Source: a virus
Length of the DNA: 52,720 bases
Strand: one strand, 5' to 3'
Virus record (IMG/VR): IMGVR_UViG_3300027782_000115
Span: 1 to 52,720 of that record
A model generated the notes under the pieces. That model did no database searches, was not told the origin of the DNA, and worked only from the letters and a program-made list of their open reading frames with translations. Below are positions 1 through 52,720 of this stretch, piece by piece. How positions within the stretch are numbered: the first letter of the stretch is position 1; each line of letters opens with the position of its first letter. Both the position numbers and the translations under genes were made by a program.

Positions 1-672
1 GCTGGCAACCGTGAAGGCGACCGTGGCGTGACATACCGTATGCCAGCTCCGTTGGCTAACCGTTTCATCCACTTGGAAGCCAAGGTAGACTTTGATGACT
101 TCCAAGAGTGGGCTGTGATGAATGCTGTACATCCAGAGGTGTTAGGTTATGTAGGCTTTGCCAAGCAAGACTTGTATGACTTTGATCCTAAGTCGCCCAG
201 CAAGGCTTTCGCAACTCCACGCTCATGGGTGTTCGTCAGCGACTTGCTCAAGGACGAGGACTGCGACAACGACACATTGCACAACTTGGTTGCGGGTGCC
301 GTTGGTGATGGCTTGGCTGTGAAGTTCATGGCTCACCGTAAAATCGCAGGTAAACTGCCCAAGGCAGAAGACATCCTCGACGGCAAGGTCAAGGACTTGC
401 AGGTCAAAGAAGTGTCAGCGATGTACTCCTTGACTGTGAGCCTGTGCTATGAGCTCAAGGACCGTGCAGACAAGAAGACCAAGGGTTGGGACAGTATGGC
501 AGACAACTTCTTCCGCTACATGATGGACTGTTTCCCAACTGAGTTGGTAGTGATGGGTGCTAAGACTGCGCTCACCAACTACGACTTGCCCTTAGACGCA
601 ACAAAGATGAAGAACTTTGACGAGTTCCACAAGCGTTTTGGCAAGTATGTGTTAAGTGCTATGGAGAACTAA
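1..672 (+). CDS. MoxR-type AAA+ ATPase, C-terminal part (5' end outside window)
   Basis: The reading frame is open from base 1, so the gene starts upstream; a GTG at 28 is in frame but internal. The visible part begins with AGNREGD followed by MPAPLANRF, the sensor-1/arginine-finger block of MoxR/AAA_5 ATPases (established family signature), then about 195 residues of helical C-terminal domain. The Walker motifs lie outside the window. The next gene encodes a VWA protein, the usual MoxR partner, so the pair probably acts as an ATP-driven chaperone or remodelling system. A rho-independent terminator follows. The family call is good; the substrate is unknown. Confidence 0.8.
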   Translation, partial: AGNREGDRGVTYRMPAPLANRFIHLEAKVDFDDFQEWAVMNAVHPEVLGYVGFAKQDLYDFDPKSPSKAFATPRSWVFVSDLLKDEDCDNDTLHNLVAGAVGDGLAVKFMAHRKIAGKLPKAEDILDGKVKDLQVKEVSAMYSLTVSLCYELKDRADKKTKGWDSMADNFFRYMMDCFPTELVVMGAKTALTNYDLPLDATKMKNFDEFHKRFGKYVLSAMEN

Positions 673-689
673 CCTCTACTCTGTAGCAG

Positions 690-729
690 GGACGGGAAGC
701 TTCTCAGGGCTTGCCCGTCCATATTTTTT
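690..729 (+). terminator. Rho-independent terminator after the MoxR gene
   Basis: GGACGGG-AAGC pairs with GCTTGCCCGTCC (one bulge), with an 8-nt loop, followed by ATATTTTTT. It directly abuts the next promoter. Confidence 0.8.
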
Positions 730-731
730 GG

Positions 732-760
732 TTGACAGGTGTGTGTTTTGATGCTATAAT
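732..760 (+). promoter_or_regulatory. Early sigma-70 promoter for the VWA gene
   Basis: TTGACA, 17-nt spacer, TATAAT: a perfect consensus. An AAGGAG ribosome-binding site follows at 772-777. Confidence 0.9.
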
Positions 761-786
761 ATACACATACTAAGGAGAGCGATACA

Positions 787-2004
787 ATGAGCAAAACAGA
801 TCAAACAATCATCGACAAACTGACAACTGCCCGTGTAGGGCTGTTGCTGAAAGCGCCGTTCTTCGGCAACATGGCAACCCGTATGCAATTAGTTGAAGCA
901 GACGAATGGTGCCCCACAGCGGCCACAGACGGTCGCAAGTTCTACTACAATACCAAGTTCGTTGAGAAGCTCAGTGTTAAGAAACTAGAGTTCCTGTTTG
1001 GACACGAGATTTGCCATTGCGTGTTTGATCACTTTGGTCGTGTAGGCTCACGCGATCGTCAGCTTTCTAACATCGCACAAGACTACGCGGTGAACCAGAT
1101 CCTCGTTGACGAGCGTATTGGTGAGAAGATCACTGAAGTTAAGATCTGTTATGACAGCAAGTATCGTGGTTTGGCTTGGGAAGAGATCTATGACATCCTG
1201 TGGGATAAAGCAGAGAAGATCTCTATGCCTGACTTGCTCAAGCAGTTAGGTGACCTGTTAGACGAGCACATCAACGAAGATGGTTCGAGCCCTGGCAAAG
1301 AAGGCGACAAAGAAGGCAAGGGTGGCAAGCCCGGCATGACCAAAGAAGAAGCACAGGCCATCCGTGATGAGATCAAAGAAGCCATGATCCAGAGTGCCGC
1401 GGCAGCAGGTGCAGGCAAGACCCCTGCAGGTATCCAACGCTTGATCAAGAACATGACTGAGCCTAAGATTAGCTGGCGTGACCTTGTACGTCAAGAGATC
1501 CAAAGCATTGTTCGCAACGATTACAGCTTCCAGCGTGTGAATCGCAAGAGTATGCACTCAGGTGCTATACTGCCAGGCATGAAAGAAGCAACTACCATTG
1601 ACGTGGCCATCAGCATTGACATGAGTGGTTCTATTGGTGATGAAGATGCAACTGCATTCCTCAGCGAGATCAAAGGCATCATGGACCAGTATGAAGACTT
1701 CCGCATCAACCTGTGGTGCTTTGACACAGAGATCTACAACTGGAAACAGATCACACACGATGACGCTCATGAGCTTGAGGACTATGAGCCTCAGGGTGGT
1801 GGCGGTACAGACTTCGAAGTCAACTGGACCTTCATGGAAGAGAACGGTATCGCTCCGAAGAAGTTCATCATGTTCACAGACGGCTACCCATGTGGCGGTT
1901 GGGGCAACGAGGATTACTGCGATACAATCTTTATCGTTAAAGGTAACACTTCAGCAGAAGCACCCTTTGGTCAGACTGTGATCTATGAAAAAGAGGCAGC
2001 ATGA
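787..2004 (+). CDS. VWA-like protein with HExxH metallopeptidase-like N-terminal domain
   Basis: 405 aa. The N-terminal half contains FGHEICHCVFDH, a zinc-protease-type HExxH at residues 73-77, as in the putative metallopeptidase domain (DUF2201 type) that precedes VWA-like domains. The C-terminal half is a VWA fold: MIDAS DMSGS at residues 278-282, GGGGTDF near 341 and FTDGY near 364. A Gly/Lys/Glu-rich linker lies near residues 165-195. The start is fixed by AAGGAG 9 nt upstream. It pairs with the MoxR ATPase just before it; the two probably work together, although each has its own promoter or terminator. Peptidase activity is inferred only from the motif. Confidence 0.8.
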   Translation: MSKTDQTIIDKLTTARVGLLLKAPFFGNMATRMQLVEADEWCPTAATDGRKFYYNTKFVEKLSVKKLEFLFGHEICHCVFDHFGRVGSRDRQLSNIAQDYAVNQILVDERIGEKITEVKICYDSKYRGLAWEEIYDILWDKAEKISMPDLLKQLGDLLDEHINEDGSSPGKEGDKEGKGGKPGMTKEEAQAIRDEIKEAMIQSAAAAGAGKTPAGIQRLIKNMTEPKISWRDLVRQEIQSIVRNDYSFQRVNRKSMHSGAILPGMKEATTIDVAISIDMSGSIGDEDATAFLSEIKGIMDQYEDFRINLWCFDTEIYNWKQITHDDAHELEDYEPQGGGGTDFEVNWTFMEENGIAPKKFIMFTDGYPCGGWGNEDYCDTIFIVKGNTSAEAPFGQTVIYEKEAA

Positions 2005-2020
2005 TTGGAGTGCCAGGGGA

Positions 2021-2052
2021 TGTGGCAGGTTAGCCACAGGCCCCGCTGCTTA
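2021..2052 (+). repeat. Hairpin plus 14-nt element shared with 6189-6211
   Basis: TGTGGC/GCCACA (2021-2038) is a perfect 6-bp hairpin. It is followed by GGCCCCGCTGCTTA (2039-2052), which recurs exactly at 6198-6211, again just ahead of a promoter. It may be a transcription terminator without a T-tract; the role is not shown. Confidence 0.5.
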
Positions 2053-2073
2053 CGTGTGCGTACAACCTATCGG

Positions 2074-2102
2074 TTGACATCTAGGTATATTGGTGTTATA
2101 AT
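2074..2102 (+). promoter_or_regulatory. Early sigma-70 promoter
   Basis: TTGACA-17-TATAAT upstream of the small membrane-protein gene at 2134. Confidence 0.88.
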
Positions 2103-2133
2103 AAACACATAACAACAGAGCAAGGAGCGAAAG

Positions 2134-2271
2134 ATGGAAATGATAATTGCATTTGTAGTAGGTCTCATAGTGATGGATGTGTTGTGGGCATGGCGCCTAG
2201 GCATTCCCCAGATGCTGTGGTATCGCTTTAAGAATCGTAACAACCCCCAACCCGAAATTGATCAGGAGTAA
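2134..2271 (+). CDS. Small single-span membrane protein, 45 aa
   Basis: ATG follows AAGGAG by 7 nt. Residues 3-20 (MIIAFVVGLIVMDVLWAW) form one hydrophobic helix, followed by a basic, Asn/Pro-rich tail. It is the first gene of a tight four-gene run (2134-2886). No family is recognised; it is probably a small inner-membrane protein. Confidence 0.65.
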   Translation: MEMIIAFVVGLIVMDVLWAWRLGIPQMLWYRFKNRNNPQPEIDQE

Positions 2272-2273
2272 TC

Positions 2274-2399
2274 ATGAGTCATATTATAGCATTCTTCCTC
2301 GGTATCTTTGTAGCAACTGTGGGCATCACAGGCGTGGCCAGTGTGGCTGACAGAGGTGTTACCCAAGTTCAACAAGTGATGAAAGAGGCTGCACAATGA
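2274..2399 (+). CDS. Small membrane or exported protein, 41 aa
   Basis: It starts 2 nt after the previous stop, with CAGGAG from the end of that gene serving as ribosome-binding site. The N-terminal 25 residues are hydrophobic (IIAFFLGIFVATVGITGVA), followed by a short polar helix. It overlaps the next gene by 4 nt (ATGA). Function unknown. Confidence 0.6.
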   Translation: MSHIIAFFLGIFVATVGITGVASVADRGVTQVQQVMKEAAQ

Positions 2400-2560
2400 G
2401 CGATCTAGCCTATGACATCGAGCAACTGTACATCGAGGGACACACACCTAGGATGATAGCAATCATGCTGGAGTGCCCCATCGAACAGGTCTTGGGCTGG
2501 TTGCAGGAAGTTGGTGTAGAAGCCGAAGACCACAGCCCGTATGCCACTGTAAACAGCTGA
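2396..2560 (+). CDS. Small helix-turn-helix-like protein, 54 aa
   Basis: It overlaps the upstream gene by ATGA. Residues 4-40 (LAYDIEQLYIEGHTP, then RMIAIMLECPIEQVLGWL) follow the pattern of a resolvase-type helix-turn-helix, in which a short helix and turn precede the recognition helix. A DNA-binding role is inferred. The stop overlaps the start of the next gene (TGATG), so translation is probably coupled. Confidence 0.6.
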   Translation: MSDLAYDIEQLYIEGHTPRMIAIMLECPIEQVLGWLQEVGVEAEDHSPYATVNS

Positions 2561-2886
2561 TGAGCAAACTGGAGTACCTAGCTCGGCCAATGGTACCCTT
2601 TGATCCTTACAACAAGGATCATCGACGCTACTATGCAGCTTATCTAGAGTCGGGTGGTTGGGGGGCCTGTCCTGTAAGGTTTATCTGCCCTGAGGACAAC
2701 GGCGACAACCTGCCCAGCATGATCAAGAACAGTCTCATCGCGTGGTATGTTGAGAGCGAGTTCGGCGACGGCAAGCTGGCTAAAGAACGATCTAAGTCGT
2801 TGAAACTGAACGCTGACAGACTGTACAAGGAAGCTGGACAGATGCGCAAAGAAGCAGAGAGCCTGCTGAAACCCAGACGATCGTAG
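2560..2886 (+). CDS. Hypothetical phage protein, 108 aa
   Basis: It starts in a TGATG overlap with the previous gene. An earlier in-frame start inside that gene is unlikely. The N-terminal part is aromatic-rich (DPYNKDHRRYYAAYLESGG); the C-terminal 45 residues form a charged Lys/Glu helix, probably a coiled coil. No family is recognised. Confidence 0.65.
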   Translation: MSKLEYLARPMVPFDPYNKDHRRYYAAYLESGGWGACPVRFICPEDNGDNLPSMIKNSLIAWYVESEFGDGKLAKERSKSLKLNADRLYKEAGQMRKEAESLLKPRRS

Positions 2887-2903
2887 GGTCTTTCACAGAT
2901 TGG

Positions 2904-2932
2904 TTGACAGATTGGCTGTTCGGTGTTATACT
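2904..2932 (+). promoter_or_regulatory. Early sigma-70 promoter
   Basis: TTGACA-17-TATACT. The flank GGTTGACAGATTGG is shared with the promoters at 4894, 6958 and 7220. Confidence 0.87.
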
Positions 2933-2961
2933 ATGGGTATAGTGAATAACAAGGAGCTGAA

Positions 2962-3342
2962 ATGAACGAATTCAAAAACTGGGAAGAGATGAGCACACTA
3001 GAGCAGTATGCTTGTCAGTACTGGGATATGCACAAGGATGCATATGGCGTTCGTCCACGCGGTATCGATACCAGCAGCTGGACCGAGGCTGACTTTGAAA
3101 TGGAGTTTGCCAGTCTAGGTGCTGTGATCCAGCAAGAAGAGGTTGTTCGCTGTGCCGCAGAGACTGAGGCCGTTCGCGGCTTTGAGATGCGAGTGCAGAG
3201 AATCTTAGCCTGCGGTGCTAAGGATCGGGCAATGGCCCTGCGTTGGATTCATGAGGCAGAAGGCACCAACGGTGACGACGAGTTCCTCTGTTGGACAGTA
3301 GGCTTGCCCTACCGTTATTTTGTAGATAACACGAAAGGCTAA
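2962..3342 (+). CDS. Conserved-type hypothetical phage protein, 126 aa
   Basis: AAGGAG precedes the ATG. The N-terminal motif YWDMHKDAYGVRPRG resembles a motif seen in many small phage proteins of unknown function (recalled, not searched). The rest is mostly helical and acidic. It is followed 2 nt later by the gene at 3345, forming a two-gene unit. Confidence 0.65.
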   Translation: MNEFKNWEEMSTLEQYACQYWDMHKDAYGVRPRGIDTSSWTEADFEMEFASLGAVIQQEEVVRCAAETEAVRGFEMRVQRILACGAKDRAMALRWIHEAEGTNGDDEFLCWTVGLPYRYFVDNTKG

Positions 3343-3344
3343 CG

Positions 3345-3575
3345 ATGAAGAAGTTCAAGTTCCTCATGAGTCGTACCAGTCTTATCGAAGAATCCTACTG
3401 GGTCGAAGCTGACTCAGAAGAAGAAGCCATGGAACTGGGGTTTGACGGTGAAGTTGACAACAGCGAGCCGGCCTATCGCAGATGGATTGACTATACCGAC
3501 GACGAATGGAGTATAGATGAGAAAGAATGCATTGACCCTTTGTATGTCATGGTCAAAGACTATCAACCAGGTTGA
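3345..3575 (+). CDS. Small acidic hypothetical protein, 76 aa
   Basis: It follows the previous gene by 2 nt. The sequence is strongly acidic, with a YWVEADSEEEAMELG stretch like DpnD/PcfM-type small proteins (weak resemblance). Its TGA stop (3573-3575) lies inside the TTGACA of the next promoter. Confidence 0.6.
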   Translation: MKKFKFLMSRTSLIEESYWVEADSEEEAMELGFDGEVDNSEPAYRRWIDYTDDEWSIDEKECIDPLYVMVKDYQPG

Positions 3576-3600
3576 CACAGAGACATTTTGGTGTTATAAT
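3572..3600 (+). promoter_or_regulatory. Early sigma-70 promoter overlapping a stop codon
   Basis: TTGACA-17-TATAAT. The TGA in the -35 hexamer is the stop codon of the preceding gene. Confidence 0.88.
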
Positions 3601-3624
3601 ATTAACTTAACTTAAGGAGCGACT

Positions 3625-4257
3625 ATGCCTAATTGGTGTTCAAATCATATTACGGTGCGTGGAGACAATCCCGCAGAGATACAGCGACTAGCGGCTGCAT
3701 TCGCCGACAGTGGACTCTGCAACGCAGTGATCCCAGTGCCGCAAGACCTCACTGACACAGTCAGTGGCCGCCTAGGCAACGGCGACGAACAGAAGGCTTT
3801 GGAAGCCAAGACAGCAGCCAATCTAGAGAAGTATGGATATGGCAACTGGTATGACTATCAGATAGCCAAGTGGGGTACCAAGTGGGATGTCACCTGTGAC
3901 AGCGTAGAGATCGACCAAGACGGTCTTGGATTCAGCGGCAACTTTGACAGTGCCTGGTCACCTCCAGTTCCAATCGCAGAAGCATTGGCTGAACAAGGCT
4001 TTGAAGTCACACTTTACTACTACGAACCCGGTATGGGCTACTGTGGTAAATGGGAAGATGGATTCGATGACTACCACGAGTATAGTGGTGAGACTTCAGC
4101 AACTGTGCGAGCTGCCATCGGCGATGATCTTGATGACATGTTCGGTATCTCAGAATCCATCGCTGAATACGAAGCTGAGAATCCAGAGGAAGAGCTCACA
4201 GAGTGGATCAAAGACGGAGTTGAGAAGAACAACAAACTGGGATTGATCACAGAATGA
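3625..4257 (+). CDS. Api92-like ferredoxin-fold protein (YubB family), 210 aa
   Basis: It begins MPNWCSNHITVRG, the hallmark N-terminus of the Api92/YubB ferredoxin-like-domain family found in phages and plasmids. KWGTKWDV in the middle and WSPPVPIAEALA before a YYYEPGMGYCGKW stretch are also typical. No cysteine cluster for an Fe-S centre is seen, so the name describes the fold, not redox activity. AAGGAG precedes the ATG. It overlaps the next gene by 4 nt. The biochemical role of the family is unknown. Confidence 0.78.
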   Translation: MPNWCSNHITVRGDNPAEIQRLAAAFADSGLCNAVIPVPQDLTDTVSGRLGNGDEQKALEAKTAANLEKYGYGNWYDYQIAKWGTKWDVTCDSVEIDQDGLGFSGNFDSAWSPPVPIAEALAEQGFEVTLYYYEPGMGYCGKWEDGFDDYHEYSGETSATVRAAIGDDLDDMFGISESIAEYEAENPEEELTEWIKDGVEKNNKLGLITE

Positions 4258-4430
4258 GAACCTACACCTTTACTTTTACCGTGAGCTGCCAAGGATCAGG
4301 ATCCCCGGATCTCGCCAGGGTAGAAGAGATGATTGATCTCAGCATGCAGGATCTGGTCTTCGATGACGAGTTCGTTGCTGCCCTTGATGAACAGGAGGCT
4401 GTGACCATACAGGTTAATTTGGTAAAATGA
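4254..4430 (+). CDS. Small hypothetical protein, 58 aa
   Basis: The ATGA overlap with the Api92-like gene suggests translational coupling. The N-terminus is beta-rich (TYTFTFTVSCQGSGS), followed by an acidic region. No family is recognised. Confidence 0.55.
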   Translation: MRTYTFTFTVSCQGSGSPDLARVEEMIDLSMQDLVFDDEFVAALDEQEAVTIQVNLVK

Positions 4431-4434
4431 ATGG

Positions 4435-4463
4435 TTGACGCTGAATCAAATCGGTGCTATACT
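4435..4463 (+). promoter_or_regulatory. Early sigma-70 promoter
   Basis: TTGACG-17-TATACT. An ATG lies six bases after the -10, opening an 8-codon ORF (4470-4496). Confidence 0.8.
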
Positions 4464-4469
4464 AATAAC

Positions 4470-4496
4470 ATGCTGAAGAATTGGCATACACTTTAA
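4470..4496 (+). CDS. Possible 8-aa leader peptide, predicted leaderless
   Basis: ATG sits six bases after the -10 TATACT, so transcription should start at or next to it. The frame reads MLKNWHTL and stops 29 nt before the gene at 4526. It is too short to prove by composition. The position matches other predicted leaderless starts in this window. Confidence 0.3.
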   Translation: MLKNWHTL

Positions 4497-4525
4497 ACAC
4501 ACATAGAGAAAAAGGAAATAGTAAA

Positions 4526-4828
4526 ATGAGTACAGATAAGAAATTTGCAGTTGTAGGCGTCTCAACACACGAAGGCAAGACCAAGGTTCGGTTTGCCAAT
4601 GACACAATGCGTGTGAAGATCCTGCAGAAGAACGGTCACACTGATGTGGACATCGTAGAGCTGCCCACAGAGATGACCAAGGCTGAAGCCGTTCAGCACT
4701 TGAAGAGCACAGGCTTCGGCAAGGGCAACTCAGCTATCGAAGCTGCTCTGGCCTACGCTGAGAAGAAGAATCCAGTCTCCGTGACTGCCAAGAACTCCGC
4801 TGTAAAGGCAGAGACTGTTACCGCGTAA
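4526..4828 (+). CDS. Hypothetical protein, 100 aa
   Basis: The start MSTDKKFAVVG is chosen because AAAGGA lies 7 nt upstream; a longer in-frame start at 4481 has no ribosome-binding site. The N-terminal 60 residues are beta-rich, and a helix at about residues 50-77 ends in an Ala/Lys-rich tail. A strong terminator follows, so this is a monocistronic unit. No family is recognised. Confidence 0.65.
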   Translation: MSTDKKFAVVGVSTHEGKTKVRFANDTMRVKILQKNGHTDVDIVELPTEMTKAEAVQHLKSTGFGKGNSAIEAALAYAEKKNPVSVTAKNSAVKAETVTA

Positions 4829-4858
4829 ATCCGACTCGCTCCCGGTACGGTGACCTTG

Positions 4859-4891
4859 GAGACCCTATGTAATGTAGGGTCTCTTTTTTTT
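4859..4891 (+). terminator. Rho-independent terminator
   Basis: Perfect GAGACCCT/AGGGTCTC stem, 9-nt loop, then eight T. The next -35 box begins 3 nt downstream. Confidence 0.92.
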
Positions 4892-4893
4892 GG

Positions 4894-4922
4894 TTGACAG
4901 ATTGGACATTGTGCGTTATAAT
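4894..4922 (+). promoter_or_regulatory. Early sigma-70 promoter
   Basis: TTGACA-17-TATAAT directly after the terminator. Confidence 0.9.
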
Positions 4923-4949
4923 AGCTACTTACACACACAGGAGCACACG

Positions 4950-5201
4950 ATGTTAACACAATGCATAGCATACGCTAAACTAGTTTACAACAAAAAATTA
5001 AATGCCTATAAAATGCAAATTGCATTTAATGTACACAAAGAGTTAGTGGGCACTAACTACAAAATGCGTTTTCCTGTACAAGCAAAATGCAACTATGTTA
5101 GTGGGGACTTACTTGCAGAAGATTTACAAAGTGAAGTGCAACGCACTATTGCAACAGCAAGCAAGCACCTGCGTACAACTAATATTGTAATAGTAGAGTA
5201 A
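4950..5201 (+). CDS. Hypothetical protein, 83 aa (first gene of the TC/CC-poor module)
   Basis: The ATG follows CAGGAGCACACG. The protein begins MLTQCIAYAKLVYNKK and is a mixed alpha/beta chain with no recognised family. Codon use differs from genes before 4900 and after 6250: AT-ending codons dominate and TC and CC dinucleotides are nearly absent. It is followed by a palindromic promoter at 5216. Confidence 0.62.
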   Translation: MLTQCIAYAKLVYNKKLNAYKMQIAFNVHKELVGTNYKMRFPVQAKCNYVSGDLLAEDLQSEVQRTIATASKHLRTTNIVIVE

Positions 5202-5215
5202 AGCATAGGGCTATT

Positions 5216-5249
5216 AGCACACTACTTGCATTTTGGACAGTAGTGTGCT
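5216..5249 (+). repeat. Perfect 11-bp inverted repeat spanning a promoter (copy 1)
   Basis: AGCACACTACT, 12-nt loop, AGTAGTGTGCT. It covers the -35 region and spacer and shares one base with the -10. It may be an operator or the 3'-end hairpin of the upstream mRNA. Copies lie at 5463 and 5933. Confidence 0.88.
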
Positions 5250-5254
5250 ATAAT
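5226..5254 (+). promoter_or_regulatory. Palindrome-embedded promoter (copy 1)
   Basis: TTGCAT-17-TATAAT. The -35 is weak compared with other early promoters, so an activator or low basal use is possible. Confidence 0.7.
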
Positions 5255-5279
5255 AACAACTTAGCAACAAAGGAACACA

Positions 5280-5438
5280 ATGCAAGACTTACAAGCACAA
5301 AAACAGCGTTTAGACAGTTTAATGTTTAGCGTACAAATTTTGCTAGACGAAATGGGTTTAGACGACGCATACACTGTGCAAAGTGCGTTTAATGCGTTAG
5401 CTTGTGCAGTAGACGAAGCTACAAGCGACAGCTACTAA
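5280..5438 (+). CDS. Small acidic hypothetical protein, 52 aa
   Basis: AAAGGA lies 6 nt before the ATG. The protein (starting MQDLQAQKQRLDSLMFSVQ) is predicted to be helical and acidic with no proline. No family is recognised. It lies wholly inside the stretch with no TC or CC dinucleotide and has palindromic promoters on both sides. Confidence 0.6.
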   Translation: MQDLQAQKQRLDSLMFSVQILLDEMGLDDAYTVQSAFNALACAVDEATSDSY

Positions 5439-5462
5439 TAACACTACAGCGTAAGGGTTATT

Positions 5463-5496
5463 AGCACACTACTTGCATTTTGGACAGTAGTGTGCT
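5463..5496 (+). repeat. Perfect 11-bp inverted repeat spanning a promoter (copy 2)
   Basis: Identical arms and loop to copy 1 at 5216-5249. Confidence 0.88.
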
Positions 5497-5501
5497 ATAA
5501 T
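5473..5501 (+). promoter_or_regulatory. Palindrome-embedded promoter (copy 2)
   Basis: TTGCAT-17-TATAAT, same arrangement as copy 1; it drives the gene at 5533. Confidence 0.7.
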
Positions 5502-5532
5502 AAGTTTTTAAACAATGCAATAGGAGCACACA

Positions 5533-5910
5533 ATGCAAGCAACGACATTTAATGTTAGCGACAAGCTGACACTAGCAGGTACAGAGACTAACACAGACAG
5601 CATTAGCACAACATACGACTGCAATGTACTAGTGCAACTTGCGGGCGACAGTATATGGGACTGCGAGCTAGAGGCAGTTACAGTTACAAGCATACACATA
5701 CACGAGCAATGGTGGGACGAATTGGAAGGCGATAGTAGCATACACATTACAGTGTGCTACACAGTTAACGGCGACACAGAGTACGAGGGCAGTTGGAGAC
5801 TGTACACAGACAGCGGCTTTGTAGATGCGATTAGTACACTGCTAGGAACAGAGGTTATGTTTACAGAGCAGGGTATGCAAGACAACGGCTATGCTAGCAT
5901 GGAGCTGTAA
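5533..5910 (+). CDS. Hypothetical acidic protein, 125 aa, no proline
   Basis: AGGAG lies 6 nt before the ATG. The protein is rich in Thr, Ser, Asp and Glu, predicted beta-rich, and contains no proline. All serines use AGY codons because TC is absent from the DNA. No signal peptide or known motif is seen. It belongs to the palindrome-promoter module. Confidence 0.6.
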   Translation: MQATTFNVSDKLTLAGTETNTDSISTTYDCNVLVQLAGDSIWDCELEAVTVTSIHIHEQWWDELEGDSSIHITVCYTVNGDTEYEGSWRLYTDSGFVDAISTLLGTEVMFTEQGMQDNGYASMEL

Positions 5911-5932
5911 CACTACAACGTGTAGGGTCTTT

Positions 5933-5965
5933 AGCACACACTTGCATTTTGGACAAGTGTGTGCT
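5933..5965 (+). repeat. Perfect 11-bp inverted repeat spanning a promoter (copy 3, covarying)
   Basis: AGCACACACTT, 11-nt loop, AAGTGTGTGCT. Both arms differ from copies 1 and 2 at the inner positions in a complementary way, so pairing is kept while sequence changes. Confidence 0.88.
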
Positions 5966-5970
5966 ATAAT
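5942..5970 (+). promoter_or_regulatory. Palindrome-embedded promoter (copy 3)
   Basis: TTGCAT-17-TATAAT; it drives the gene at 5998. Confidence 0.7.
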
Positions 5971-5997
5971 AAGTTTTTAAACAGTAAAAGGAAACAC

Positions 5998-6180
5998 ATG
6001 TCTAGACATCATTTAGTAGTATTTGCAAACTATTGCAGAGACACAGGCTTTACGCTTGTAGAGGCCGTTAAGTACGTGGGAGACAACTTAGAGACAGACG
6101 CAATTGACGACGAGATCGCGTATGCATATGAGGCAACATACGAAGAGCTTATGCAGTTTGTAGAGACCCAGACAGCGTAA
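5998..6180 (+). CDS. Small hypothetical protein, 60 aa
   Basis: AAAGGAAAC precedes the ATG. The protein is acidic in its C-terminal half and helical (starts MSRHHLVVFANYCRDTG). TC and CC reappear in this gene but remain rare. No family is recognised. Confidence 0.6.
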   Translation: MSRHHLVVFANYCRDTGFTLVEAVKYVGDNLETDAIDDEIAYAYEATYEELMQFVETQTA

Positions 6181-6188
6181 GGGTCTTT

Positions 6189-6211
6189 GGGGCTACCGGC
6201 CCCGCTGCTTA
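6189..6211 (+). repeat. Hairpin plus 14-nt element, second copy
   Basis: GGGGC/GCCCC with a TACCG loop. It overlaps GGCCCCGCTGCTTA, identical to 2039-2052, immediately upstream of a promoter. Confidence 0.5.
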
Positions 6212-6216
6212 AGGGG

Positions 6217-6245
6217 TTGACAGTTTGGCCTAAAGGCAGTATAAT
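6217..6245 (+). promoter_or_regulatory. Early sigma-70 promoter
   Basis: TTGACA-17-TATAAT; it drives the gene at 6270. Confidence 0.88.
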
Positions 6246-6269
6246 AAACACATACACACAGGAGCAGAC

Positions 6270-6560
6270 ATGAACATCAGTCAAGTCAATCAGGCCATCA
6301 TGCATGGCAACTTCACCAACGATGAACTCAGTTCGATCATAGATGCGGTCAAGTATGGCCGGGCTCGACTCACACGAGAAGTCAAGCGAGGCCTGGCTGT
6401 GGGAGACAATGTGAACTTCACCAGCACCAAACTGGGACGCAACGTCACAGGAGTGATCACCAAGATCGCTATCAAGTATGTCACGGTTAAGACTGTGAAT
6501 GGCCTGTGGCGAGTGCCTGCGAACATGCTCTCCAAGATCGAAACCCCAGAGTTCGCATAA
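6270..6560 (+). CDS. Hypothetical protein with KOW/SH3-like C-terminal half, 96 aa
   Basis: AGGAG lies 5 nt upstream. Residues 1-45 are helical; residues 46-90 (GDNVNFTSTKLGRNVTGVI onward) look like a small beta barrel of KOW/SH3 type (inference from hydrophobic pattern). The stop TAA is part of the late-type box CATAAATA at 6556. Confidence 0.6.
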   Translation: MNISQVNQAIMHGNFTNDELSSIIDAVKYGRARLTREVKRGLAVGDNVNFTSTKLGRNVTGVITKIAIKYVTVKTVNGLWRVPANMLSKIETPEFA

Positions 6561-6563
6561 ATA
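6556..6563 (+). promoter_or_regulatory. T4-late-type promoter, leaderless geometry
   Basis: CATAAATA, five bases, then ATG at 6569. It overlaps the stop codon of the previous gene. Confidence 0.65.
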
Positions 6564-6568
6564 TGGAC

Positions 6569-6952
6569 ATGATAGAAACTGTGCTGATCTTGGTGGTGGT
6601 GTTCTGGTTAGGTTACCAGACGGCCGCTAGATTCCATCGAAATATCTTCCGTGAGATCCTAAAGGAACTAGGAGTGACCGAACGGCAACTGAATGATCTC
6701 ATGCTGCGACAGCAGCAACAGTTGGCCGGCCTGACCCCCCAAGAACCCACTGCAGAGCTTGATGTGGTCGAAGTAAGGTTGGAACAGATGGGCGATGTGA
6801 TCTATGCTTATCGCAAGAGCGACGATCAGTTCCTAGGTCAAGGCTGTGATCGAGACAGCTTGATCCAGCGTTTGAACCAGAACCTCACTTCATGCAAGTT
6901 GGTGGTTGATGTGGACGACGGCGCTGATCTGTTGCGAAAAAACAACACCTAA
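6569..6952 (+). CDS. Membrane-anchored hypothetical protein, 127 aa
   Basis: An in-frame ATG at 6563 exists, but 6569 is preferred because it is exactly five bases after CATAAATA, the geometry of other late genes here. Residues 1-16 (MIETVLILVVVFWLGY) form a membrane helix. They are followed by a Gln-rich helical segment and a C-terminal alpha/beta domain. No family is recognised. Confidence 0.6.
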   Translation: MIETVLILVVVFWLGYQTAARFHRNIFREILKELGVTERQLNDLMLRQQQQLAGLTPQEPTAELDVVEVRLEQMGDVIYAYRKSDDQFLGQGCDRDSLIQRLNQNLTSCKLVVDVDDGADLLRKNNT

Positions 6953-6957
6953 TTTGG

Positions 6958-6986
6958 TTGACAGATTGGGTGTTCAGTGTTACAAT
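6958..6986 (+). promoter_or_regulatory. Early sigma-70 promoter, leaderless geometry
   Basis: TTGACA-17-TACAAT, then six bases and ATG at 6993. Confidence 0.82.
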
Positions 6987-6992
6987 ACACAC

Positions 6993-7223
6993 ATGAACAA
7001 AACAAATGAACTTCTACAATGGACAGGTGCTGTAGCCATAGTGCTAGGGCACATTCTCAACGCTGTAGGTCCTGCAGCTTATCCCTATAACATCATCGTG
7101 TTTGCTGTAGGCACAGTGCTGTTCTTAACATGGGCATTCCGCGTTAAGAACCGCCCGCAGCTGATGGTTAATGTGATTTCATTAGCCATAGGACTTGTAG
7201 GGTTATTGAGAGCAGTTGGTTGA
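6993..7223 (+). CDS. Small two- to three-span membrane protein, 76 aa, predicted leaderless
   Basis: The ATG is six bases after the -10, where transcription should begin, and no ribosome-binding site is present; the longer frame upstream runs through the promoter and is rejected. Hydrophobic segments lie at about residues 11-27, 31-48 and 56-74. The TGA stop (7221-7223) is inside the next -35 box. Function unknown. Confidence 0.62.
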   Translation: MNKTNELLQWTGAVAIVLGHILNAVGPAAYPYNIIVFAVGTVLFLTWAFRVKNRPQLMVNVISLAIGLVGLLRAVG

Positions 7224-7248
7224 CAGATTGGCAGTTTGAGCATATAAT
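7220..7248 (+). promoter_or_regulatory. Sigma-70 promoter for the structured RNA and tRNA-Asp
   Basis: TTGACA-17-TATAAT. The TGA of the upstream gene lies in the -35. Transcription should start near 7255. Confidence 0.87.
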
Positions 7249-7254
7249 AGAAAC

Positions 7255-7608
7255 AAGAAGAAAGAAAAAGCAAGGCGGTCCTCGAATGTAAGAACCCAGC
7301 AGCGATGCAAAAAGGGTTGGAACCAAGGGACTCGAAGCGAGTTAGGAGACTCGGCCTCCGCGATAACAAAACAGTTAGATAAGAGTTAAAGGTTACCTAG
7401 ACCACTAGGCGACTGGGAAGATGACAGTACCGACGGGCGCTGGTCGAGTCCAGGAGCATGAAACAAGGTCAGCGGCATAGGCCGTGTGGACCTGGAGTTG
7501 CGGTGGAGAATCTAGGCAGTAATGACCGTGCAGGCCCTTGTGGAGACGTTCCCCTGGGAAGAGATAGATGCACAATGGTTCCTTTAATTCTTTTCTAACT
7601 GAGATTTT
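7255..7608 (+). ncRNA. Candidate structured non-coding RNA, about 350 nt, fused to tRNA-Asp transcript
   Basis: A strong promoter reads into 350 nt with no credible ORF and then a tRNA. Pairings seen: local hairpin ACTCG-AAG-CGAGT (7330-7342); CCTAG-ACCA-CTAGG (7396-7409); a two-part stem with AGGTC (7466) pairing with GACCT (7489) around CGGC-ATAG-GCCG; and a long-range perfect match GGACTCGA (7328-7335) with TCGAGTCC (7444-7451), which competes with the first hairpin. CTGGGAAGA occurs twice (7413, 7554). The 5' end is purine-rich. It is not recognised as RNase P RNA, tmRNA or 6S. It is shorter than the phage RNAs GOLLD and ROOL, which also sit near tRNA genes (established for those families). 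Confidence 0.6.
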
Positions 7609-7684
7609 GCCGTGGTAGTCCTCTGGGTAGGGCATCTGATTGTCTATCAGACTCAGGCGGGTTCGATTCCCGTCCACGGCGCCA
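7609..7684 (+). tRNA. tRNA-Asp (anticodon GTC)
   Basis: 76 nt including an encoded CCA. Acceptor GCCGTGG/CCACGGC (7 bp perfect) with discriminator G, typical for Asp. D-stem GTCC/GGGC with GG in the loop; anticodon stem TCTGA/TCAGA; loop TTGTCTA with GTC at 7642-7644; T-arm GCGGG-TTCGATT-CCCGT. Oddity: position 37, 3' of the anticodon, is T instead of a purine. It shares a transcript with the upstream RNA and the downstream gene at 7706. Confidence 0.9.
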
Positions 7685-7705
7685 CAACAACACAAGGAGC
7701 GAAAC

Positions 7706-7855
7706 ATGGCGAGATTCTTGCTAGAGACACAGAGAGGACAGTTCACAGTCTATGCTCTCGACGGTCATGTGTTGTTGGTCACTCGCATGTATTCCTTGGC
7801 GCATCGTGCGGCCCTAACAGAAATCCACAGAGCAATAGCAGTTAGTAGGGGTTGA
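7706..7855 (+). CDS. Small hypothetical protein, 49 aa
   Basis: AAGGAG lies 6 nt before the ATG, 10 nt after the tRNA CCA end, so the mRNA would be released by tRNA processing. The protein (MARFLLETQRGQFTVYALDG...) has a beta-hairpin-like N-terminus and a helical C-terminus. The TGA stop lies in the next -35 box. No family is recognised. Confidence 0.6.
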   Translation: MARFLLETQRGQFTVYALDGHVLLVTRMYSLAHRAALTEIHRAIAVSRG

Positions 7856-7880
7856 CAGCCTAGCCAAAAGGTCTTATACT
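7852..7880 (+). promoter_or_regulatory. Early sigma-70 promoter overlapping a stop codon
   Basis: TTGACA-17-TATACT. Stop TGA 7853-7855 is inside the -35. Confidence 0.86.
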
Positions 7881-7906
7881 ACAGATATTAACACAAAGGA
7901 ATCAAA

Positions 7907-8203
7907 ATGAAACACGTGAAGATCGCCATTGTTGCCCTAGCCGCTGTGATAGCAGTTCCAGCTCATGCAGACATCACACAACGCGATGTCCTGGGCGTGG
8001 CCATAGGAGCCTTGATTGGTTATCAACTTGCCAAGCCTGGTTCACAGCCACAGCATGACCAACCACAGTCAGTGCCTATGCATCAAGGTCATCGACACGA
8101 TCACATGCCGGCCACCTGTGTTCTGCGCCAGGTCTACAGCGCACCAGGCCAAGGTCCTATCTATGTTCAAGAGTGCCACGGCGGTGGCCGTAGACACTAC
8201 TAA
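7907..8203 (+). CDS. Exported His-rich protein with glycine-zipper motif, 98 aa
   Basis: A clear Sec signal peptide (KIAIVALAAVIAVPAHA, cleavage after residue 22) is followed by GVAIGALIGYQLA, a glycine-zipper-like segment. Then comes a His/Gln/Pro-rich stretch (HQGHRHDH) and two Cys near the C-terminus. It is predicted to act in the periplasm or outer membrane; metal binding or superinfection-type envelope change are guesses. It forms a two-gene unit with 8213. Confidence 0.7.
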   Translation: MKHVKIAIVALAAVIAVPAHADITQRDVLGVAIGALIGYQLAKPGSQPQHDQPQSVPMHQGHRHDHMPATCVLRQVYSAPGQGPIYVQECHGGGRRHY

Positions 8204-8212
8204 GGAGCAGCC

Positions 8213-8473
8213 GTGGGTTTCGTAGTCTATGATCAGCAGTCGGGACGCATGGAGAAGTACTACAAATTGGCTTCAACAGCCAAGCGGATCTGCACTCAGC
8301 ACAACACCGAACGCACCTACGATTGGGGTAGGACGATGGGGGTGCCTAGCTATACCTACAGTCCGGAACGTGTGTGGGCTTTCTGCTCATACAGGGACTA
8401 TGAAGGCATATTGATGGGACTGCGTGGTGATGCACTGAAGATGTGGCAGTTCTGCAACACTGATATTGGTTGA
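8213..8473 (+). CDS. Hypothetical protein, 86 aa, GTG start
   Basis: GTG follows AAGGAG by 5 nt, 9 nt after the previous stop. The protein is rich in Tyr, Trp and Cys (starts MGFVVYDQQSGRMEKYY) and appears globular. Its TGA stop lies in the next -35. No family is recognised. Confidence 0.62.
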   Translation: MGFVVYDQQSGRMEKYYKLASTAKRICTQHNTERTYDWGRTMGVPSYTYSPERVWAFCSYRDYEGILMGLRGDALKMWQFCNTDIG

Positions 8474-8498
8474 CACTTTGGGTGTTTGATCGTATACT
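8470..8498 (+). promoter_or_regulatory. Early sigma-70 promoter overlapping a stop codon
   Basis: TTGACA-17-TATACT. Stop TGA 8471-8473 is inside the -35. Confidence 0.86.
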
Positions 8499-8528
8499 AG
8501 AGGCTAAGTTAAACAAAAGGAGCGAACT

Positions 8529-8642
8529 ATGTTACAACTGATCGGATTCTGTGCTGTGGTATATTTAGGTTGGGTCTCTGGCATCATCCAAGCTATGCTG
8601 TTGATCACTGCTGGTTTTTTAACTACAATCGCAGGAGTCTAA
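8529..8642 (+). CDS. Small hydrophobic membrane peptide, 37 aa
   Basis: AAGGAG lies 7 nt upstream. Almost the whole chain is hydrophobic (LIGFCAVVYLGWVSGIIQ then AMLLITAGFLTT), giving one or two membrane segments. It is followed 1 nt later by a second small membrane gene, and the pair may act together. Function unknown. Confidence 0.58.
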   Translation: MLQLIGFCAVVYLGWVSGIIQAMLLITAGFLTTIAGV

Positions 8643-8643
8643 C

Positions 8644-8739
8644 ATGGAATGGATCATCCCCGTAATCCTAGCTTTTACTGGTCAGTTGGTGTTGGGCTTG
8701 GCAGTGGCCGCAGTGCTGATCTTCATCGAACAGGAATAA
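8644..8739 (+). CDS. Small hydrophobic membrane peptide, 31 aa
   Basis: It starts 1 nt after the previous stop, with GCAGGAG as ribosome-binding site inside that gene. A single hydrophobic span (IIPVILAFTGQLVLGLAVA) ends in acidic IFIEQE. Function unknown. Confidence 0.55.
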   Translation: MEWIIPVILAFTGQLVLGLAVAAVLIFIEQE

Positions 8740-8748
8740 CCCAGTTGG

Positions 8749-8777
8749 TTGACAGGTCTTTCAAAAGACCGTATAAT
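8749..8777 (+). promoter_or_regulatory. Early sigma-70 promoter with palindromic spacer
   Basis: TTGACA-17-TATAAT. The spacer contains GGTCTT-TCAA-AAGACC (8755-8770), a perfect 6-bp inverted repeat that could be an operator. Confidence 0.85.
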
Positions 8778-8803
8778 ATACACATACACACAAAGGAGCA
8801 CAC

Positions 8804-9073
8804 ATGAAAGCACTACAGGCATACATTGATCAGCAAAACCGTTGGAACTCACTGTTCAGCGGCAACTGCGTGGTCTTTGAAGTCCAGACCGCCAAGGGAC
8901 GTGAGTTCGTGGCACGACACATTGACAGCGCACTGAGTCCTGAGAACCTCAGCTGTGATGGCGAACTGTCACGCACGGAAACACAGGCTCGCTATCGTGC
9001 ATTGACCAACGCGGCACGAGACTTGATCCAGCTGGATCCTACAATGGCCGAATTTATCTACGAATTCGGTTGA
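8804..9073 (+). CDS. Hypothetical protein, 89 aa
   Basis: AAAGGAG lies 6 nt upstream. Helical N-terminus (MKALQAYIDQQNRWNSLF), short beta segment, then helices. Stop TGA 9071-9073 lies in the next -35 box. No family is recognised. Confidence 0.62.
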   Translation: MKALQAYIDQQNRWNSLFSGNCVVFEVQTAKGREFVARHIDSALSPENLSCDGELSRTETQARYRALTNAARDLIQLDPTMAEFIYEFG

Positions 9074-9098
9074 CAGTTTGAGCATTTGACCTTATAAT
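9070..9098 (+). promoter_or_regulatory. Early sigma-70 promoter overlapping a stop codon
   Basis: TTGACA-17-TATAAT; it drives the operon 9130-10386. Confidence 0.87.
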
Positions 9099-9129
9099 AA
9101 ACACATACACACACAAACAGGAGCGAAAA

Positions 9130-9654
9130 ATGAAAGTAGTTGAATACACACAAAACAAGGCCATGGGATTCTTTGATGCCAACACTAACCCTGTGGTAGT
9201 AGAGTTCATGCTGGGCAATGAAGTATTAGTAGTCACAGGTGAGCGTGGCCGGGCAGTGAGCAACGGTCAGATTCAGAAGTATTTGGGCTTCTTGGAAAAA
9301 GATCAGACATTCACTAACCGTTCAGTAACTGATCTCGCTTATCAATCATTCTTGTTAGAAAACGGCCGCACCAAGAACGGGAAACCGGTGCGAGCCCTGG
9401 GCTTCATCGGCAAGAACATACCCGAAGGCCGCTCAGGTGATGTGACCCTGCGTGTTACCATCTGTAACACAGTCGAGCAAGCAGCCACAGTGAGCAAACT
9501 GTATCGCGACACTCGCTTGCCTAAAGTACGCACCATCCGCAGGGCAGTGCCTATTGGCAACAACACAGTCTCTGAACTCAGCATGTATCGTCCTACTGAC
9601 AACCTAGTGATCGATGCTGGCAGCGCTCGTAATGTAGTGGCTAGATTTGCCTAA
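9130..9654 (+). CDS. Hypothetical protein, 174 aa
   Basis: AGGAG lies 5 nt upstream. It is an alpha/beta protein with basic stretches (RTKNGKPVRALGF; RLPKVRTIRR) and no motif I can assign. It overlaps the SWIM-protein start by one base (TAATG), so the two are translationally coupled and may act together. Confidence 0.65.
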   Translation: MKVVEYTQNKAMGFFDANTNPVVVEFMLGNEVLVVTGERGRAVSNGQIQKYLGFLEKDQTFTNRSVTDLAYQSFLLENGRTKNGKPVRALGFIGKNIPEGRSGDVTLRVTICNTVEQAATVSKLYRDTRLPKVRTIRRAVPIGNNTVSELSMYRPTDNLVIDAGSARNVVARFA

Positions 9655-9968
9655 TGCAAGCACTGGTAGAAACCACAGGGGGCGCATTCCACGCCCACAC
9701 ATATCTACTAGACGGTAACAATCTAGTAGCATATGTAAAAGTCAACGAGCTTAAGCCGTTCTACTTCAAGAACCCAATCAAAGGATTCGACAAGAGAGGT
9801 AGGAAGTTTGCACCAGGCAACAAGAACTTATTCACAATCAAGAAAGAAACTCATGGACGCACAGTTATTGGTAGTAGTGGGCAAACGTACACAGTCACAG
9901 AACACTCATGTACGTGTCCAGGATACACCTACAGAGGTACCTGCAAACACATGGCAGAACATGTGTGA
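9654..9968 (+). CDS. SWIM zinc-finger protein, 104 aa
   Basis: The C-terminal 30 residues contain HSCTCPGYTYRGTCKHMAEH, a CxC...CxH SWIM zinc finger (established motif for DNA or protein binding). The N-terminal 70 residues form a small beta-rich domain, so this is a near-minimal SWIM protein. The TAATG overlap with the upstream gene implies coupled expression. Partner and target are unknown. Confidence 0.78.
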   Translation: MQALVETTGGAFHAHTYLLDGNNLVAYVKVNELKPFYFKNPIKGFDKRGRKFAPGNKNLFTIKKETHGRTVIGSSGQTYTVTEHSCTCPGYTYRGTCKHMAEHV

Positions 9969-9986
9969 CTATCTAAAGAGCCTGGC

Positions 9987-10223
9987 ATGATCACCATACA
10001 CGGACTCACCAAGCGGCAACACAAGCTGGCACAACTGCTGTGGTCGGTGCAGGATGTAGAGCAGCACATACTATTCCTCAAGAGCCTAGAGGGGCGTGAT
10101 CGCGTAGATGCACACGGCATCACAGAGATAATGATACAAGAGTTCTTATGGGAGACACTGGATGAAGATACAGAAAGCCAAGCAGTCTGCGCTGCTGTTA
10201 TTGATCGCGCTCGCAGCAGCTAG
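9987..10223 (+). CDS. Hypothetical helical protein, 78 aa
   Basis: It starts 18 nt after the SWIM gene. It begins MITIHGLTKRQHKLAQLLW and is acidic and helical; small phage proteins with this start pattern are common and unassigned (recalled). The last 62 nt overlap the lipoprotein gene in another frame. Confidence 0.58.
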   Translation: MITIHGLTKRQHKLAQLLWSVQDVEQHILFLKSLEGRDRVDAHGITEIMIQEFLWETLDEDTESQAVCAAVIDRARSS

Positions 10224-10386
10224 CACGGGCTGCGCTACACACGATCGCAGGGACACAGCCTGGGACCCAAAGATATCTCAGGGCAAGACTCTGTTCGATC
10301 AGATGCCCAACTGGGACAACGCTGCGGAGAAGATCTGCTGTGGTCACCTGAGACAGTGTAAGGCCAATCAATCGCCGAGGTGCTGA
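10162..10386 (+). CDS. Small outer-membrane-type lipoprotein, 74 aa
   Basis: A lipoprotein signal (SALLLLIALAAASTGC; lipobox STGC, lipidated Cys24) is followed by a 50-residue soluble part with three more Cys. It overlaps the preceding gene by 62 nt in a different frame. The overlap recalls Rz/Rz1 spanins, but the upstream protein has no membrane anchor, so a spanin role is not supported. It may act in the envelope, for example in exclusion. Confidence 0.6.
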   Translation: MKIQKAKQSALLLLIALAAASTGCATHDRRDTAWDPKISQGKTLFDQMPNWDNAAEKICCGHLRQCKANQSPRC

Positions 10387-10556
10387 GGTCATGGTGAGGG
10401 GCCGGTGGTGGTCATGGTGGGGTGGTCGGTATACACGTAGTATGTTAGTATGCGCTAACTAGCAGCTATGGGGTCTAGATTCACCACCCAAGAAACATAA
10501 GTACTCCACCCAAATTTTTTACGCCGCAATTTTTTAGGCCTCTAGACCCCGTCGGG
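10387..10556. other. Convergent intergenic region with long inverted repeat and T-tracts
   Basis: No gene is seen. It holds a G-rich stretch (10387-10430, GGTCATGGTG twice) and an inverted repeat GGGGTCTAGA (10470-10479)/TCTAGACCCC (10541-10550). Inside the repeat, AATTTTTTA occurs twice, 6 nt apart (10514-10537). It may be a bidirectional terminator or a replication-related structure. Confidence 0.5.
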
Positions 10557-10931
10557 CTAACCCCTCAGATATTCTATTGCACGTTGTAATCGTTCTACAT
10601 CGTCTGCGAGATTGCCCAATCCTAGATTACACTTGTGACACAGCCATCCTCGGAACAGCCCAGTCACATGATCGTGATCACAGACCCAGCCTTTGAGTCT
10701 AGTACTGTGTCCCTGCATCATTGCAAAGTCGCGTCTACATATAGGACATTGATGATCATCAGCCACTGGGGGCGCGGTTTTCTTGATTGCTCTCAGTGTT
10801 TTACTCTGTGCGCTGGCACACTGTTTACACTCATATCTAGGATAGCCATGCCGTCCACCGTCCCTACCGAACTCGCTTAATGGTTTCGATATTAGGCACA
10901 TGCCACAGGTCTTTGTTGTGATTGTTGTCAT
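10557..10931 (-). CDS. Recombination endonuclease VII-like (gp49-type HNH), 124 aa, predicted leaderless
   Basis: CDHDHVTGLFRGWLCHKCN near residues 84-102 is the endonuclease VII signature (catalytic HDH, zinc Cys, Asn), and CPIC supplies the second zinc pair. An extra N-terminal CxxC...CxxC pair (CGMC, CKQC) suggests an additional zinc ribbon. The start at 10931 lies seven bases after a perfect TATAAT; the longer frame would run through the promoter. T4 gp49 resolves Holliday junctions before packaging; here the protein is shorter and may be a homing-type or host-DNA nuclease. Confidence 0.8.
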   Translation of the reverse strand: MTTITTKTCGMCLISKPLSEFGRDGGRHGYPRYECKQCASAQSKTLRAIKKTAPPVADDHQCPICRRDFAMMQGHSTRLKGWVCDHDHVTGLFRGWLCHKCNLGLGNLADDVERLQRAIEYLRG

Positions 10932-10938
10932 AGCAGCT

Positions 10939-10967
10939 ATTATAGCTAAAGTTCTACACTGTGTCAA
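10939..10967 (-). promoter_or_regulatory. Sigma-70 promoter (minus strand), leaderless geometry
   Basis: On the minus strand: TTGACA-17-TATAAT, then seven bases and the endonuclease ATG. Confidence 0.85.
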
Positions 10968-10971
10968 CCCT

Positions 10972-10979
10972 TGTAAATA
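10972..10979 (+). promoter_or_regulatory. Possible T4-late-type promoter
   Basis: TGTAAATA, four bases, then ATG at 10984. It is the same as the element at 11376. Confidence 0.4.
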
Positions 10980-10983
10980 CCAT

Positions 10984-11175
10984 ATGCGAATCATATACAC
11001 CACTCTCAGCCTTGCGCCCGCTCCCCTATTCTTGCTAGGGTTTATATACAGTGTGTTTACTCCCAGTGCCATATGCGGAGTAGATTGGTCTATGCCTGTG
11101 ATGTGGTTTGTTATGTTTCTAGCCCATTTAACACCGTGGGTTCTACGCTGTCAACAACTGTACCTTACCAGGTAA
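10984..11175 (+). CDS. Small membrane protein, 63 aa
   Basis: ATG is four bases after TGTAAATA. Two hydrophobic segments: residues 8-24 (LSLAPAPLFLLGFIYSV) and 38-54 (PVMWFVMFLAHLTPWVL). The longer frame from 10900 would overlap the divergent endonuclease gene. Its 3' end overlaps a possible minus-strand ORF. Function unknown. Confidence 0.45.
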   Translation: MRIIYTTLSLAPAPLFLLGFIYSVFTPSAICGVDWSMPVMWFVMFLAHLTPWVLRCQQLYLTR

Positions 11176-11355
11176 ACTAAAGCAACAGTGATATGCACCT
11201 TGCAGCACAGCATATGATTGCCAATAGTATATCTCCAGCAAGTCTTGTCTATCTGGAGGACACCATACTAGATCGTGAATCTGTATTATACCCACAGGAC
11301 CTTGGATAGTCACTGTGCAGTGGTATTCACCGGTGCTGTCAATTACAGTTAACAT
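11143..11355 (-). CDS. Possible small protein, 70 aa
   Basis: Open frame with start at 11355, five bases after a degenerate late-like box (ACTATATA on the minus strand). The composition looks protein-like (LTVIDSTGEYHCTVTIQG), but there is no ribosome-binding site or family. It overlaps the 10984 gene by 33 nt convergently. Low certainty. Confidence 0.33.
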   Translation of the reverse strand: MLTVIDSTGEYHCTVTIQGPVGIIQIHDLVWCPPDRQDLLEIYYWQSYAVLQGAYHCCFSLPGKVQLLTA

Positions 11356-11375
11356 ACACATATATAGTCCCGGAC

Positions 11376-11383
11376 TGTAAATA
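11376..11383 (+). promoter_or_regulatory. Possible T4-late-type promoter
   Basis: TGTAAATA, four bases, ATG at 11388. Confidence 0.4.
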
Positions 11384-11387
11384 CACT

Positions 11388-11519
11388 ATGATCTACATCC
11401 TAGTCATAGATTCGCACAACTGCATGGAATTTTGGGTCAGAGACTGTGCTGTGATATATCAACGGATCCTAGGGGGCATGATCTACACAGTGCAGGTTGA
11501 ACATGCGGTCAGTGACTGA
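11388..11519 (+). CDS. Possible small protein, 43 aa
   Basis: Open frame MIYILVIDSHNCMEFWVRD..., starting four bases after TGTAAATA. It has a mixed beta/alpha pattern and no family. It is supported mainly by the promoter-start geometry shared with 10984. From 11520 to 11600 there is only an A/T-tract (AAAAAAATTTT) and no gene. Confidence 0.42.
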   Translation: MIYILVIDSHNCMEFWVRDCAVIYQRILGGMIYTVQVEHAVSD

Positions 11520-11615
11520 GAAAAATCTGCGCTCTAGTGCTCTGCACAAAAAAATTTTGCGCTGCGCTTCGCCAGGAATAATCCCACCTAGAACTCTAGT
11601 TGATAATTATTGTAT

Positions 11616-12473
11616 ATGACCACACTACATACTTTTGGCTGTTCTATCACACAGGGTTTCGCACTTCCGGATGTGGTCAAGCCTGTCTGTGACAGTTCGG
11701 GAAGACCACTCACTGCTGATGAAATCCGTGAGCAACGCATCGAGATTCAGTGGGAAGACATACACCTATATCAACCCAGTGAATATGCATGGCCTGCGGT
11801 ATTGGGCCGTCGTCTTGGCATTCCAGTACAGAATCATGCTCGCCGTGGCGCTTGTTTTCAGCAGATAGCTCGTCAGTGTGCAGTTCAAGCCAAAAATATT
11901 CTGCCCACGGACACGGTCATAGTTATGTGGACATATTTGTCAAGACTGAGTCTACAGTGGCCTGCTCGTACATCAGTGCCATTTTGTAACATTACAGATC
12001 CAATGCAGGGATGGCGCACAGTTATTCTAGGATTCAATAAACTTTTTGGACTGAGTCGATCACAGCATAGCACAGATCGTACGGATGCCTACATTCGAAA
12101 GTACATAGAAGACTCAACCAAGAACACTTATCTAGAACCCATGGGCATCTATAATAGATACTACAATAGTCTGGTTCTACAAACTATGACTGATGGCTTT
12201 CTATGTGCCACGGGTGCTAGAGTCATACATCTAAGTGTAGAAACTCAAACATCGTTGGATCAACTTGAACAGGCAAGACGTGACCTTGATAAATCGCTGC
12301 GTGAGCCGTACATAATACCCGATCCCAAAACTTGGTACACTGTGCCAGTAGATCATACCAGTTGTCGGGTCATACTTGATCCTTTGATACCACGAGCTGA
12401 AAACGACATGCATCCCAGTGTGCTGCATCACAGTCGTTTTGCTGATCACATATGGAATCGATATTTGGCATAA
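11616..12473 (+). CDS. SGNH-hydrolase-like protein, 285 aa
   Basis: Residues 6-12 (TFGCSIT) are a block-I SGNH motif with the nucleophile Ser, and DMHPSVLHHSRFADHIW near the C-terminus supplies the Asp-x-x-His pair. SGNH enzymes remove or add acyl groups on glycans and lipids (established). The start ATG is preceded by a degenerate late box (GATAATTA). The stop TAA is inside the next late box. A second SGNH protein lies at 36435-37115. Confidence 0.65.
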   Translation: MTTLHTFGCSITQGFALPDVVKPVCDSSGRPLTADEIREQRIEIQWEDIHLYQPSEYAWPAVLGRRLGIPVQNHARRGACFQQIARQCAVQAKNILPTDTVIVMWTYLSRLSLQWPARTSVPFCNITDPMQGWRTVILGFNKLFGLSRSQHSTDRTDAYIRKYIEDSTKNTYLEPMGIYNRYYNSLVLQTMTDGFLCATGARVIHLSVETQTSLDQLEQARRDLDKSLREPYIIPDPKTWYTVPVDHTSCRVILDPLIPRAENDMHPSVLHHSRFADHIWNRYLA

Positions 12474-12476
12474 ATA
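12469..12476 (+). promoter_or_regulatory. T4-late-type promoter, leaderless geometry
   Basis: CATAAATA, five bases (TTTGC), ATG at 12482. It overlaps the preceding stop codon. Confidence 0.68.
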
Positions 12477-12481
12477 TTTGC

Positions 12482-12691
12482 ATGAGCGAACAATATCTAT
12501 TACCCATGGCTCGCAGCACAGTCACCGGGCAAACCATCAAAAGCCAGGATCTCACTGGCACAAGATTCACCCAGAAACAGAGAGTTTTGGCTGAAGACAT
12601 GGCTCGACAGTTGGCGGAACGTATGACTGCTAGAACTGGCGACACCTGGCAGGGCTTTGTGAAATTGTACACACCCAGCGAACGCAGCTAG
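12482..12691 (+). CDS. Small hypothetical protein, 69 aa
   Basis: The start is chosen five bases after CATAAATA; the longer frame begins inside the SGNH gene. Basic, helical protein (MSEQYLLPMARSTVTGQ...). Because it has a late-type promoter it may be a minor virion component. Its stop directly abuts the -35 of the next promoter. Confidence 0.58.
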   Translation: MSEQYLLPMARSTVTGQTIKSQDLTGTRFTQKQRVLAEDMARQLAERMTARTGDTWQGFVKLYTPSERS

Positions 12692-12720
12692 TTGACCTTT
12701 GACGAATTTCCCTGTATAAT
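12692..12720 (+). promoter_or_regulatory. Sigma-70 promoter for the Bax-inhibitor gene
   Basis: TTGACC-17-TATAAT, with ribosome-binding site AAGGAG at 12736-12741. Confidence 0.85.
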
Positions 12721-12747
12721 TAAGTATCTAACCACAAGGAGTATTCA

Positions 12748-13446
12748 ATGTTTGGAGTAAATTATTCAGATCAAGGAACCCTAGCCTATCGTTCGGCAGC
12801 TGACATCAACGCAGCCATGGGACGGGTGTATGCACACATGAGTCTAGCAGTCTTAGTATCGATGTTGGTCAGTTATTGGGTAGGCACAACACCAGAACTC
12901 GTACAGTTCTTTTTCACTGGCATATTAAAATGGATCGTGATCTTTGCACCCTTGGCTGCGATCTTTGGCATCAGTTACGTATTGGGTAATAATCCCAGCA
13001 AGGGCGTGGCACAGTTATGCCTACATGGTTTTGCGGCACTTATGGGTCTGAGCTTTAGCATGATCTTTGCAGTGTTTACCATGGGATCGATTGTTAGTGC
13101 ATTCATGGGTGCGGCCATACTGTTTGCTGTGATGAGCGGCTATGGTTACTTTACCAAACGCAGTCTAGAGAGCCTAGGGCAGTTTATGTTCATAGGATTG
13201 ATTGCCATTGTCATAGCCAGCATCGTCAACATCTTTATTGGCTCTAGTGTGATGGCCACTGTGATCTCAGCCCTGGCTATTATTATATTCTTGGGATTGA
13301 CTGCCTACGACACGCAACGCATACGTGAAATGATTTCTGTGGATACCACAGACGCTGTGGAGATATCAGGTGCATTGAGTCTGTACATGAACTTCATTAA
13401 TATCTTCATCAACCTCTTACAGTTGTTTGGTGTTAGGAACGATTAA
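12748..13446 (+). CDS. Bax inhibitor-1 family membrane protein (YccA/YbhL-like), 232 aa
   Basis: Seven hydrophobic segments and the TMBIM/BI-1 pattern: an N-terminal YRSAADINAAMGRVYAHM, and the C-terminal LTAYDTQRIREM with the following acidic region (FLGLTAYDTQ is the family hallmark). Length matches bacterial BI-1 proteins. In E. coli YccA of this family interacts with the FtsH protease (established). The phage copy could protect membrane proteins or modulate host membrane proteolysis (inference). It has its own early promoter. It overlaps the convergent gene at 13443 by 4 nt. Confidence 0.88.
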   Translation: MFGVNYSDQGTLAYRSAADINAAMGRVYAHMSLAVLVSMLVSYWVGTTPELVQFFFTGILKWIVIFAPLAAIFGISYVLGNNPSKGVAQLCLHGFAALMGLSFSMIFAVFTMGSIVSAFMGAAILFAVMSGYGYFTKRSLESLGQFMFIGLIAIVIASIVNIFIGSSVMATVISALAIIIFLGLTAYDTQRIREMISVDTTDAVEISGALSLYMNFINIFINLLQLFGVRND

Positions 13447-14153
13447 TCTAATACGTTGGTCTGTTGTTCCAAAGAGAGCTCGGCATCTTCCAGCTCTCTT
13501 ATTTTTTCGGTGATTTGATCTATCAGGCCTAGATTGCGCAGTATCTTGAACACCACATTTTCCACAGAATATTCACCAGCACGATCGAGACCAGCACGGC
13601 GCATGGTGGTAATTTTGTCTTTGACTGACCGCAGTTTTTCTAGATCTTTGCTTAACAAGGCCTGTTCCATCTGACTGAGCATGCTGTCCTTTTTGGCTTC
13701 CACTGCTTGATCATCTAGATCAGGTTCTGTCTTCTGAGGCTTGATCAACCAACGGCTGTCCATGACACTGTAGACTCCTGTGCTGTGATGTGTTTCTGAT
13801 TCGCCCTGTACATAACACTCCACAGGCAGACCCTTTACAGTGATATCATGGTATTCTGCCCACAGTGCCTTTTTCGCAGAAAACAGCTCTCTTTGTGCAT
13901 CTGATACTTCACCTTCAATGATCACATGCAGATCAAGGTCGCTGTACTTGCTCCACGTATAGTTGGCATTAGATCCAGTTATGGTATAGTCTTTCACAGC
14001 CAGATCCACACCTACGAAATCCACAAACGCTCTGGCTATCTGTAACAGCTTAAGGCGCACTTTGCCGTCTAGTCTGCCTTCTTGCCATAGTTTGGGATTT
14101 AGTTCTGTGTTTACCGTGACAAAATCTGTTTGGGAGAATTCTCTTAATCGCAC
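13443..14153 (-). CDS. Nucleotidyltransferase-like protein, 236 aa
   Basis: Contains TITGSNANYTW...YSDLDLHV, the GSxxN/DxD motif of Pol-beta-type nucleotidyltransferases. GTG at 14153 is chosen because GGAG precedes it and it starts 1 nt after the upstream stop; a GTG at 14216 lacks a ribosome-binding site. The N-terminus would read MRLREFSQ, similar to the upstream gene. Proteins with LNPKLW plus this motif are common in T4-like phages (recalled). The C-terminal 80 residues are coiled-coil-like. Substrate unknown. Confidence 0.7.
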   Translation of the reverse strand: MRLREFSQTDFVTVNTELNPKLWQEGRLDGKVRLKLLQIARAFVDFVGVDLAVKDYTITGSNANYTWSKYSDLDLHVIIEGEVSDAQRELFSAKKALWAEYHDITVKGLPVECYVQGESETHHSTGVYSVMDSRWLIKPQKTEPDLDDQAVEAKKDSMLSQMEQALLSKDLEKLRSVKDKITTMRRAGLDRAGEYSVENVVFKILRNLGLIDQITEKIRELEDAELSLEQQTNVLD

Positions 14154-14154
14154 G

Positions 14155-14496
14155 TTAAACTCCGTAGCGATTGCGTTTGGGTTTGGCCACAGGACTCTGT
14201 GTTTCTGTGCTATCACGTTCGTGGCTTCCGCGATCAGCTAGTATTCGTCCCTTATGGCCAGTGACTCGTTCAGCTGCATGTATGATCTCTTCTTCTTCGG
14301 GGGTATATGCACTGATCACAGCATGCTGACCAGCAGGACCATAGGGCGGCTCTTCGTGATTGGCCATGGCCATACCAAATCTATAGACTTGATATCCATC
14401 TGAACTAGGCATGGTAGGAAACTGAAAGGTAGTGTTCATTGCCCGACTTACACGTTTGGGCAGCTGACGTTCAGTGATGAATTCTTTTGCTCGCAT
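14155..14496 (-). CDS. Hypothetical protein with capsid-targeting-like N-terminus, 113 aa
   Basis: It starts MRAKEFITERQLPKR, close to the T4 internal-protein targeting peptide MKTYQEFIAE, which the prohead protease cuts after Glu. The rest is basic and low-complexity in places. The late-like box GCTAAATA ends four bases before the ATG. It could be an internal head protein; this is inferred from the N-terminus only. Confidence 0.6.
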   Translation of the reverse strand: MRAKEFITERQLPKRVSRAMNTTFQFPTMPSSDGYQVYRFGMAMANHEEPPYGPAGQHAVISAYTPEEEEIIHAAERVTGHKGRILADRGSHERDSTETQSPVAKPKRNRYGV

Positions 14497-14499
14497 TCA

Positions 14500-14736
14500 T
14501 TATTTAGCCCACATTAGGTGATAGGATACCAATGTTTTTTCGTCATAGAATTCAGCAATTAATCGGCAATACATGTCATTGCGTTCCAGCATCAACTGAC
14601 ATGATTCTTGCGGTTGTTTAAGCAGCCATTTGGTCTGATCCACGCCTATGGTTTTGTGTACTTTGGGCCAGTCGATTTCGATGTTTTCTCCCTCAGAGGG
14701 CAACCATTTTAACAGTTCTACTTTCTTATTCTTCAT
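14500..14736 (-). CDS. Hypothetical protein, 78 aa
   Basis: It overlaps the end of the gp41 gene by 11 nt, so it is probably translationally coupled to the helicase. It begins MKNKKVELLKWLPSEGENI; the Trp-rich small alpha/beta chain is not recognised. A helicase-associated role is only suggested by position. Confidence 0.58.
   Translation of the reverse strand: MKNKKVELLKWLPSEGENIEIDWPKVHKTIGVDQTKWLLKQPQESCQLMLERNDMYCRLIAEFYDEKTLVSYHLMWAK
14501..14508 (-). promoter_or_regulatory. Possible T4-late-type promoter
   Basis: On the minus strand GCTAAATA, four bases, ATG at 14496. Confidence 0.4.
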
Positions 14737-16144
14737 CGTCTGTGTTCATGCTGTTTAGAATTTCACGCAGTTTGGTGCTTTCTACTTGGGCTCGCACCTT
14801 GGCCACAGGTTGTCCTTCACTGGGCTCTTCACGTGCGGTTAGTTCTGCCTTGCGTTTGATCTGCTCAATTATACTGCTGCCACCTCGAGCTGCACCATTA
14901 TGACTTTCTTGTTCATCCTCGGGTAGATCACTGATTTTCAAACTTTCTAGATTGAATTCAAGATCAATCTTCATGCCCACACCACTGCTTGAACGAGTCT
15001 TCATTAACTGTAATTGATACCTACCACGTTCACGCATAGCACGGCTGGTAAAGATGCCAAACACATTGTCCGCTGTCTGAATCTTAGATAAGCCACCACT
15101 GATGTGACTGTGATCAAACTCGACTTCTTCAACTGCACCACGATTCAACTGTGCCGCAGTGACAAACACACAGTTCTTTTCCACTGCAAGATTTCTCAGT
15201 TCTTCTGATACATACTTGTCTTTGATAAACAAGTCTGCTGGTGAAATCTTCTTGCTCAAGGGCATCAACAAATCCAAATAGTCAACCAACAATACGTCAA
15301 CTTTCTTGCCTACTTTGATTTCATATTCTTTTAGATATGCACGAATGTCATTAGCAGTCTTACCACTGGGCATATATTTGACTTGTAACAAGCCAGATTT
15401 CTTACCAATGATTTTGACTTTCATTTCAACATCATCGAGATCCTTGAAGATGTCTTTTGTGGATATTCCTGTGACCATAGCATCAATACGCATCGATACC
15501 AATGCTTCTGAAAGTTCTAGTGTTAGGTAAACCACATTCAACCCCGCAAGTGCAAAGTTCACACCTAGATTAGCCAAGAACAGACTTTTACCTGCACCTG
15601 ATCCACCTGCAAAGATATTAAGCTCTCCGCGATTAAAGCCACCAAACAATCTACGATCCATACTGGGCCAGCCTGTGCTTACCTGTCCGTTCTTGTCTTT
15701 GATGCCCATTAATCGACCTCTAGGGTCATGAAAATAATCTGTGCCCATATCTCGAGCAAGTCCGATCTGTACAGCTTCTTTGATTAATACCTCCACTGCA
15801 CCGTAGTCATGTTTTTCTAATAAATCAGCTGATTGTATAATCGCACGTTCAAGAGCCTTGTGTTGAGTAAACTTTTCAAATTCATCCATGAACCAATCCA
15901 TATGGCCATCTTTGAGCTCACTAGGCTTGGCCAAATCTAATCTGCATGTAGCATTGACCATTTCATAATCAGGCAATACATTGTAGCCTTTGGCATATTC
16001 ATGTATGAATTCTGCTGCATCTTGTAGTTTGCGATCAAATAGGCTGTGATCAAAGATACCTTGACAGCGAACAAACACTTCAGCATCTGCCAGCATTAAT
16101 TCAAGATATAACTTTTGTACTTCGTATCCGTAATCTTTTATCAT
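14726..16144 (-). CDS. gp41: Replicative DNA helicase, DnaB family (T4 gp41-like), 472 aa
   Basis: Walker A GGSGAGKS near residue 185, Walker B LLVDYLDLL near 285, and AAQLNRGAVE as helicase motif H3 region. This is the RecA-type hexameric helicase that unwinds the fork 5'-3' with the gp61 primase, encoded two genes upstream. Start: ATG at 16144 (MIKDYGYEVQKL) lies six bases after TATAAT; the GTG at 16159 would lie inside that -10 box. The N-terminal domain (about 160 residues) is shortened relative to DnaB, as in T4 gp41. The C-terminus is acidic and Ser-rich. Confidence 0.92.
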   Translation of the reverse strand: MIKDYGYEVQKLYLELMLADAEVFVRCQGIFDHSLFDRKLQDAAEFIHEYAKGYNVLPDYEMVNATCRLDLAKPSELKDGHMDWFMDEFEKFTQHKALERAIIQSADLLEKHDYGAVEVLIKEAVQIGLARDMGTDYFHDPRGRLMGIKDKNGQVSTGWPSMDRRLFGGFNRGELNIFAGGSGAGKSLFLANLGVNFALAGLNVVYLTLELSEALVSMRIDAMVTGISTKDIFKDLDDVEMKVKIIGKKSGLLQVKYMPSGKTANDIRAYLKEYEIKVGKKVDVLLVDYLDLLMPLSKKISPADLFIKDKYVSEELRNLAVEKNCVFVTAAQLNRGAVEEVEFDHSHISGGLSKIQTADNVFGIFTSRAMRERGRYQLQLMKTRSSSGVGMKIDLEFNLESLKISDLPEDEQESHNGAARGGSSIIEQIKRKAELTAREEPSEGQPVAKVRAQVESTKLREILNSMNTDDEE

Positions 16145-16150
16145 AATACT

Positions 16151-16180
16151 ATTATACACTAATCTTTATATGCTTTACAA
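16151..16180 (-). promoter_or_regulatory. Sigma-70-like promoter for gp41, leaderless geometry
   Basis: Minus strand TTGTAA-18-TATAAT, then six bases and ATG at 16144. The TAA of the carbamoyltransferase gene lies in the -10. The -35 is weak. Confidence 0.55.
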
Positions 16181-17099
16181 CACCAAAGTCGTATTCCCAT
16201 TCTCTTTGTTTAGTATGATATAAAACCGCACCTACTGAACTGCTTGGATCTCCAGGATTAGGCAATGACCAAATATATTTGAATTTAGGTTCAACTACTA
16301 TCTTGTTGGCTTTGCTGTTCATAGCACAACCGCCCATGTATACTAGACAATCAGAATTAGTTAATTCTTTTGTCTTATTCATGATCATTTCAATTTGTTC
16401 TTCGAATACCAGTTGCACGGCGGCTGCAAGATTGCATTCGTCTTCTATGCTATCTATATAGAATTTTTGATCGTTAACACCTTTGTGAAAATTATAATTC
16501 AACTCTAGTAGACCTGTAAAATATTTCTTTACTCTATAATAAAAAATTTTAGGATCGCCTTTTTCAGACATTTGTTGTAATTGATATTCATCTTGAATGG
16601 GAGTCATTCCTAGAACATGTGTAAATGCACTATAAAATAATCCTAGACTATTTGGATAGCTGCGACTCCATACTTTACGCATTTCACCGTGTTTGCCTTC
16701 CCATATGGTAGCACATTCAAACTCGCCTATTGCATCGAGTACGACAATAGCACAGTGATTGAATGGGCTGGTATAATAGCCTGCCGCGGCATGACTGGCA
16801 TGATGCGGAGTATAAGTGATTGGTACATGCTGTAATTCTATGTTGTTCAAATATCTTCTAGGAAGTATACTTAAATCAAATGCTCTATTCAATTGACCTG
16901 CACGTAATTGTCTTGCTTTTTTAAGCCAGGGTTGTTCGTACCAAAAGATACGACTTGGTGCTCCGCAGCTTAGGGCACTATAGCTTATATCACTACTGAG
17001 TTCATCGTCAACACTAAATTTATTTGACAGTAGTTTCTGGTCCTTAAAAACTGCAAGACTACTTCCGTGATTTAGTGCATTTATTCCCCAGGCGATCAT
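16152..17099 (-). CDS. Carbamoyltransferase, NodU/TobZ family, N-terminal domain only, 315 aa
   Basis: HHASHAAAGYYTSPF (near residue 98) and MGGCAMNSKAN (near 255) are the metal/ATP-binding motifs of the Kae1-like carbamoyl-adenylate domain of NodU/TobZ enzymes. Full-length family members have about 550-600 residues; this protein ends where the C-terminal substrate domain would begin. Possible targets are sugars (a glycan island lies nearby) or nucleotides of the phage DNA. It overlaps the upstream 38-aa gene by ATGA and lies between primase and helicase. Confidence 0.82.
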   Translation of the reverse strand: MIAWGINALNHGSSLAVFKDQKLLSNKFSVDDELSSDISYSALSCGAPSRIFWYEQPWLKKARQLRAGQLNRAFDLSILPRRYLNNIELQHVPITYTPHHASHAAAGYYTSPFNHCAIVVLDAIGEFECATIWEGKHGEMRKVWSRSYPNSLGLFYSAFTHVLGMTPIQDEYQLQQMSEKGDPKIFYYRVKKYFTGLLELNYNFHKGVNDQKFYIDSIEDECNLAAAVQLVFEEQIEMIMNKTKELTNSDCLVYMGGCAMNSKANKIVVEPKFKYIWSLPNPGDPSSSVGAVLYHTKQREWEYDFGVVKHIKISV

Positions 17100-17212
17100 T
17101 TGTAAATGAAAGGATCACGTTTTCGCAATTCCTCTAGCCTGCGTTTAAATCTTCTATGTTCGAGATATTTGTTAAGGGGATACAGCACAAAGTCTACGAT
17201 TCTTTTAAACAT
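17096..17212 (-). CDS. Small basic protein, 38 aa, between primase and carbamoyltransferase
   Basis: Starts in the last codons of the primase gene (8-nt overlap) and ends in an ATGA overlap with the carbamoyltransferase start. It begins MFKRIVDFVLYPLNKYLEH and is then very basic (RRFKRRLEELRKR), suggesting an amphipathic nucleic-acid- or membrane-associated helix. The tight overlaps on both sides argue that it is real. No family is recognised. Confidence 0.6.
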   Translation of the reverse strand: MFKRIVDFVLYPLNKYLEHRRFKRRLEELRKRDPFIYK

Positions 17213-18224
17213 TTCCTAACCTCTCTAATTTGTGTTCTTGTTGTTTCTTAGCCATATTAATTTTAATCTGTCCTTGTTGTGCTGTTTTTATTGCATCTAC
17301 TAGCACAAACAGCTTTCCATATCGACATACTGCATCTGCTACATCTTTTACATCAGCATCCCAATTTGGCATGGCCACTGCCCACCCAAGTTCTGCTGCA
17401 CGATCAAATAACACTACCCCTGCTCGATCTTGATCGGGAATAACAATAACTTCAGCACCTAGGCTATTGATTATTCTGCTTTGTTGTTCAGCAACCTCAT
17501 TAGTGAGCAGTGCTACACCGTCGATGGCCAAGGCGTCAAATGGACCTTCACATACAAATATATACTTCTGATTTTCTTTTTGTTGATCAAAATTGAAAAC
17601 AAAATGAGGGTGTTGATCCGATAGATATTTAGGTTTACCAGAGGTTACTTTTCTTGCAGTATTACCTACAATGCGCTCTTCCCACTTAAAAGGAATGATA
17701 ACACGGTGTTCGTACCCAGATGCAGGACTCCAGAAAAAGTTGCCATCAAACGGATCATATCCCCTACTCACAACATAGGCAATCACGAGCTCTACTTCTG
17801 AAGATATATCTTTCCAGTATTTGCTGTTTACCCATTCTAACAAAGGCATTGCACCTTCTGGTAGTTCTTTGTCTGTAAACTCTAGTTTAGTTTCGTGATG
17901 TTCTGGACGGTAATCATCACTTTCTGTTTTCATCGCTTCAAATACAAGTTCTTTGATGGTATCCTCGCCGGCTCCTAACCACCTACATAAGGTTTTCATC
18001 TTCTCGCCTATGCTACTGCCAGGTTGCCACCCAGTGGTAAATTTGCAATTAAAACAGTTATAGACTATGCCGTTGCCGTCGAATCTTATGCCAGCACGTT
18101 TGCGAGTGTCTGGGCTGTGTCCTCTGTGTTGACAGCAAGGTGCGTTGAATGATGTCCAACCAGAGGGACTTGATTTAGCACGAGGCGGAAGCAGTGTTCG
18201 AAATTTATCAACGACAAGAGTCAT
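17205..18224 (-). CDS. gp61: DNA primase (T4 gp61-like), 339 aa, predicted leaderless
   Basis: N-terminal zinc finger with ligands around CCQH (residues 30-33) and CFNC (57-60). TOPRIM motifs VCEGPFDALA (Glu226) and VIPDQDRAG (Asp264-Asp266). Length matches T4 gp61 (342 aa). It makes RNA primers at the fork with the gp41 helicase downstream. The ATG is six bases after TATACT of a good sigma-70 promoter, with no ribosome-binding site. Confidence 0.92.
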   Translation of the reverse strand: MTLVVDKFRTLLPPRAKSSPSGWTSFNAPCCQHRGHSPDTRKRAGIRFDGNGIVYNCFNCKFTTGWQPGSSIGEKMKTLCRWLGAGEDTIKELVFEAMKTESDDYRPEHHETKLEFTDKELPEGAMPLLEWVNSKYWKDISSEVELVIAYVVSRGYDPFDGNFFWSPASGYEHRVIIPFKWEERIVGNTARKVTSGKPKYLSDQHPHFVFNFDQQKENQKYIFVCEGPFDALAIDGVALLTNEVAEQQSRIINSLGAEVIVIPDQDRAGVVLFDRAAELGWAVAMPNWDADVKDVADAVCRYGKLFVLVDAIKTAQQGQIKINMAKKQQEHKLERLGNV

Positions 18225-18230
18225 GCTACA

Positions 18231-18259
18231 AGTATACTATCTATACAGTATCTTGTCAA
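18231..18259 (-). promoter_or_regulatory. Sigma-70 promoter for primase, leaderless geometry
   Basis: Minus strand TTGACA-17-TATACT, six bases, then ATG at 18224. It lies at the 3' end of the structural gene 18237-19064. Confidence 0.83.
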
Positions 18260-19064
18260 CAGTTCCTGTGTTGTTTGTTGCCGGAATGTGTTTGACTCTA
18301 AACCAATTATACTTGCCTGTGACATTCTTGTATTTTTCATTGGCTAAATCAACTGTTGCAACGGTGCTAAATTTGGTATCTCGTGGTGTGGCACCTTGTG
18401 CGTCAAGGCTGGCTTGTATCTCCACTGTGCCGGTGTAATTGGTTGTGTAAAATTGAAATGTATGAATGGGATAAGCCGGTGATGTGTTGGGTCTAGCATC
18501 TATGATTGCACTGACATAGAATGGCAAGGGTTCTGAAGCACCCTGGGTAAATGGATTGGTATAGTTGAATGTATCTACTATCACACTGTCGGCCACTCCT
18601 CCATATACATCGCCTGTGACTTCCAAGGTGCCCACGGTGTCGTATTGACTGTCCATGTATAAGGGCATTTTAGAAGTCACTGTGTAGTCTGTGCTATCTA
18701 TAGTGGATCGAATTTCCTTGACTATGCTGTAGTTATAGAATCCCATATCAAGATCCAGAAGCTCTTCGGCAGTGACAATAACTGTGACCTTGCCTGTGGC
18801 AAGATCCATGGCAGTGAAATCTTTCTGTAGCACTAAATCTTTGGTGTCTTGGCTAATGAGATTAAATACCAAAGTGCTGCCAACGATGTTGCTGGCCTTT
18901 TGATCACTGTTACGGACCTGGATGTCAATGCGATTATCAACACCTCGAAATATTTTTAGATTTCTGTTATACACTCTGCGATACCTCTCAGTTGACCAAG
19001 TGTCCGTCGGGGTGGTAAATACATCGAGTTTGTTGACATATAAATAAACAGGATTAAATTGCAT
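18237..19064 (-). CDS. Beta-rich structural protein, possibly baseplate or fibre, 275 aa
   Basis: Repeating beta segments rich in Thr, Asp and Val (KIFRGVDNRIDIQVRN, then GSTLVFNLISQ) recall the N-terminal domain of baseplate-upper-type proteins. The C-terminal third (FQFYTTNYTGTVEIQASL) looks like a carbohydrate-binding-like beta sandwich. It is expressed from a late box GATAAATA at 19086 with AAAGG before the ATG. Virion role is inferred. Confidence 0.6.
   Translation of the reverse strand: MQFNPVYLYVNKLDVFTTPTDTWSTERYRRVYNRNLKIFRGVDNRIDIQVRNSDQKASNIVGSTLVFNLISQDTKDLVLQKDFTAMDLATGKVTVIVTAEELLDLDMGFYNYSIVKEIRSTIDSTDYTVTSKMPLYMDSQYDTVGTLEVTGDVYGGVADSVIVDTFNYTNPFTQGASEPLPFYVSAIIDARPNTSPAYPIHTFQFYTTNYTGTVEIQASLDAQGATPRDTKFSTVATVDLANEKYKNVTGKYNWFRVKHIPATNNTGTVDKILYR
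19039..19046 (+). promoter_or_regulatory. T4-late-type promoter
   Basis: TATAAATA on the plus strand, inside the start of the minus-strand gene; it reads toward the gene at 19096. Confidence 0.5.
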
Positions 19065-19085
19065 ACACTAACGGACCTTTAGCAG

Positions 19086-19093
19086 TATTTATC
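19086..19093 (-). promoter_or_regulatory. T4-late-type promoter
   Basis: Minus strand GATAAATA, 21 nt before the ATG at 19064. It crosses the plus-strand box at 19039. Confidence 0.6.
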
Positions 19094-19095
19094 GA

Positions 19096-19467
19096 ATGAG
19101 AATAACAACTAACCTACAAGAAAATTTCCCTTTTATCAGCGTTATAGTGCATGTTAGCCACGAATATGTGGGCATCATTATCAACCAAGATGCCCAGGTC
19201 ACTAGTATGTATGACTATTCTATGATAAAAACAGACGAGGAAAAAAAACGATTTCTAGAGTTAGGTGAAGCATGGTGGTGGGAATCAAATAGACAAATTC
19301 CTATCAATATTTTTCTGGCACGTGAGATCTTTAATTTTAGATATGTGATCAAGAATTTTTCAACCAAAGATGTTAAATTAGTGCATGGTCCCTGTACCAG
19401 CCTCAACGATATCATTGTCAAAAGAATCAAACGTAAGTCGATCACCTTGGTTAGAAAAATAGGTTAA
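19096..19467 (+). CDS. Hypothetical protein, 123 aa
   Basis: An isolated plus-strand gene between two minus-strand blocks, AT-rich compared with its neighbours. Starts MRITTNLQENFPFISVIVH; basic C-terminus (IVKRIKRKS). Its stop shares TTAA with the stop of the convergent gene at 19464. No family is recognised. Confidence 0.6.
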   Translation: MRITTNLQENFPFISVIVHVSHEYVGIIINQDAQVTSMYDYSMIKTDEEKKRFLELGEAWWWESNRQIPINIFLAREIFNFRYVIKNFSTKDVKLVHGPCTSLNDIIVKRIKRKSITLVRKIG

Positions 19468-20042
19468 CTATACCCGTAACTGACCTGCTCACAGATCAAA
19501 TTCATCTGCACCACAATGGCTACAGCATACGCAGTAGCATGCGATTGCTTGAAGAAGTATTCTTCATTGTCTGGTTTCGTCCAAACTTCCCTCATCACCG
19601 TAGTCCAGTCTTTGCCAATTAGATAACGTTTTGCAGGTCGAATCATTGCTAGAACGGCTGCTAGTTGTTCGATAGATTTTGGTTCCATCTGCCTTAGAAT
19701 ACTGCCATGACTATTCACATGGAACAAATTCTGAACGAAATCGTTGTCTTGTAGTAGATCCCATAATGGCTCAGTCTCCATTAATTGAACGAGATGAATT
19801 TCATCTCTGACACCTTTATAAATGCCAACATTTAAAAAATCAATCTTGAAATATTTTTCTGCTTCTACATGATCATAGGGCACACTACAAACAGCTTCTA
19901 CTGCATTCATGGGTACATTATGTAGATAGACTCCAGTGTTGTGTTTGGTCAATTGATTGTTATCAACACGACTAGCAGGGATATGTTTGAATAATTTCAA
20001 TGCAGTATCTCTGTCTACAAAGTCTATATCAATATCAGGCAT
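19464..20042 (-). CDS. Miniature DnaE-like (DNA polymerase III alpha) protein, 192 aa
   Basis: Motifs appear in the order of bacterial DnaE: MPDIDIDF at the N-terminus (the catalytic PDxDxDF), KHNTGVYLHN (like the KHAGGVVI segment), FKIDFLNVGI (like the KFDFLGL segment with the third catalytic Asp), QMEPKSIEQLAAVLAMIRPA (like QPxxFEDLxALxALxRPG), and FFKQSHATAYAV (like FNKSHSAAYAL). Full DnaE is about 1,150 aa; here the PHP domain, much of the fingers and all C-terminal domains are missing. Whether it polymerises is unknown. Confidence 0.72.
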   Translation of the reverse strand: MPDIDIDFVDRDTALKLFKHIPASRVDNNQLTKHNTGVYLHNVPMNAVEAVCSVPYDHVEAEKYFKIDFLNVGIYKGVRDEIHLVQLMETEPLWDLLQDNDFVQNLFHVNSHGSILRQMEPKSIEQLAAVLAMIRPAKRYLIGKDWTTVMREVWTKPDNEEYFFKQSHATAYAVAIVVQMNLICEQVSYGYS

Positions 20043-20239
20043 TATTGCATCCTTGTGGTTTCAAACAATAACAGGGGTAATGTTTCAGCTAGAAATTCAG
20101 CGTATTCGTCAGCATCCTCGGCCTCGGCAAAGTTTGAAAATTTAACGTATACACAATGTTGTGAATCTTCTTCGGTGCTCATAACTTCGATTTCAATGTC
20201 ATCATTGGAAATAAATTTTTCTTTGTTTTCTGTTGTCAC
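20042..20239 (-). CDS. Small acidic hypothetical protein, 65 aa
   Basis: One-base TAATG overlap with the DnaE-like gene and ATGA overlap with the gene upstream, so it is part of one translationally coupled operon. Strongly acidic (SNFAEAEDADEYAEFLAE). No family is recognised; a partner role for the DnaE-like protein is suggested only by coupling. Confidence 0.6.
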   Translation of the reverse strand: MTTENKEKFISNDDIEIEVMSTEEDSQHCVYVKFSNFAEAEDADEYAEFLAETLPLLLFETTRMQ

Positions 20240-20919
20240 AATATTTTTGCCTCTTTTATAACATCTTTGACTAATTCTAGATCTGCCGGCAAAGATTTAA
20301 ATCTACGCAACCAAAACTGCGGATCTATGATCGGACCAACAATTTCTAATTGTTCATCGTTCATACGCTGTAACATTTCCTTGCCAGACCGAGTATTTAA
20401 TATCATCCATGGAGATACCAGCCCTTCTTTAATATCATGCGTGGCTCGATTAAGATGCACGTAGGCAAAATAATGTTCCCATGGCGCTGTGTATTTTTCT
20501 CCCCAGGACATCATCGTGACAATAGAGCGTTGGATAGCGCCATCGGCAGGTTCTATCTTTACAAGTTCAGTGATATAATTAATGTACAATTCATCTCTGC
20601 ACCAATGATCTAATTTAACTCCACTTTTTACCACGAAGTCAATAAATCTTTCTGGATAGATAGGCGCTGTATTAACCAAGAAACTTCCAAACTTTACAAA
20701 GGCTGTGTAAAAACTCGAAGTAGCAAATTCGTCAAATGTCTTAGGCTGCTGTGCTTTTTGTGTAAGTTGATAGAATCGCTGAAAGGTCAATAATCCCATC
20801 ATCACATGTTTTTCGTCACGACTAAGATATCTGCGTTTTTGTTCGCAGACATGTACTGTTAAGGTTTTTTCCTTGGCAAACAATTTGCCGCAATATTCGC
20901 ATTTAAAGTTTAATTGCAT
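20236..20919 (-). CDS. C2H2 zinc-finger protein, 227 aa
   Basis: Start MQLNFKCEYCGKLF is preferred; an upstream start lies deep in the previous gene. The N-terminal CEYCGKLFAKEKTLTVHVC is a C2H2-like finger (CxxC, then HxC). It is followed by a 190-residue helical domain with many aromatic residues. Homologues in other aquatic T4-like phages seem familiar, but I cannot give a function. It overlaps the upstream gene by 17 nt. Confidence 0.6.
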   Translation of the reverse strand: MQLNFKCEYCGKLFAKEKTLTVHVCEQKRRYLSRDEKHVMMGLLTFQRFYQLTQKAQQPKTFDEFATSSFYTAFVKFGSFLVNTAPIYPERFIDFVVKSGVKLDHWCRDELYINYITELVKIEPADGAIQRSIVTMMSWGEKYTAPWEHYFAYVHLNRATHDIKEGLVSPWMILNTRSGKEMLQRMNDEQLEIVGPIIDPQFWLRRFKSLPADLELVKDVIKEAKIL

Positions 20920-21382
20920 TGACTTGTTTTTTGTCCCAGCCAAGTCCTTGGCAGTAGTCTTTGATTTCACGATCTGTGGTAATGGATGCAAGTGTAGCAA
21001 TGTCTGACCTTTTCATAGTTGGAAATAGTTCTGCAAGCAATTCTTCTTTTTTATTCTTTTCTTTCTTAAGAGGAATCCATTCATGGAATTGTTTAGATTT
21101 GCTGTGATGGCTGCATGCCGCTAAGGTTAGCCATTGTAGTTTAGGATGTTTACCGATCAATGCCCAATTCTTGTTATAGAATTCATTAACTACGAGTAGA
21201 TAGTGTTCTTGTATCTCTTGATCGGAGGTTGCGACACTGCTGATGTATCGATTGAGATTCCACAGATCGCCCTTGATTTCTTTTCTACCTTCGTCCGTGA
21301 CTGCATCCCATAATTCTTTGATTCCTTGATCTACACAAGGTATCATATCTTTGAATAGGTCTACGTGTTTATTTTTTGCCAT
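20903..21382 (-). CDS. Possible clamp-loader small subunit (gp62-like), 159 aa
   Basis: The pattern LWNLNRYISS, then YNKNWALIGKHPKLQWLTLAA, HEWIPLKK and a Lys-rich C-terminus resembles divergent gp62 clamp-loader subunits of T4-like phages (NRxxS, then a K...W block). Size is close to T4 gp62 (187 aa). Position among replication genes fits, but gp44 and gp45 are not in the window. Tentative. Confidence 0.42.
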   Translation of the reverse strand: MAKNKHVDLFKDMIPCVDQGIKELWDAVTDEGRKEIKGDLWNLNRYISSVATSDQEIQEHYLLVVNEFYNKNWALIGKHPKLQWLTLAACSHHSKSKQFHEWIPLKKEKNKKEELLAELFPTMKRSDIATLASITTDREIKDYCQGLGWDKKQVNAIKL

Positions 21383-21656
21383 GGTCTTTGCTTAGATGAT
21401 ATATTATTTTAACACGTTCTAGTGCTTCTTGTAAAGCACTATTTGTTTTGGCTGCTCGATGAATATCGCCCCACAGTTTATTTTCTTTTATGTGCTCAAT
21501 TAACGGACGACCGTCATCGGTTCGAGGATCCGGCTTGTCTTCCATTTCGTATTTGTATCCAATCAACTTACGGTCTGTCTCACCAAACTCTCGAGCATAT
21601 ACTTCTTCGCCATTTCGCTCGTAGATGTAAGTTGTACCTGGCTTGAGAGACCCCAT
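21369..21656 (-). CDS. Hypothetical protein, 95 aa
   Basis: Starts MGSLKPGTTYIYERNGEEVY and is charged, with an N-terminal beta hairpin and a C-terminal helix. It overlaps the next gene by 14 nt. Similar small proteins precede replication genes in T4-like phages (recalled). Function unknown. Confidence 0.6.
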   Translation of the reverse strand: MGSLKPGTTYIYERNGEEVYAREFGETDRKLIGYKYEMEDKPDPRTDDGRPLIEHIKENKLWGDIHRAAKTNSALQEALERVKIIYHLSKDHGKK

Positions 21657-21657
21657 G

Positions 21658-22221
21658 TTAAACCTTTTCCATAGTGACTAGTAATTTCACAACATCAAAC
21701 GATACCCCTTGCTGAGTTGTAGGTCTTCCCTCGTACACCACCGAATGATCGTTGTATATTTTCCAATTAGGTAATGCTTGAAGTTTTTGTTTCCACCATT
21801 CTGGATTTTCTACAATTAAATGTGCGTTCCTGTCATCGCTGAGATTTTTTTTAGCAGGATGGCAAGCAATCAAATGATACATAACCTTGTTAGTTCTTTG
21901 TGCAAGATCAACTATTGTCTCATCCAATAGTTCCGGTTCGATGTGTTCTAACACATCAAAGCTAAAAATCATATCAACATTTTCTGGAAGATTGTCAAAG
22001 CTTTCTATTCCAGGATCAAATCCGTAAACTTTAATATCCGGATATTTTTCTTTTAACGCAAGGACCATGTGTCCTTTCCCACACCCGAAATCTAATATAG
22101 AATCAACTTGATATTTTTCAATCAAAAGAGTGATATCTTCTGGAATAACAGATTTATTTCCAAATGATTTGCTGTCGGTATGCAGTTTTTTTAATTTCTC
22201 TTGATATTCGGGAGTGAACAT
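21658..22221 (-). CDS. SAM-dependent methyltransferase, class I, 187 aa
   Basis: ILDFGCGKGHMVLAL near residue 40 is motif I; VYGFDPG is the acidic loop; FSFDVLEHIEPE is the post-I region typical of Methyltransf_11/23 enzymes. Substrate unknown; it is next to a cupin and not far from the glycan island. Starts directly after the cupin gene ends. Confidence 0.75.
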   Translation of the reverse strand: MFTPEYQEKLKKLHTDSKSFGNKSVIPEDITLLIEKYQVDSILDFGCGKGHMVLALKEKYPDIKVYGFDPGIESFDNLPENVDMIFSFDVLEHIEPELLDETIVDLAQRTNKVMYHLIACHPAKKNLSDDRNAHLIVENPEWWKQKLQALPNWKIYNDHSVVYEGRPTTQQGVSFDVVKLLVTMEKV

Positions 22222-22575
22222 TTATTTTTTATCTTTAGAGTATCCAACCGTGTCACGATCGATATCATCGTGGTCAAATTCTGCCCAATACAACTCAAAA
22301 GCAATGCAGTCGGTTACTGCTTCAAATTGATGATATTCGCCTGGGGCAACTTTTGTGTATTGTCCGGCTTTGAGCAATGTTTCATCCACGAGATCATAAT
22401 TGTTTTTCCAAACACGGATGATCATCTCTCCGGATTCGACAAAGAATCCATTCCACTTAAATTTGTGTTTGTGTTTTGAACATACGCCGCCCGCTTTGGC
22501 TTCGATTCGGTGAAACTCCAAAACACCGTTGGCTTCTAGCAATTCTGTTTGTCCCCATACTTTTCCTGCCTTCAT
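22222..22575 (-). CDS. Single-domain cupin, 117 aa
   Basis: Residues 20-100 show the cupin pattern: HRIEAKAGGVCSKHKHKF (HxH ligands), a Gly turn, and LKAGQYTKVAPGEYHQFEA (third His). Such small cupins act as sugar-nucleotide isomerases or epimerases or as sensors; none can be chosen here. AAGGAG lies before the ATG, 14 nt after a late-type box ATTAAATA. Confidence 0.75.
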   Translation of the reverse strand: MKAGKVWGQTELLEANGVLEFHRIEAKAGGVCSKHKHKFKWNGFFVESGEMIIRVWKNNYDLVDETLLKAGQYTKVAPGEYHQFEAVTDCIAFELYWAEFDHDDIDRDTVGYSKDKK

Positions 22576-22594
22576 ATTAACTCCTTAATGTGTG

Positions 22595-22602
22595 TATTTA
22601 AT
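22595..22602 (-). promoter_or_regulatory. Possible T4-late-type promoter
   Basis: Minus strand ATTAAATA, followed by a short leader with AAGGAG and the cupin ATG. Confidence 0.45.
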
Positions 22603-23108
22603 TAGATCAATTTGTGTAGTTGTAAAACTTCACTTTGCCTTGATACTTCTTTGACAAAATATACACAGGGTGGATTTTTTTCATCGTGTAATGGCACTGT
22701 CAGTAATTGTCCGTTTTTCATTTTAGGAAAATACCAGCGCACATCTTGATAGATATTAACAATTTCTACAGGCATGAATTCTGCCCTAAATCCTTTGATT
22801 GGATTGAATACTAGTGCATCAAACCCTCGTTCGTTAATACTAGTTAATGGTAGAACTTCTGGATCAAGTCCGCATTCTTTGTCTCCTACTACCATACACC
22901 AATCTAGAGGCATCTGAATTTCATATCCTCCGATGTTGAGAACTATAGCTGGTGAATTAAACGATTCTAAAAATATCAGTGGCATGAAAAAGAAGTCTGG
23001 TTCTAGTGGATTTGAATTATCCAGCACTGAAAATCTTGTGTCTTCGTCTACCTCGTCTGGCAATTCGTTAAGATCAAACGATCTATTGTTTAATGTAAGT
23101 ATTCTCAT
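22602..23108 (-). CDS. Hypothetical protein downstream of UvsW, 168 aa
   Basis: 4-nt overlap with the uvsW gene. Beta-rich with aromatic residues (PDFFFMPLIFLESF; GYEIQMPLDWCMVVGD). It seems to belong to a family found beside uvsW in T4-like phages, but I cannot name a function. Confidence 0.6.
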   Translation of the reverse strand: MRILTLNNRSFDLNELPDEVDEDTRFSVLDNSNPLEPDFFFMPLIFLESFNSPAIVLNIGGYEIQMPLDWCMVVGDKECGLDPEVLPLTSINERGFDALVFNPIKGFRAEFMPVEIVNIYQDVRWYFPKMKNGQLLTVPLHDEKNPPCVYFVKEVSRQSEVLQLHKLI

Positions 23109-24559
23109 ATGTTAACCTTGGTGATGGCAAAGGGGTACTTGGCCTCTTTGTAAAACTTTTTTCTTTCTGTTAAGTGGCGTTTAGCATACTTGCAAGCAGA
23201 AGTTATGTCCCAGATCTCGACGTGGTCTTTGTCTTCTGCTCGCCTAATGCCTCGCCCAATGCTTTGTATAACGCGGACAAAGCTCTTTCCGGGTTCCAAA
23301 AGAACCAGATTAAAAATGCGTGGAATATTAATACCCACAGCGGCCACACCATAAGTCGCCACAATAATCTTTTGATCACTAGTTTTAATTTCATCATATT
23401 CATGTTTTCTTTCATCCAGTTTCATCCCACCACTGACGAAAACTGCATCCGGCATTAATTCAATCAGTTTATTTCCAGTGTCGATCCGATTGATCAATAC
23501 TAGAGTATTGCCATTAGCCGACAACTGCTGTATTTTATTTGCTATCCAGGTCAACCTTGTAGGGTCAGTTACTAGGAAGCTGTATTCTTCTTGATAACTG
23601 CGAAATACCTGTACGTCATTGATCTGCAAGATATTAATATTCAACTGAGCTAACACATCTTTCTGCTGTAAATCATATGCAGATACTCTGTTTATCACAG
23701 GTCCTATACTGGCCAAGATGCCTTGAAATTCCCATGCTTCCTTGGGTACCGTTCCTGTGAGTCCCCAACGTATAGCGCAGTTTTTAAAATTCTGAGTCAA
23801 CAATTTAGTCAACACCTCTGCTTTGGCTTGATGTACCTCATCAACTATGATTGCACATACTCCTTCACAGAATTCCGCCAGAGACATTGTGTCGTTGTCA
23901 TAGCTTTTCTTATCTAGTACATTAAGACTTTGCCAGGTGCAGATAGTATGTGTACGATTTAATTCTTTTCTATCGCCGAAATAAACTCCGACATCTAATC
24001 CTAAATTTTTGTAATCTTCTTCTGTTTGCACCACAAGACTCTTGTTAGGTACTATTACCATTGTTCGGCCATACGGCTCGCACAAATGGCTAAGTGTAGC
24101 AGTAGTAATAGTCTTACCAGCGCCTGTGGCTACTTCTTGCAAGGCCTGTGGATTTTCTAAAAACTTATTAATGACTTCAAATTGATAGTCTCTCAGCACA
24201 ATAGGTTCGCCTGCTTGTTGGTGACCCTTGGGCCAAGTCTTGCCAAGATTAGCCCAATAATTTTCATCGATGGCAGCAAATTTTAATTCATGTGGGGTCC
24301 GTAGATCTTCAACAGTAATATCATACCCCTCGTCGTCGATAACCGCAAGTATCACATCGAGGTGTGCAAGAAACCCACTGCCGCCGATATTAAAATATGT
24401 TTTTGTGCCATCCCAGCGACCTAGTTTGTAAGCGGGCATATGTCGTGCATATGGTAAATCAAACTTCAACTTATTGACAATTTTTCTTCGTGTTTCTACA
24501 CGCAGGCCCTCGACCTTAATGTTAACTTCATCTCGTATTGTCAATTTACAATTCAACAA
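23105..24559 (-). CDS. uvsW: UvsW-type superfamily 2 DNA helicase, 484 aa
   Basis: Motif I ATGAGKT (near residue 145), motif II DEVH (240-243), motif III GLTGT, and C-terminal VATYGVAAVGINIP and QSIGRGIRR (motifs V and VI). The N-terminal 110 residues form the substrate-gripping domain. Length is like T4 UvsW (503 aa). It unwinds R-loops and branched DNA, and moves replication from origin to recombination-dependent mode (established for T4). Overlaps both neighbours. Confidence 0.93.
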   Translation of the reverse strand: MLNCKLTIRDEVNIKVEGLRVETRRKIVNKLKFDLPYARHMPAYKLGRWDGTKTYFNIGGSGFLAHLDVILAVIDDEGYDITVEDLRTPHELKFAAIDENYWANLGKTWPKGHQQAGEPIVLRDYQFEVINKFLENPQALQEVATGAGKTITTATLSHLCEPYGRTMVIVPNKSLVVQTEEDYKNLGLDVGVYFGDRKELNRTHTICTWQSLNVLDKKSYDNDTMSLAEFCEGVCAIIVDEVHQAKAEVLTKLLTQNFKNCAIRWGLTGTVPKEAWEFQGILASIGPVINRVSAYDLQQKDVLAQLNINILQINDVQVFRSYQEEYSFLVTDPTRLTWIANKIQQLSANGNTLVLINRIDTGNKLIELMPDAVFVSGGMKLDERKHEYDEIKTSDQKIIVATYGVAAVGINIPRIFNLVLLEPGKSFVRVIQSIGRGIRRAEDKDHVEIWDITSACKYAKRHLTERKKFYKEAKYPFAITKVNI

Positions 24560-25733
24560 TTTTTTGTCCTTTGAGTTCTGTTGGCTTCGTGTCTCCGAGA
24601 TAGATTACACACGGATGTGATCGAATCCAATCTTTTGCCATACTGCTAGTTGGTGGAAAAATATTATTAGTAACTAACATTGTAACATCGTCATCTGACT
24701 TGAACAACCATTTAGCAGGTTTAGATTCAAAAATTAATATCTTACCTGATTCAACTTGACCGCCTACTCCAGCGACCTTAATCCATTCGTTAAGACCATT
24801 ATCCGATTCTTTGGTGTTTCTAAAACACACCTTGATTTCTTCACGTGAAATACCACTACTATCAGCTTCTGCCACAAAATTCTGTAGCCAAGGTAGAGTA
24901 TAGACAGTAGTCCTATCCAATAGCATACAGATCCTTCCGGAAAATAATTTTGTCAACGCAAAAAAATCTCTGTAATTTTTAATCCAGAAAGTGTTTTCAG
25001 AACAACTGGCAATTTTTTCCACTAAATTCATGGGTTTGTCTTGGTATAAAAATCCCATGCTTTTTGCCAACAACAGATCTTTGAGAGGGTCGCTAGCCCT
25101 ATGTGTCGACCACCACTCCTGGGTAGCCTCACTGGTGTTTTTTAATGCCACTCCATAGATTGTGATTTCACTACGAGGAATAATGTCTTCTGAATTTTGC
25201 CAAATTTCTTCAACATCCGCCAAGACATTCATAAATGTATCATCAATTTCAAAATTATGTGTTAAGGCAAATTCATACAAGTGGATTAGATTATAACGAT
25301 AGAAATCTAAGCGTCTGACCTTTTGTTCATGATCCCAAAAACTATGAAAGTTAGTAGTTTGTCCGTTGTCAATTTCGTCTTCGAACTGTTTTTTCAGCTG
25401 ATAAGGAAATTTTAGACAAATTTCTAATTTGTTTTCACGCAGCTCTACATAGATTTTTTTACTAAGGTCGAGAACACGGAATTCTCGGCGCCACTTAAGA
25501 TTTTGCAGCTGGAGTCGATAATCAACACCTGCCATAGCAGACATGGTTTTATATTTTTCTAATAATTTTACGAGGAAATTTGCCTGATTTTTAGTAAGTT
25601 CATTTCCGTTGATGATTTTTTCATGAAAACTTGCAATAGGTGAAAAATCTTGACCCTGTACAGAAATTTTCTGTTGGCTGATAAGATTATAAAACTGGAC
25701 AAATATGTCTTCGGCAAATTCTGATGATAACAT
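24546..25733 (-). CDS. Hypothetical protein upstream of UvsW, 395 aa
   Basis: 14-nt overlap with uvsW suggests coupled translation. The N-terminal half is helical (KNQANFLVKLLEKYKTM); the C-terminal half is alpha/beta and ends with SHPCVIYLGDTKP. No helicase or nuclease motif is seen. It may be a UvsW or replication partner, judged by position only. Confidence 0.62.
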   Translation of the reverse strand: MLSSEFAEDIFVQFYNLISQQKISVQGQDFSPIASFHEKIINGNELTKNQANFLVKLLEKYKTMSAMAGVDYRLQLQNLKWRREFRVLDLSKKIYVELRENKLEICLKFPYQLKKQFEDEIDNGQTTNFHSFWDHEQKVRRLDFYRYNLIHLYEFALTHNFEIDDTFMNVLADVEEIWQNSEDIIPRSEITIYGVALKNTSEATQEWWSTHRASDPLKDLLLAKSMGFLYQDKPMNLVEKIASCSENTFWIKNYRDFFALTKLFSGRICMLLDRTTVYTLPWLQNFVAEADSSGISREEIKVCFRNTKESDNGLNEWIKVAGVGGQVESGKILIFESKPAKWLFKSDDDVTMLVTNNIFPPTSSMAKDWIRSHPCVIYLGDTKPTELKGQKIVEL

Positions 25734-25764
25734 TATTCAAGTATACAGCCTAAGATACTGATTG

Positions 25765-26589
25765 TCAACTGAATAATCTTGTGATTGGAGTACCTTGACG
25801 TATTTCTTCCACAGTCCATTCGGTATGACACAATTTCACAAACCAGTCAGTGCGGTCAGGCACATAAGGATTATCTAGTTCCGACCATTTAATACTGAGA
25901 TCTGTAGCTAGGCTGGATTGATCACACAACACCGGAACCCCATTTATGGCTGCTTGAACGGCTGGACCGCTATTGTGGTTCACCACACAGTGGTAATGGT
26001 AGAAAATATCAAAATCGTCATAGGTATTAGGCACTAGTGCAGGCCTCTCTATTATAACTCCAGATTGCTTGAATGGAAAGCTCGAACGAGGATGATACCT
26101 TACTATGATTCTTCTATGAGTATGTTCCTGTATTCTCTTAATAGTGTCGGCAACCCAGTCTTTCATAGCAGGCATACCCTGCCATTGCAGACTTTCTTGA
26201 TGTTGACAGGCGATCAGTATTTCACCACGACGTTTAGTCAAATGAGGTTTTAATTCAATTCCAAGTTTTTTTGATCGACTATGATCTAGATCCTTGTGAT
26301 TGCCAAAAAACCCTAAATTGTTGATATTATTAAGGCTTAACCTCCATGTGTGTCCTCTTTGTAAATTTCCAACTTCTATAATCAATACAGGTTTGTTTTC
26401 ATTGATGCAGTTTTGATAAATCTGTTGGTTAGCTCGCATGCGGCCGGCCCATAATACAGACCAAATCACAGCTACATCTTCATTTTCATTGACAATGGCA
26501 TGTCCTTGTTGCCTAAGCCCCTGTTCTACTGCATCAAACACTGGAGGACTGTTTAAGGCACCGTATTCTCGATATATTTTGAAGCGCAT
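25765..26589 (-). CDS. KpsC/KpsS-like glycosyltransferase-fold protein, 274 aa
   Basis: Two Rossmann-like halves; IIVRYHPRS and HNSGPAVQAAINGVPVLCD match the RxHP and NSxxxxEAxxxGxPV pattern of capsule-synthesis (KpsC/S) proteins, and WTVEEIRQG ends the domain as in the paralogue at 37115. It may add or modify sugars on a surface glycan. It is divergent from the 26640 operon with face-to-face late promoters. Confidence 0.65.
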   Translation of the reverse strand: MRFKIYREYGALNSPPVFDAVEQGLRQQGHAIVNENEDVAVIWSVLWAGRMRANQQIYQNCINENKPVLIIEVGNLQRGHTWRLSLNNINNLGFFGNHKDLDHSRSKKLGIELKPHLTKRRGEILIACQHQESLQWQGMPAMKDWVADTIKRIQEHTHRRIIVRYHPRSSFPFKQSGVIIERPALVPNTYDDFDIFYHYHCVVNHNSGPAVQAAINGVPVLCDQSSLATDLSIKWSELDNPYVPDRTDWFVKLCHTEWTVEEIRQGTPITRLFS

Positions 26590-26595
26590 AATGTT

Positions 26596-26603
26596 GATAA
26601 ATA
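26596..26603 (+). promoter_or_regulatory. T4-late-type promoter for the glycan operon
   Basis: GATAAATA, 36 nt before the ATG at 26640. Confidence 0.6.
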
Positions 26604-26627
26604 ATCTACGTAGTTAATATTGCTGTA

Positions 26628-26635
26628 TATTTATA
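26628..26635 (-). promoter_or_regulatory. T4-late-type promoter (minus strand)
   Basis: TATAAATA, 38 nt before the ATG at 26589. It crosses the plus-strand box at 26596. Confidence 0.62.
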
Positions 26636-26639
26636 GATT

Positions 26640-27038
26640 ATGAATAAGTTTCAAAAAAGGGTAGGTAAATTGTCTAGAAAAAATACCAATGCTTTGGTAA
26701 TTGGTAAGGCATTTGGTTATTTGACCGAGGTTCTAGGTGTATATGCAAATATATTTGTAATTGATGAAATCTCTACTGGATTAAAAGCTAAAAATCTCAT
26801 ATATAGGGAAAGCATAGATAGATTAACCAGTGTCTCAGATATAGGGGCAATCTTTTTGGATCTAAATGAACTCGACAAATTGGAATCGTTAATGACAGTA
26901 TGGCAAAAAAACAATTCATCGGTATTCATAGAAGGTGATGCTGTGATACCTAGAGAAGTCTCTCTACCTTTATACCAATCCGGATGGAGATGTACCAGTC
27001 TTCAAGGAATATTTCATGTATGGGAACAACAAAAATGA
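26640..27038 (+). CDS. Small Rossmann-like hypothetical protein, 132 aa
   Basis: First gene of the plus-strand glycan operon. NALVIGKAFGYLTEVLG resembles a degenerate nucleotide-binding motif of a methyltransferase, and later IGAIFLDLNEL a central strand. It is shorter than a full class I enzyme and could be a remnant or regulatory form. 4-nt overlap with the next gene. Confidence 0.52.
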   Translation: MNKFQKRVGKLSRKNTNALVIGKAFGYLTEVLGVYANIFVIDEISTGLKAKNLIYRESIDRLTSVSDIGAIFLDLNELDKLESLMTVWQKNNSSVFIEGDAVIPREVSLPLYQSGWRCTSLQGIFHVWEQQK

Positions 27039-27877
27039 AAATTGCAGTAGTTACAACCTTTCACGAAGAAGGTTTAAAAAAATATGCACAACGAATGATC
27101 AACGGATTCTGTGAAAACTGGCCAGAGGAAATTACTCTGCACATATACCCAGAAAAATGTAATCCCATCGTTAGAAATCATAATCATGTTACCCTATTCA
27201 GTCTCGACGATGTTCAAGAATTAACAGAATTTAAAAACCGGTGGAAGGATGTGCCCAAGGCCAACGGTGATGTCAGTGGTGATCCTGTTAGAGGCGGTCG
27301 CAAGGATGCAAAGAAAGCGTTCAAGTGGCATGCTGTGAGATTCGCACATAAAGTTTATGCTATTTTTCACTGTGCTAAAACAACTGATGCTGATATCTTG
27401 TTATGGATGGATGCCGACATGGTTTGTCACAGTGCAATAACTCGTGAAAAAGTTTTAGAACTATGTTCACCGTCTTTTGATTTATGTTACCTTGGTAGAG
27501 AAGGAAAATACAGCGAATGTGGTCTATATGCCATGAATCTTAGGAGTCCTGCAACAAGAAAATTCTTAGAAACCTTTCAAAAGTATTACGATGATGCAGA
27601 AAATGGAATTTTTACACTCGGCGAATGGCATGACAGTTTTGTGTTTGATGCTGTGAGAAAAACAGTGCCGGAATTAAAACAATTAAACTGGAGTCAGCAG
27701 CTTGGAGACCTACGCCCGTCAAAAACAAATTCAGTAGGAGAGGGGCATCCTTTGATTAATTGTGAATGGGGCGGGTATCTCGACCATCTCAAAGGTGATC
27801 GCAAAGATCACGGTCATAGTTTAAAAACAGATCTCAAAGTTAATAGATCAGAAAAATATTGGAGTACATTTAAATGA
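27035..27877 (+). CDS. Glycosyltransferase, GT-A fold, 280 aa
   Basis: Start MKIAVVTTFHEEGLKKY lies in an ATGA overlap; a longer frame from 26984 runs into the previous gene. LLWMDADMVCH holds the DxD metal-binding motif of GT-A enzymes near residue 130, and GEWHDSFVF lies near 208. It transfers a sugar from a nucleotide donor; acceptor unknown. Confidence 0.7.
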   Translation: MKIAVVTTFHEEGLKKYAQRMINGFCENWPEEITLHIYPEKCNPIVRNHNHVTLFSLDDVQELTEFKNRWKDVPKANGDVSGDPVRGGRKDAKKAFKWHAVRFAHKVYAIFHCAKTTDADILLWMDADMVCHSAITREKVLELCSPSFDLCYLGREGKYSECGLYAMNLRSPATRKFLETFQKYYDDAENGIFTLGEWHDSFVFDAVRKTVPELKQLNWSQQLGDLRPSKTNSVGEGHPLINCEWGGYLDHLKGDRKDHGHSLKTDLKVNRSEKYWSTFK

Positions 27878-28524
27878 GAGAAAGTCATGGATTTTGGTTT
27901 CCGGATTATGATGATCATTTTCCTAGGATGCTTGCAAAAAGCCTTAAGAATGACGGAGTGGTTCGATATCAATGGAGGGCTAGAGATTCTGCGATTGCAT
28001 CCTGTGATAACAAAAGAATTTGCATTGATATTGGTGCAAATGTAGGCCTATGGTCTTGCGATCTTGTAAAACAATTTGAAAAAGTTATTGCTTTTGAGCC
28101 AGTTGCTGAATTTAGAGAATGTTTTAAGAAAAACGTAACAGGCAACAACTATGTAATTGAACCAGTGGCACTTGGACGTACCGAATCATTGATAGAAATG
28201 AATATTGTTCAGGGAAATACTGGACACAGTCATATTGATCCTACATCAGTGGGCAAGGGTTCTATTCCTTTAAAGACACTGGACAGTTACCACTACGAAA
28301 ACATTGATTTGATAAAAATAGATGTAGAAGGATTCGAAGAAGAGATCCTTGCAGGTGCAATGCAGACCATTCTTATAAATAAACCAGTAATTGTTGTTGA
28401 ACAACAGAAGCACGAGTACAAAGACGCAATGATCGACAAGCCATCTATTAAAATATTAGAATCTTGGGGTTATCGAGTAGTAGATCAACATAAAAAAGAT
28501 TGGATTTTAAAATGCACAACATAA
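27874..28524 (+). CDS. FkbM-family methyltransferase, 216 aa
   Basis: ICIDIGANVGLWSCDL is motif I of the FkbM family, and LIKIDVEGFEEEILAGA is the family hallmark. These enzymes O-methylate sugars or polyketides (established). 4-nt overlap upstream and 13-nt overlap downstream in the glycan operon. Confidence 0.82.
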   Translation: MRESHGFWFPDYDDHFPRMLAKSLKNDGVVRYQWRARDSAIASCDNKRICIDIGANVGLWSCDLVKQFEKVIAFEPVAEFRECFKKNVTGNNYVIEPVALGRTESLIEMNIVQGNTGHSHIDPTSVGKGSIPLKTLDSYHYENIDLIKIDVEGFEEEILAGAMQTILINKPVIVVEQQKHEYKDAMIDKPSIKILESWGYRVVDQHKKDWILKCTT

Positions 28525-29177
28525 ACAAAAATAATTATTCCATTGATTGTTTTCACAATAGTAATATAATTGGTGAAATGCCAATTCTTCCAATGAAGGG
28601 GAGTTGGCAAAAAGAGAGTAGAAGCATTCTAATAAATCATTCTATTAACCAAGCATCTGTCGCCGGATCTATTTGTGAATTCGGCGTGTTGAAAGGCAGA
28701 ACACTAAATCAAATAGCAGATTTTTTTAAAGAAAATATCGTATTCGGGTTTGATAGTTTCGAAGGATTACCAGAAGCTTGGCATCTTACTGATGACCGAG
28801 TATTTCCAAAAGGACAAATGAGTCTTGGCGGAAATATGCCAGAGGTATTAGAAAACGTAAAATTAGTTAAGGGATGGTATAACGAAACGTTACCGGGATG
28901 GATTCGAGATAATCCGGAACCTATAAAGTTTATTCACATAGACTGCGATCTTTACTCCAGTACTAAAACTATTTTAACTTTACTTAATAGTCAAATTGTT
29001 CAGGGAACAATCCTTCACTTTGATGATTTTTATTGTTGGGGTAATCCTGAAGAATTTACTAAATGGAAAGACGGCGAATATCTTGCTCTACAAGAATGGG
29101 TAACTACTTTTGAACGAGAATTTGAAATTATACACAGAAACAACTATTTTCAGTGTGCTATTAGGATAATAAAATGA
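28512..29177 (+). CDS. TylF-like (macrocin O-methyltransferase family) protein, 221 aa
   Basis: ATG at 28512 (MHNINKNN) is used; the upstream TTG is weak. ICEFGVLKGRTLNQIA, then VFGFDSFEGLPE, FIHIDCDLYSSTKTIL and ILHFDDFYCW are the TylF-type motifs, including metal-binding Asp residues. Likely methylates a sugar hydroxyl. It sits beside the FkbM enzyme, so two positions of the same glycan may be methylated. Confidence 0.8.
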   Translation: MHNINKNNYSIDCFHNSNIIGEMPILPMKGSWQKESRSILINHSINQASVAGSICEFGVLKGRTLNQIADFFKENIVFGFDSFEGLPEAWHLTDDRVFPKGQMSLGGNMPEVLENVKLVKGWYNETLPGWIRDNPEPIKFIHIDCDLYSSTKTILTLLNSQIVQGTILHFDDFYCWGNPEEFTKWKDGEYLALQEWVTTFEREFEIIHRNNYFQCAIRIIK

Positions 29178-30127
29178 AAGTTAGATTCTTCAGCGATGCT
29201 TATAAAAGTAAAAGAGCCAGTCATAGGCTTCGAGGTGATGTGACTTGTCAAGCATTAGCTGATCAAGGTTACGATGCAAAAGTCCTAACAGACTGGAGTG
29301 AAATTGACGCAAATACCATTGTGGTATTTTTAAAACGCAGTCAACCTCACAGTATCCAACGTGCTAAAGACCTAGGTGCTAAAACTATCTATGATCTATG
29401 TGATAATAAATTTGAAGAAAAAGAAGAATATGAACCTTGTTGTCAACTGGCAGATTTAGTTTCAGTTAACAGTGTGAATATGGGAATCAGCACCAAGCAC
29501 CATACGGGAAAAGACAGCATAGTAATGCCTGATCCCTACGAACGTCCAAAATTGCCGCCTAAATTTAGTCCCAATAAAGAATTAAAATTGCTATGGTTTG
29601 GAAGTCAAAGTAGTTTTAAATTTTTTCCTATAGTTGAATGTTGGCAGAGATTAGAAAAAGAAATTGTAGATTACAAGTTCACTATGGTCAGTGCAAAAAC
29701 TGATAGAGTGCTTAGTAAAATGACTCAACGACAAAACAAAGGTCAAATATCTGGAATTAATTTTAGTAAATTAGATATGCAAGAATGGACCTGGGAACAT
29801 CAGGGAAAATTGTTAACAGAATGTGATATTGTGTTAATGCCTGTAATGACCGATAATCCTAGAACTGATACTAAAAGTGCCAACAGATTAATTGACAGCC
29901 TAATCTCTGGAAAATTTGTAATTACCACTGCATTGGCCAGCTATGAAGAATTTGCACCTTATACTTGGCAAGATGATTATATTGAAGGCATAAAATGGGC
30001 TCTAAAGAATCCAGCAGAAGTACAAGAACGTATTCGCCTGGGACAAGAATATACAGAACAAAACTATTCTGCTCGAGTATTATCGAAAAAATTCATAGAT
30101 GAAGTTAGACATCAATTAGGTATGTAA
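29174..30127 (+). CDS. Glycosyltransferase, GT-B fold (GT4-like), 317 aa
   Basis: C-terminal half: LKLLWFGSQSSFKFFPIVE, then CDIVLMPVMTDNPRTDTKSANRL split across the donor-binding site, and SLISGKFVITTALASYEEF, the usual GT4 order. The N-terminal half has SHRLRGDVTCQALADQGYD. Long for a phage gene but complete. 4-nt overlap with the methyltransferase before it. Confidence 0.75.
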   Translation: MKVRFFSDAYKSKRASHRLRGDVTCQALADQGYDAKVLTDWSEIDANTIVVFLKRSQPHSIQRAKDLGAKTIYDLCDNKFEEKEEYEPCCQLADLVSVNSVNMGISTKHHTGKDSIVMPDPYERPKLPPKFSPNKELKLLWFGSQSSFKFFPIVECWQRLEKEIVDYKFTMVSAKTDRVLSKMTQRQNKGQISGINFSKLDMQEWTWEHQGKLLTECDIVLMPVMTDNPRTDTKSANRLIDSLISGKFVITTALASYEEFAPYTWQDDYIEGIKWALKNPAEVQERIRLGQEYTEQNYSARVLSKKFIDEVRHQLGM

Positions 30128-30128
30128 C

Positions 30129-30707
30129 ATGGGAAGTCCTAATGATGTTGTTTATCTAAAAAAAGTATATCCAAATGCAAATGGACCTGTTCTGGAGATA
30201 GGCAGTAAAATTGTCAGTTTTTCTGAATTTAGAAAGAACTACACAACTGTTGAATATGTAGGTGTTGACCTCGAAGAAGGTGATGGAGTCGATGTTGTTT
30301 GTGATTTAACCAAAGATAATCATCCACTACCTAAGAATTATTTTGATCTTGTGATATGCTGTAGCGTTCTTGAACATACGCCAACGCCGTGGCTAATGGC
30401 AAACGTTTTATCTGATTTAATAAGACCTGGTGGAAAATTGTATATCAATAGTCCGTGGGTTTGGAAATATCATAAATATCCTGACGATTATTATAGATAT
30501 AGTTTTAAGGCCATTGAGTTTTTATTCCCTAAGTTTCAATGGTCGCACTATGCTTATTCTACAGAACTATCTGATAGTATTGAATTTGTAGAAAGAGACA
30601 GCGACTTTGATCGACGAAGGGCTTTTATCGAAACACAAGAAGACGGCTCTGTGAAAAAGTATCTTCCATATTCAATGATTAATATGCTTGGAACAAAAAA
30701 TGATTAA
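30129..30707 (+). CDS. SAM-dependent methyltransferase, 192 aa
   Basis: VLEIGSK (motif I), VEYVGVDLEEGDGVDVV and FDLVICCSVLEHTPTPW, followed by LIRPGGKLYI, are class I methyltransferase motifs. The glycine-rich loop is altered (GSKIVS), so binding may be weaker. Part of the glycan operon. Confidence 0.72.
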   Translation: MGSPNDVVYLKKVYPNANGPVLEIGSKIVSFSEFRKNYTTVEYVGVDLEEGDGVDVVCDLTKDNHPLPKNYFDLVICCSVLEHTPTPWLMANVLSDLIRPGGKLYINSPWVWKYHKYPDDYYRYSFKAIEFLFPKFQWSHYAYSTELSDSIEFVERDSDFDRRRAFIETQEDGSVKKYLPYSMINMLGTKND

Positions 30708-31257
30708 TGAGATAGTACAAGAAAAATTAAAAAATCAGTTACCGGTGAAATTGCATCTTGGTTGCGGTAACAGATATTTTGATGGATATATTAATATAGA
30801 TGGCGACTATATGGCACATGACCCTAATGTTACAATACATGACATTACCAAAGTTTTTCCATTACCGGATAACTGTGTCGATGAAATATTAACAGTACAC
30901 GTAATTGAACACATTAGTAGACAATATATTTTACCTATGTATAAAGAGTTTTATAGAATATGTAAGACTGGTGGTTTTGTGGCAATGGAATGGCCAGACC
31001 TATTAAAAATGTGTCAAGAAGTAGTAAGGAATCCAGATTGTTTTTGGACTCACGACAAACGTTTGTTAAAAAGAACCATTGCTGGTATTTACGGAGATAG
31101 TGCAAGATATCCCGATCCAACCATGCTGCACAAATGGGGATATAGTGCAGACAGCATGAGTAAAATATTCCTTGAAGCTGGATTCAGTAGAATAGAAATA
31201 CAAAATAATCTGCACGGTAAGAGTCCTATTGACAGCAGGGTAGTAGCGTTTAAGTAA
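30700..31257 (+). CDS. SAM-dependent methyltransferase, 185 aa
   Basis: ATG at 30700 overlaps the previous gene by 8 nt; the TTG at 30688 is not needed. KLHLGCGNRYFDGYINID is the motif I type of predicted SAM-dependent enzymes in capsule loci, with VHVIEHISRQY in the centre. This is the fourth methyltransferase of the operon. Confidence 0.75.
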   Translation: MINEIVQEKLKNQLPVKLHLGCGNRYFDGYINIDGDYMAHDPNVTIHDITKVFPLPDNCVDEILTVHVIEHISRQYILPMYKEFYRICKTGGFVAMEWPDLLKMCQEVVRNPDCFWTHDKRLLKRTIAGIYGDSARYPDPTMLHKWGYSADSMSKIFLEAGFSRIEIQNNLHGKSPIDSRVVAFK

Positions 31258-31258
31258 T

Positions 31259-32002
31259 ATGGCTGCTCGTATTATTAAAGAACTCCACGGATTTTCTGGC
31301 ACACAAATATTGTTGATGAAAAAACATGATAGGATGTTTGTGAGAAAGACTGGAGATGTTCAACGCAATGTTGAGCGTATGTATGCTCTTTCAGAAAAAT
31401 ATCCATTACCTAAAATTTACGGGTATTCTAAAAATAATTTTGACATGGAGTACATACACAGTTTAGATATTAAAACATATTTAAAAACACATCACTACGA
31501 AAAACTTTTGCAATTCATAGTTAATTTTTTAGAATCATTGTCTGAACGGTCGACGGTTAAAGATTACACACAGGTTTATATAGATAAATTAAATGTTACG
31601 GATTTTTCAGAAATGCCGTTTACAAAAGAAGCTCTATTAGATAAACTACCTAAGATTCTTCCCTGTACAGAATATCACGGAGACCTGACATTAGAAAATA
31701 TCTTATACTCCGAAGATAGAGGATTTTTATTAATAGACTGTCAGACTACTGAATATGATTCTCATATTTTTGACATTGCAAAATTGCGACAAGATTTAGA
31801 ATGCGGTTGGTTCATCCGACATGAGAATACCATGTTAGATGTTAAAACCAAACATATTCAACAAGAATTATTAAAACGATTTCCCGAAGCTGACAACGAC
31901 TATCTATTGATATTGATGTTGTTGCGTGTTTATCGATATTCAAAACCCAAAACTTTTGAAAGACACTTCCTTTTAGATTGGATTAACAAATTATGGAAAT
32001 AA
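31259..32002 (+). CDS. Aminoglycoside-phosphotransferase-fold kinase, 247 aa
   Basis: YHGDLTLENILY is the Brenner motif of APH/choline-kinase enzymes, and FLLIDCQTTEYDSHIFDIAK holds the metal-binding Asp. It overlaps the nucleotidyltransferase-phosphatase gene next to it. A kinase plus nucleotidyltransferase pair is the standard way to make an NDP-activated small molecule or sugar, for example LicA/LicC or AmgK/MurU (established analogies). Substrate unknown. Confidence 0.75.
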   Translation: MAARIIKELHGFSGTQILLMKKHDRMFVRKTGDVQRNVERMYALSEKYPLPKIYGYSKNNFDMEYIHSLDIKTYLKTHHYEKLLQFIVNFLESLSERSTVKDYTQVYIDKLNVTDFSEMPFTKEALLDKLPKILPCTEYHGDLTLENILYSEDRGFLLIDCQTTEYDSHIFDIAKLRQDLECGWFIRHENTMLDVKTKHIQQELLKRFPEADNDYLLILMLLRVYRYSKPKTFERHFLLDWINKLWK

Positions 32003-33018
32003 TAATGCCTGCGGCGGGGTTATCAACTAGATTCCCCAACATGCGACCAAAATATACCTTAACTGATTTCACAGGTAAAATGATGTTTGAAAAATCAATT
32101 GCTCCTTTTATAGGCAAACATCACATTACAATAGGTGTGTTAAAAGAGCACGAAGACACATATCATGTGGGGAAATATGCTGAACAAGAGTACGGTGATC
32201 AAATATCAGTAGTTGTACTAGATAATAAAACCGCCGGGCCTGCCGATACAGTTTATCAAATCCTTAAAAAAATTAATTTAAGTTCTGAAGAAGAAATTTT
32301 AATTAAAGATTGCGATAGCTTCTTTGAACATGATTATCAAGAAGGAAATTATGTTTGTGTTTCAAATATAAAATATCATGAAATTTTAAAACGATTAGGG
32401 TCAAAGAGTTTTGTAATTACTAACGATCAAGGAATTATTAATTCTATAATTGAAAAACAAGTAGTATCTGATAAATTTTGCGTAGGAGGTTATAAATTTG
32501 AAAGTGCAGACCTGTTCATCGATGCTTTTGAAAAATTAACTAATGCCCGCGTTAAAGAAATATTTGTTAGCCATATTATTGAAAAATGTCTAAACAATAA
32601 ACATATATTCAAAGAAAGTCTAGTTAGTAACTATATAGATGTTGGCACTGCTGAAGAATGGTTTGAATACAACGACAAGGCAGTTATCTTCTGTGACATA
32701 GACGGGACATTAGTAAAGGCCCAACCAAGGCATGCATACTTCCAAGATCCCGAGCCTCTTACAAAAAATATACAACGTATTAAAGAAATGATAGCCAATG
32801 GTAGTGTTGTTATCTTTACCACAGCAAGACCTAAAACTGTAGAAGTTAGAACTCAACAGATGTTAGAGAGCCTCGGCTTTAAAAATTTTCAATTGATCTC
32901 TGGCTTGCCAAATACCAAAAGAATTTTAATAAATGACTATAACGAAGCAAATCCGTTCCCCAGAGCTATTGCTGTAAATATCAAACGTGATCACGAAACC
33001 CTAGGAGACTATTTATAA
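31993..33018 (+). CDS. Nucleotidyltransferase fused to HAD phosphatase, 341 aa
   Basis: Residues 4-21 (IMPAAGLSTRFPNMRPKY) are the sugar-1-phosphate nucleotidyltransferase signature, with IKDCDSFF supplying the metal site. From about residue 230, IFCDIDGTLVKA, then VIFTTARP and INDYNEANPF, is a HAD phosphatase of the capsule-biosynthesis (BcbF) type. The fusion would couple activation and dephosphorylation of one intermediate. 10-nt overlap with the kinase. Confidence 0.8.
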   Translation: MEIIMPAAGLSTRFPNMRPKYTLTDFTGKMMFEKSIAPFIGKHHITIGVLKEHEDTYHVGKYAEQEYGDQISVVVLDNKTAGPADTVYQILKKINLSSEEEILIKDCDSFFEHDYQEGNYVCVSNIKYHEILKRLGSKSFVITNDQGIINSIIEKQVVSDKFCVGGYKFESADLFIDAFEKLTNARVKEIFVSHIIEKCLNNKHIFKESLVSNYIDVGTAEEWFEYNDKAVIFCDIDGTLVKAQPRHAYFQDPEPLTKNIQRIKEMIANGSVVIFTTARPKTVEVRTQQMLESLGFKNFQLISGLPNTKRILINDYNEANPFPRAIAVNIKRDHETLGDYL

Positions 33019-33884
33019 TGTTAGCTATTTTTTATACCGGTGATGTAAGACATAATACTGAAATTGCCTATGCAAATCATAAAAAATTATTTGACGAGAT
33101 TGAAAAAATAATACCTATCAAAGTGTATTTTTTTACAAGAGATGATCCTGAAAGAGGAATATGCCCCTACGATCCGCCTGAACAAATAGATCACGATAAT
33201 AGCTATAGACGAGGTTACGGCGGTGCTGTGCAACTTTGGGATTTCTTAAGGGGTGTACAAAGAACCACAGAACCGTACGTAATGCGTGTACGTACAGACT
33301 TATGGTTTACTGAATCTGCAATAGAAATAATTTGTAACGAAATCAAAGAATTAATTGCAGGTCAAGGTGATATTTTTTACTTTGGCAGTGATTGGATTAA
33401 TCAAAATGCCGGATTGGTTTATAACAAATCGCCGGTGTATGCTGAAGTAGATAAGACTATACAAGACTTTATGATCTTGGCAAGTAGAGACAAATTAGTT
33501 CCCTTTGATGAGTGCATAGAAAATGTAAACCAGATAGTACCCAATAAAAGAAGAAGTGGCAATAAGATGTTTAGATATATAATTCGCTTTAATAATATCA
33601 AAGGTGAGGAAGGATCAACTACAAGAGTACAGTATTCAAAACCTTTTAGGATTCTTTGTCAAATTTGGCTGATAAGAAAAACCTATACTGAATCTCCTAC
33701 TGACAATGAAGTTTGTAAAGATTATATTCAAAGTTATATTGCAGATGATAAAGCAAAAGTGGGTAAGAAGAATTACATCTATCCTCATCCCATGCAAGAT
33801 GCTGTAAATTGGTGGCGAGCACAACAAGGTTGGGACAAAAAAGAAATTACGGTAGGAGAATGGTGGACATGGCAATCGGAATAA
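33018..33884 (+). CDS. WavE-like glycosyltransferase candidate, 288 aa (paralogue of next gene)
   Basis: VMRVRTDLWFTESAIEI carries an RxD pattern like the WavE/LPS-synthesis family. The same block occurs in the next gene (KVRSDAYFTRTSIDIICKEI). Starts in a TAATG overlap. Sugar transfer is inferred, not shown. Confidence 0.58.
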   Translation: MLAIFYTGDVRHNTEIAYANHKKLFDEIEKIIPIKVYFFTRDDPERGICPYDPPEQIDHDNSYRRGYGGAVQLWDFLRGVQRTTEPYVMRVRTDLWFTESAIEIICNEIKELIAGQGDIFYFGSDWINQNAGLVYNKSPVYAEVDKTIQDFMILASRDKLVPFDECIENVNQIVPNKRRSGNKMFRYIIRFNNIKGEEGSTTRVQYSKPFRILCQIWLIRKTYTESPTDNEVCKDYIQSYIADDKAKVGKKNYIYPHPMQDAVNWWRAQQGWDKKEITVGEWWTWQSE

Positions 33885-34552
33885 TTCAGATAGGTCTTAA
33901 AAGATTTTATGATACTGCTAAACCAAATCATAAAAAATTATATGATACTCTCAATAAAAGATACGGAATAACAGTATACGATTTTTATCGTGATACAACC
34001 GATCCCAAGTGTCCATTTTACCAAAGTGGTAAGGTACAGGTTTATGATTTTTTAAAAGCAAAAAATCATGTCAAAGAAGAAGTTTTTATTAAAGTTAGAT
34101 CTGATGCTTATTTCACTCGTACCTCCATAGACATCATTTGCAAAGAAATTGATAATATTATTGCAGGCGAATCCGACATTGTGTTTATGGGCATTGATTT
34201 TATGAATGACTATGCCGAAATACATAAACGAGAAGATGCTAGGACTGTTCACGGTCACAAAGTTACAGACTTTGTAGTAGTGGCTAGAAAAGATAAGGTT
34301 GCCGATACTGATGAAATTATAGATTTATTAAGTCATAGTGTTAAAGATAAAAGTGGGAATAAAACATATAATTTAATTTTAACCCATGATGCTATAGCCA
34401 AGAAAGTCAGTACCCAAATTTATATTCTTAGAAAAGAATACTCAGAATGTGACAATTGGCAAATATACTGGGACTGGTGCAGTCAGTACCGAAAATCTCC
34501 AGTAGCTCAAGATTGGGTAAAGAATAATGCAGATACAATTAGGAGTTTTTAA
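33869..34552 (+). CDS. WavE-like glycosyltransferase candidate, 227 aa (paralogue of previous gene)
   Basis: ATG at 33869 is chosen because AGGAG lies 10 nt upstream; ATG at 33860 is too close to it. Shares NHKKLYDTLNKRYGI and the RSDAYFT block with the preceding gene. The two are tandem duplicates that have diverged, possibly acting on successive residues. Confidence 0.58.
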   Translation: MAIGIIQIGLKRFYDTAKPNHKKLYDTLNKRYGITVYDFYRDTTDPKCPFYQSGKVQVYDFLKAKNHVKEEVFIKVRSDAYFTRTSIDIICKEIDNIIAGESDIVFMGIDFMNDYAEIHKREDARTVHGHKVTDFVVVARKDKVADTDEIIDLLSHSVKDKSGNKTYNLILTHDAIAKKVSTQIYILRKEYSECDNWQIYWDWCSQYRKSPVAQDWVKNNADTIRSF

Positions 34553-35181
34553 TGCCAAGTGCATATTACTTACAAAGTGTAGAACTAGGAAAACAATTCC
34601 AACTGAATAACAGCAGCTGGGGTGGAGACGATTGTAAAAATTATCACAATCAGATTAGAGTCCTGATGGACAAATACAATGCTAAAACTGTTTTAGATTA
34701 TGGCTGTGGCAAAGGTAGACAATATACAAATATAGTTTCATACGGAATGCCGCACGATCAAGTAACAGAACCAATGACATTTCAAACTAGGATAAATGCA
34801 GAAAGTGTTTATAAGTTTGATCCCTGCGTAAAAGAATTTGAAATAGAACCCATAGGACAGACATTCGATGCTGTTATTTGCACACAGGTATTAGGCAGTA
34901 TTCCCGATGTTGATATGCTCTGGTTGAGTGATAAGTTAATGAACTATGCTACTAAATTTGTATTCATAGGTCTACATAAACCAGACAAACCTGTAAAATC
35001 TAAAAAACGAATGTACGATGCTAACTGGATAACATATCCTAGAAGCATAGAATGGTATCAAGAACAATTTGCTAATTGGACTGGTCCAGACTTATATTGG
35101 TGGTTTAGAGATACCGTGCATCCGGCCAATGATTGGTATTCAATAGAAAAAGGAGGTCTCGCAGATGAAAGTAGGATTTAA
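34552..35181 (+). CDS. Methyltransferase-like protein, 209 aa
   Basis: TVLDYGCGKGRQYTN is motif I; YKFDPCVKEFEI is the acidic loop; FDAVICTQVLGSIPD the central strand. A long insertion (residues 65-85) is unusual. TAATG overlap with the preceding gene; the last 17 nt overlap the cytidylyltransferase start. Confidence 0.68.
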   Translation: MPSAYYLQSVELGKQFQLNNSSWGGDDCKNYHNQIRVLMDKYNAKTVLDYGCGKGRQYTNIVSYGMPHDQVTEPMTFQTRINAESVYKFDPCVKEFEIEPIGQTFDAVICTQVLGSIPDVDMLWLSDKLMNYATKFVFIGLHKPDKPVKSKKRMYDANWITYPRSIEWYQEQFANWTGPDLYWWFRDTVHPANDWYSIEKGGLADESRI

Positions 35182-35647
35182 TTGCAGTAGTTTCGATCTG
35201 CTACATGCAGGTCATGTAACTATGTTAAAGATGGAGAAGGAATTGTGCGACTATCTCGTAGTTGCACTACAGATTGACCCGACCGTCGATCGTCCTGGAA
35301 TTAAAAATAAACCAGTACAAAGTGCATACGAACGATTTGTTCAGCTTCAAGCATGTAAGTATGTTGATGAAATTTTAATTTACGAAACAGAGTTTGATTT
35401 ATTACAGCTATTACAAACGCAGACAATTCATATTAGATTTTTAAGTGAAGAATACCTAAATAGAGATTTTACAGGTAAGCAGTATTGTATGGACAACGGA
35501 ATTGAATTACATTATCATAAACGTGGTCATAAGTATTCTTCCAGCGAGTTAAGATCAAGAACTGCTAAATTAGAAAACGCTAAAGATTCCGACAATTCTA
35601 AGGCATTGCCGCAGTATTCTCCAGAACTGATAAAATCAAGAGATTAA
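35165..35647 (+). CDS. Glycerol-3-phosphate cytidylyltransferase-like (TagD family), 160 aa
   Basis: FNCSSFDLLHAGHVTML contains the HxGH nucleotide-binding motif, and YSSSELRSRT sits where the ISTT-type motif of TagD-like enzymes lies. Typical length of the family is about 130 aa. It would make a CDP-activated alcohol or sugar for the glycan. Confidence 0.75.
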   Translation: MKVGFNCSSFDLLHAGHVTMLKMEKELCDYLVVALQIDPTVDRPGIKNKPVQSAYERFVQLQACKYVDEILIYETEFDLLQLLQTQTIHIRFLSEEYLNRDFTGKQYCMDNGIELHYHKRGHKYSSSELRSRTAKLENAKDSDNSKALPQYSPELIKSRD

Positions 35648-35649
35648 TA

Positions 35650-36432
35650 ATGATTACATTAATTGGCCACGGCTATATTGGCAACCAGATTAAAAAAGAA
35701 TTAGAACATCAAAATATTCATCACGAATGGATCACTCATGCTCAGTCAGTACCGACTGGCACAACCGTAATTATCAATGCTGCTGGTTATACAGGTTCTC
35801 CGAATGTTGATGCTTGTGAACAATACAAACAAGAAACTATCGACGGCAATGTAGTATTTCCGTTGCAGTTAGAATCAGCAAATCCTTCTACTCCCATTGT
35901 ACATATTACTAGTGGGTGTGTATATACTGGGTATAAGCCGGGTGGGTGGACTGAGGAAGATGCTCCTAATTTTGATTTTAACAACGGATCTTTTTATAGT
36001 GGATCAAAAGCATTGTTCCAAACTTTAATGGCACCTTATCTTGATAAATCATATCTGCTAAGAATCCGCATGCCATTTGGTGACACGCATGAATCTAAGA
36101 ACATTTTTACAAAACTATCAAACTACCAAAAACTAATCGACTATGAAAATTCATTTAGTTATGTAGTTGATGTAGCCAAGGTAGCGGTATATTTTGCATT
36201 AAACAAACCAGCTGGTGGAATTTATAATGTTTGTAATCCGGGATCTGTTACTACTAAACAGGTTGCGGATCAACTTAAATTAGATAAACAATGGTTCACT
36301 AGAGATGAATTTAGAGCTGCAACTATTGCTCCAAGGTCTAATTGTGTAATGAATGTTGATAAATTAATTTCAGTATTTCCGATACAAGATATCGGTGATG
36401 CATTAGATACCGCTATTAGTAAACTACGTTAA
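35650..36432 (+). CDS. NAD-dependent sugar epimerase/reductase (RmlD-like), 260 aa
   Basis: GHGYIGNQI is the Rossmann glycine motif; ITSGCVYTGY and YSGSKALFQ (YxxxK catalytic pair) are extended-SDR motifs; VVDVAKVAVYFALN and GIYNVCNPGSVT are typical of dTDP-sugar reductases. Last gene of the operon; its stop lies 2 nt from that of the convergent operon, with no terminator between. Confidence 0.75.
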   Translation: MITLIGHGYIGNQIKKELEHQNIHHEWITHAQSVPTGTTVIINAAGYTGSPNVDACEQYKQETIDGNVVFPLQLESANPSTPIVHITSGCVYTGYKPGGWTEEDAPNFDFNNGSFYSGSKALFQTLMAPYLDKSYLLRIRMPFGDTHESKNIFTKLSNYQKLIDYENSFSYVVDVAKVAVYFALNKPAGGIYNVCNPGSVTTKQVADQLKLDKQWFTRDEFRAATIAPRSNCVMNVDKLISVFPIQDIGDALDTAISKLR

Positions 36433-36434
36433 AT

Positions 36435-37115
36435 TTATAATTTTAATTCTTCGGTAACCCAGTTCGATATCCATTGAGCTCCATCAATGCCAAAGTGAAA
36501 TCCTTTGTCTATAACAAGATCTAAAAATTTTTCAGTACCTAATAATTTTTCCACACACGGTATATTTTCTAATCCCGGCACTTCTCTATACAGTTTTCTG
36601 TGAAAAAATACTAAATCGGATAAAGATCTTGCTCTGTGAGAAAATGCTCTATATTCAGGATCAAAATGATTTTGATCTTCATGCATGGCCATAAGATTTT
36701 TTAGTAATTGATATTTTTCTGCAGTCGAAGGGCTAGAGAAGTTTTCTCTGGTTTGTCTTTTTCCGCTGACCCCATTAAACGGCCAAATGCCTTTGATGCT
36801 CATCGGCAATACCCAATAATTATCTGAAATTTGTAACAAGTCTTGTTTAAGATTTAATTTAAATCCTGGATCATAAAACGTCATTCTTGTCGGCTCAGTG
36901 AGTTGTGTTATAACTAAATCTGATTTTAATTGTTCAGATACTTGATCAATCATGTTTAACGAAAATAATACACTGGTTGCTTGTTTTCCAAAATTATAAA
37001 CTTTTAAATCTGGTTTAGCCAATGACAGTTGGTAGGGCCACGATTCTCTAGGTTCAGAATCAGTAAAAACACCACCTGTAAAACTACAACCGAAACAAGA
37101 TATAACTTTTGACAT
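36435..37115 (-). CDS. SGNH-hydrolase-like protein, 226 aa
   Basis: FGCSFTGGVFTDSEPRESWP is block I with nucleophile Ser; the C-terminal HFGIDGAQWISNW gives a possible Asp/His pair. Same fold class as 11616-12473. In a glycan locus it could be an acyltransferase or deacetylase. TAATG-type overlap with the gene before it. Confidence 0.65.
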   Translation of the reverse strand: MSKVISCFGCSFTGGVFTDSEPRESWPYQLSLAKPDLKVYNFGKQATSVLFSLNMIDQVSEQLKSDLVITQLTEPTRMTFYDPGFKLNLKQDLLQISDNYWVLPMSIKGIWPFNGVSGKRQTRENFSSPSTAEKYQLLKNLMAMHEDQNHFDPEYRAFSHRARSLSDLVFFHRKLYREVPGLENIPCVEKLLGTEKFLDLVIDKGFHFGIDGAQWISNWVTEELKL

Positions 37116-38014
37116 TATTTGATATAGGGCAAGAACTGTTTGTAAACAAGACCTTGTCGACTTTCTTGATCAGTCCAATGACACGCAGCAAGATCATTAA
37201 TCCACTGGTTTCTGTCAATCAGCCTCGGATAGTTGATATCTCCAATATTGTAATTGGCAACATCCCAACATACACTACTGCTGTCATCGACCCATAACGG
37301 AACACCTTCTAAGATTGATGCAACTCCGCTACTGCTGTTAAACACAAATGCTGCCTTGGCTCGTCTAAGGTCATGCTCTATTGGAACCTTGGTACTGTCG
37401 CTGATTGTCACTCCGGGCCGTAACAGTGGTGTTAGATCTGCTATTTTTCCTGGATGCGGTCTAAGCACAATTGGAAGATTAGATACTTTTCTCACTGCTT
37501 CTATTTTTTGCCTTGTCCATTCTACAGGACTTTGACCTTTCATGCTCCACCCGCCGTCTCGTTGCACTAAGAATAAAATATACTCGCCGTCTCGTTTCCA
37601 GTCTTTTATGTTAAGGCCAATATCGTTGGATAAAATATTCCAACGAGCAGAGTTAGAATTTTTATTAGCATACTCGCTGGAATCGTAATCAACACCGTTA
37701 ATACTATATCTTAGATATTTGCTGTCGAGATCTTTGAATTTAAAACAGTTAGCGTCAATGGCCATGATATGATTGTTCTGTCGACGTTGATGTTCGACTA
37801 TCTTAGCACGTAGTTTAATATTTTCTGTTGTTTGAATTGGACTTGGCCAGCCAAGAATTACCGCTAATTTTGCAGGTTGTATCACATATGTAGTTTCAAT
37901 ATGCACACGAGCACCTTGAGATTTCGCACCATCGGCAAATGCAGTGAGGGTATCTACCTTTCTACCGGGTGTTTGCTTATGCAAGGAACTTAGATAAACA
38001 ACAACGTCAAACAT
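37115..38014 (-). CDS. KpsC/KpsS-like glycosyltransferase-fold protein, 299 aa
   Basis: PIVLRPHPGKIADL and FVFNSSSGVASILEGVPLWV are the same motif pair as in 25765 and 39672. The C-terminus (WINDLAACHWTDQESRQG) matches 25765. Capsule-type sugar transfer is inferred. Confidence 0.65.
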   Translation of the reverse strand: MFDVVVYLSSLHKQTPGRKVDTLTAFADGAKSQGARVHIETTYVIQPAKLAVILGWPSPIQTTENIKLRAKIVEHQRRQNNHIMAIDANCFKFKDLDSKYLRYSINGVDYDSSEYANKNSNSARWNILSNDIGLNIKDWKRDGEYILFLVQRDGGWSMKGQSPVEWTRQKIEAVRKVSNLPIVLRPHPGKIADLTPLLRPGVTISDSTKVPIEHDLRRAKAAFVFNSSSGVASILEGVPLWVDDSSSVCWDVANYNIGDINYPRLIDRNQWINDLAACHWTDQESRQGLVYKQFLPYIK

Positions 38015-38022
38015 CGGAATCC

Positions 38023-39675
38023 TTATTTAGGTTGCCACAGTGTTACATCATCGTCGTTTAAGATTCTCCAAGCAGTGCCGTCCCTCATTTCTGCTTCCGA
38101 GAACTGACAGTATGACAGATGAGCAGCCCAGGCTTCAACTTCTTCTACTGTTGGGATTTTTGGATTTTCGATCTGTGAAAGATCTGATAAACTAACAGCA
38201 TGTGCGGCATTAGGTCCGAGAGTAAACGCTGGCTTACCTAACAATACTGCCTCAGTGGCAGCAATGCTATTGAATGTCACTAAACAATGAACATCCTTGG
38301 ACAGAGCCATTTCCATAGTATCGGTAGCTGTTCTTTCTCGACGGCTAACCTTATTTCTAACAACGATCGGACGATCGCTATACATTTTAATTGTTGCAAT
38401 TGTTTCCTGCATCCATGTTTCGAGATCAAGACCAAACGCACTCATAGCCTTAGCACTTGGAGGACATAATAAAATATTGCTGCCTTTTCTAAACTTGCTT
38501 CGATGCCATCCAGTTGCTTCTAATCGATCAAACGGCCTTTCAATAACAGGGCCGATGTTCTGCATAGCATTCTTAGTGATTCTATGGAAGAATTTTTTAC
38601 GAACATTACCAAAATATCCGGTATCAATGTAATAATAATCTCTACCGTTTTCTTCACAGGCCCGCATGTGTTTGGCTTTAGTGATTCCTCTGAATACCAC
38701 CGGAGTCATTGAATTTTCAATTTTATCGTAGTTTGTGATTGTGCCGCCACAGCCAAGAATAAAAGATTCCATGTACGGATCCCAACCTATACCTTTACCG
38801 TCATTAGGATCACGGCCGCCGTCAACGGCTACTGCTGCATTATTGTCTAACATTTTAATATCCTTGATTACATTGCTCACGGTGGTGTTATAAATTTTTC
38901 CGGATGGATCAACTCGATACTTTAATATCTTTTTAAATACAGTTTCAATATCTTTTGGAATGTGGTCAAATGGACCAGGTGCTGGCGCCTTCTTCAATGA
39001 TTCTACCATTGCAGCATGTTCGACGGCCCATTGATAGCCGTATTCACAGTGTTTGTAATTATCAAACCACGGCCCTCCTTCTGTATAATGAATAGCCTTG
39101 GCACAGCCATCTTGAGGTTCGTGATACCAGTTTACTAGCCAATTGTATTGATAAGACAACTCTCCGATTTCGTTGTCAGCTAACCACATAAATCTGTGAA
39201 AATATTGTCCAAGATTCACTTCGTTATTAATTATCTGGGGAGTTAGTTCAGCGTTGGCTGGATGACCGCAGTTCCATAAAATCATCGAACTCCAGTTTTT
39301 TCTCGGATACGGCATTTGTTTACAGCCATCCATTTTGTCGCCTTCCTGTGGAGTATAATCGTGTTTTACACACATAACTGCATATTGATCGTCAGCCGCA
39401 TTGAATATTTCTGTAACATCACATTGAAATAGAAAGTCACAATCAACAAAAATTGCCCATCCTTTATATCCTGTTAGATAAGGTACAAGAAATCGGGTAA
39501 ATGTAAATTCTGTGGAACTCAACGCATCTGGTTGTCTGGTATAAATTCCTGCTTCTCTTAATTCGGATTGCTTGAGAGGGATAACTTCAACTCCAACGCT
39601 TCTAGCTTTGATACTAAATTCACAAACTCGATAAGCGATATCTTCTCGTGGATCGTATCCAACAAACACTTTCAT
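38023..39675 (-). CDS. Two-domain protein: GT-A glycosyltransferase plus KpsC-like domain, 550 aa
   Basis: N-terminal about 240 residues: VFVGYDPREDIAYRV, then AIFVDCDFLFQCDV with a DxD motif, like GT8-type enzymes. C-terminal about 270 residues are a paralogue of the next gene: YIDTGYFGN, LVTFNSIAATEAVLLGKPAF and DLSQIENP occur in both. The fusion would put two sugar transferases in one chain. The gene is complete. Confidence 0.7.
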   Translation of the reverse strand: MKVFVGYDPREDIAYRVCEFSIKARSVGVEVIPLKQSELREAGIYTRQPDALSSTEFTFTRFLVPYLTGYKGWAIFVDCDFLFQCDVTEIFNAADDQYAVMCVKHDYTPQEGDKMDGCKQMPYPRKNWSSMILWNCGHPANAELTPQIINNEVNLGQYFHRFMWLADNEIGELSYQYNWLVNWYHEPQDGCAKAIHYTEGGPWFDNYKHCEYGYQWAVEHAAMVESLKKAPAPGPFDHIPKDIETVFKKILKYRVDPSGKIYNTTVSNVIKDIKMLDNNAAVAVDGGRDPNDGKGIGWDPYMESFILGCGGTITNYDKIENSMTPVVFRGITKAKHMRACEENGRDYYYIDTGYFGNVRKKFFHRITKNAMQNIGPVIERPFDRLEATGWHRSKFRKGSNILLCPPSAKAMSAFGLDLETWMQETIATIKMYSDRPIVVRNKVSRRERTATDTMEMALSKDVHCLVTFNSIAATEAVLLGKPAFTLGPNAAHAVSLSDLSQIENPKIPTVEEVEAWAAHLSYCQFSEAEMRDGTAWRILNDDDVTLWQPK

Positions 39676-40478
39676 AAATTTCCTTGTATCATTGTTAATG
39701 CAGCACCGGTTCGTAATTCATCATTATGGAATTGACCATAGGCCAAATGGCAGGCCCAACTATATAATTTATCTTGATCTGGGTAGTACGGATTTTCAAT
39801 TTGACTCAAATCAGTAGCAGCCACCGGCTTGGCAGCGTTACAGAGTGCTAATACAAACACGGGATAGCCATACATAACCGCCTCTGTGGCAGCATTGGAG
39901 TTAAAAGTTACCAATGCAAACACATCATCATCGAGGGCCTGTTTTAGAGTATTACCAACTGTGCGATCAATACGCTTAGGAGCACGTTCGCGTATTTCTA
40001 TAGGTCTGTCTGTGTATTTTTTAATTGTTTCGATGGTATCGTTGGTCCATTGTTCTAGGTCTATTCCGTAGAACTTGCAGGGCTTTTCATCAGGTTTAGC
40101 TATTAAAATCTTTCTTCCTGATTTTTTCCAAGGTTCGATAGTTTTATTAAATTGTTTCCATCGGTCGTCTGGTCTAGATATAATTTCATTGTGTTGCAGA
40201 TTATTTTTTACAATGCGATGCCAATATTTCCACCCGTTGGGATTTTTTGGTGTAACTTCGTTGCCAAAATAACCAGTATCCATATAATAGAAATCACGGC
40301 CTTCTTCCCAGCAGCGTTTCATTATTTTGTGTTTCAATATGCCACGTAACACAATAGGTTGATTCGAATCTTCATAGACAAAATCGTCTGTGGATGTTAT
40401 TTTTCCTCTGCAGGATCTTGCTAATTTTTCTATGTATTCGTCTGTGCCATCTTTACTTAGGAAAACCCAATCTTTCAT
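39672..40478 (-). CDS. KpsC-like protein, 268 aa (paralogue of the 38023 C-terminal domain)
   Basis: Shares FYYMDTGYFGNEV, LVTFNSNAATEAVMYGYPVF split motif, and ATDLSQIENPYYP with its neighbour. Likely a duplicated glycosyltransferase-fold domain. 4-nt overlaps on both sides. Confidence 0.65.
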   Translation of the reverse strand: MKDWVFLSKDGTDEYIEKLARSCRGKITSTDDFVYEDSNQPIVLRGILKHKIMKRCWEEGRDFYYMDTGYFGNEVTPKNPNGWKYWHRIVKNNLQHNEIISRPDDRWKQFNKTIEPWKKSGRKILIAKPDEKPCKFYGIDLEQWTNDTIETIKKYTDRPIEIRERAPKRIDRTVGNTLKQALDDDVFALVTFNSNAATEAVMYGYPVFVLALCNAAKPVAATDLSQIENPYYPDQDKLYSWACHLAYGQFHNDELRTGAALTMIQGNL

Positions 40479-41245
40479 TTTCTTTCTATGTCCTCTTCCA
40501 CACAGGAGTTACCGTATTGTATTTCAATCACTCGTAGTGGCTGGTCAGTTTCATTGCATAACTTGTGCCATTCGGTGCGGTTTATATGAATGTGCTGGTG
40601 TTGGGTGTATTCTCCTAGCAGATCTACATCCGTGCTTTGATCTATAGTGTAGACTGTGGCTGTGCCTTCTGCTACGAACCAATGTTCTGCTCGGTCTTGA
40701 TGTCGTTGCATGCTGAGACATGTTTTGGGATTGACTGTGAGTTCTTTAAGTTTGACATGATCACTAACTTCATGTAACACTCGATAATATCCCCAGGAAC
40801 GTTCAGTTTTAGGAGCCTTCCATTCTTGTAAAATCCAACTACTAGAATTTTTCTTATCTTCGCCGCCAACTCCAAATACAAAATCTAAATGAAGCATTTC
40901 TTCAAGTAGATCCATCTCTGGAATATTTTCTTTGGTTCTGTCGCCGCCGTTGGCAAAGATGATTTGAGCATATGGATTAAGTGCCCTAACTTTCTTAATG
41001 GCATCTTTGGCACTATTGTCACTGTCATTAAAATTGATAACTCGAACAACATTATTAAGTTCTGCAATGATAGTTGCACGTTCTTCCCAGGACATAAATT
41101 CTTGCCCTTTCTTTCGACGTAGCCATTCGTCGGAATTTAAGCCTATAATTAACGAATCGCCAAGTTCTCTAGCTGCTTTGATATAGGCAATATGCCCGGA
41201 ATGTAGGGGATCAAATCCACCAGTAATTAAAACAATCTTTTTCAT
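40475..41245 (-). CDS. Cytidylyltransferase-cupin fusion, 256 aa
   Basis: Residues 5-20 (VLITGGFDPLHSGHIA) form the HxGH nucleotidyltransferase domain of the HldE/RfaE type. From about 165, CLSMQRHQDRAEHWFVAEGT and IHINRTEWHKLCN are the cupin of type II phosphomannose isomerases. The ManC-type cupin is normally joined to a GDP-mannose enzyme, so this pairing is unusual. First gene of the minus-strand glycan operon, five bases after GATAAATA (leaderless). Confidence 0.8.
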   Translation of the reverse strand: MKKIVLITGGFDPLHSGHIAYIKAARELGDSLIIGLNSDEWLRRKKGQEFMSWEERATIIAELNNVVRVINFNDSDNSAKDAIKKVRALNPYAQIIFANGGDRTKENIPEMDLLEEMLHLDFVFGVGGEDKKNSSSWILQEWKAPKTERSWGYYRVLHEVSDHVKLKELTVNPKTCLSMQRHQDRAEHWFVAEGTATVYTIDQSTDVDLLGEYTQHQHIHINRTEWHKLCNETDQPLRVIEIQYGNSCVEEDIERK

Positions 41246-41250
41246 GCAGA

Positions 41251-41258
41251 TATTTATC
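41251..41258 (-). promoter_or_regulatory. T4-late-type promoter, leaderless geometry
   Basis: Minus strand GATAAATA, five bases, ATG at 41245. Confidence 0.68.
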
Positions 41259-41278
41259 TGCGTATATTATGAAACTAT

Positions 41279-41734
41279 TCAAAGAGTGGCATCTTCTAAT
41301 CCAGCAGTACGCAGTTTAACAATATTACTTAACTGCCATTGTTTGATATCAAGTGCTTTGATTATACCTAACCATTTATTACGTAATAGAGCAAAGTCAT
41401 TGATGATCTTTTCAAAGTCTACAACGTCAGCTTCGCCTTCTACAAACTTTTCACAGTCTCTAGAGCTTAACTGACGTTGATAGTTTTCAAGATATTTGCG
41501 AAAGTGTTGACTACGTAGTCGACGTAATTCGATGTTGAGATATTCTAAAATACCTTCAATTTCTTGAAGTTGGTTGAATCGATTTTCAACAATGCCAGGC
41601 ATTTGCGCAGAGGCCCTTTCAATGTTTCCCGTTACACGAACATCTTGTTTTGCTTGAATTAATTCAGCTTCATAATAGGCCACAGCATCTGGGATATTAC
41701 TAATATCCTTTGAAACTCGATCATACCAATTCAT
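41279..41734 (-). CDS. uvsY: UvsY-like recombination mediator candidate, 151 aa
   Basis: All-helical, with a C-terminal LRNKWLGIIKALDIKQWQ like the conserved UvsY end. Size is close to T4 UvsY (137 aa). It lies two genes after uvsX in the same operon. UvsY helps UvsX displace gp32 on single-stranded DNA (established for T4). Divergent; call based on pattern and place. Confidence 0.58.
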   Translation of the reverse strand: MNWYDRVSKDISNIPDAVAYYEAELIQAKQDVRVTGNIERASAQMPGIVENRFNQLQEIEGILEYLNIELRRLRSQHFRKYLENYQRQLSSRDCEKFVEGEADVVDFEKIINDFALLRNKWLGIIKALDIKQWQLSNIVKLRTAGLEDATL

Positions 41735-41968
41735 TTATTCCTCTTCATCGTAGCTGTCTGCGTCATTTTCGATCTCTTCGCCATCGATAGCATACGCAAT
41801 AGCTTCGTCGAGATAAGGATCTACTCCCTGAAGACTATCTAATACACTTTCTTTGATCCCGTAGTCTAACAAGGTGTTTACAAAATCGCTGGCTACATCT
41901 GCTCTTTGTTTTTCCGGTATATGTCCAATCACCACATGCCAAAGGTCAGCAATTAAATCTTCTTTCAT
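41735..41968 (-). CDS. Small acidic hypothetical protein, 77 aa
   Basis: ATGA overlap with uvsX, and its stop abuts the next start. Helical (KEDLIADLWHVVIGHIPEKQ) with a very acidic tail (DSYDEEE). Likely part of the recombination operon; function unknown. Confidence 0.62.
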   Translation of the reverse strand: MKEDLIADLWHVVIGHIPEKQRADVASDFVNTLLDYGIKESVLDSLQGVDPYLDEAIAYAIDGEEIENDADSYDEEE

Positions 41969-43044
41969 TGAGCTTCCTCCAAGTCTGGTTCAACTGTAGT
42001 AGTTATCTCAGAAGTGGAAATTTCACCGTGTTTGGAAATGTCTTCCATGGCAATGTCTAGACCGTCTTTCTCATTGCGTTCCCAAGCCTTGCGGAACTGC
42101 TTGATAATCTCACCGTCTTTGGTAGTGTATACAAGGCTGTTACCTTCTTTCTTGAGCATGCCTTTGGCTTCGAACAAGTCGACTAATCCACTATATGGAC
42201 TCATACCTGTTTCATAAGGAATCTCAACCTGTACACTTTCAAACGGTTTTGCGTAACGTGTTTTCATAATCTTACAGGCTGCACGAATACCTTGTACAGT
42301 TGTAGTCTTATTACCATCTGCATCAAGTTTCAACTTCAACTTGCGCATAGCAACAACGATGGAACTAGCGTAGATAAAACCTTGGCCGCCACTGATCTTG
42401 TCATCTGGGTCAAACATGTCTTGACTTGCGTATGTGTGATTAGTTGCTACCAGTCCAATACCTAGACTACCAAACATGTTTACACAGTTGCGAACCAGTG
42501 CTGTAAGTGCTTTAGGTTTACGACCCATATCACCTTTAAGATCCCCGGCTTGAAACTGGTTAACATCGGTGGGGGTCAGTAACATTCCTAAACTGTCAAT
42601 AACGAATAATACTTTAGGACGCTCGTCCTCAGGCATTGTTTTGTATTCTGCAACAAATTCTGTAATAGTCTTTGCCACGTCGTCAATCATAGCCATGTTA
42701 AGCTTCAACAACTTGTCTGGGCTTGTGTCAACATCAAGTGCGTGTAACCACTTTTCATCAAGTGCGTTCTCTGTATCAATTAAGATTGGAAAGATGCCCT
42801 GTGCTTGTGCATTCTTGACCAGATTACCTGAACAGATAAATGATTTACCTGCACCACTTTCACCAGCAAACACAGTGACCTTGCCTAGTGGGATACCTCG
42901 TTTAAAGTCGCCGCTGATAAGATAGTTCAATGCGTAGTTGTTTGTACTGACCCAGTCTGTTGGATCGTTGAAGCCAATACTTAACCCATCGATAGATTTA
43001 GTGATTGACTTTCTAAATTTAGAAATATCAAATGCTTTGGCCAT
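41965..43044 (-). CDS. uvsX: UvsX RecA-like recombinase, 359 aa
   Basis: Walker A GESGAGKS (residues 61-68), Walker B VLFVIDSLGML (residues 145-155), and KISGGQGFIYASS in the RecA core. Length like T4 UvsX (391 aa). It forms filaments on gp32-coated DNA for strand exchange and recombination-dependent replication (established). Start follows the small gene at 43046 by 1 nt. Confidence 0.95.
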   Translation of the reverse strand: MAKAFDISKFRKSITKSIDGLSIGFNDPTDWVSTNNYALNYLISGDFKRGIPLGKVTVFAGESGAGKSFICSGNLVKNAQAQGIFPILIDTENALDEKWLHALDVDTSPDKLLKLNMAMIDDVAKTITEFVAEYKTMPEDERPKVLFVIDSLGMLLTPTDVNQFQAGDLKGDMGRKPKALTALVRNCVNMFGSLGIGLVATNHTYASQDMFDPDDKISGGQGFIYASSIVVAMRKLKLKLDADGNKTTTVQGIRAACKIMKTRYAKPFESVQVEIPYETGMSPYSGLVDLFEAKGMLKKEGNSLVYTTKDGEIIKQFRKAWERNEKDGLDIAMEDISKHGEISTSEITTTVEPDLEEAQ

Positions 43045-43045
43045 A

Positions 43046-43237
43046 TTAGTTATCCAGGTCCATTGAATTGTATTCTTTGATTAATGCAATAAGGTCTTCT
43101 TCGGTATTGCAAACAGTCTTGGACGTTTTCCAATCTTCTTTTTTGTCTCGTCCACCGATCTCTACCATCCAAGCGTTGTCATAGCGATTGATAGTAATCG
43201 ATTCATTTACTTTTGATAATTTAGTTAGTTTTGCCAT
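43046..43237 (-). CDS. Small hypothetical protein between gp32 and uvsX, 63 aa
   Basis: Start MAKLTKLSKVNESI is chosen because GGAG lies 7 nt upstream; the longer frame would begin in the hairpin region. Basic N-terminus, Trp-containing beta segment, acidic C-terminus. Function unknown. Confidence 0.62.
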   Translation of the reverse strand: MAKLTKLSKVNESITINRYDNAWMVEIGGRDKKEDWKTSKTVCNTEEDLIALIKEYNSMDLDN

Positions 43238-43257
43238 ATTTTTCTCCAGAGATATGA

Positions 43258-43283
43258 AAGAGAGTGCGAGGCTTGCTCGCACT
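43258..43283 (-). terminator. Hairpin after gp32 (attenuator or processing stem)
   Basis: Minus strand AGTGCGAG/CTCGCACT, perfect 8 bp, 5-nt loop, followed by CTCTTTC, a weak T-tract. It may partly terminate, raising gp32 over uvsX. Confidence 0.55.
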
Positions 43284-43300
43284 ACTCTAGTTTAGTCTTA

Positions 43301-44284
43301 TTACTTTTGACGATTGCGAATCATGGCAAGAATGTCTTGCGCACGACTAGCAGAGTCAGTATTGGCTGCTGGTGCTGAAACTGATTTTGCAGTTTCTTCT
43401 TTAGCCATCGGAGCTGGCTCATCATCTGCTTCTGCTGCTGCAGGAACGGCTGCGGCTGCTGCTGGTCTATTAGGATCGCCTGTTGCTTGACCCATACCTG
43501 CTGGTTTGAAGTATTGACCCCAACGATCCATGTCATATGCTTCGCCATCAACTGAAGCTTCAAACATTTCCTTCATAACCTTAAGCTCAACATCGCTTGG
43601 TTTCTTTGGAAGGAAGCTAGAAAGGTCAAACAAGCCATGTGCTTCAATGGCTGTCTTTTCTTGATCTGACAATGCACGTTCACGTCGGCTCCACTTTGAA
43701 GTAGAATAATCAGCAAAGCCACCTTTTGATGTCTTGGCAATACGGAAGTCAAGACCTTTCAAATAGTCTGTTGGCAACTCATCTAATTCTGGATCCATCA
43801 ATGCACCGCGAATAAGTTGATAAATTTGAGGTCCGATGATAAATCTACGGATTGGGTTTTCTGGAATCTTATCTTCTTTGATAGGATCTTCAACAACAAA
43901 ACCTTGGAAAATATAACTACGCTTCTTCCAGTACTTACGACCCATTTCTTCAAGACTCTTGTCCTTGAACCAGCCACGCACCTCAGATAAGATAGGGCAT
44001 GCTGTGCCGTCGTTGTACATTTCAACACAGGGAACTTGTACCTGCACTGGACGTGAATCAGTTTCACCTTTGATACCTGCAAACGGCAATTTGATCATTG
44101 CACGTTCTACCCAGAAAAATGTGTTGTTGGTATTACCATCGGGTAGCAAACGGATAACCGCTTCTTTGCCTTCTTGCATGTTCCAATGTGGGTAAATTGC
44201 GTTGTCTCCACCGCCGGTGGATTGTCCTGTGGACTTTGATTGTGCTTCTTGAAGTTTAGCACGGATTTCTGCGAGAGTTGCCAT
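43301..44284 (-). CDS. gp32: Single-stranded DNA-binding protein gp32, 327 aa
   Basis: N-terminal basic helix (MATLAEIRAKLQEAQSK) for cooperative binding, OB-fold core with aromatic residues (KYWKKRSYIFQGFVV), and acidic, Ala-rich C-terminus (EADDEPAPMAKEE) for protein contacts. T4 gp32 (301 aa) binds zinc through one His and three Cys; here only Cys86 and Cys96 are in the region, so zinc may be lost. AAGGAGG lies before the ATG. Confidence 0.9.
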   Translation of the reverse strand: MATLAEIRAKLQEAQSKSTGQSTGGGDNAIYPHWNMQEGKEAVIRLLPDGNTNNTFFWVERAMIKLPFAGIKGETDSRPVQVQVPCVEMYNDGTACPILSEVRGWFKDKSLEEMGRKYWKKRSYIFQGFVVEDPIKEDKIPENPIRRFIIGPQIYQLIRGALMDPELDELPTDYLKGLDFRIAKTSKGGFADYSTSKWSRRERALSDQEKTAIEAHGLFDLSSFLPKKPSDVELKVMKEMFEASVDGEAYDMDRWGQYFKPAGMGQATGDPNRPAAAAAVPAAAEADDEPAPMAKEETAKSVSAPAANTDSASRAQDILAMIRNRQK

Positions 44285-44341
44285 TTTAAATGCCTCCTTG
44301 TGTTATGCCTAAAATGTTTATATGCCTTATGCACATGTTTT

Positions 44342-44370
44342 ATTATGCGCTTTTTATTTATCAAGGTCAA
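44342..44370 (-). promoter_or_regulatory. Sigma-70-like promoter for gp32
   Basis: Minus strand TTGACC-17-CATAAT, 58 nt before the ATG. Confidence 0.55.
44355..44362 (-). promoter_or_regulatory. T4-late-type box inside the gp32 promoter
   Basis: Minus strand GATAAATA lying in the spacer of the sigma-70-like promoter, which could give expression in both phases. Confidence 0.45.
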
Positions 44371-44402
44371 TGATTATCTGTGTATTTTTAATTTTGTTTT
44401 AC

Positions 44403-44427
44403 CAAAAGAAAGGGCACCGAAGTGCCC
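44403..44427 (-). terminator. Rho-independent terminator
   Basis: Minus strand GGGCAC-TTCG-GTGCCC followed by TTTCTTTT; it ends the 44450-46318 gene. Confidence 0.85.
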
Positions 44428-44449
44428 GATCTAACTGCGACGAAACTTG

Positions 44450-46318
44450 TTAGTAGCCTGCTAGTTCTCTAATACGAGTAAGTTCCGCAATCTGCGGATC
44501 TTGCTGTTGTGGTGCCATACGCTCTACCATTCTACGAGCAACCATTTCTGCCCGTTCACCAAATTTTTTACCTACCATAGTGCATACGCTTTCTGGGCTC
44601 TTAGGAAATGTCTCTGATTTAGGATCATAAAAACTGTGAATGAATTCTGCTAATTCTTCGGTGTTTAATCTTTCTTTGCGTTTTTCAAAATCTCGCTTAG
44701 GCTTGTCATCTTTGTATTCTATATCTTTCATGGTCAGCGGTGGTTCGCCTGACTTCTTACGATCAATCGCTGGTCTTTCGTAGTCCCTGGGATTGTCGGG
44801 ATCTACAGCTTCCTGTGGTACTGGTTCCTCTGCAGGCGCAGCCGCTGCTGCTGGATCAACTGGTGCTGGCTCCGCTTCCGGGGCAGTTTGGTCACCTGCC
44901 TGGCCTGCTTCCGGGTCATCCACCATGTCACCAAAATCCAATTGTTCTAATGCTTCAGGTGCGTTGAGTTCGAGCCATTCTTTGACCAATGGTCTCACAC
45001 ATGCATCTGGATCTTCTGCGGCCTGTGCTTTGATTCGTTTATATAATTCTGGATCTTCAATTAGGCCTTTAAGACTTTCAATGGCATTAGTTCCATCGAC
45101 TCCTGCTGGAAAGTGTTGTCCTACAAGTTCTTGTAGTCCCTGTAGTGCTGCTGCCTGTTCTTCGGGATCTTCGCTGGTCACTGCACTTTCTTCGCCTAGT
45201 GCCATTACCCAATTTTCAAATTGAGCAAATGGGTCATTGTCTTCTGTTTCAACCGTTAGGTCTTCGTTGCTGATTTCTTCTTGTGTCATAGCGACTATGT
45301 CGTCATAGCCTATGGTGTTTCCTTCTTTCATTAGTCTGTACAAGACCGGAAACACAGTTGCGATATCTTCTTTGAAGTTTTTAACTGTGAATTTTTCTGT
45401 AAACTCTTCTACAAATTCTTGTGGAACTTCTAGCGGTTCTTGAACCTGAAACGATTCTTTATATGCCTCGTAGTGTTTTTGCTTTGTGATTTTATGCAGT
45501 TGTTCTCTAACAGATTGTAATGCTGCGTTACTACGTTCTACAATTTCGTTGGTTTCACTGTTCATTAAGTCATTGCGGTTAACATAATTGCCAAAACTCT
45601 TGAGCTGAGCTATCTGTTGACTCATACCAATAATGCTCTTGCCCATATCATCATACGGTAATCCGCCATTAGCAACGTGTCGTTGCATTGCACGAGCACC
45701 TTCTAAGTGAATGAAAGGATACTTAAATCTTTCACCTTCGTCATTTTCAACAAACAGTCCAGAAATGTTTCTTGATCTAGCACCAGGTGCTGCGTCATCC
45801 ATAACTGCTTGGCTGTGTTTGATAATGAGACGTGTGTCCATTAATTTTTGATAGCTCATTGTTTTGCTACCGTACATTGCGCTTTCACTCATTAGGCTTT
45901 CTCCAACTGGGGTTTGAATTTTATTCATCTGTGGTTTAGGTTTTGCATTTTGACTGAGAAACTCGTAGTCTCTTTTATCCAAATTATCTTTGGTAATATC
46001 CCTAGTGTCAAAACTCAACAATCTTCGTTTGGCAAATTGACGCAGTTCTTTCAAGAAGCCGTACCAACTGGTTTTCTGCCCGTCATCCATAGCTTCGGTG
46101 ATTCCGTTTGAAAAATACACTTTCATACTGTTAGGTTCTGCAAGGCTAATACTAACATGCCCGATTGCAGTTTCACCTTCCATATAATCAAAATCAAAGA
46201 ATCGAGCCTGCTCTGGATTGATAGTGATCTCACCAGTTTCTGCACCTAGTTTCAAGCCAGAGAATCGGCTGCGTACCTTATAGAATAAATCGGTGGCTAT
46301 GTTATTTGTTGCGTCCAT
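44450..46318 (-). CDS. Large hypothetical virion-associated protein, 622 aa
   Basis: ATG at 46318 (MDATNNIATDLF) lies five bases after GATAAATA; the TTG at 46333 would lie in the promoter and is rejected. Regions in order: an N-terminal alpha/beta domain (to about 140), a central helical part, and an acidic Pro/Ala-rich linker (near residues 490-530, DPAAAAAPAEEPVP). A C-terminal helical domain follows. It follows the terminase gene and has its own terminator. Structural or packaging role is inferred from place and promoter. Confidence 0.65.
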   Translation of the reverse strand: MDATNNIATDLFYKVRSRFSGLKLGAETGEITINPEQARFFDFDYMEGETAIGHVSISLAEPNSMKVYFSNGITEAMDDGQKTSWYGFLKELRQFAKRRLLSFDTRDITKDNLDKRDYEFLSQNAKPKPQMNKIQTPVGESLMSESAMYGSKTMSYQKLMDTRLIIKHSQAVMDDAAPGARSRNISGLFVENDEGERFKYPFIHLEGARAMQRHVANGGLPYDDMGKSIIGMSQQIAQLKSFGNYVNRNDLMNSETNEIVERSNAALQSVREQLHKITKQKHYEAYKESFQVQEPLEVPQEFVEEFTEKFTVKNFKEDIATVFPVLYRLMKEGNTIGYDDIVAMTQEEISNEDLTVETEDNDPFAQFENWVMALGEESAVTSEDPEEQAAALQGLQELVGQHFPAGVDGTNAIESLKGLIEDPELYKRIKAQAAEDPDACVRPLVKEWLELNAPEALEQLDFGDMVDDPEAGQAGDQTAPEAEPAPVDPAAAAAPAEEPVPQEAVDPDNPRDYERPAIDRKKSGEPPLTMKDIEYKDDKPKRDFEKRKERLNTEELAEFIHSFYDPKSETFPKSPESVCTMVGKKFGERAEMVARRMVERMAPQQQDPQIAELTRIRELAGY

Positions 46319-46323
46319 AAGTA

Positions 46324-46331
46324 TATTTATC
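46324..46331 (-). promoter_or_regulatory. T4-late-type promoter, leaderless geometry
   Basis: Minus strand GATAAATA, five bases, ATG at 46318. It overlaps the terminase stop codon. Confidence 0.68.
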
Positions 46332-47916
46332 AAAGACCCATGCTGACAAAGATCGGCATAGGCATAGATTCATCGGTGATTTTTTCTGTCATTTTATCAT
46401 AGATCTGTGGATCCCAGTCTGCCAATACATCTGCCATACGCATGATTAACAGTGTTGAACTGACCAAATCATCGTGTTCTCCGCTCTTGGCTTTAAAACC
46501 CAGCCCCGATGCCACATATGTTTTTAGCTCAGATATCAACGGTTTGCTGTGGATGGTCATTTTGTGATTTTCGATCATGTTTTTTAGTTGGCTGCAAGCA
46601 GATATCTTTGATCTATGAGTGGTGTTAAATCCTTTGCGGAACTTGCGGATATGTCCTTTGCGTATGGGCTCACTGAGAAACAGTCCATGAAAGTTTTCTT
46701 CACCTATGTCGTTGATTACCATTAGGGCAGATTCGCCTATGGTATTGTTTTCAACACTGTAATACATGATAGGTGCGCCGCCCCGTTCTTCGCCTCTTTC
46801 ATGTATGTATTTTAGTATTTCTCTCAAAACCCTGACCTGTTGCTGCACAGGAGTGGTGTTGTGATGCCACTCTGCCACTTGTACCATTTCAGGCATTTCA
46901 TAGACCTGTATGGCGCCGTAGTCTCCACCTGTGCCCAAGCTGGGATCTAGAGCTATTAGATATGTGGCTCTAGGGTTTATTTCTTTGTACCAACGTGTCT
47001 GACCCATGTTCATCATAGGATCCATGCCAGCAAGTTCTATCAGCTTCACAGAGTTGATTAGAGTTTCATCATAGATCAAGAATTCACATTCAAACTCTCT
47101 ACGGAATCGTTCTTCGCCGATCTTGGCACGTTCTAATCTAGCCCACTCCTCGTCTCGGTCTGGATGTTCTTGCCACGGTGCAAAGAAGGGAAAGAAGCCA
47201 TTAACACCCAACTTAGTTTCATTGCCAAAGTCGTCAAATCGTTTGTTGGCTTCTAACCAAATCATGGCAAACTGATCTTCATCACTGTTGGGTGTTGATG
47301 TGATAATAGCCTTACCGCCTGTGGCCAATGTTGGTGACAATGCTGTCCAGAACTCTTTGGCTTTTTCTGGTGGTTGCACGAATGCAAACTCATCACAGTA
47401 TATTAATGAAAGAGATTTACCACGGCCTGTGTTTTCGGTTGTGGTGGTTGCTTGTATGCGTGATCCATTGTCATATTCGATGGTGTTTCTATTATATGAA
47501 TACACCCCAGCACGGATAAAGTCTGGTAAATTTTCATAGGCATATCTATAACGATCCATGATGTCTCGAGCACCTTCGTACTTGTGTGCTGCGATCAATA
47601 CCTGTACGTCTGGCATGAACTGAGTATACCACAATAAGTATGCCACTGCACATGTGGTCTTGCCCATCTGACGTGGCAGCATGGCTATGCATTCTTTGTT
47701 GGTGTGATATGCGTCAATCAACAATTCTTGAAATCCGTAGGGCTCGAACGGGATGGATCCTCTAGTAGGATGTTGTATCTTGATGAAGTTTTTGGCAAAG
47801 TATAGCGGGCCACCAACTGGATCCATACAGGCTTCTAGATGCTTGACTTCATCGAGATTATAGCGTATCTGTGCATGGGCTTTTTTAATTAGATTGCCGT
47901 CTAAGGATTTTGACAT
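46330..47916 (-). CDS. gp17: Terminase large subunit (gp17-like), 528 aa
   Basis: ATPase: Walker A LPRQMGKTT (residues 80-88), Walker B LIYCDEFAF (171-179), coupling motif ITSTPN. Nuclease (RNase H-like): Asp324 in ALDPSLGTGGDYG, Glu389 in YSVENN, Asp482/483 in GEHDDLVSS. It pumps DNA into the head and cuts at headful (established for T4 gp17, 610 aa; this is shorter). Late box ATTAAATA ends five bases before the ATG. Confidence 0.95.
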   Translation of the reverse strand: MSKSLDGNLIKKAHAQIRYNLDEVKHLEACMDPVGGPLYFAKNFIKIQHPTRGSIPFEPYGFQELLIDAYHTNKECIAMLPRQMGKTTCAVAYLLWYTQFMPDVQVLIAAHKYEGARDIMDRYRYAYENLPDFIRAGVYSYNRNTIEYDNGSRIQATTTTENTGRGKSLSLIYCDEFAFVQPPEKAKEFWTALSPTLATGGKAIITSTPNSDEDQFAMIWLEANKRFDDFGNETKLGVNGFFPFFAPWQEHPDRDEEWARLERAKIGEERFRREFECEFLIYDETLINSVKLIELAGMDPMMNMGQTRWYKEINPRATYLIALDPSLGTGGDYGAIQVYEMPEMVQVAEWHHNTTPVQQQVRVLREILKYIHERGEERGGAPIMYYSVENNTIGESALMVINDIGEENFHGLFLSEPIRKGHIRKFRKGFNTTHRSKISACSQLKNMIENHKMTIHSKPLISELKTYVASGLGFKAKSGEHDDLVSSTLLIMRMADVLADWDPQIYDKMTEKITDESMPMPIFVSMGL

Positions 47917-47921
47917 ATGTT

Positions 47922-47929
47922 TATTTAAT
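47922..47929 (-). promoter_or_regulatory. T4-late-type promoter, leaderless geometry
   Basis: Minus strand ATTAAATA, five bases, ATG at 47916. Confidence 0.6.
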
Positions 47930-47957
47930 GAAAAAAATAGGCTCCGAAGAGCCTATT
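47930..47957 (-). terminator. Rho-independent terminator
   Basis: Minus strand AATAGGCTC-TTCG-GAGCCTATT followed by TTTTTTT; it ends the structural operon upstream of terminase. Confidence 0.92.
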
Positions 47958-47974
47958 TGGTTTGTTAGACTAGA

Positions 47975-48637
47975 TTAACTGTCAATGGTTTCTGCTGCAT
48001 CAACTAGGGTTACTGCAATATCGTCATAGATATCTGCAATGGTTTCTGGTGCTGCAATTGTGATAGATTCATCAATTTCAGCTCCTTGGGCTCCGTCATA
48101 AACACGCACACGCTTGGTCATTGCTAGAAGAATTGCTTGGCCGATCAAATAACGCAGTGCCTTAGCTGTTGTATTAACGGTAACGGCAGCACCTGTCGTT
48201 GGGGCAAACGAAGCAACACCCAGTCCTATACCACCTGTTGAACTTGCAGCACTTGCTGAATTTGTTACTGATGTAAGTATATTTGATGATGTAGCTGAGC
48301 CACTACGATCGTATCTAATAGTAAATGTTACAGTTAGTGCTTGGTTGTCTGCTACTGTTGCACCGGAGCTGGTGAATTGAACGTCTTGAATTTGAGCGTC
48401 AGCGAATCTCGATACTGCATCAACGATATTCATAAAACGTAGATGAGCTCTAGCCACACGGCGACCAAGTGCTAGTGTAGTTGGCTTGGTAGCAAATTGA
48501 CTGTGATCTTGTGGGCATACAGCACCGTTGTCATTGCCGTCTGCCGTAGGATATACACCTGTGCCGCCGGTCAGTGTTAGCACAACTTGGTAAAATTCTG
48601 GTCTTAACGAATCTGTTGAAATTTTAAATCCTGACAT
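47975..48637 (-). CDS. Structural protein candidate, 220 aa
   Basis: Beta-rich, Thr/Ser/Ala-rich (VTNSASAASSTGGIGLGV), with no enzyme motif. AAAGGAG precedes the ATG. Last gene before the terminator in the late operon, so an abundant virion protein is likely. No specific homologue is recognised. Confidence 0.58.
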   Translation of the reverse strand: MSGFKISTDSLRPEFYQVVLTLTGGTGVYPTADGNDNGAVCPQDHSQFATKPTTLALGRRVARAHLRFMNIVDAVSRFADAQIQDVQFTSSGATVADNQALTVTFTIRYDRSGSATSSNILTSVTNSASAASSTGGIGLGVASFAPTTGAAVTVNTTAKALRYLIGQAILLAMTKRVRVYDGAQGAEIDESITIAAPETIADIYDDIAVTLVDAAETIDS

Positions 48638-49386
48638 TATTTCGCTCCTTTAGCTTCTGACAATCTTTGAAGCAGTTCTTCTCTGATGCTGGCACGTAGT
48701 TGTTCTTTGCTTTCGTATGCGCCGGCCGCCATAGGATTGTCACCGCGATATGCTTTACCGCTGAAGCTTTGCTTAGGCTTATGCATATCATTGCCGTCTG
48801 GTATAGCAGCATCTATGCCTCCATATTCTGGTTCTGATCCGTTCAGTGAATTACCAAATGCTTCATCTTTTTCTTTCTTTTCAGCATCGTGATCATCCAT
48901 GTCATGATCGCCGTCGTCATCGCGGTCTAGAGTTTTGATTAAGGGTTTTTCGTCTGCGTGATCTTTTTCATGTGCATCTAGATCTCCGCTGTCATTATAG
49001 TCGCTGTCCATTTCTCCGCCTGGCATATCGTCGTTGTCTGCGTCTAGATCTGGCAGCATCTTCAAAGGTCCAGAATCCAGATTCCCTAACGGCCCCATAC
49101 TCATGGACGATGGTTTAGAAATGCTAATAGGCAAGCTCATAGGCATGCTCGGTGGTTGATTAATCATGTCTGGATTGACTTTGGTCATTAGCTTCATGAT
49201 ACTTTCGATGTTGTCCATACCTTGAGCATTCAGATTGATGCTGAGACTAGGCGGGGGAGTATCTGGCTTTGAACTCATAGGGCTAGACATTGGTGACATA
49301 GGAGGCATTGAGTCCCCACACGTCTCGGCCTGTATAACTGGCTGATCCAGCTCTCTCATTTTCTGCATTAATTCATTGAAATTCAT
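48637..49386 (-). CDS. Low-complexity Asp/Met-rich protein, 249 aa
   Basis: Met/Pro/Ser-rich middle (MPPMSPMSSPMSSKP) followed by an Asp/His-rich segment (DRDDDGDHDMDDHDAEKK), with a helical C-terminus. The acidic low-complexity part recalls scaffolding or head-internal proteins, but no homologue is recognised. GGGAG lies before the ATG; overlaps the next gene by 1 nt. Confidence 0.58.
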   Translation of the reverse strand: MNFNELMQKMRELDQPVIQAETCGDSMPPMSPMSSPMSSKPDTPPPSLSINLNAQGMDNIESIMKLMTKVNPDMINQPPSMPMSLPISISKPSSMSMGPLGNLDSGPLKMLPDLDADNDDMPGGEMDSDYNDSGDLDAHEKDHADEKPLIKTLDRDDDGDHDMDDHDAEKKEKDEAFGNSLNGSEPEYGGIDAAIPDGNDMHKPKQSFSGKAYRGDNPMAAGAYESKEQLRASIREELLQRLSEAKGAK

Positions 49387-49389
49387 TTA

Positions 49390-49956
49390 TTAACTCCCTA
49401 AGGCGCTTTTAGCACCAACTTTGTCTGTTTTTTGCTTGGGCATTTTATATTCAGCAGCAAACCCATCTTTGGTTCTCTGTTTGGCTGTCTTGCTTAAATC
49501 TTTTAGAAACCCCTTGTTGAAATCATCACCGAAGTAGTCTTTGTGTTTGATTTTTCCTGTGCCTTTTTCCATGTCCTGTTCGTCCAACATGGCTTCACCT
49601 GAGGGTTCATTGTCCAACAACACTTGATCTGCTTCTGTAGGTTCACCGCTGTTCCGCACACGGAAACAGTCTTCGTCTATGCCCATGGCTTTAACATGTG
49701 TGGCAATTTCAGGAGGTGTTGTAGGATATTCGCAAACTACCTCAAACACAGTAACCTGCATATTCTCTTTGCCTGGAAAATCCAGTGGCAGTTTCTGTAT
49801 AGGAGTGGTCATGATCTTTTCAAAGGTCATCACCTTGCAGCTATCCAAGCGCGATTTTAATGCTTCTTGGAATTTTTCAGGAACATCGCCCGCAACTTTG
49901 ATCTTGAAGCTGTAGATTTTTTTGTTTTCGACGAGATATTCTTTAAAAGTTTTCAT
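49390..49956 (-). CDS. Virion protein with capsid-targeting-like N-terminus, 188 aa
   Basis: MKTFKEYLVENKKIYSF is very close to the T4 internal-protein targeting peptide MKTYQEFIAE. It is followed by a beta-rich domain and a basic tail (KTAKQRTKDGFAAEYKMPKQ). The late box CATAAATA is five bases before the ATG. It may be packed in the prohead and cut by the phage protease (inference). Confidence 0.65.
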   Translation of the reverse strand: MKTFKEYLVENKKIYSFKIKVAGDVPEKFQEALKSRLDSCKVMTFEKIMTTPIQKLPLDFPGKENMQVTVFEVVCEYPTTPPEIATHVKAMGIDEDCFRVRNSGEPTEADQVLLDNEPSGEAMLDEQDMEKGTGKIKHKDYFGDDFNKGFLKDLSKTAKQRTKDGFAAEYKMPKQKTDKVGAKSALGS

Positions 49957-49961
49957 ATGAG

Positions 49962-49969
49962 TATTTATG
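49962..49969 (-). promoter_or_regulatory. T4-late-type promoter, leaderless geometry
   Basis: Minus strand CATAAATA, five bases, ATG at 49956. Confidence 0.7.
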
Positions 49970-50435
49970 CTTTTCCGCTTAATTTTTTCAGCAGCTCATT
50001 GCGATCTGTAATCACATAGCCCTGCCCGTTTATGACATTGTTAGAATCAACACCTGCATCGTTGTCTATTTTCAGTTTTTTCAACTGTAAATCCACTGCC
50101 TTGAGTTTCTTTTCTATCTTATTACTTTTAGCAGTGATAGCGTTGCCCATCATTGAACTAGCTACTTCAAATATCCTACCTGAATATCTCACTTCTACAT
50201 TCATTCCTAAATCCATAAGTTCGTCGTAGGCTTTCTCTGATTTTTTAGCAAGATTATCTAATTCTTGTTCGTCGAGATTATCCAGTTCTTGTATCTGTGG
50301 CAGTGTCTGTACTATCTTTTGCACTGCTTGATATTGATCGTCAAGACTGGTGATTTCTTCGTGAACAGGAATTGGCTGTGGGGCTGGCTCGGGTTGAGAT
50401 TCTAGATCAAACAGGTCTTCTAATTTTTTGGTCAT
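49965..50435 (-). CDS. gp16: Terminase small subunit candidate (gp16-like), 156 aa
   Basis: Central helical hairpin region with RIFEVASSMMGNAITAKS, like the oligomerisation helices of gp16-type small terminases, then a Lys/Leu helix and a short C-terminal tail. Size is close to T4 gp16 (164 aa), and it lies four genes from the large subunit. It recognises DNA and stimulates gp17 ATPase (established for T4). Confidence 0.62.
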   Translation of the reverse strand: MTKKLEDLFDLESQPEPAPQPIPVHEEITSLDDQYQAVQKIVQTLPQIQELDNLDEQELDNLAKKSEKAYDELMDLGMNVEVRYSGRIFEVASSMMGNAITAKSNKIEKKLKAVDLQLKKLKIDNDAGVDSNNVINGQGYVITDRNELLKKLSGKA

Positions 50436-50442
50436 ACATTAC

Positions 50443-50883
50443 TTATTTCCGTTTAGCACCTTGGTGGAAAATATCGCCTTCATTTACCACACGAAATCTA
50501 ATACCCTGCTGCTTGCACCAAGCAGTGGCAGCTTCCCATTTGGCCATATTTTTAATATACTGTTCTTGATTGTATCTGCTTTTGCCCACTGATTCTCGTA
50601 GAGTTTGACTCTGTGGTTTGACTTCTACTACTTCTGCATGTTTTTTGCCAATTTTGTCTTTGTATACGATAAAAAAATCCGGTACGTATATAGTGTACTT
50701 GCCAGTAAGCGGATCACGATAAGGTATTTGTATGCTTTCGCTGGCCCAATTTTCTACTCCTGGATGTTCGTCTAGCATACGCATGAACACAAATTCCCAT
50801 GAGCTGCGAGACAACGGAGTTTTTTTACCCACATACTTGCTGGGGTTTTTCATTTCAAATCGACCCTGTGCGAATTTAGGCAT
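50443..50883 (-). CDS. gp4: Head-completion nuclease-fold protein (gp4-like), 146 aa
   Basis: TnsA-like PD-(D/E)xK pattern: IYVPDFFIVY then EVVEVKPQSQ, with N-terminal SRSSWEFVFMRMLDEHP and C-terminal WEAATAWCKQQGIRF. Length matches T4 gp4 (150 aa), needed to complete packaged heads. It overlaps the upstream gene by one base (TAATG). Confidence 0.82.
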   Translation of the reverse strand: MPKFAQGRFEMKNPSKYVGKKTPLSRSSWEFVFMRMLDEHPGVENWASESIQIPYRDPLTGKYTIYVPDFFIVYKDKIGKKHAEVVEVKPQSQTLRESVGKSRYNQEQYIKNMAKWEAATAWCKQQGIRFRVVNEGDIFHQGAKRK

Positions 50884-51248
50884 TATGCAGCTATGTTTCT
50901 AAGTTGATTCGGTTTGACATCTTGTGTTCTAAATCCCAACAGCGAAGTTGGCACACGATTATTATTAAGTATTTCTGCCACTATTTGATTAAGTTGTATT
51001 GACGAATAATCTTTAAAAACGCCTAATATTTGACCAATTGGTGTGCCGTCAATCTTGGCCTGTCTCAATAGTATCATCGCAGAAGTATTAGCAGCATCGA
51101 TATCAAAGCCTGCTTTACGGAAAAAACCCACTGCGGCGGTGACATCGTTGGCACCAAATTCCAAGGCTGTTTCGCCGTATCGTTCAAAATACAATTTAGT
51201 GCCTGCGGCGCTGTCTTCTATAATACTACTTGGTAAATTACTGGCCAT
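50883..51248 (-). CDS. Conserved T4-like virion protein candidate, 121 aa
   Basis: KLYFERYGETALEFGANDVTAAVG is split by a helix, then AMILLRQAKIDG and VAEILNNNRVPTSLLGF; this pattern is found next to gp4 in aquatic T4-like phages (recalled). Function not known; structural role is inferred from place. One nt after the gp54-like gene. Confidence 0.62.
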   Translation of the reverse strand: MASNLPSSIIEDSAAGTKLYFERYGETALEFGANDVTAAVGFFRKAGFDIDAANTSAMILLRQAKIDGTPIGQILGVFKDYSSIQLNQIVAEILNNNRVPTSLLGFRTQDVKPNQLRNIAA

Positions 51249-51249
51249 G

Positions 51250-52350
51250 TTATACGCCTCTCAACGGTGAAGTTAATCTTTTCTCAGTGGCTGTGGTTGT
51301 AGTTTCAGTGCCGGCATTTTTTGGAAACCTTGCCCCTACTAATCCCGATACTGAACTGGCTGCTGCTGTGATGTTTGCGGGATTACTGAGAATGTTAATA
51401 GCCTCACTGGCTAATTGATCTGCTGACAGCCCTTGAAAGTTTTTATAGGTGTTAATGGTCTTGGCCACGGTGCCTAGAAATCCGCCTGGTGTATTGAAGG
51501 CGGCTCCTGAGCCCACTTCACCGAATATCTGTTGTAGACCATCTAATACACCACCTTCTCCTGTGAGTGTTGCAACGCCACCTCCTGCCACACTCAGTGG
51601 ACTTGGCACAGTATCGTAGTGCAGAGTTGCGAACCCTTTAGGAGTTCCTACTGATACATTACCTGTGGTGTATTTTACCGCTTCGTATTCTAACGTCATA
51701 GAACTTTCATTAAATTCAGATGCAGAATAATTCATATCACCGTGATTCCATGATTTGATCCTGGGATTGACTAGGGTGTATCCTACAAATCTTCGTCGGC
51801 TCATGGTATAGATAGTCACTGACTTGAAAAAAGGAGGAGATATCTTGTTGTCCATGCCGTAGTTAAAATTATCCTGAGGAGTGCTGGTTGCTCTTAGATG
51901 TGTGGCACCATATGCAGCATCGGGTAAATGTCTGTCTGCTATGTAATATCCATAATACAGAGCCCACATGGCATTGATCACTGCATTGCTGTCGTCATGC
52001 ATAGTGATGTTTACAGGATCATAATTGATCTGCTTGTATAGGATTTTTTTCCGATTGTATTGATTCTTTATCACAGAATCAAAATTAAATTTTGGTAGGT
52101 CCACAGATTTTACCAATAGACCTGCTTCGTTTTGATGTTTGGCAGTGAACTGACTCATGCCTCTAACAGTGTTGTCGAACTCAAATCTCACATAAAACAA
52201 AAATTTAGTCTTAGGAGATAGTCGCAGGCCATTGTCTACAAATAATCTAGTAGCGTGACGATAGTCCGCCATTTGACCTTTGGGTTTAGTTAACCCTTCG
52301 ATCAATCCGGAACCAAAATCTGATAGATATCTTGTGAATTTATTTGCCAT
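51250..52350 (-). CDS. gp54: Baseplate tail-tube initiator (gp54-like), 366 aa
   Basis: Tail-tube-like fold: KFLFYVRFEF, LLVKSVDLPKFNFDS, INYDPVNITMHDD, and a second sheet with RRRFVGYTLVNPRIKSW and SMTLEYEAVKY, in the same order as T4 gp54. The C-terminal 110 residues are Gly/Ala/Ser-rich. gp48 is an alternative because it shares the fold. It starts five bases after CATAAATA. Confidence 0.62.
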   Translation of the reverse strand: MANKFTRYLSDFGSGLIEGLTKPKGQMADYRHATRLFVDNGLRLSPKTKFLFYVRFEFDNTVRGMSQFTAKHQNEAGLLVKSVDLPKFNFDSVIKNQYNRKKILYKQINYDPVNITMHDDSNAVINAMWALYYGYYIADRHLPDAAYGATHLRATSTPQDNFNYGMDNKISPPFFKSVTIYTMSRRRFVGYTLVNPRIKSWNHGDMNYSASEFNESSMTLEYEAVKYTTGNVSVGTPKGFATLHYDTVPSPLSVAGGGVATLTGEGGVLDGLQQIFGEVGSGAAFNTPGGFLGTVAKTINTYKNFQGLSADQLASEAINILSNPANITAAASSVSGLVGARFPKNAGTETTTTATEKRLTSPLRGV

Positions 52351-52355
52351 ACAAA

Positions 52356-52363
52356 TATTTATG
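52356..52363 (-). promoter_or_regulatory. T4-late-type promoter, leaderless geometry
   Basis: Minus strand CATAAATA, five bases, ATG at 52350. Confidence 0.7.
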
Positions 52364-52366
52364 CCA

Positions 52367-52395
52367 CAAAAAAAGCCCGATTATTAGTCGGGCTT
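52367..52395 (-). terminator. Rho-independent terminator after the tail-tube gene
   Basis: Minus strand AAGCCCGA/TCGGGCTT with a 7-nt loop, followed by a T-run. Confidence 0.92.
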
Positions 52396-52410
52396 TGGAT
52401 GAGGATATTA

Positions 52411-52720
52411 TTAACCCTGTGCTGTAGAAGCACCTGTAGTAGCTGCACCAATAGTTCTGCCTACTGCTGCGCCAATTCCACCAATTGGGCTTACGGATGC
52501 TGCACCAGCTGCAAACTGTGCCAAGTTATCATAGACAATAGATAGGGCCACAGTCATATGCTCATTGGTTGAGTAGTTGGCATCACCGTAATCTGCGTTT
52601 TGAACAAAGCAACCGTAGAGTTCAAATGTCTCTAGTGTGTTTGGTACCAACGCACCATTACCACCATCGAGCACTTCAATACGCATGGTAAATTTGTAGT
52701 CAATACCTGAACGTGCAGAC
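52411..52720 (-). CDS. gp19: Tail tube protein (gp19-like), C-terminal part (5' end outside window)
   Basis: The frame is open to the window end; an internal ATG at 52686 is not the real start because the frame continues upstream (SARSGIDYKFT). TFELYGCFVQNADYGDANYS and VALSIVYDNLAQF match the last strands of tail-tube proteins. The Gly/Ala-rich C-terminus is followed by a strong terminator, as expected for an abundant protein. Confidence 0.72.
   Translation of the reverse strand, partial: SARSGIDYKFTMRIEVLDGGNGALVPNTLETFELYGCFVQNADYGDANYSTNEHMTVALSIVYDNLAQFAAGAASVSPIGGIGAAVGRTIGAATTGASTAQG

Follow-up and report, generated by a model that had tools for sequence, protein, structure and literature searches.

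Absence of TC and CC from the sense strand of small-gene islands in uncultured phages

We analysed a 52,720-nt stretch of virus DNA (IMG/VR record IMGVR_UViG_3300027782_000115, positions 1 to 52,720, one strand; hereafter the window), in which a short array of tiny genes with predicted promoters and terminators is depleted of the dinucleotides TC and CC, together denoted YC, on its coding strand (Table 1). The 83-aa coding sequence at the start of this island retains YC at a Phe-Pro that is conserved among its homologues, and family searches with the 52-aa protein returned no match.

Table 1 Features of the YC-depleted locus in the window, with the basis of each assignment.
Feature	Position	Strand	Basis
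YC-depleted island	4897..6167	+	Maximum-scoring segment, 9 YC in 1.27 kb
YC-free core, 760 nt, 0 TC/CC	5169..5928	+	Dinucleotide counts, recoding control
Terminator-like hairpin and T-run ahead of the island; arms retain CCC and TC	4860..4892	+	Sequence
Promoter-like TTGACA-N17-TATAAT, first gene	4894..4922	+	Predicted from sequence only
CDS, 83 aa, YC-poor (4 YC vs null mean 20.2)	4950..5201	+	Recoding null
Promoter-like TTGCAT-N17-TATAAT under 12-bp dyad TAGCACACTACT/AGTAGTGTGCTA, YC = 0	5215..5254	+	Predicted
CDS, 52 aa, YC = 0, Pro absent	5280..5438	+	Counts, recoding
Degenerate terminator taacactac...aagggttatt; CAC replaces the outside form CCC	5439..5462	+	Sequence, predicted
Second dyad promoter, core identical, YC = 0	5462..5501	+	Sequence, predicted
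CDS, 125 aa, family A1; YC = 0, Pro absent, Ser all AGY	5533..5910	+	Sequence
Partial terminator remnant; YC-free run ended by gtagggTC at 5928	5911..5932	+	Sequence, predicted
Third dyad promoter, stem TAGCACACACTTG/CAAGTGTGTGCTA	5942..5970	+	Sequence, predicted
CDS, 60 aa, YC-poor (6 YC vs null mean 15.1)	5998..6180	+	Recoding null

Within the core, TC and CC were both absent from the plus strand and each of the 143 C (18.8% of bases) followed a purine (AC 84, GC 58), as a preliminary description of this DNA had claimed, although the length it gave, 758 nt, falls short of the 760 nt counted. The complementary dinucleotides were present (GA 43, GG 34), which bears out its view that the bias is strand-specific; its statement that the encoded proteins have no proline and only AGY serines holds for both the 52-aa and the 125-aa protein, and the sparse TC/CC that it placed at about 4890–6180 agrees with the maximum-scoring segment. 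The second-longest YC gap in the window was 123 nt, and no other dinucleotide, alone or paired, came close to {TC, CC}, for which 76.9 sites were expected in the gap compared to 24.4 for the runner-up pair. At the rate seen in the window itself, all 143 C would follow a purine with a probability of ~10−42, and the longest YC gap in first-order Markov simulations of the window (n = 30) was 129 nt. The codon-shuffled control proposed earlier was run as 20,000 synonymous recodings with flanking codon usage: those of the 125-aa gene averaged 27.6 YC and never had fewer than 13, those of the 52-aa gene averaged 13.9 and never had fewer than 3, so that zero was reached for neither. Gap statistics, simulations and recoding together rule out chance as the cause of the gap.

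Using a log-odds scan for YC depletion, we found, at about 50 non-identical IMG/VR loci, tiny-gene clusters with no YC on the sense strand for 0.4–2 kb and with depletion extending up to 3.5 kb; the related loci were all on uncultured contigs. The 125-aa A1 protein as query recovered 20 contigs, in all of which the A1 gene had zero YC, with runs of up to 1288 nt, and wider searches yielded 80 A1 loci (36–90% identity) plus further island genes and neighbouring-gene loci. About 60 loci (repeats included) had a YC score >20 in gene orientation, while their complement-strand score showed nothing above background except at L037, a minus-strand piece of genome G001. The AT-rich genome G014 had weak complementary segments (scores 29–32) compared to an island score of 222. 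Each of the fully read genomes G001 (353 kb), G002 (280 kb) and G014 (275 kb) carried one island, and islands sat on either genome strand, yet always sense to their genes. Many had zero YC over 1.0–2.0 kb; the longest zero-YC run was 1969 nt (G016), and the islands of G014 and G015 spanned 3.2–3.5 kb with very few YC. Repetition of the rule in about 50 non-identical contigs rules out an assembly artefact, and the presence of just one island in each fully read genome, sense to its genes whichever strand it lay on, likewise rules out a genome-wide property or replication-strand bias.

Several lineages were represented, including contigs of 275, 236 and 57 kb reached via another island family. 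Islands in lineages other than that of the window lay at L271 27–1996, G014 219725–222931 and G015 79856–83414 (minus), and their promoter and SD style differed from the window lineage. In G001 and G002, the small-gene region with the island had a G+C content of about 0.46–0.49, compared to about 0.41 for the remaining genome. A scan of the 94-kb G007 record revealed no YC island, psbA-type genes, searched for in eight records as a clue to the host, were not found, and no A1 relatives were confirmed in bacterial genome contigs.

Islands consist of arrays of tiny genes (40–150 aa), many with their own predicted TTGACA/TATAAT-like promoter, and are modular, such that the same genes recur in varying order; by crude clustering, at least 44 unrelated protein families are under the YC rule. 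Searches of PHROGs, Pfam, NCBIfam, PADLOC, PDB sequences and PDB folds gave no clear match to a known function for island proteins; there was one match to a viral fold, of unknown name, and an Rfam search at E ≤ 0.1 gave no match. The predicted fold of A1 is beta-rich (pLDDT 93) and had no match in the PDB. A C-terminal motif resembling (S/T)E(Q/W)GMQxxGxAS(M/Y)(E/D) is common to many island genes of different lineages (window 5533–5910; L062 2496; L055 2505; G016 1217–1639; G015 82705–82243), which suggests that island proteins may form one superfamily.

Promoter dyads (e.g. AGCACAC...GTGTGCT) with stems of 6 bp or longer occurred at 46% of promoters inside islands and 19% outside, so the palindromic promoters described earlier are real but are not a defining feature of islands. 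Dyad arms vary among promoters yet stay complementary (AGCGCAC/GTGCGCT, AGCACAC/GTGTGCT in the early region, e.g. window 5215–5254), and judging from this covariation they look like a putative hairpin or operator. In the intergenic parts of islands, aaCCCtac...gtAGGGTTATT, the usual terminator, repeatedly becomes aaCACtac..., a single substitution (CCC to CAC) that deletes both CC steps at the cost of breaking the stem, and terminators just beyond islands retain CCC and TC.

We also compared island genes with homologues located elsewhere. Members of the MRDAIL family had 0–2 YC where they lay within an island or close to one and 11 in L067–L070, which have no island nearby, and family A3 had 0–3 YC in eleven island-type loci and 12–16 in L267, L268 and L272, with 2 in a partial match in L269. 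A1-type domains in L119–L158 had ordinary YC counts except in L149, which has its own YC-free run of 600 nt and an ordinary sister, L144. Ordinary YC in homologues lacking island context indicates that the rule tracks the island and not the protein. Homologues with normal TC/CC counts had been named in the preliminary description as evidence that could overturn the finding; such homologues exist, but because they lie outside islands they do not refute it. In many of the L119–L158 contigs, the A1 domain (AGDSIWD...YTDSGFE...EQGMQ) is part of larger proteins with LKKLAG-type repeats and normal YC, and a search for it in INPHARED phages gave no match. A lone YC-free gene lies outside an island at L003 5967–6129, where the promoter, 5′ UTR and terminator carry YC; it is possibly a cassette that left an island recently.

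Flanking codon usage predicted 696 family-weighted YC in island genes where 26 were observed, and proline dropped from 3.3% to 0.1%. NRC codons remained common, NYC codons were mostly replaced by NYA, and CT and TT fitted (1.02 and 0.96) a null model that simply bars YC and redistributes everything else. Among 26 A1 genes without YC, T alternated with C at 77 purine-preceded columns but at none of 85 pyrimidine-preceded columns; islands have stayed YC-free while diverging, and the constraint is therefore still maintained. Compared to ordinary homologues, YC was lost through changes of C to A, G or T, or of the 5′ pyrimidine to a purine. These results show that YC absence is maintained by purifying selection that targets the dinucleotide as such, whether the sequence is coding or not, in many related phages. 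Among the causes suggested in the preliminary description, avoidance of a single-strand motif was supported, while the two others fared poorly. A YC-specific cytosine deaminase that mutated the non-template strand would leave a strand-asymmetric footprint such as the one present, YC being the target context of APOBEC-type enzymes, but this origin is scarcely credible given that its products are not enriched (CT 462 and TT 824, compared to about 845 and 1032 had every expected YC been converted) and that terminators show CCC-to-CAC changes. The replacement of TC/CC by TT/CT expected under deamination was seen, but C-to-T made up only about 28% of replacements at 42 sites, the others being C to A, C to G, 5′ base change or other. 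The cassette-like genes, which occur in different orders and lineages, would fit a relic of a donor genome of odd composition, spread as recombining cassettes; this is highly unlikely in view of the deep divergence at zero YC alongside free T/C exchange after purines, indicating active maintenance, and of the normal YC in non-island homologues (L067–L070; L267, L268, L272; L144).

Relative to flanks, YC/C was 0.083 in coding sequence and 0.117 in non-coding sequence; coding sequence was depleted at least as much as non-coding, and therefore translation and ribosomes give no protection. Depletion was found in all three codon phases, such that the ban is frame-independent, and together with the depletion of non-coding parts this rules out a codon or tRNA effect. 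Selection for unstructured mRNA was also ruled out, as folding was not weaker than in composition-matched shuffles, and CRISPR PAM avoidance was rejected because both strands would have to be affected. Among YC-free runs of at least 250 nt, 11/44 start at a YC inside the predicted promoter of the first gene (−35 to −10), whereas promoters hold 1.9% of all YC, a contrast that is somewhat overstated as promoters are denser in islands than in flanks. Promoters inside islands are also YC-depleted, as expected with read-through RNA or with a constraint on DNA. A first count of YC in transcript bodies and promoters favoured the transcript, partly owing to gene choice, while a less biased count had small numbers and no clear difference; since these counts are small, we relied on run starts only. 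The zero YC across 1.0–2.0 kb suggests that recognition is single-hit and does not depend on a threshold density. We infer that selection acts on the transcript and that every single YC matters, which suggests that island messages must evade a UC/CC-recognising agent in the infected cell.

Explanations other than an RNA-cleaving activity were weighed against the same observations. Avoidance of modified guanines (GA/GG) in the template, as in 7-deazaguanine DNA modification, would be compatible with sense YC being template GR and with the FolE/QueD/QueE-like genes of the related phage Paride, but is most improbable, as a TGT/DpdA-type enzyme (PF01702) was absent from five island-bearing records, several of them incomplete, while controls were positive. 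A constraint at the DNA level, where a displaced non-template strand (R-loop or replication origin) meets a YC-preferring single-strand nuclease, is quite unlikely. It would account for the single island per fully read genome, the restriction to the sense strand, the equal effect on coding and non-coding sequence and the run starts at promoters. T4 endonuclease IV prefers TCA and residual YCA is the rarest context in islands (0.55 of flank frequency), yet terminators and a Phe-Pro motif bias the contexts of the residual YC. Furthermore, the G001 and G002 islands coincide with no cumulative-skew extreme that is distinct from the effect of gene orientation, the gene content of islands varies freely, the YC-free gene at L003 5967 is isolated outside an island, and a nuclease gene was not identified. 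Evasion of Rho, under which the island would be transcribed as a unit that Rho cannot terminate, perhaps at times of weak translation, is unlikely, even though the banned dinucleotide class is exactly what Rho prefers: its primary RNA-binding site recognises 5′-YC dimers (PMC9160355), and rut sites are pyrimidine-rich and G-poor (PMC12350095). The depletion is on the RNA strand and frame-independent, internal intrinsic terminators are degraded too, as though read-through were wanted, and the occurrence of Rho in most bacteria would account for a rule shared by several phage lineages. However, Rho requires several spaced YC in unstructured C-rich RNA, such that a lone YC should be near-neutral, whereas the longest runs contain no YC at all; translated RNA should be spared, yet coding sequence was not, and YC is not avoided by flanking genes. 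As the factor recognising UC/CC, Rho is less likely than an endonuclease.

The reading that we favour, with a probability of roughly 0.4, is that island transcripts may be shielded from a single-hit RNA factor recognising UC/CC, most simply a YC-specific endoribonuclease, which would account for the strand, the frame-independence, the stringency and the small variable genes. Island genes would be expressed while this activity, belonging either to the host (a defence or stress RNase) or to the phage (shut-off), inactivates other messages. Messenger RNA without ACA resists MazF in cells that produce this toxin, and island mRNAs would have a natural resistance of the same kind. The small, fast-changing island genes could then be counter-measures or takeover functions for that very time. 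No YC-specific RNase is known to us, and no matching factor was found. Sequence-specific toxins cut single-stranded RNA only (PMC5408214), E. coli MazF at ACA (PMC9102682), but terminator stems, which would be double-stranded in RNA, have likewise lost CCC inside islands. Flanking genes have similar promoters and normal YC, so an RNase would require a special expression time for the island. The one-island-per-genome pattern calls for an additional reason. Genes that are YC-free on their own but carry YC in their 5′ UTR (L003 5967) are perhaps relics, and transcript and non-template DNA are not cleanly separable. More tentative is the wider proposal that several jumbo-phage lineages have one operon cluster without UC/CC, expressed while a YC-recognising activity inactivates all other host and phage transcripts.

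To our knowledge, YC-free islands have no precedent in the part of the literature covered. The closest likeness is to ACA-less mRNA in the presence of MazF, in that transcripts missing one short motif outlast an RNase cutting at that motif, but the islands are natural, involve a two-base motif and extend over an entire multigene cluster including UTRs and promoters. Rut sites share the dinucleotide class and its reading on the RNA strand (PMC9160355). In islands, by contrast, YC is wholly absent, translated RNA is included and there is no threshold behaviour. Phage genomes avoid restriction sites, for example in the first-transferred DNA of T5, where a defined region is also purged of a motif, whereas the island ban is strand-specific, concerns two bases and matches no restriction site. 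RNA viruses suppress CpG and UpA partially and genome-wide, which is likewise dinucleotide selection at the transcript level, while the island ban is near-absolute and limited to one island. The Arenbergviridae PA5oct and Paride are jumbo phages with large tiny-gene arrays, and the window terminase is 54% identical to that of Paride over 98% (a comparison of the terminase alone), but a scan of the Paride genome revealed no YC island.

The near-absolute ban over 1–3 kb, the deep divergence and the loss of proline indicate a strong, general selective agent that is undescribed in the literature covered. The ban reveals the specificity of this agent (Y then C, on the RNA strand) ahead of the agent itself, such that a direct search is feasible. 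Islands also offer a sequence-only route to phage genes whose expression is probably tied to special conditions, and they may show how expression could be kept stable during infection. If the proposed protection from a UC/CC-recognising activity is true, each would be a naturally occurring expression system of a single operon, and its presence would mark genes for anti-defence or takeover.
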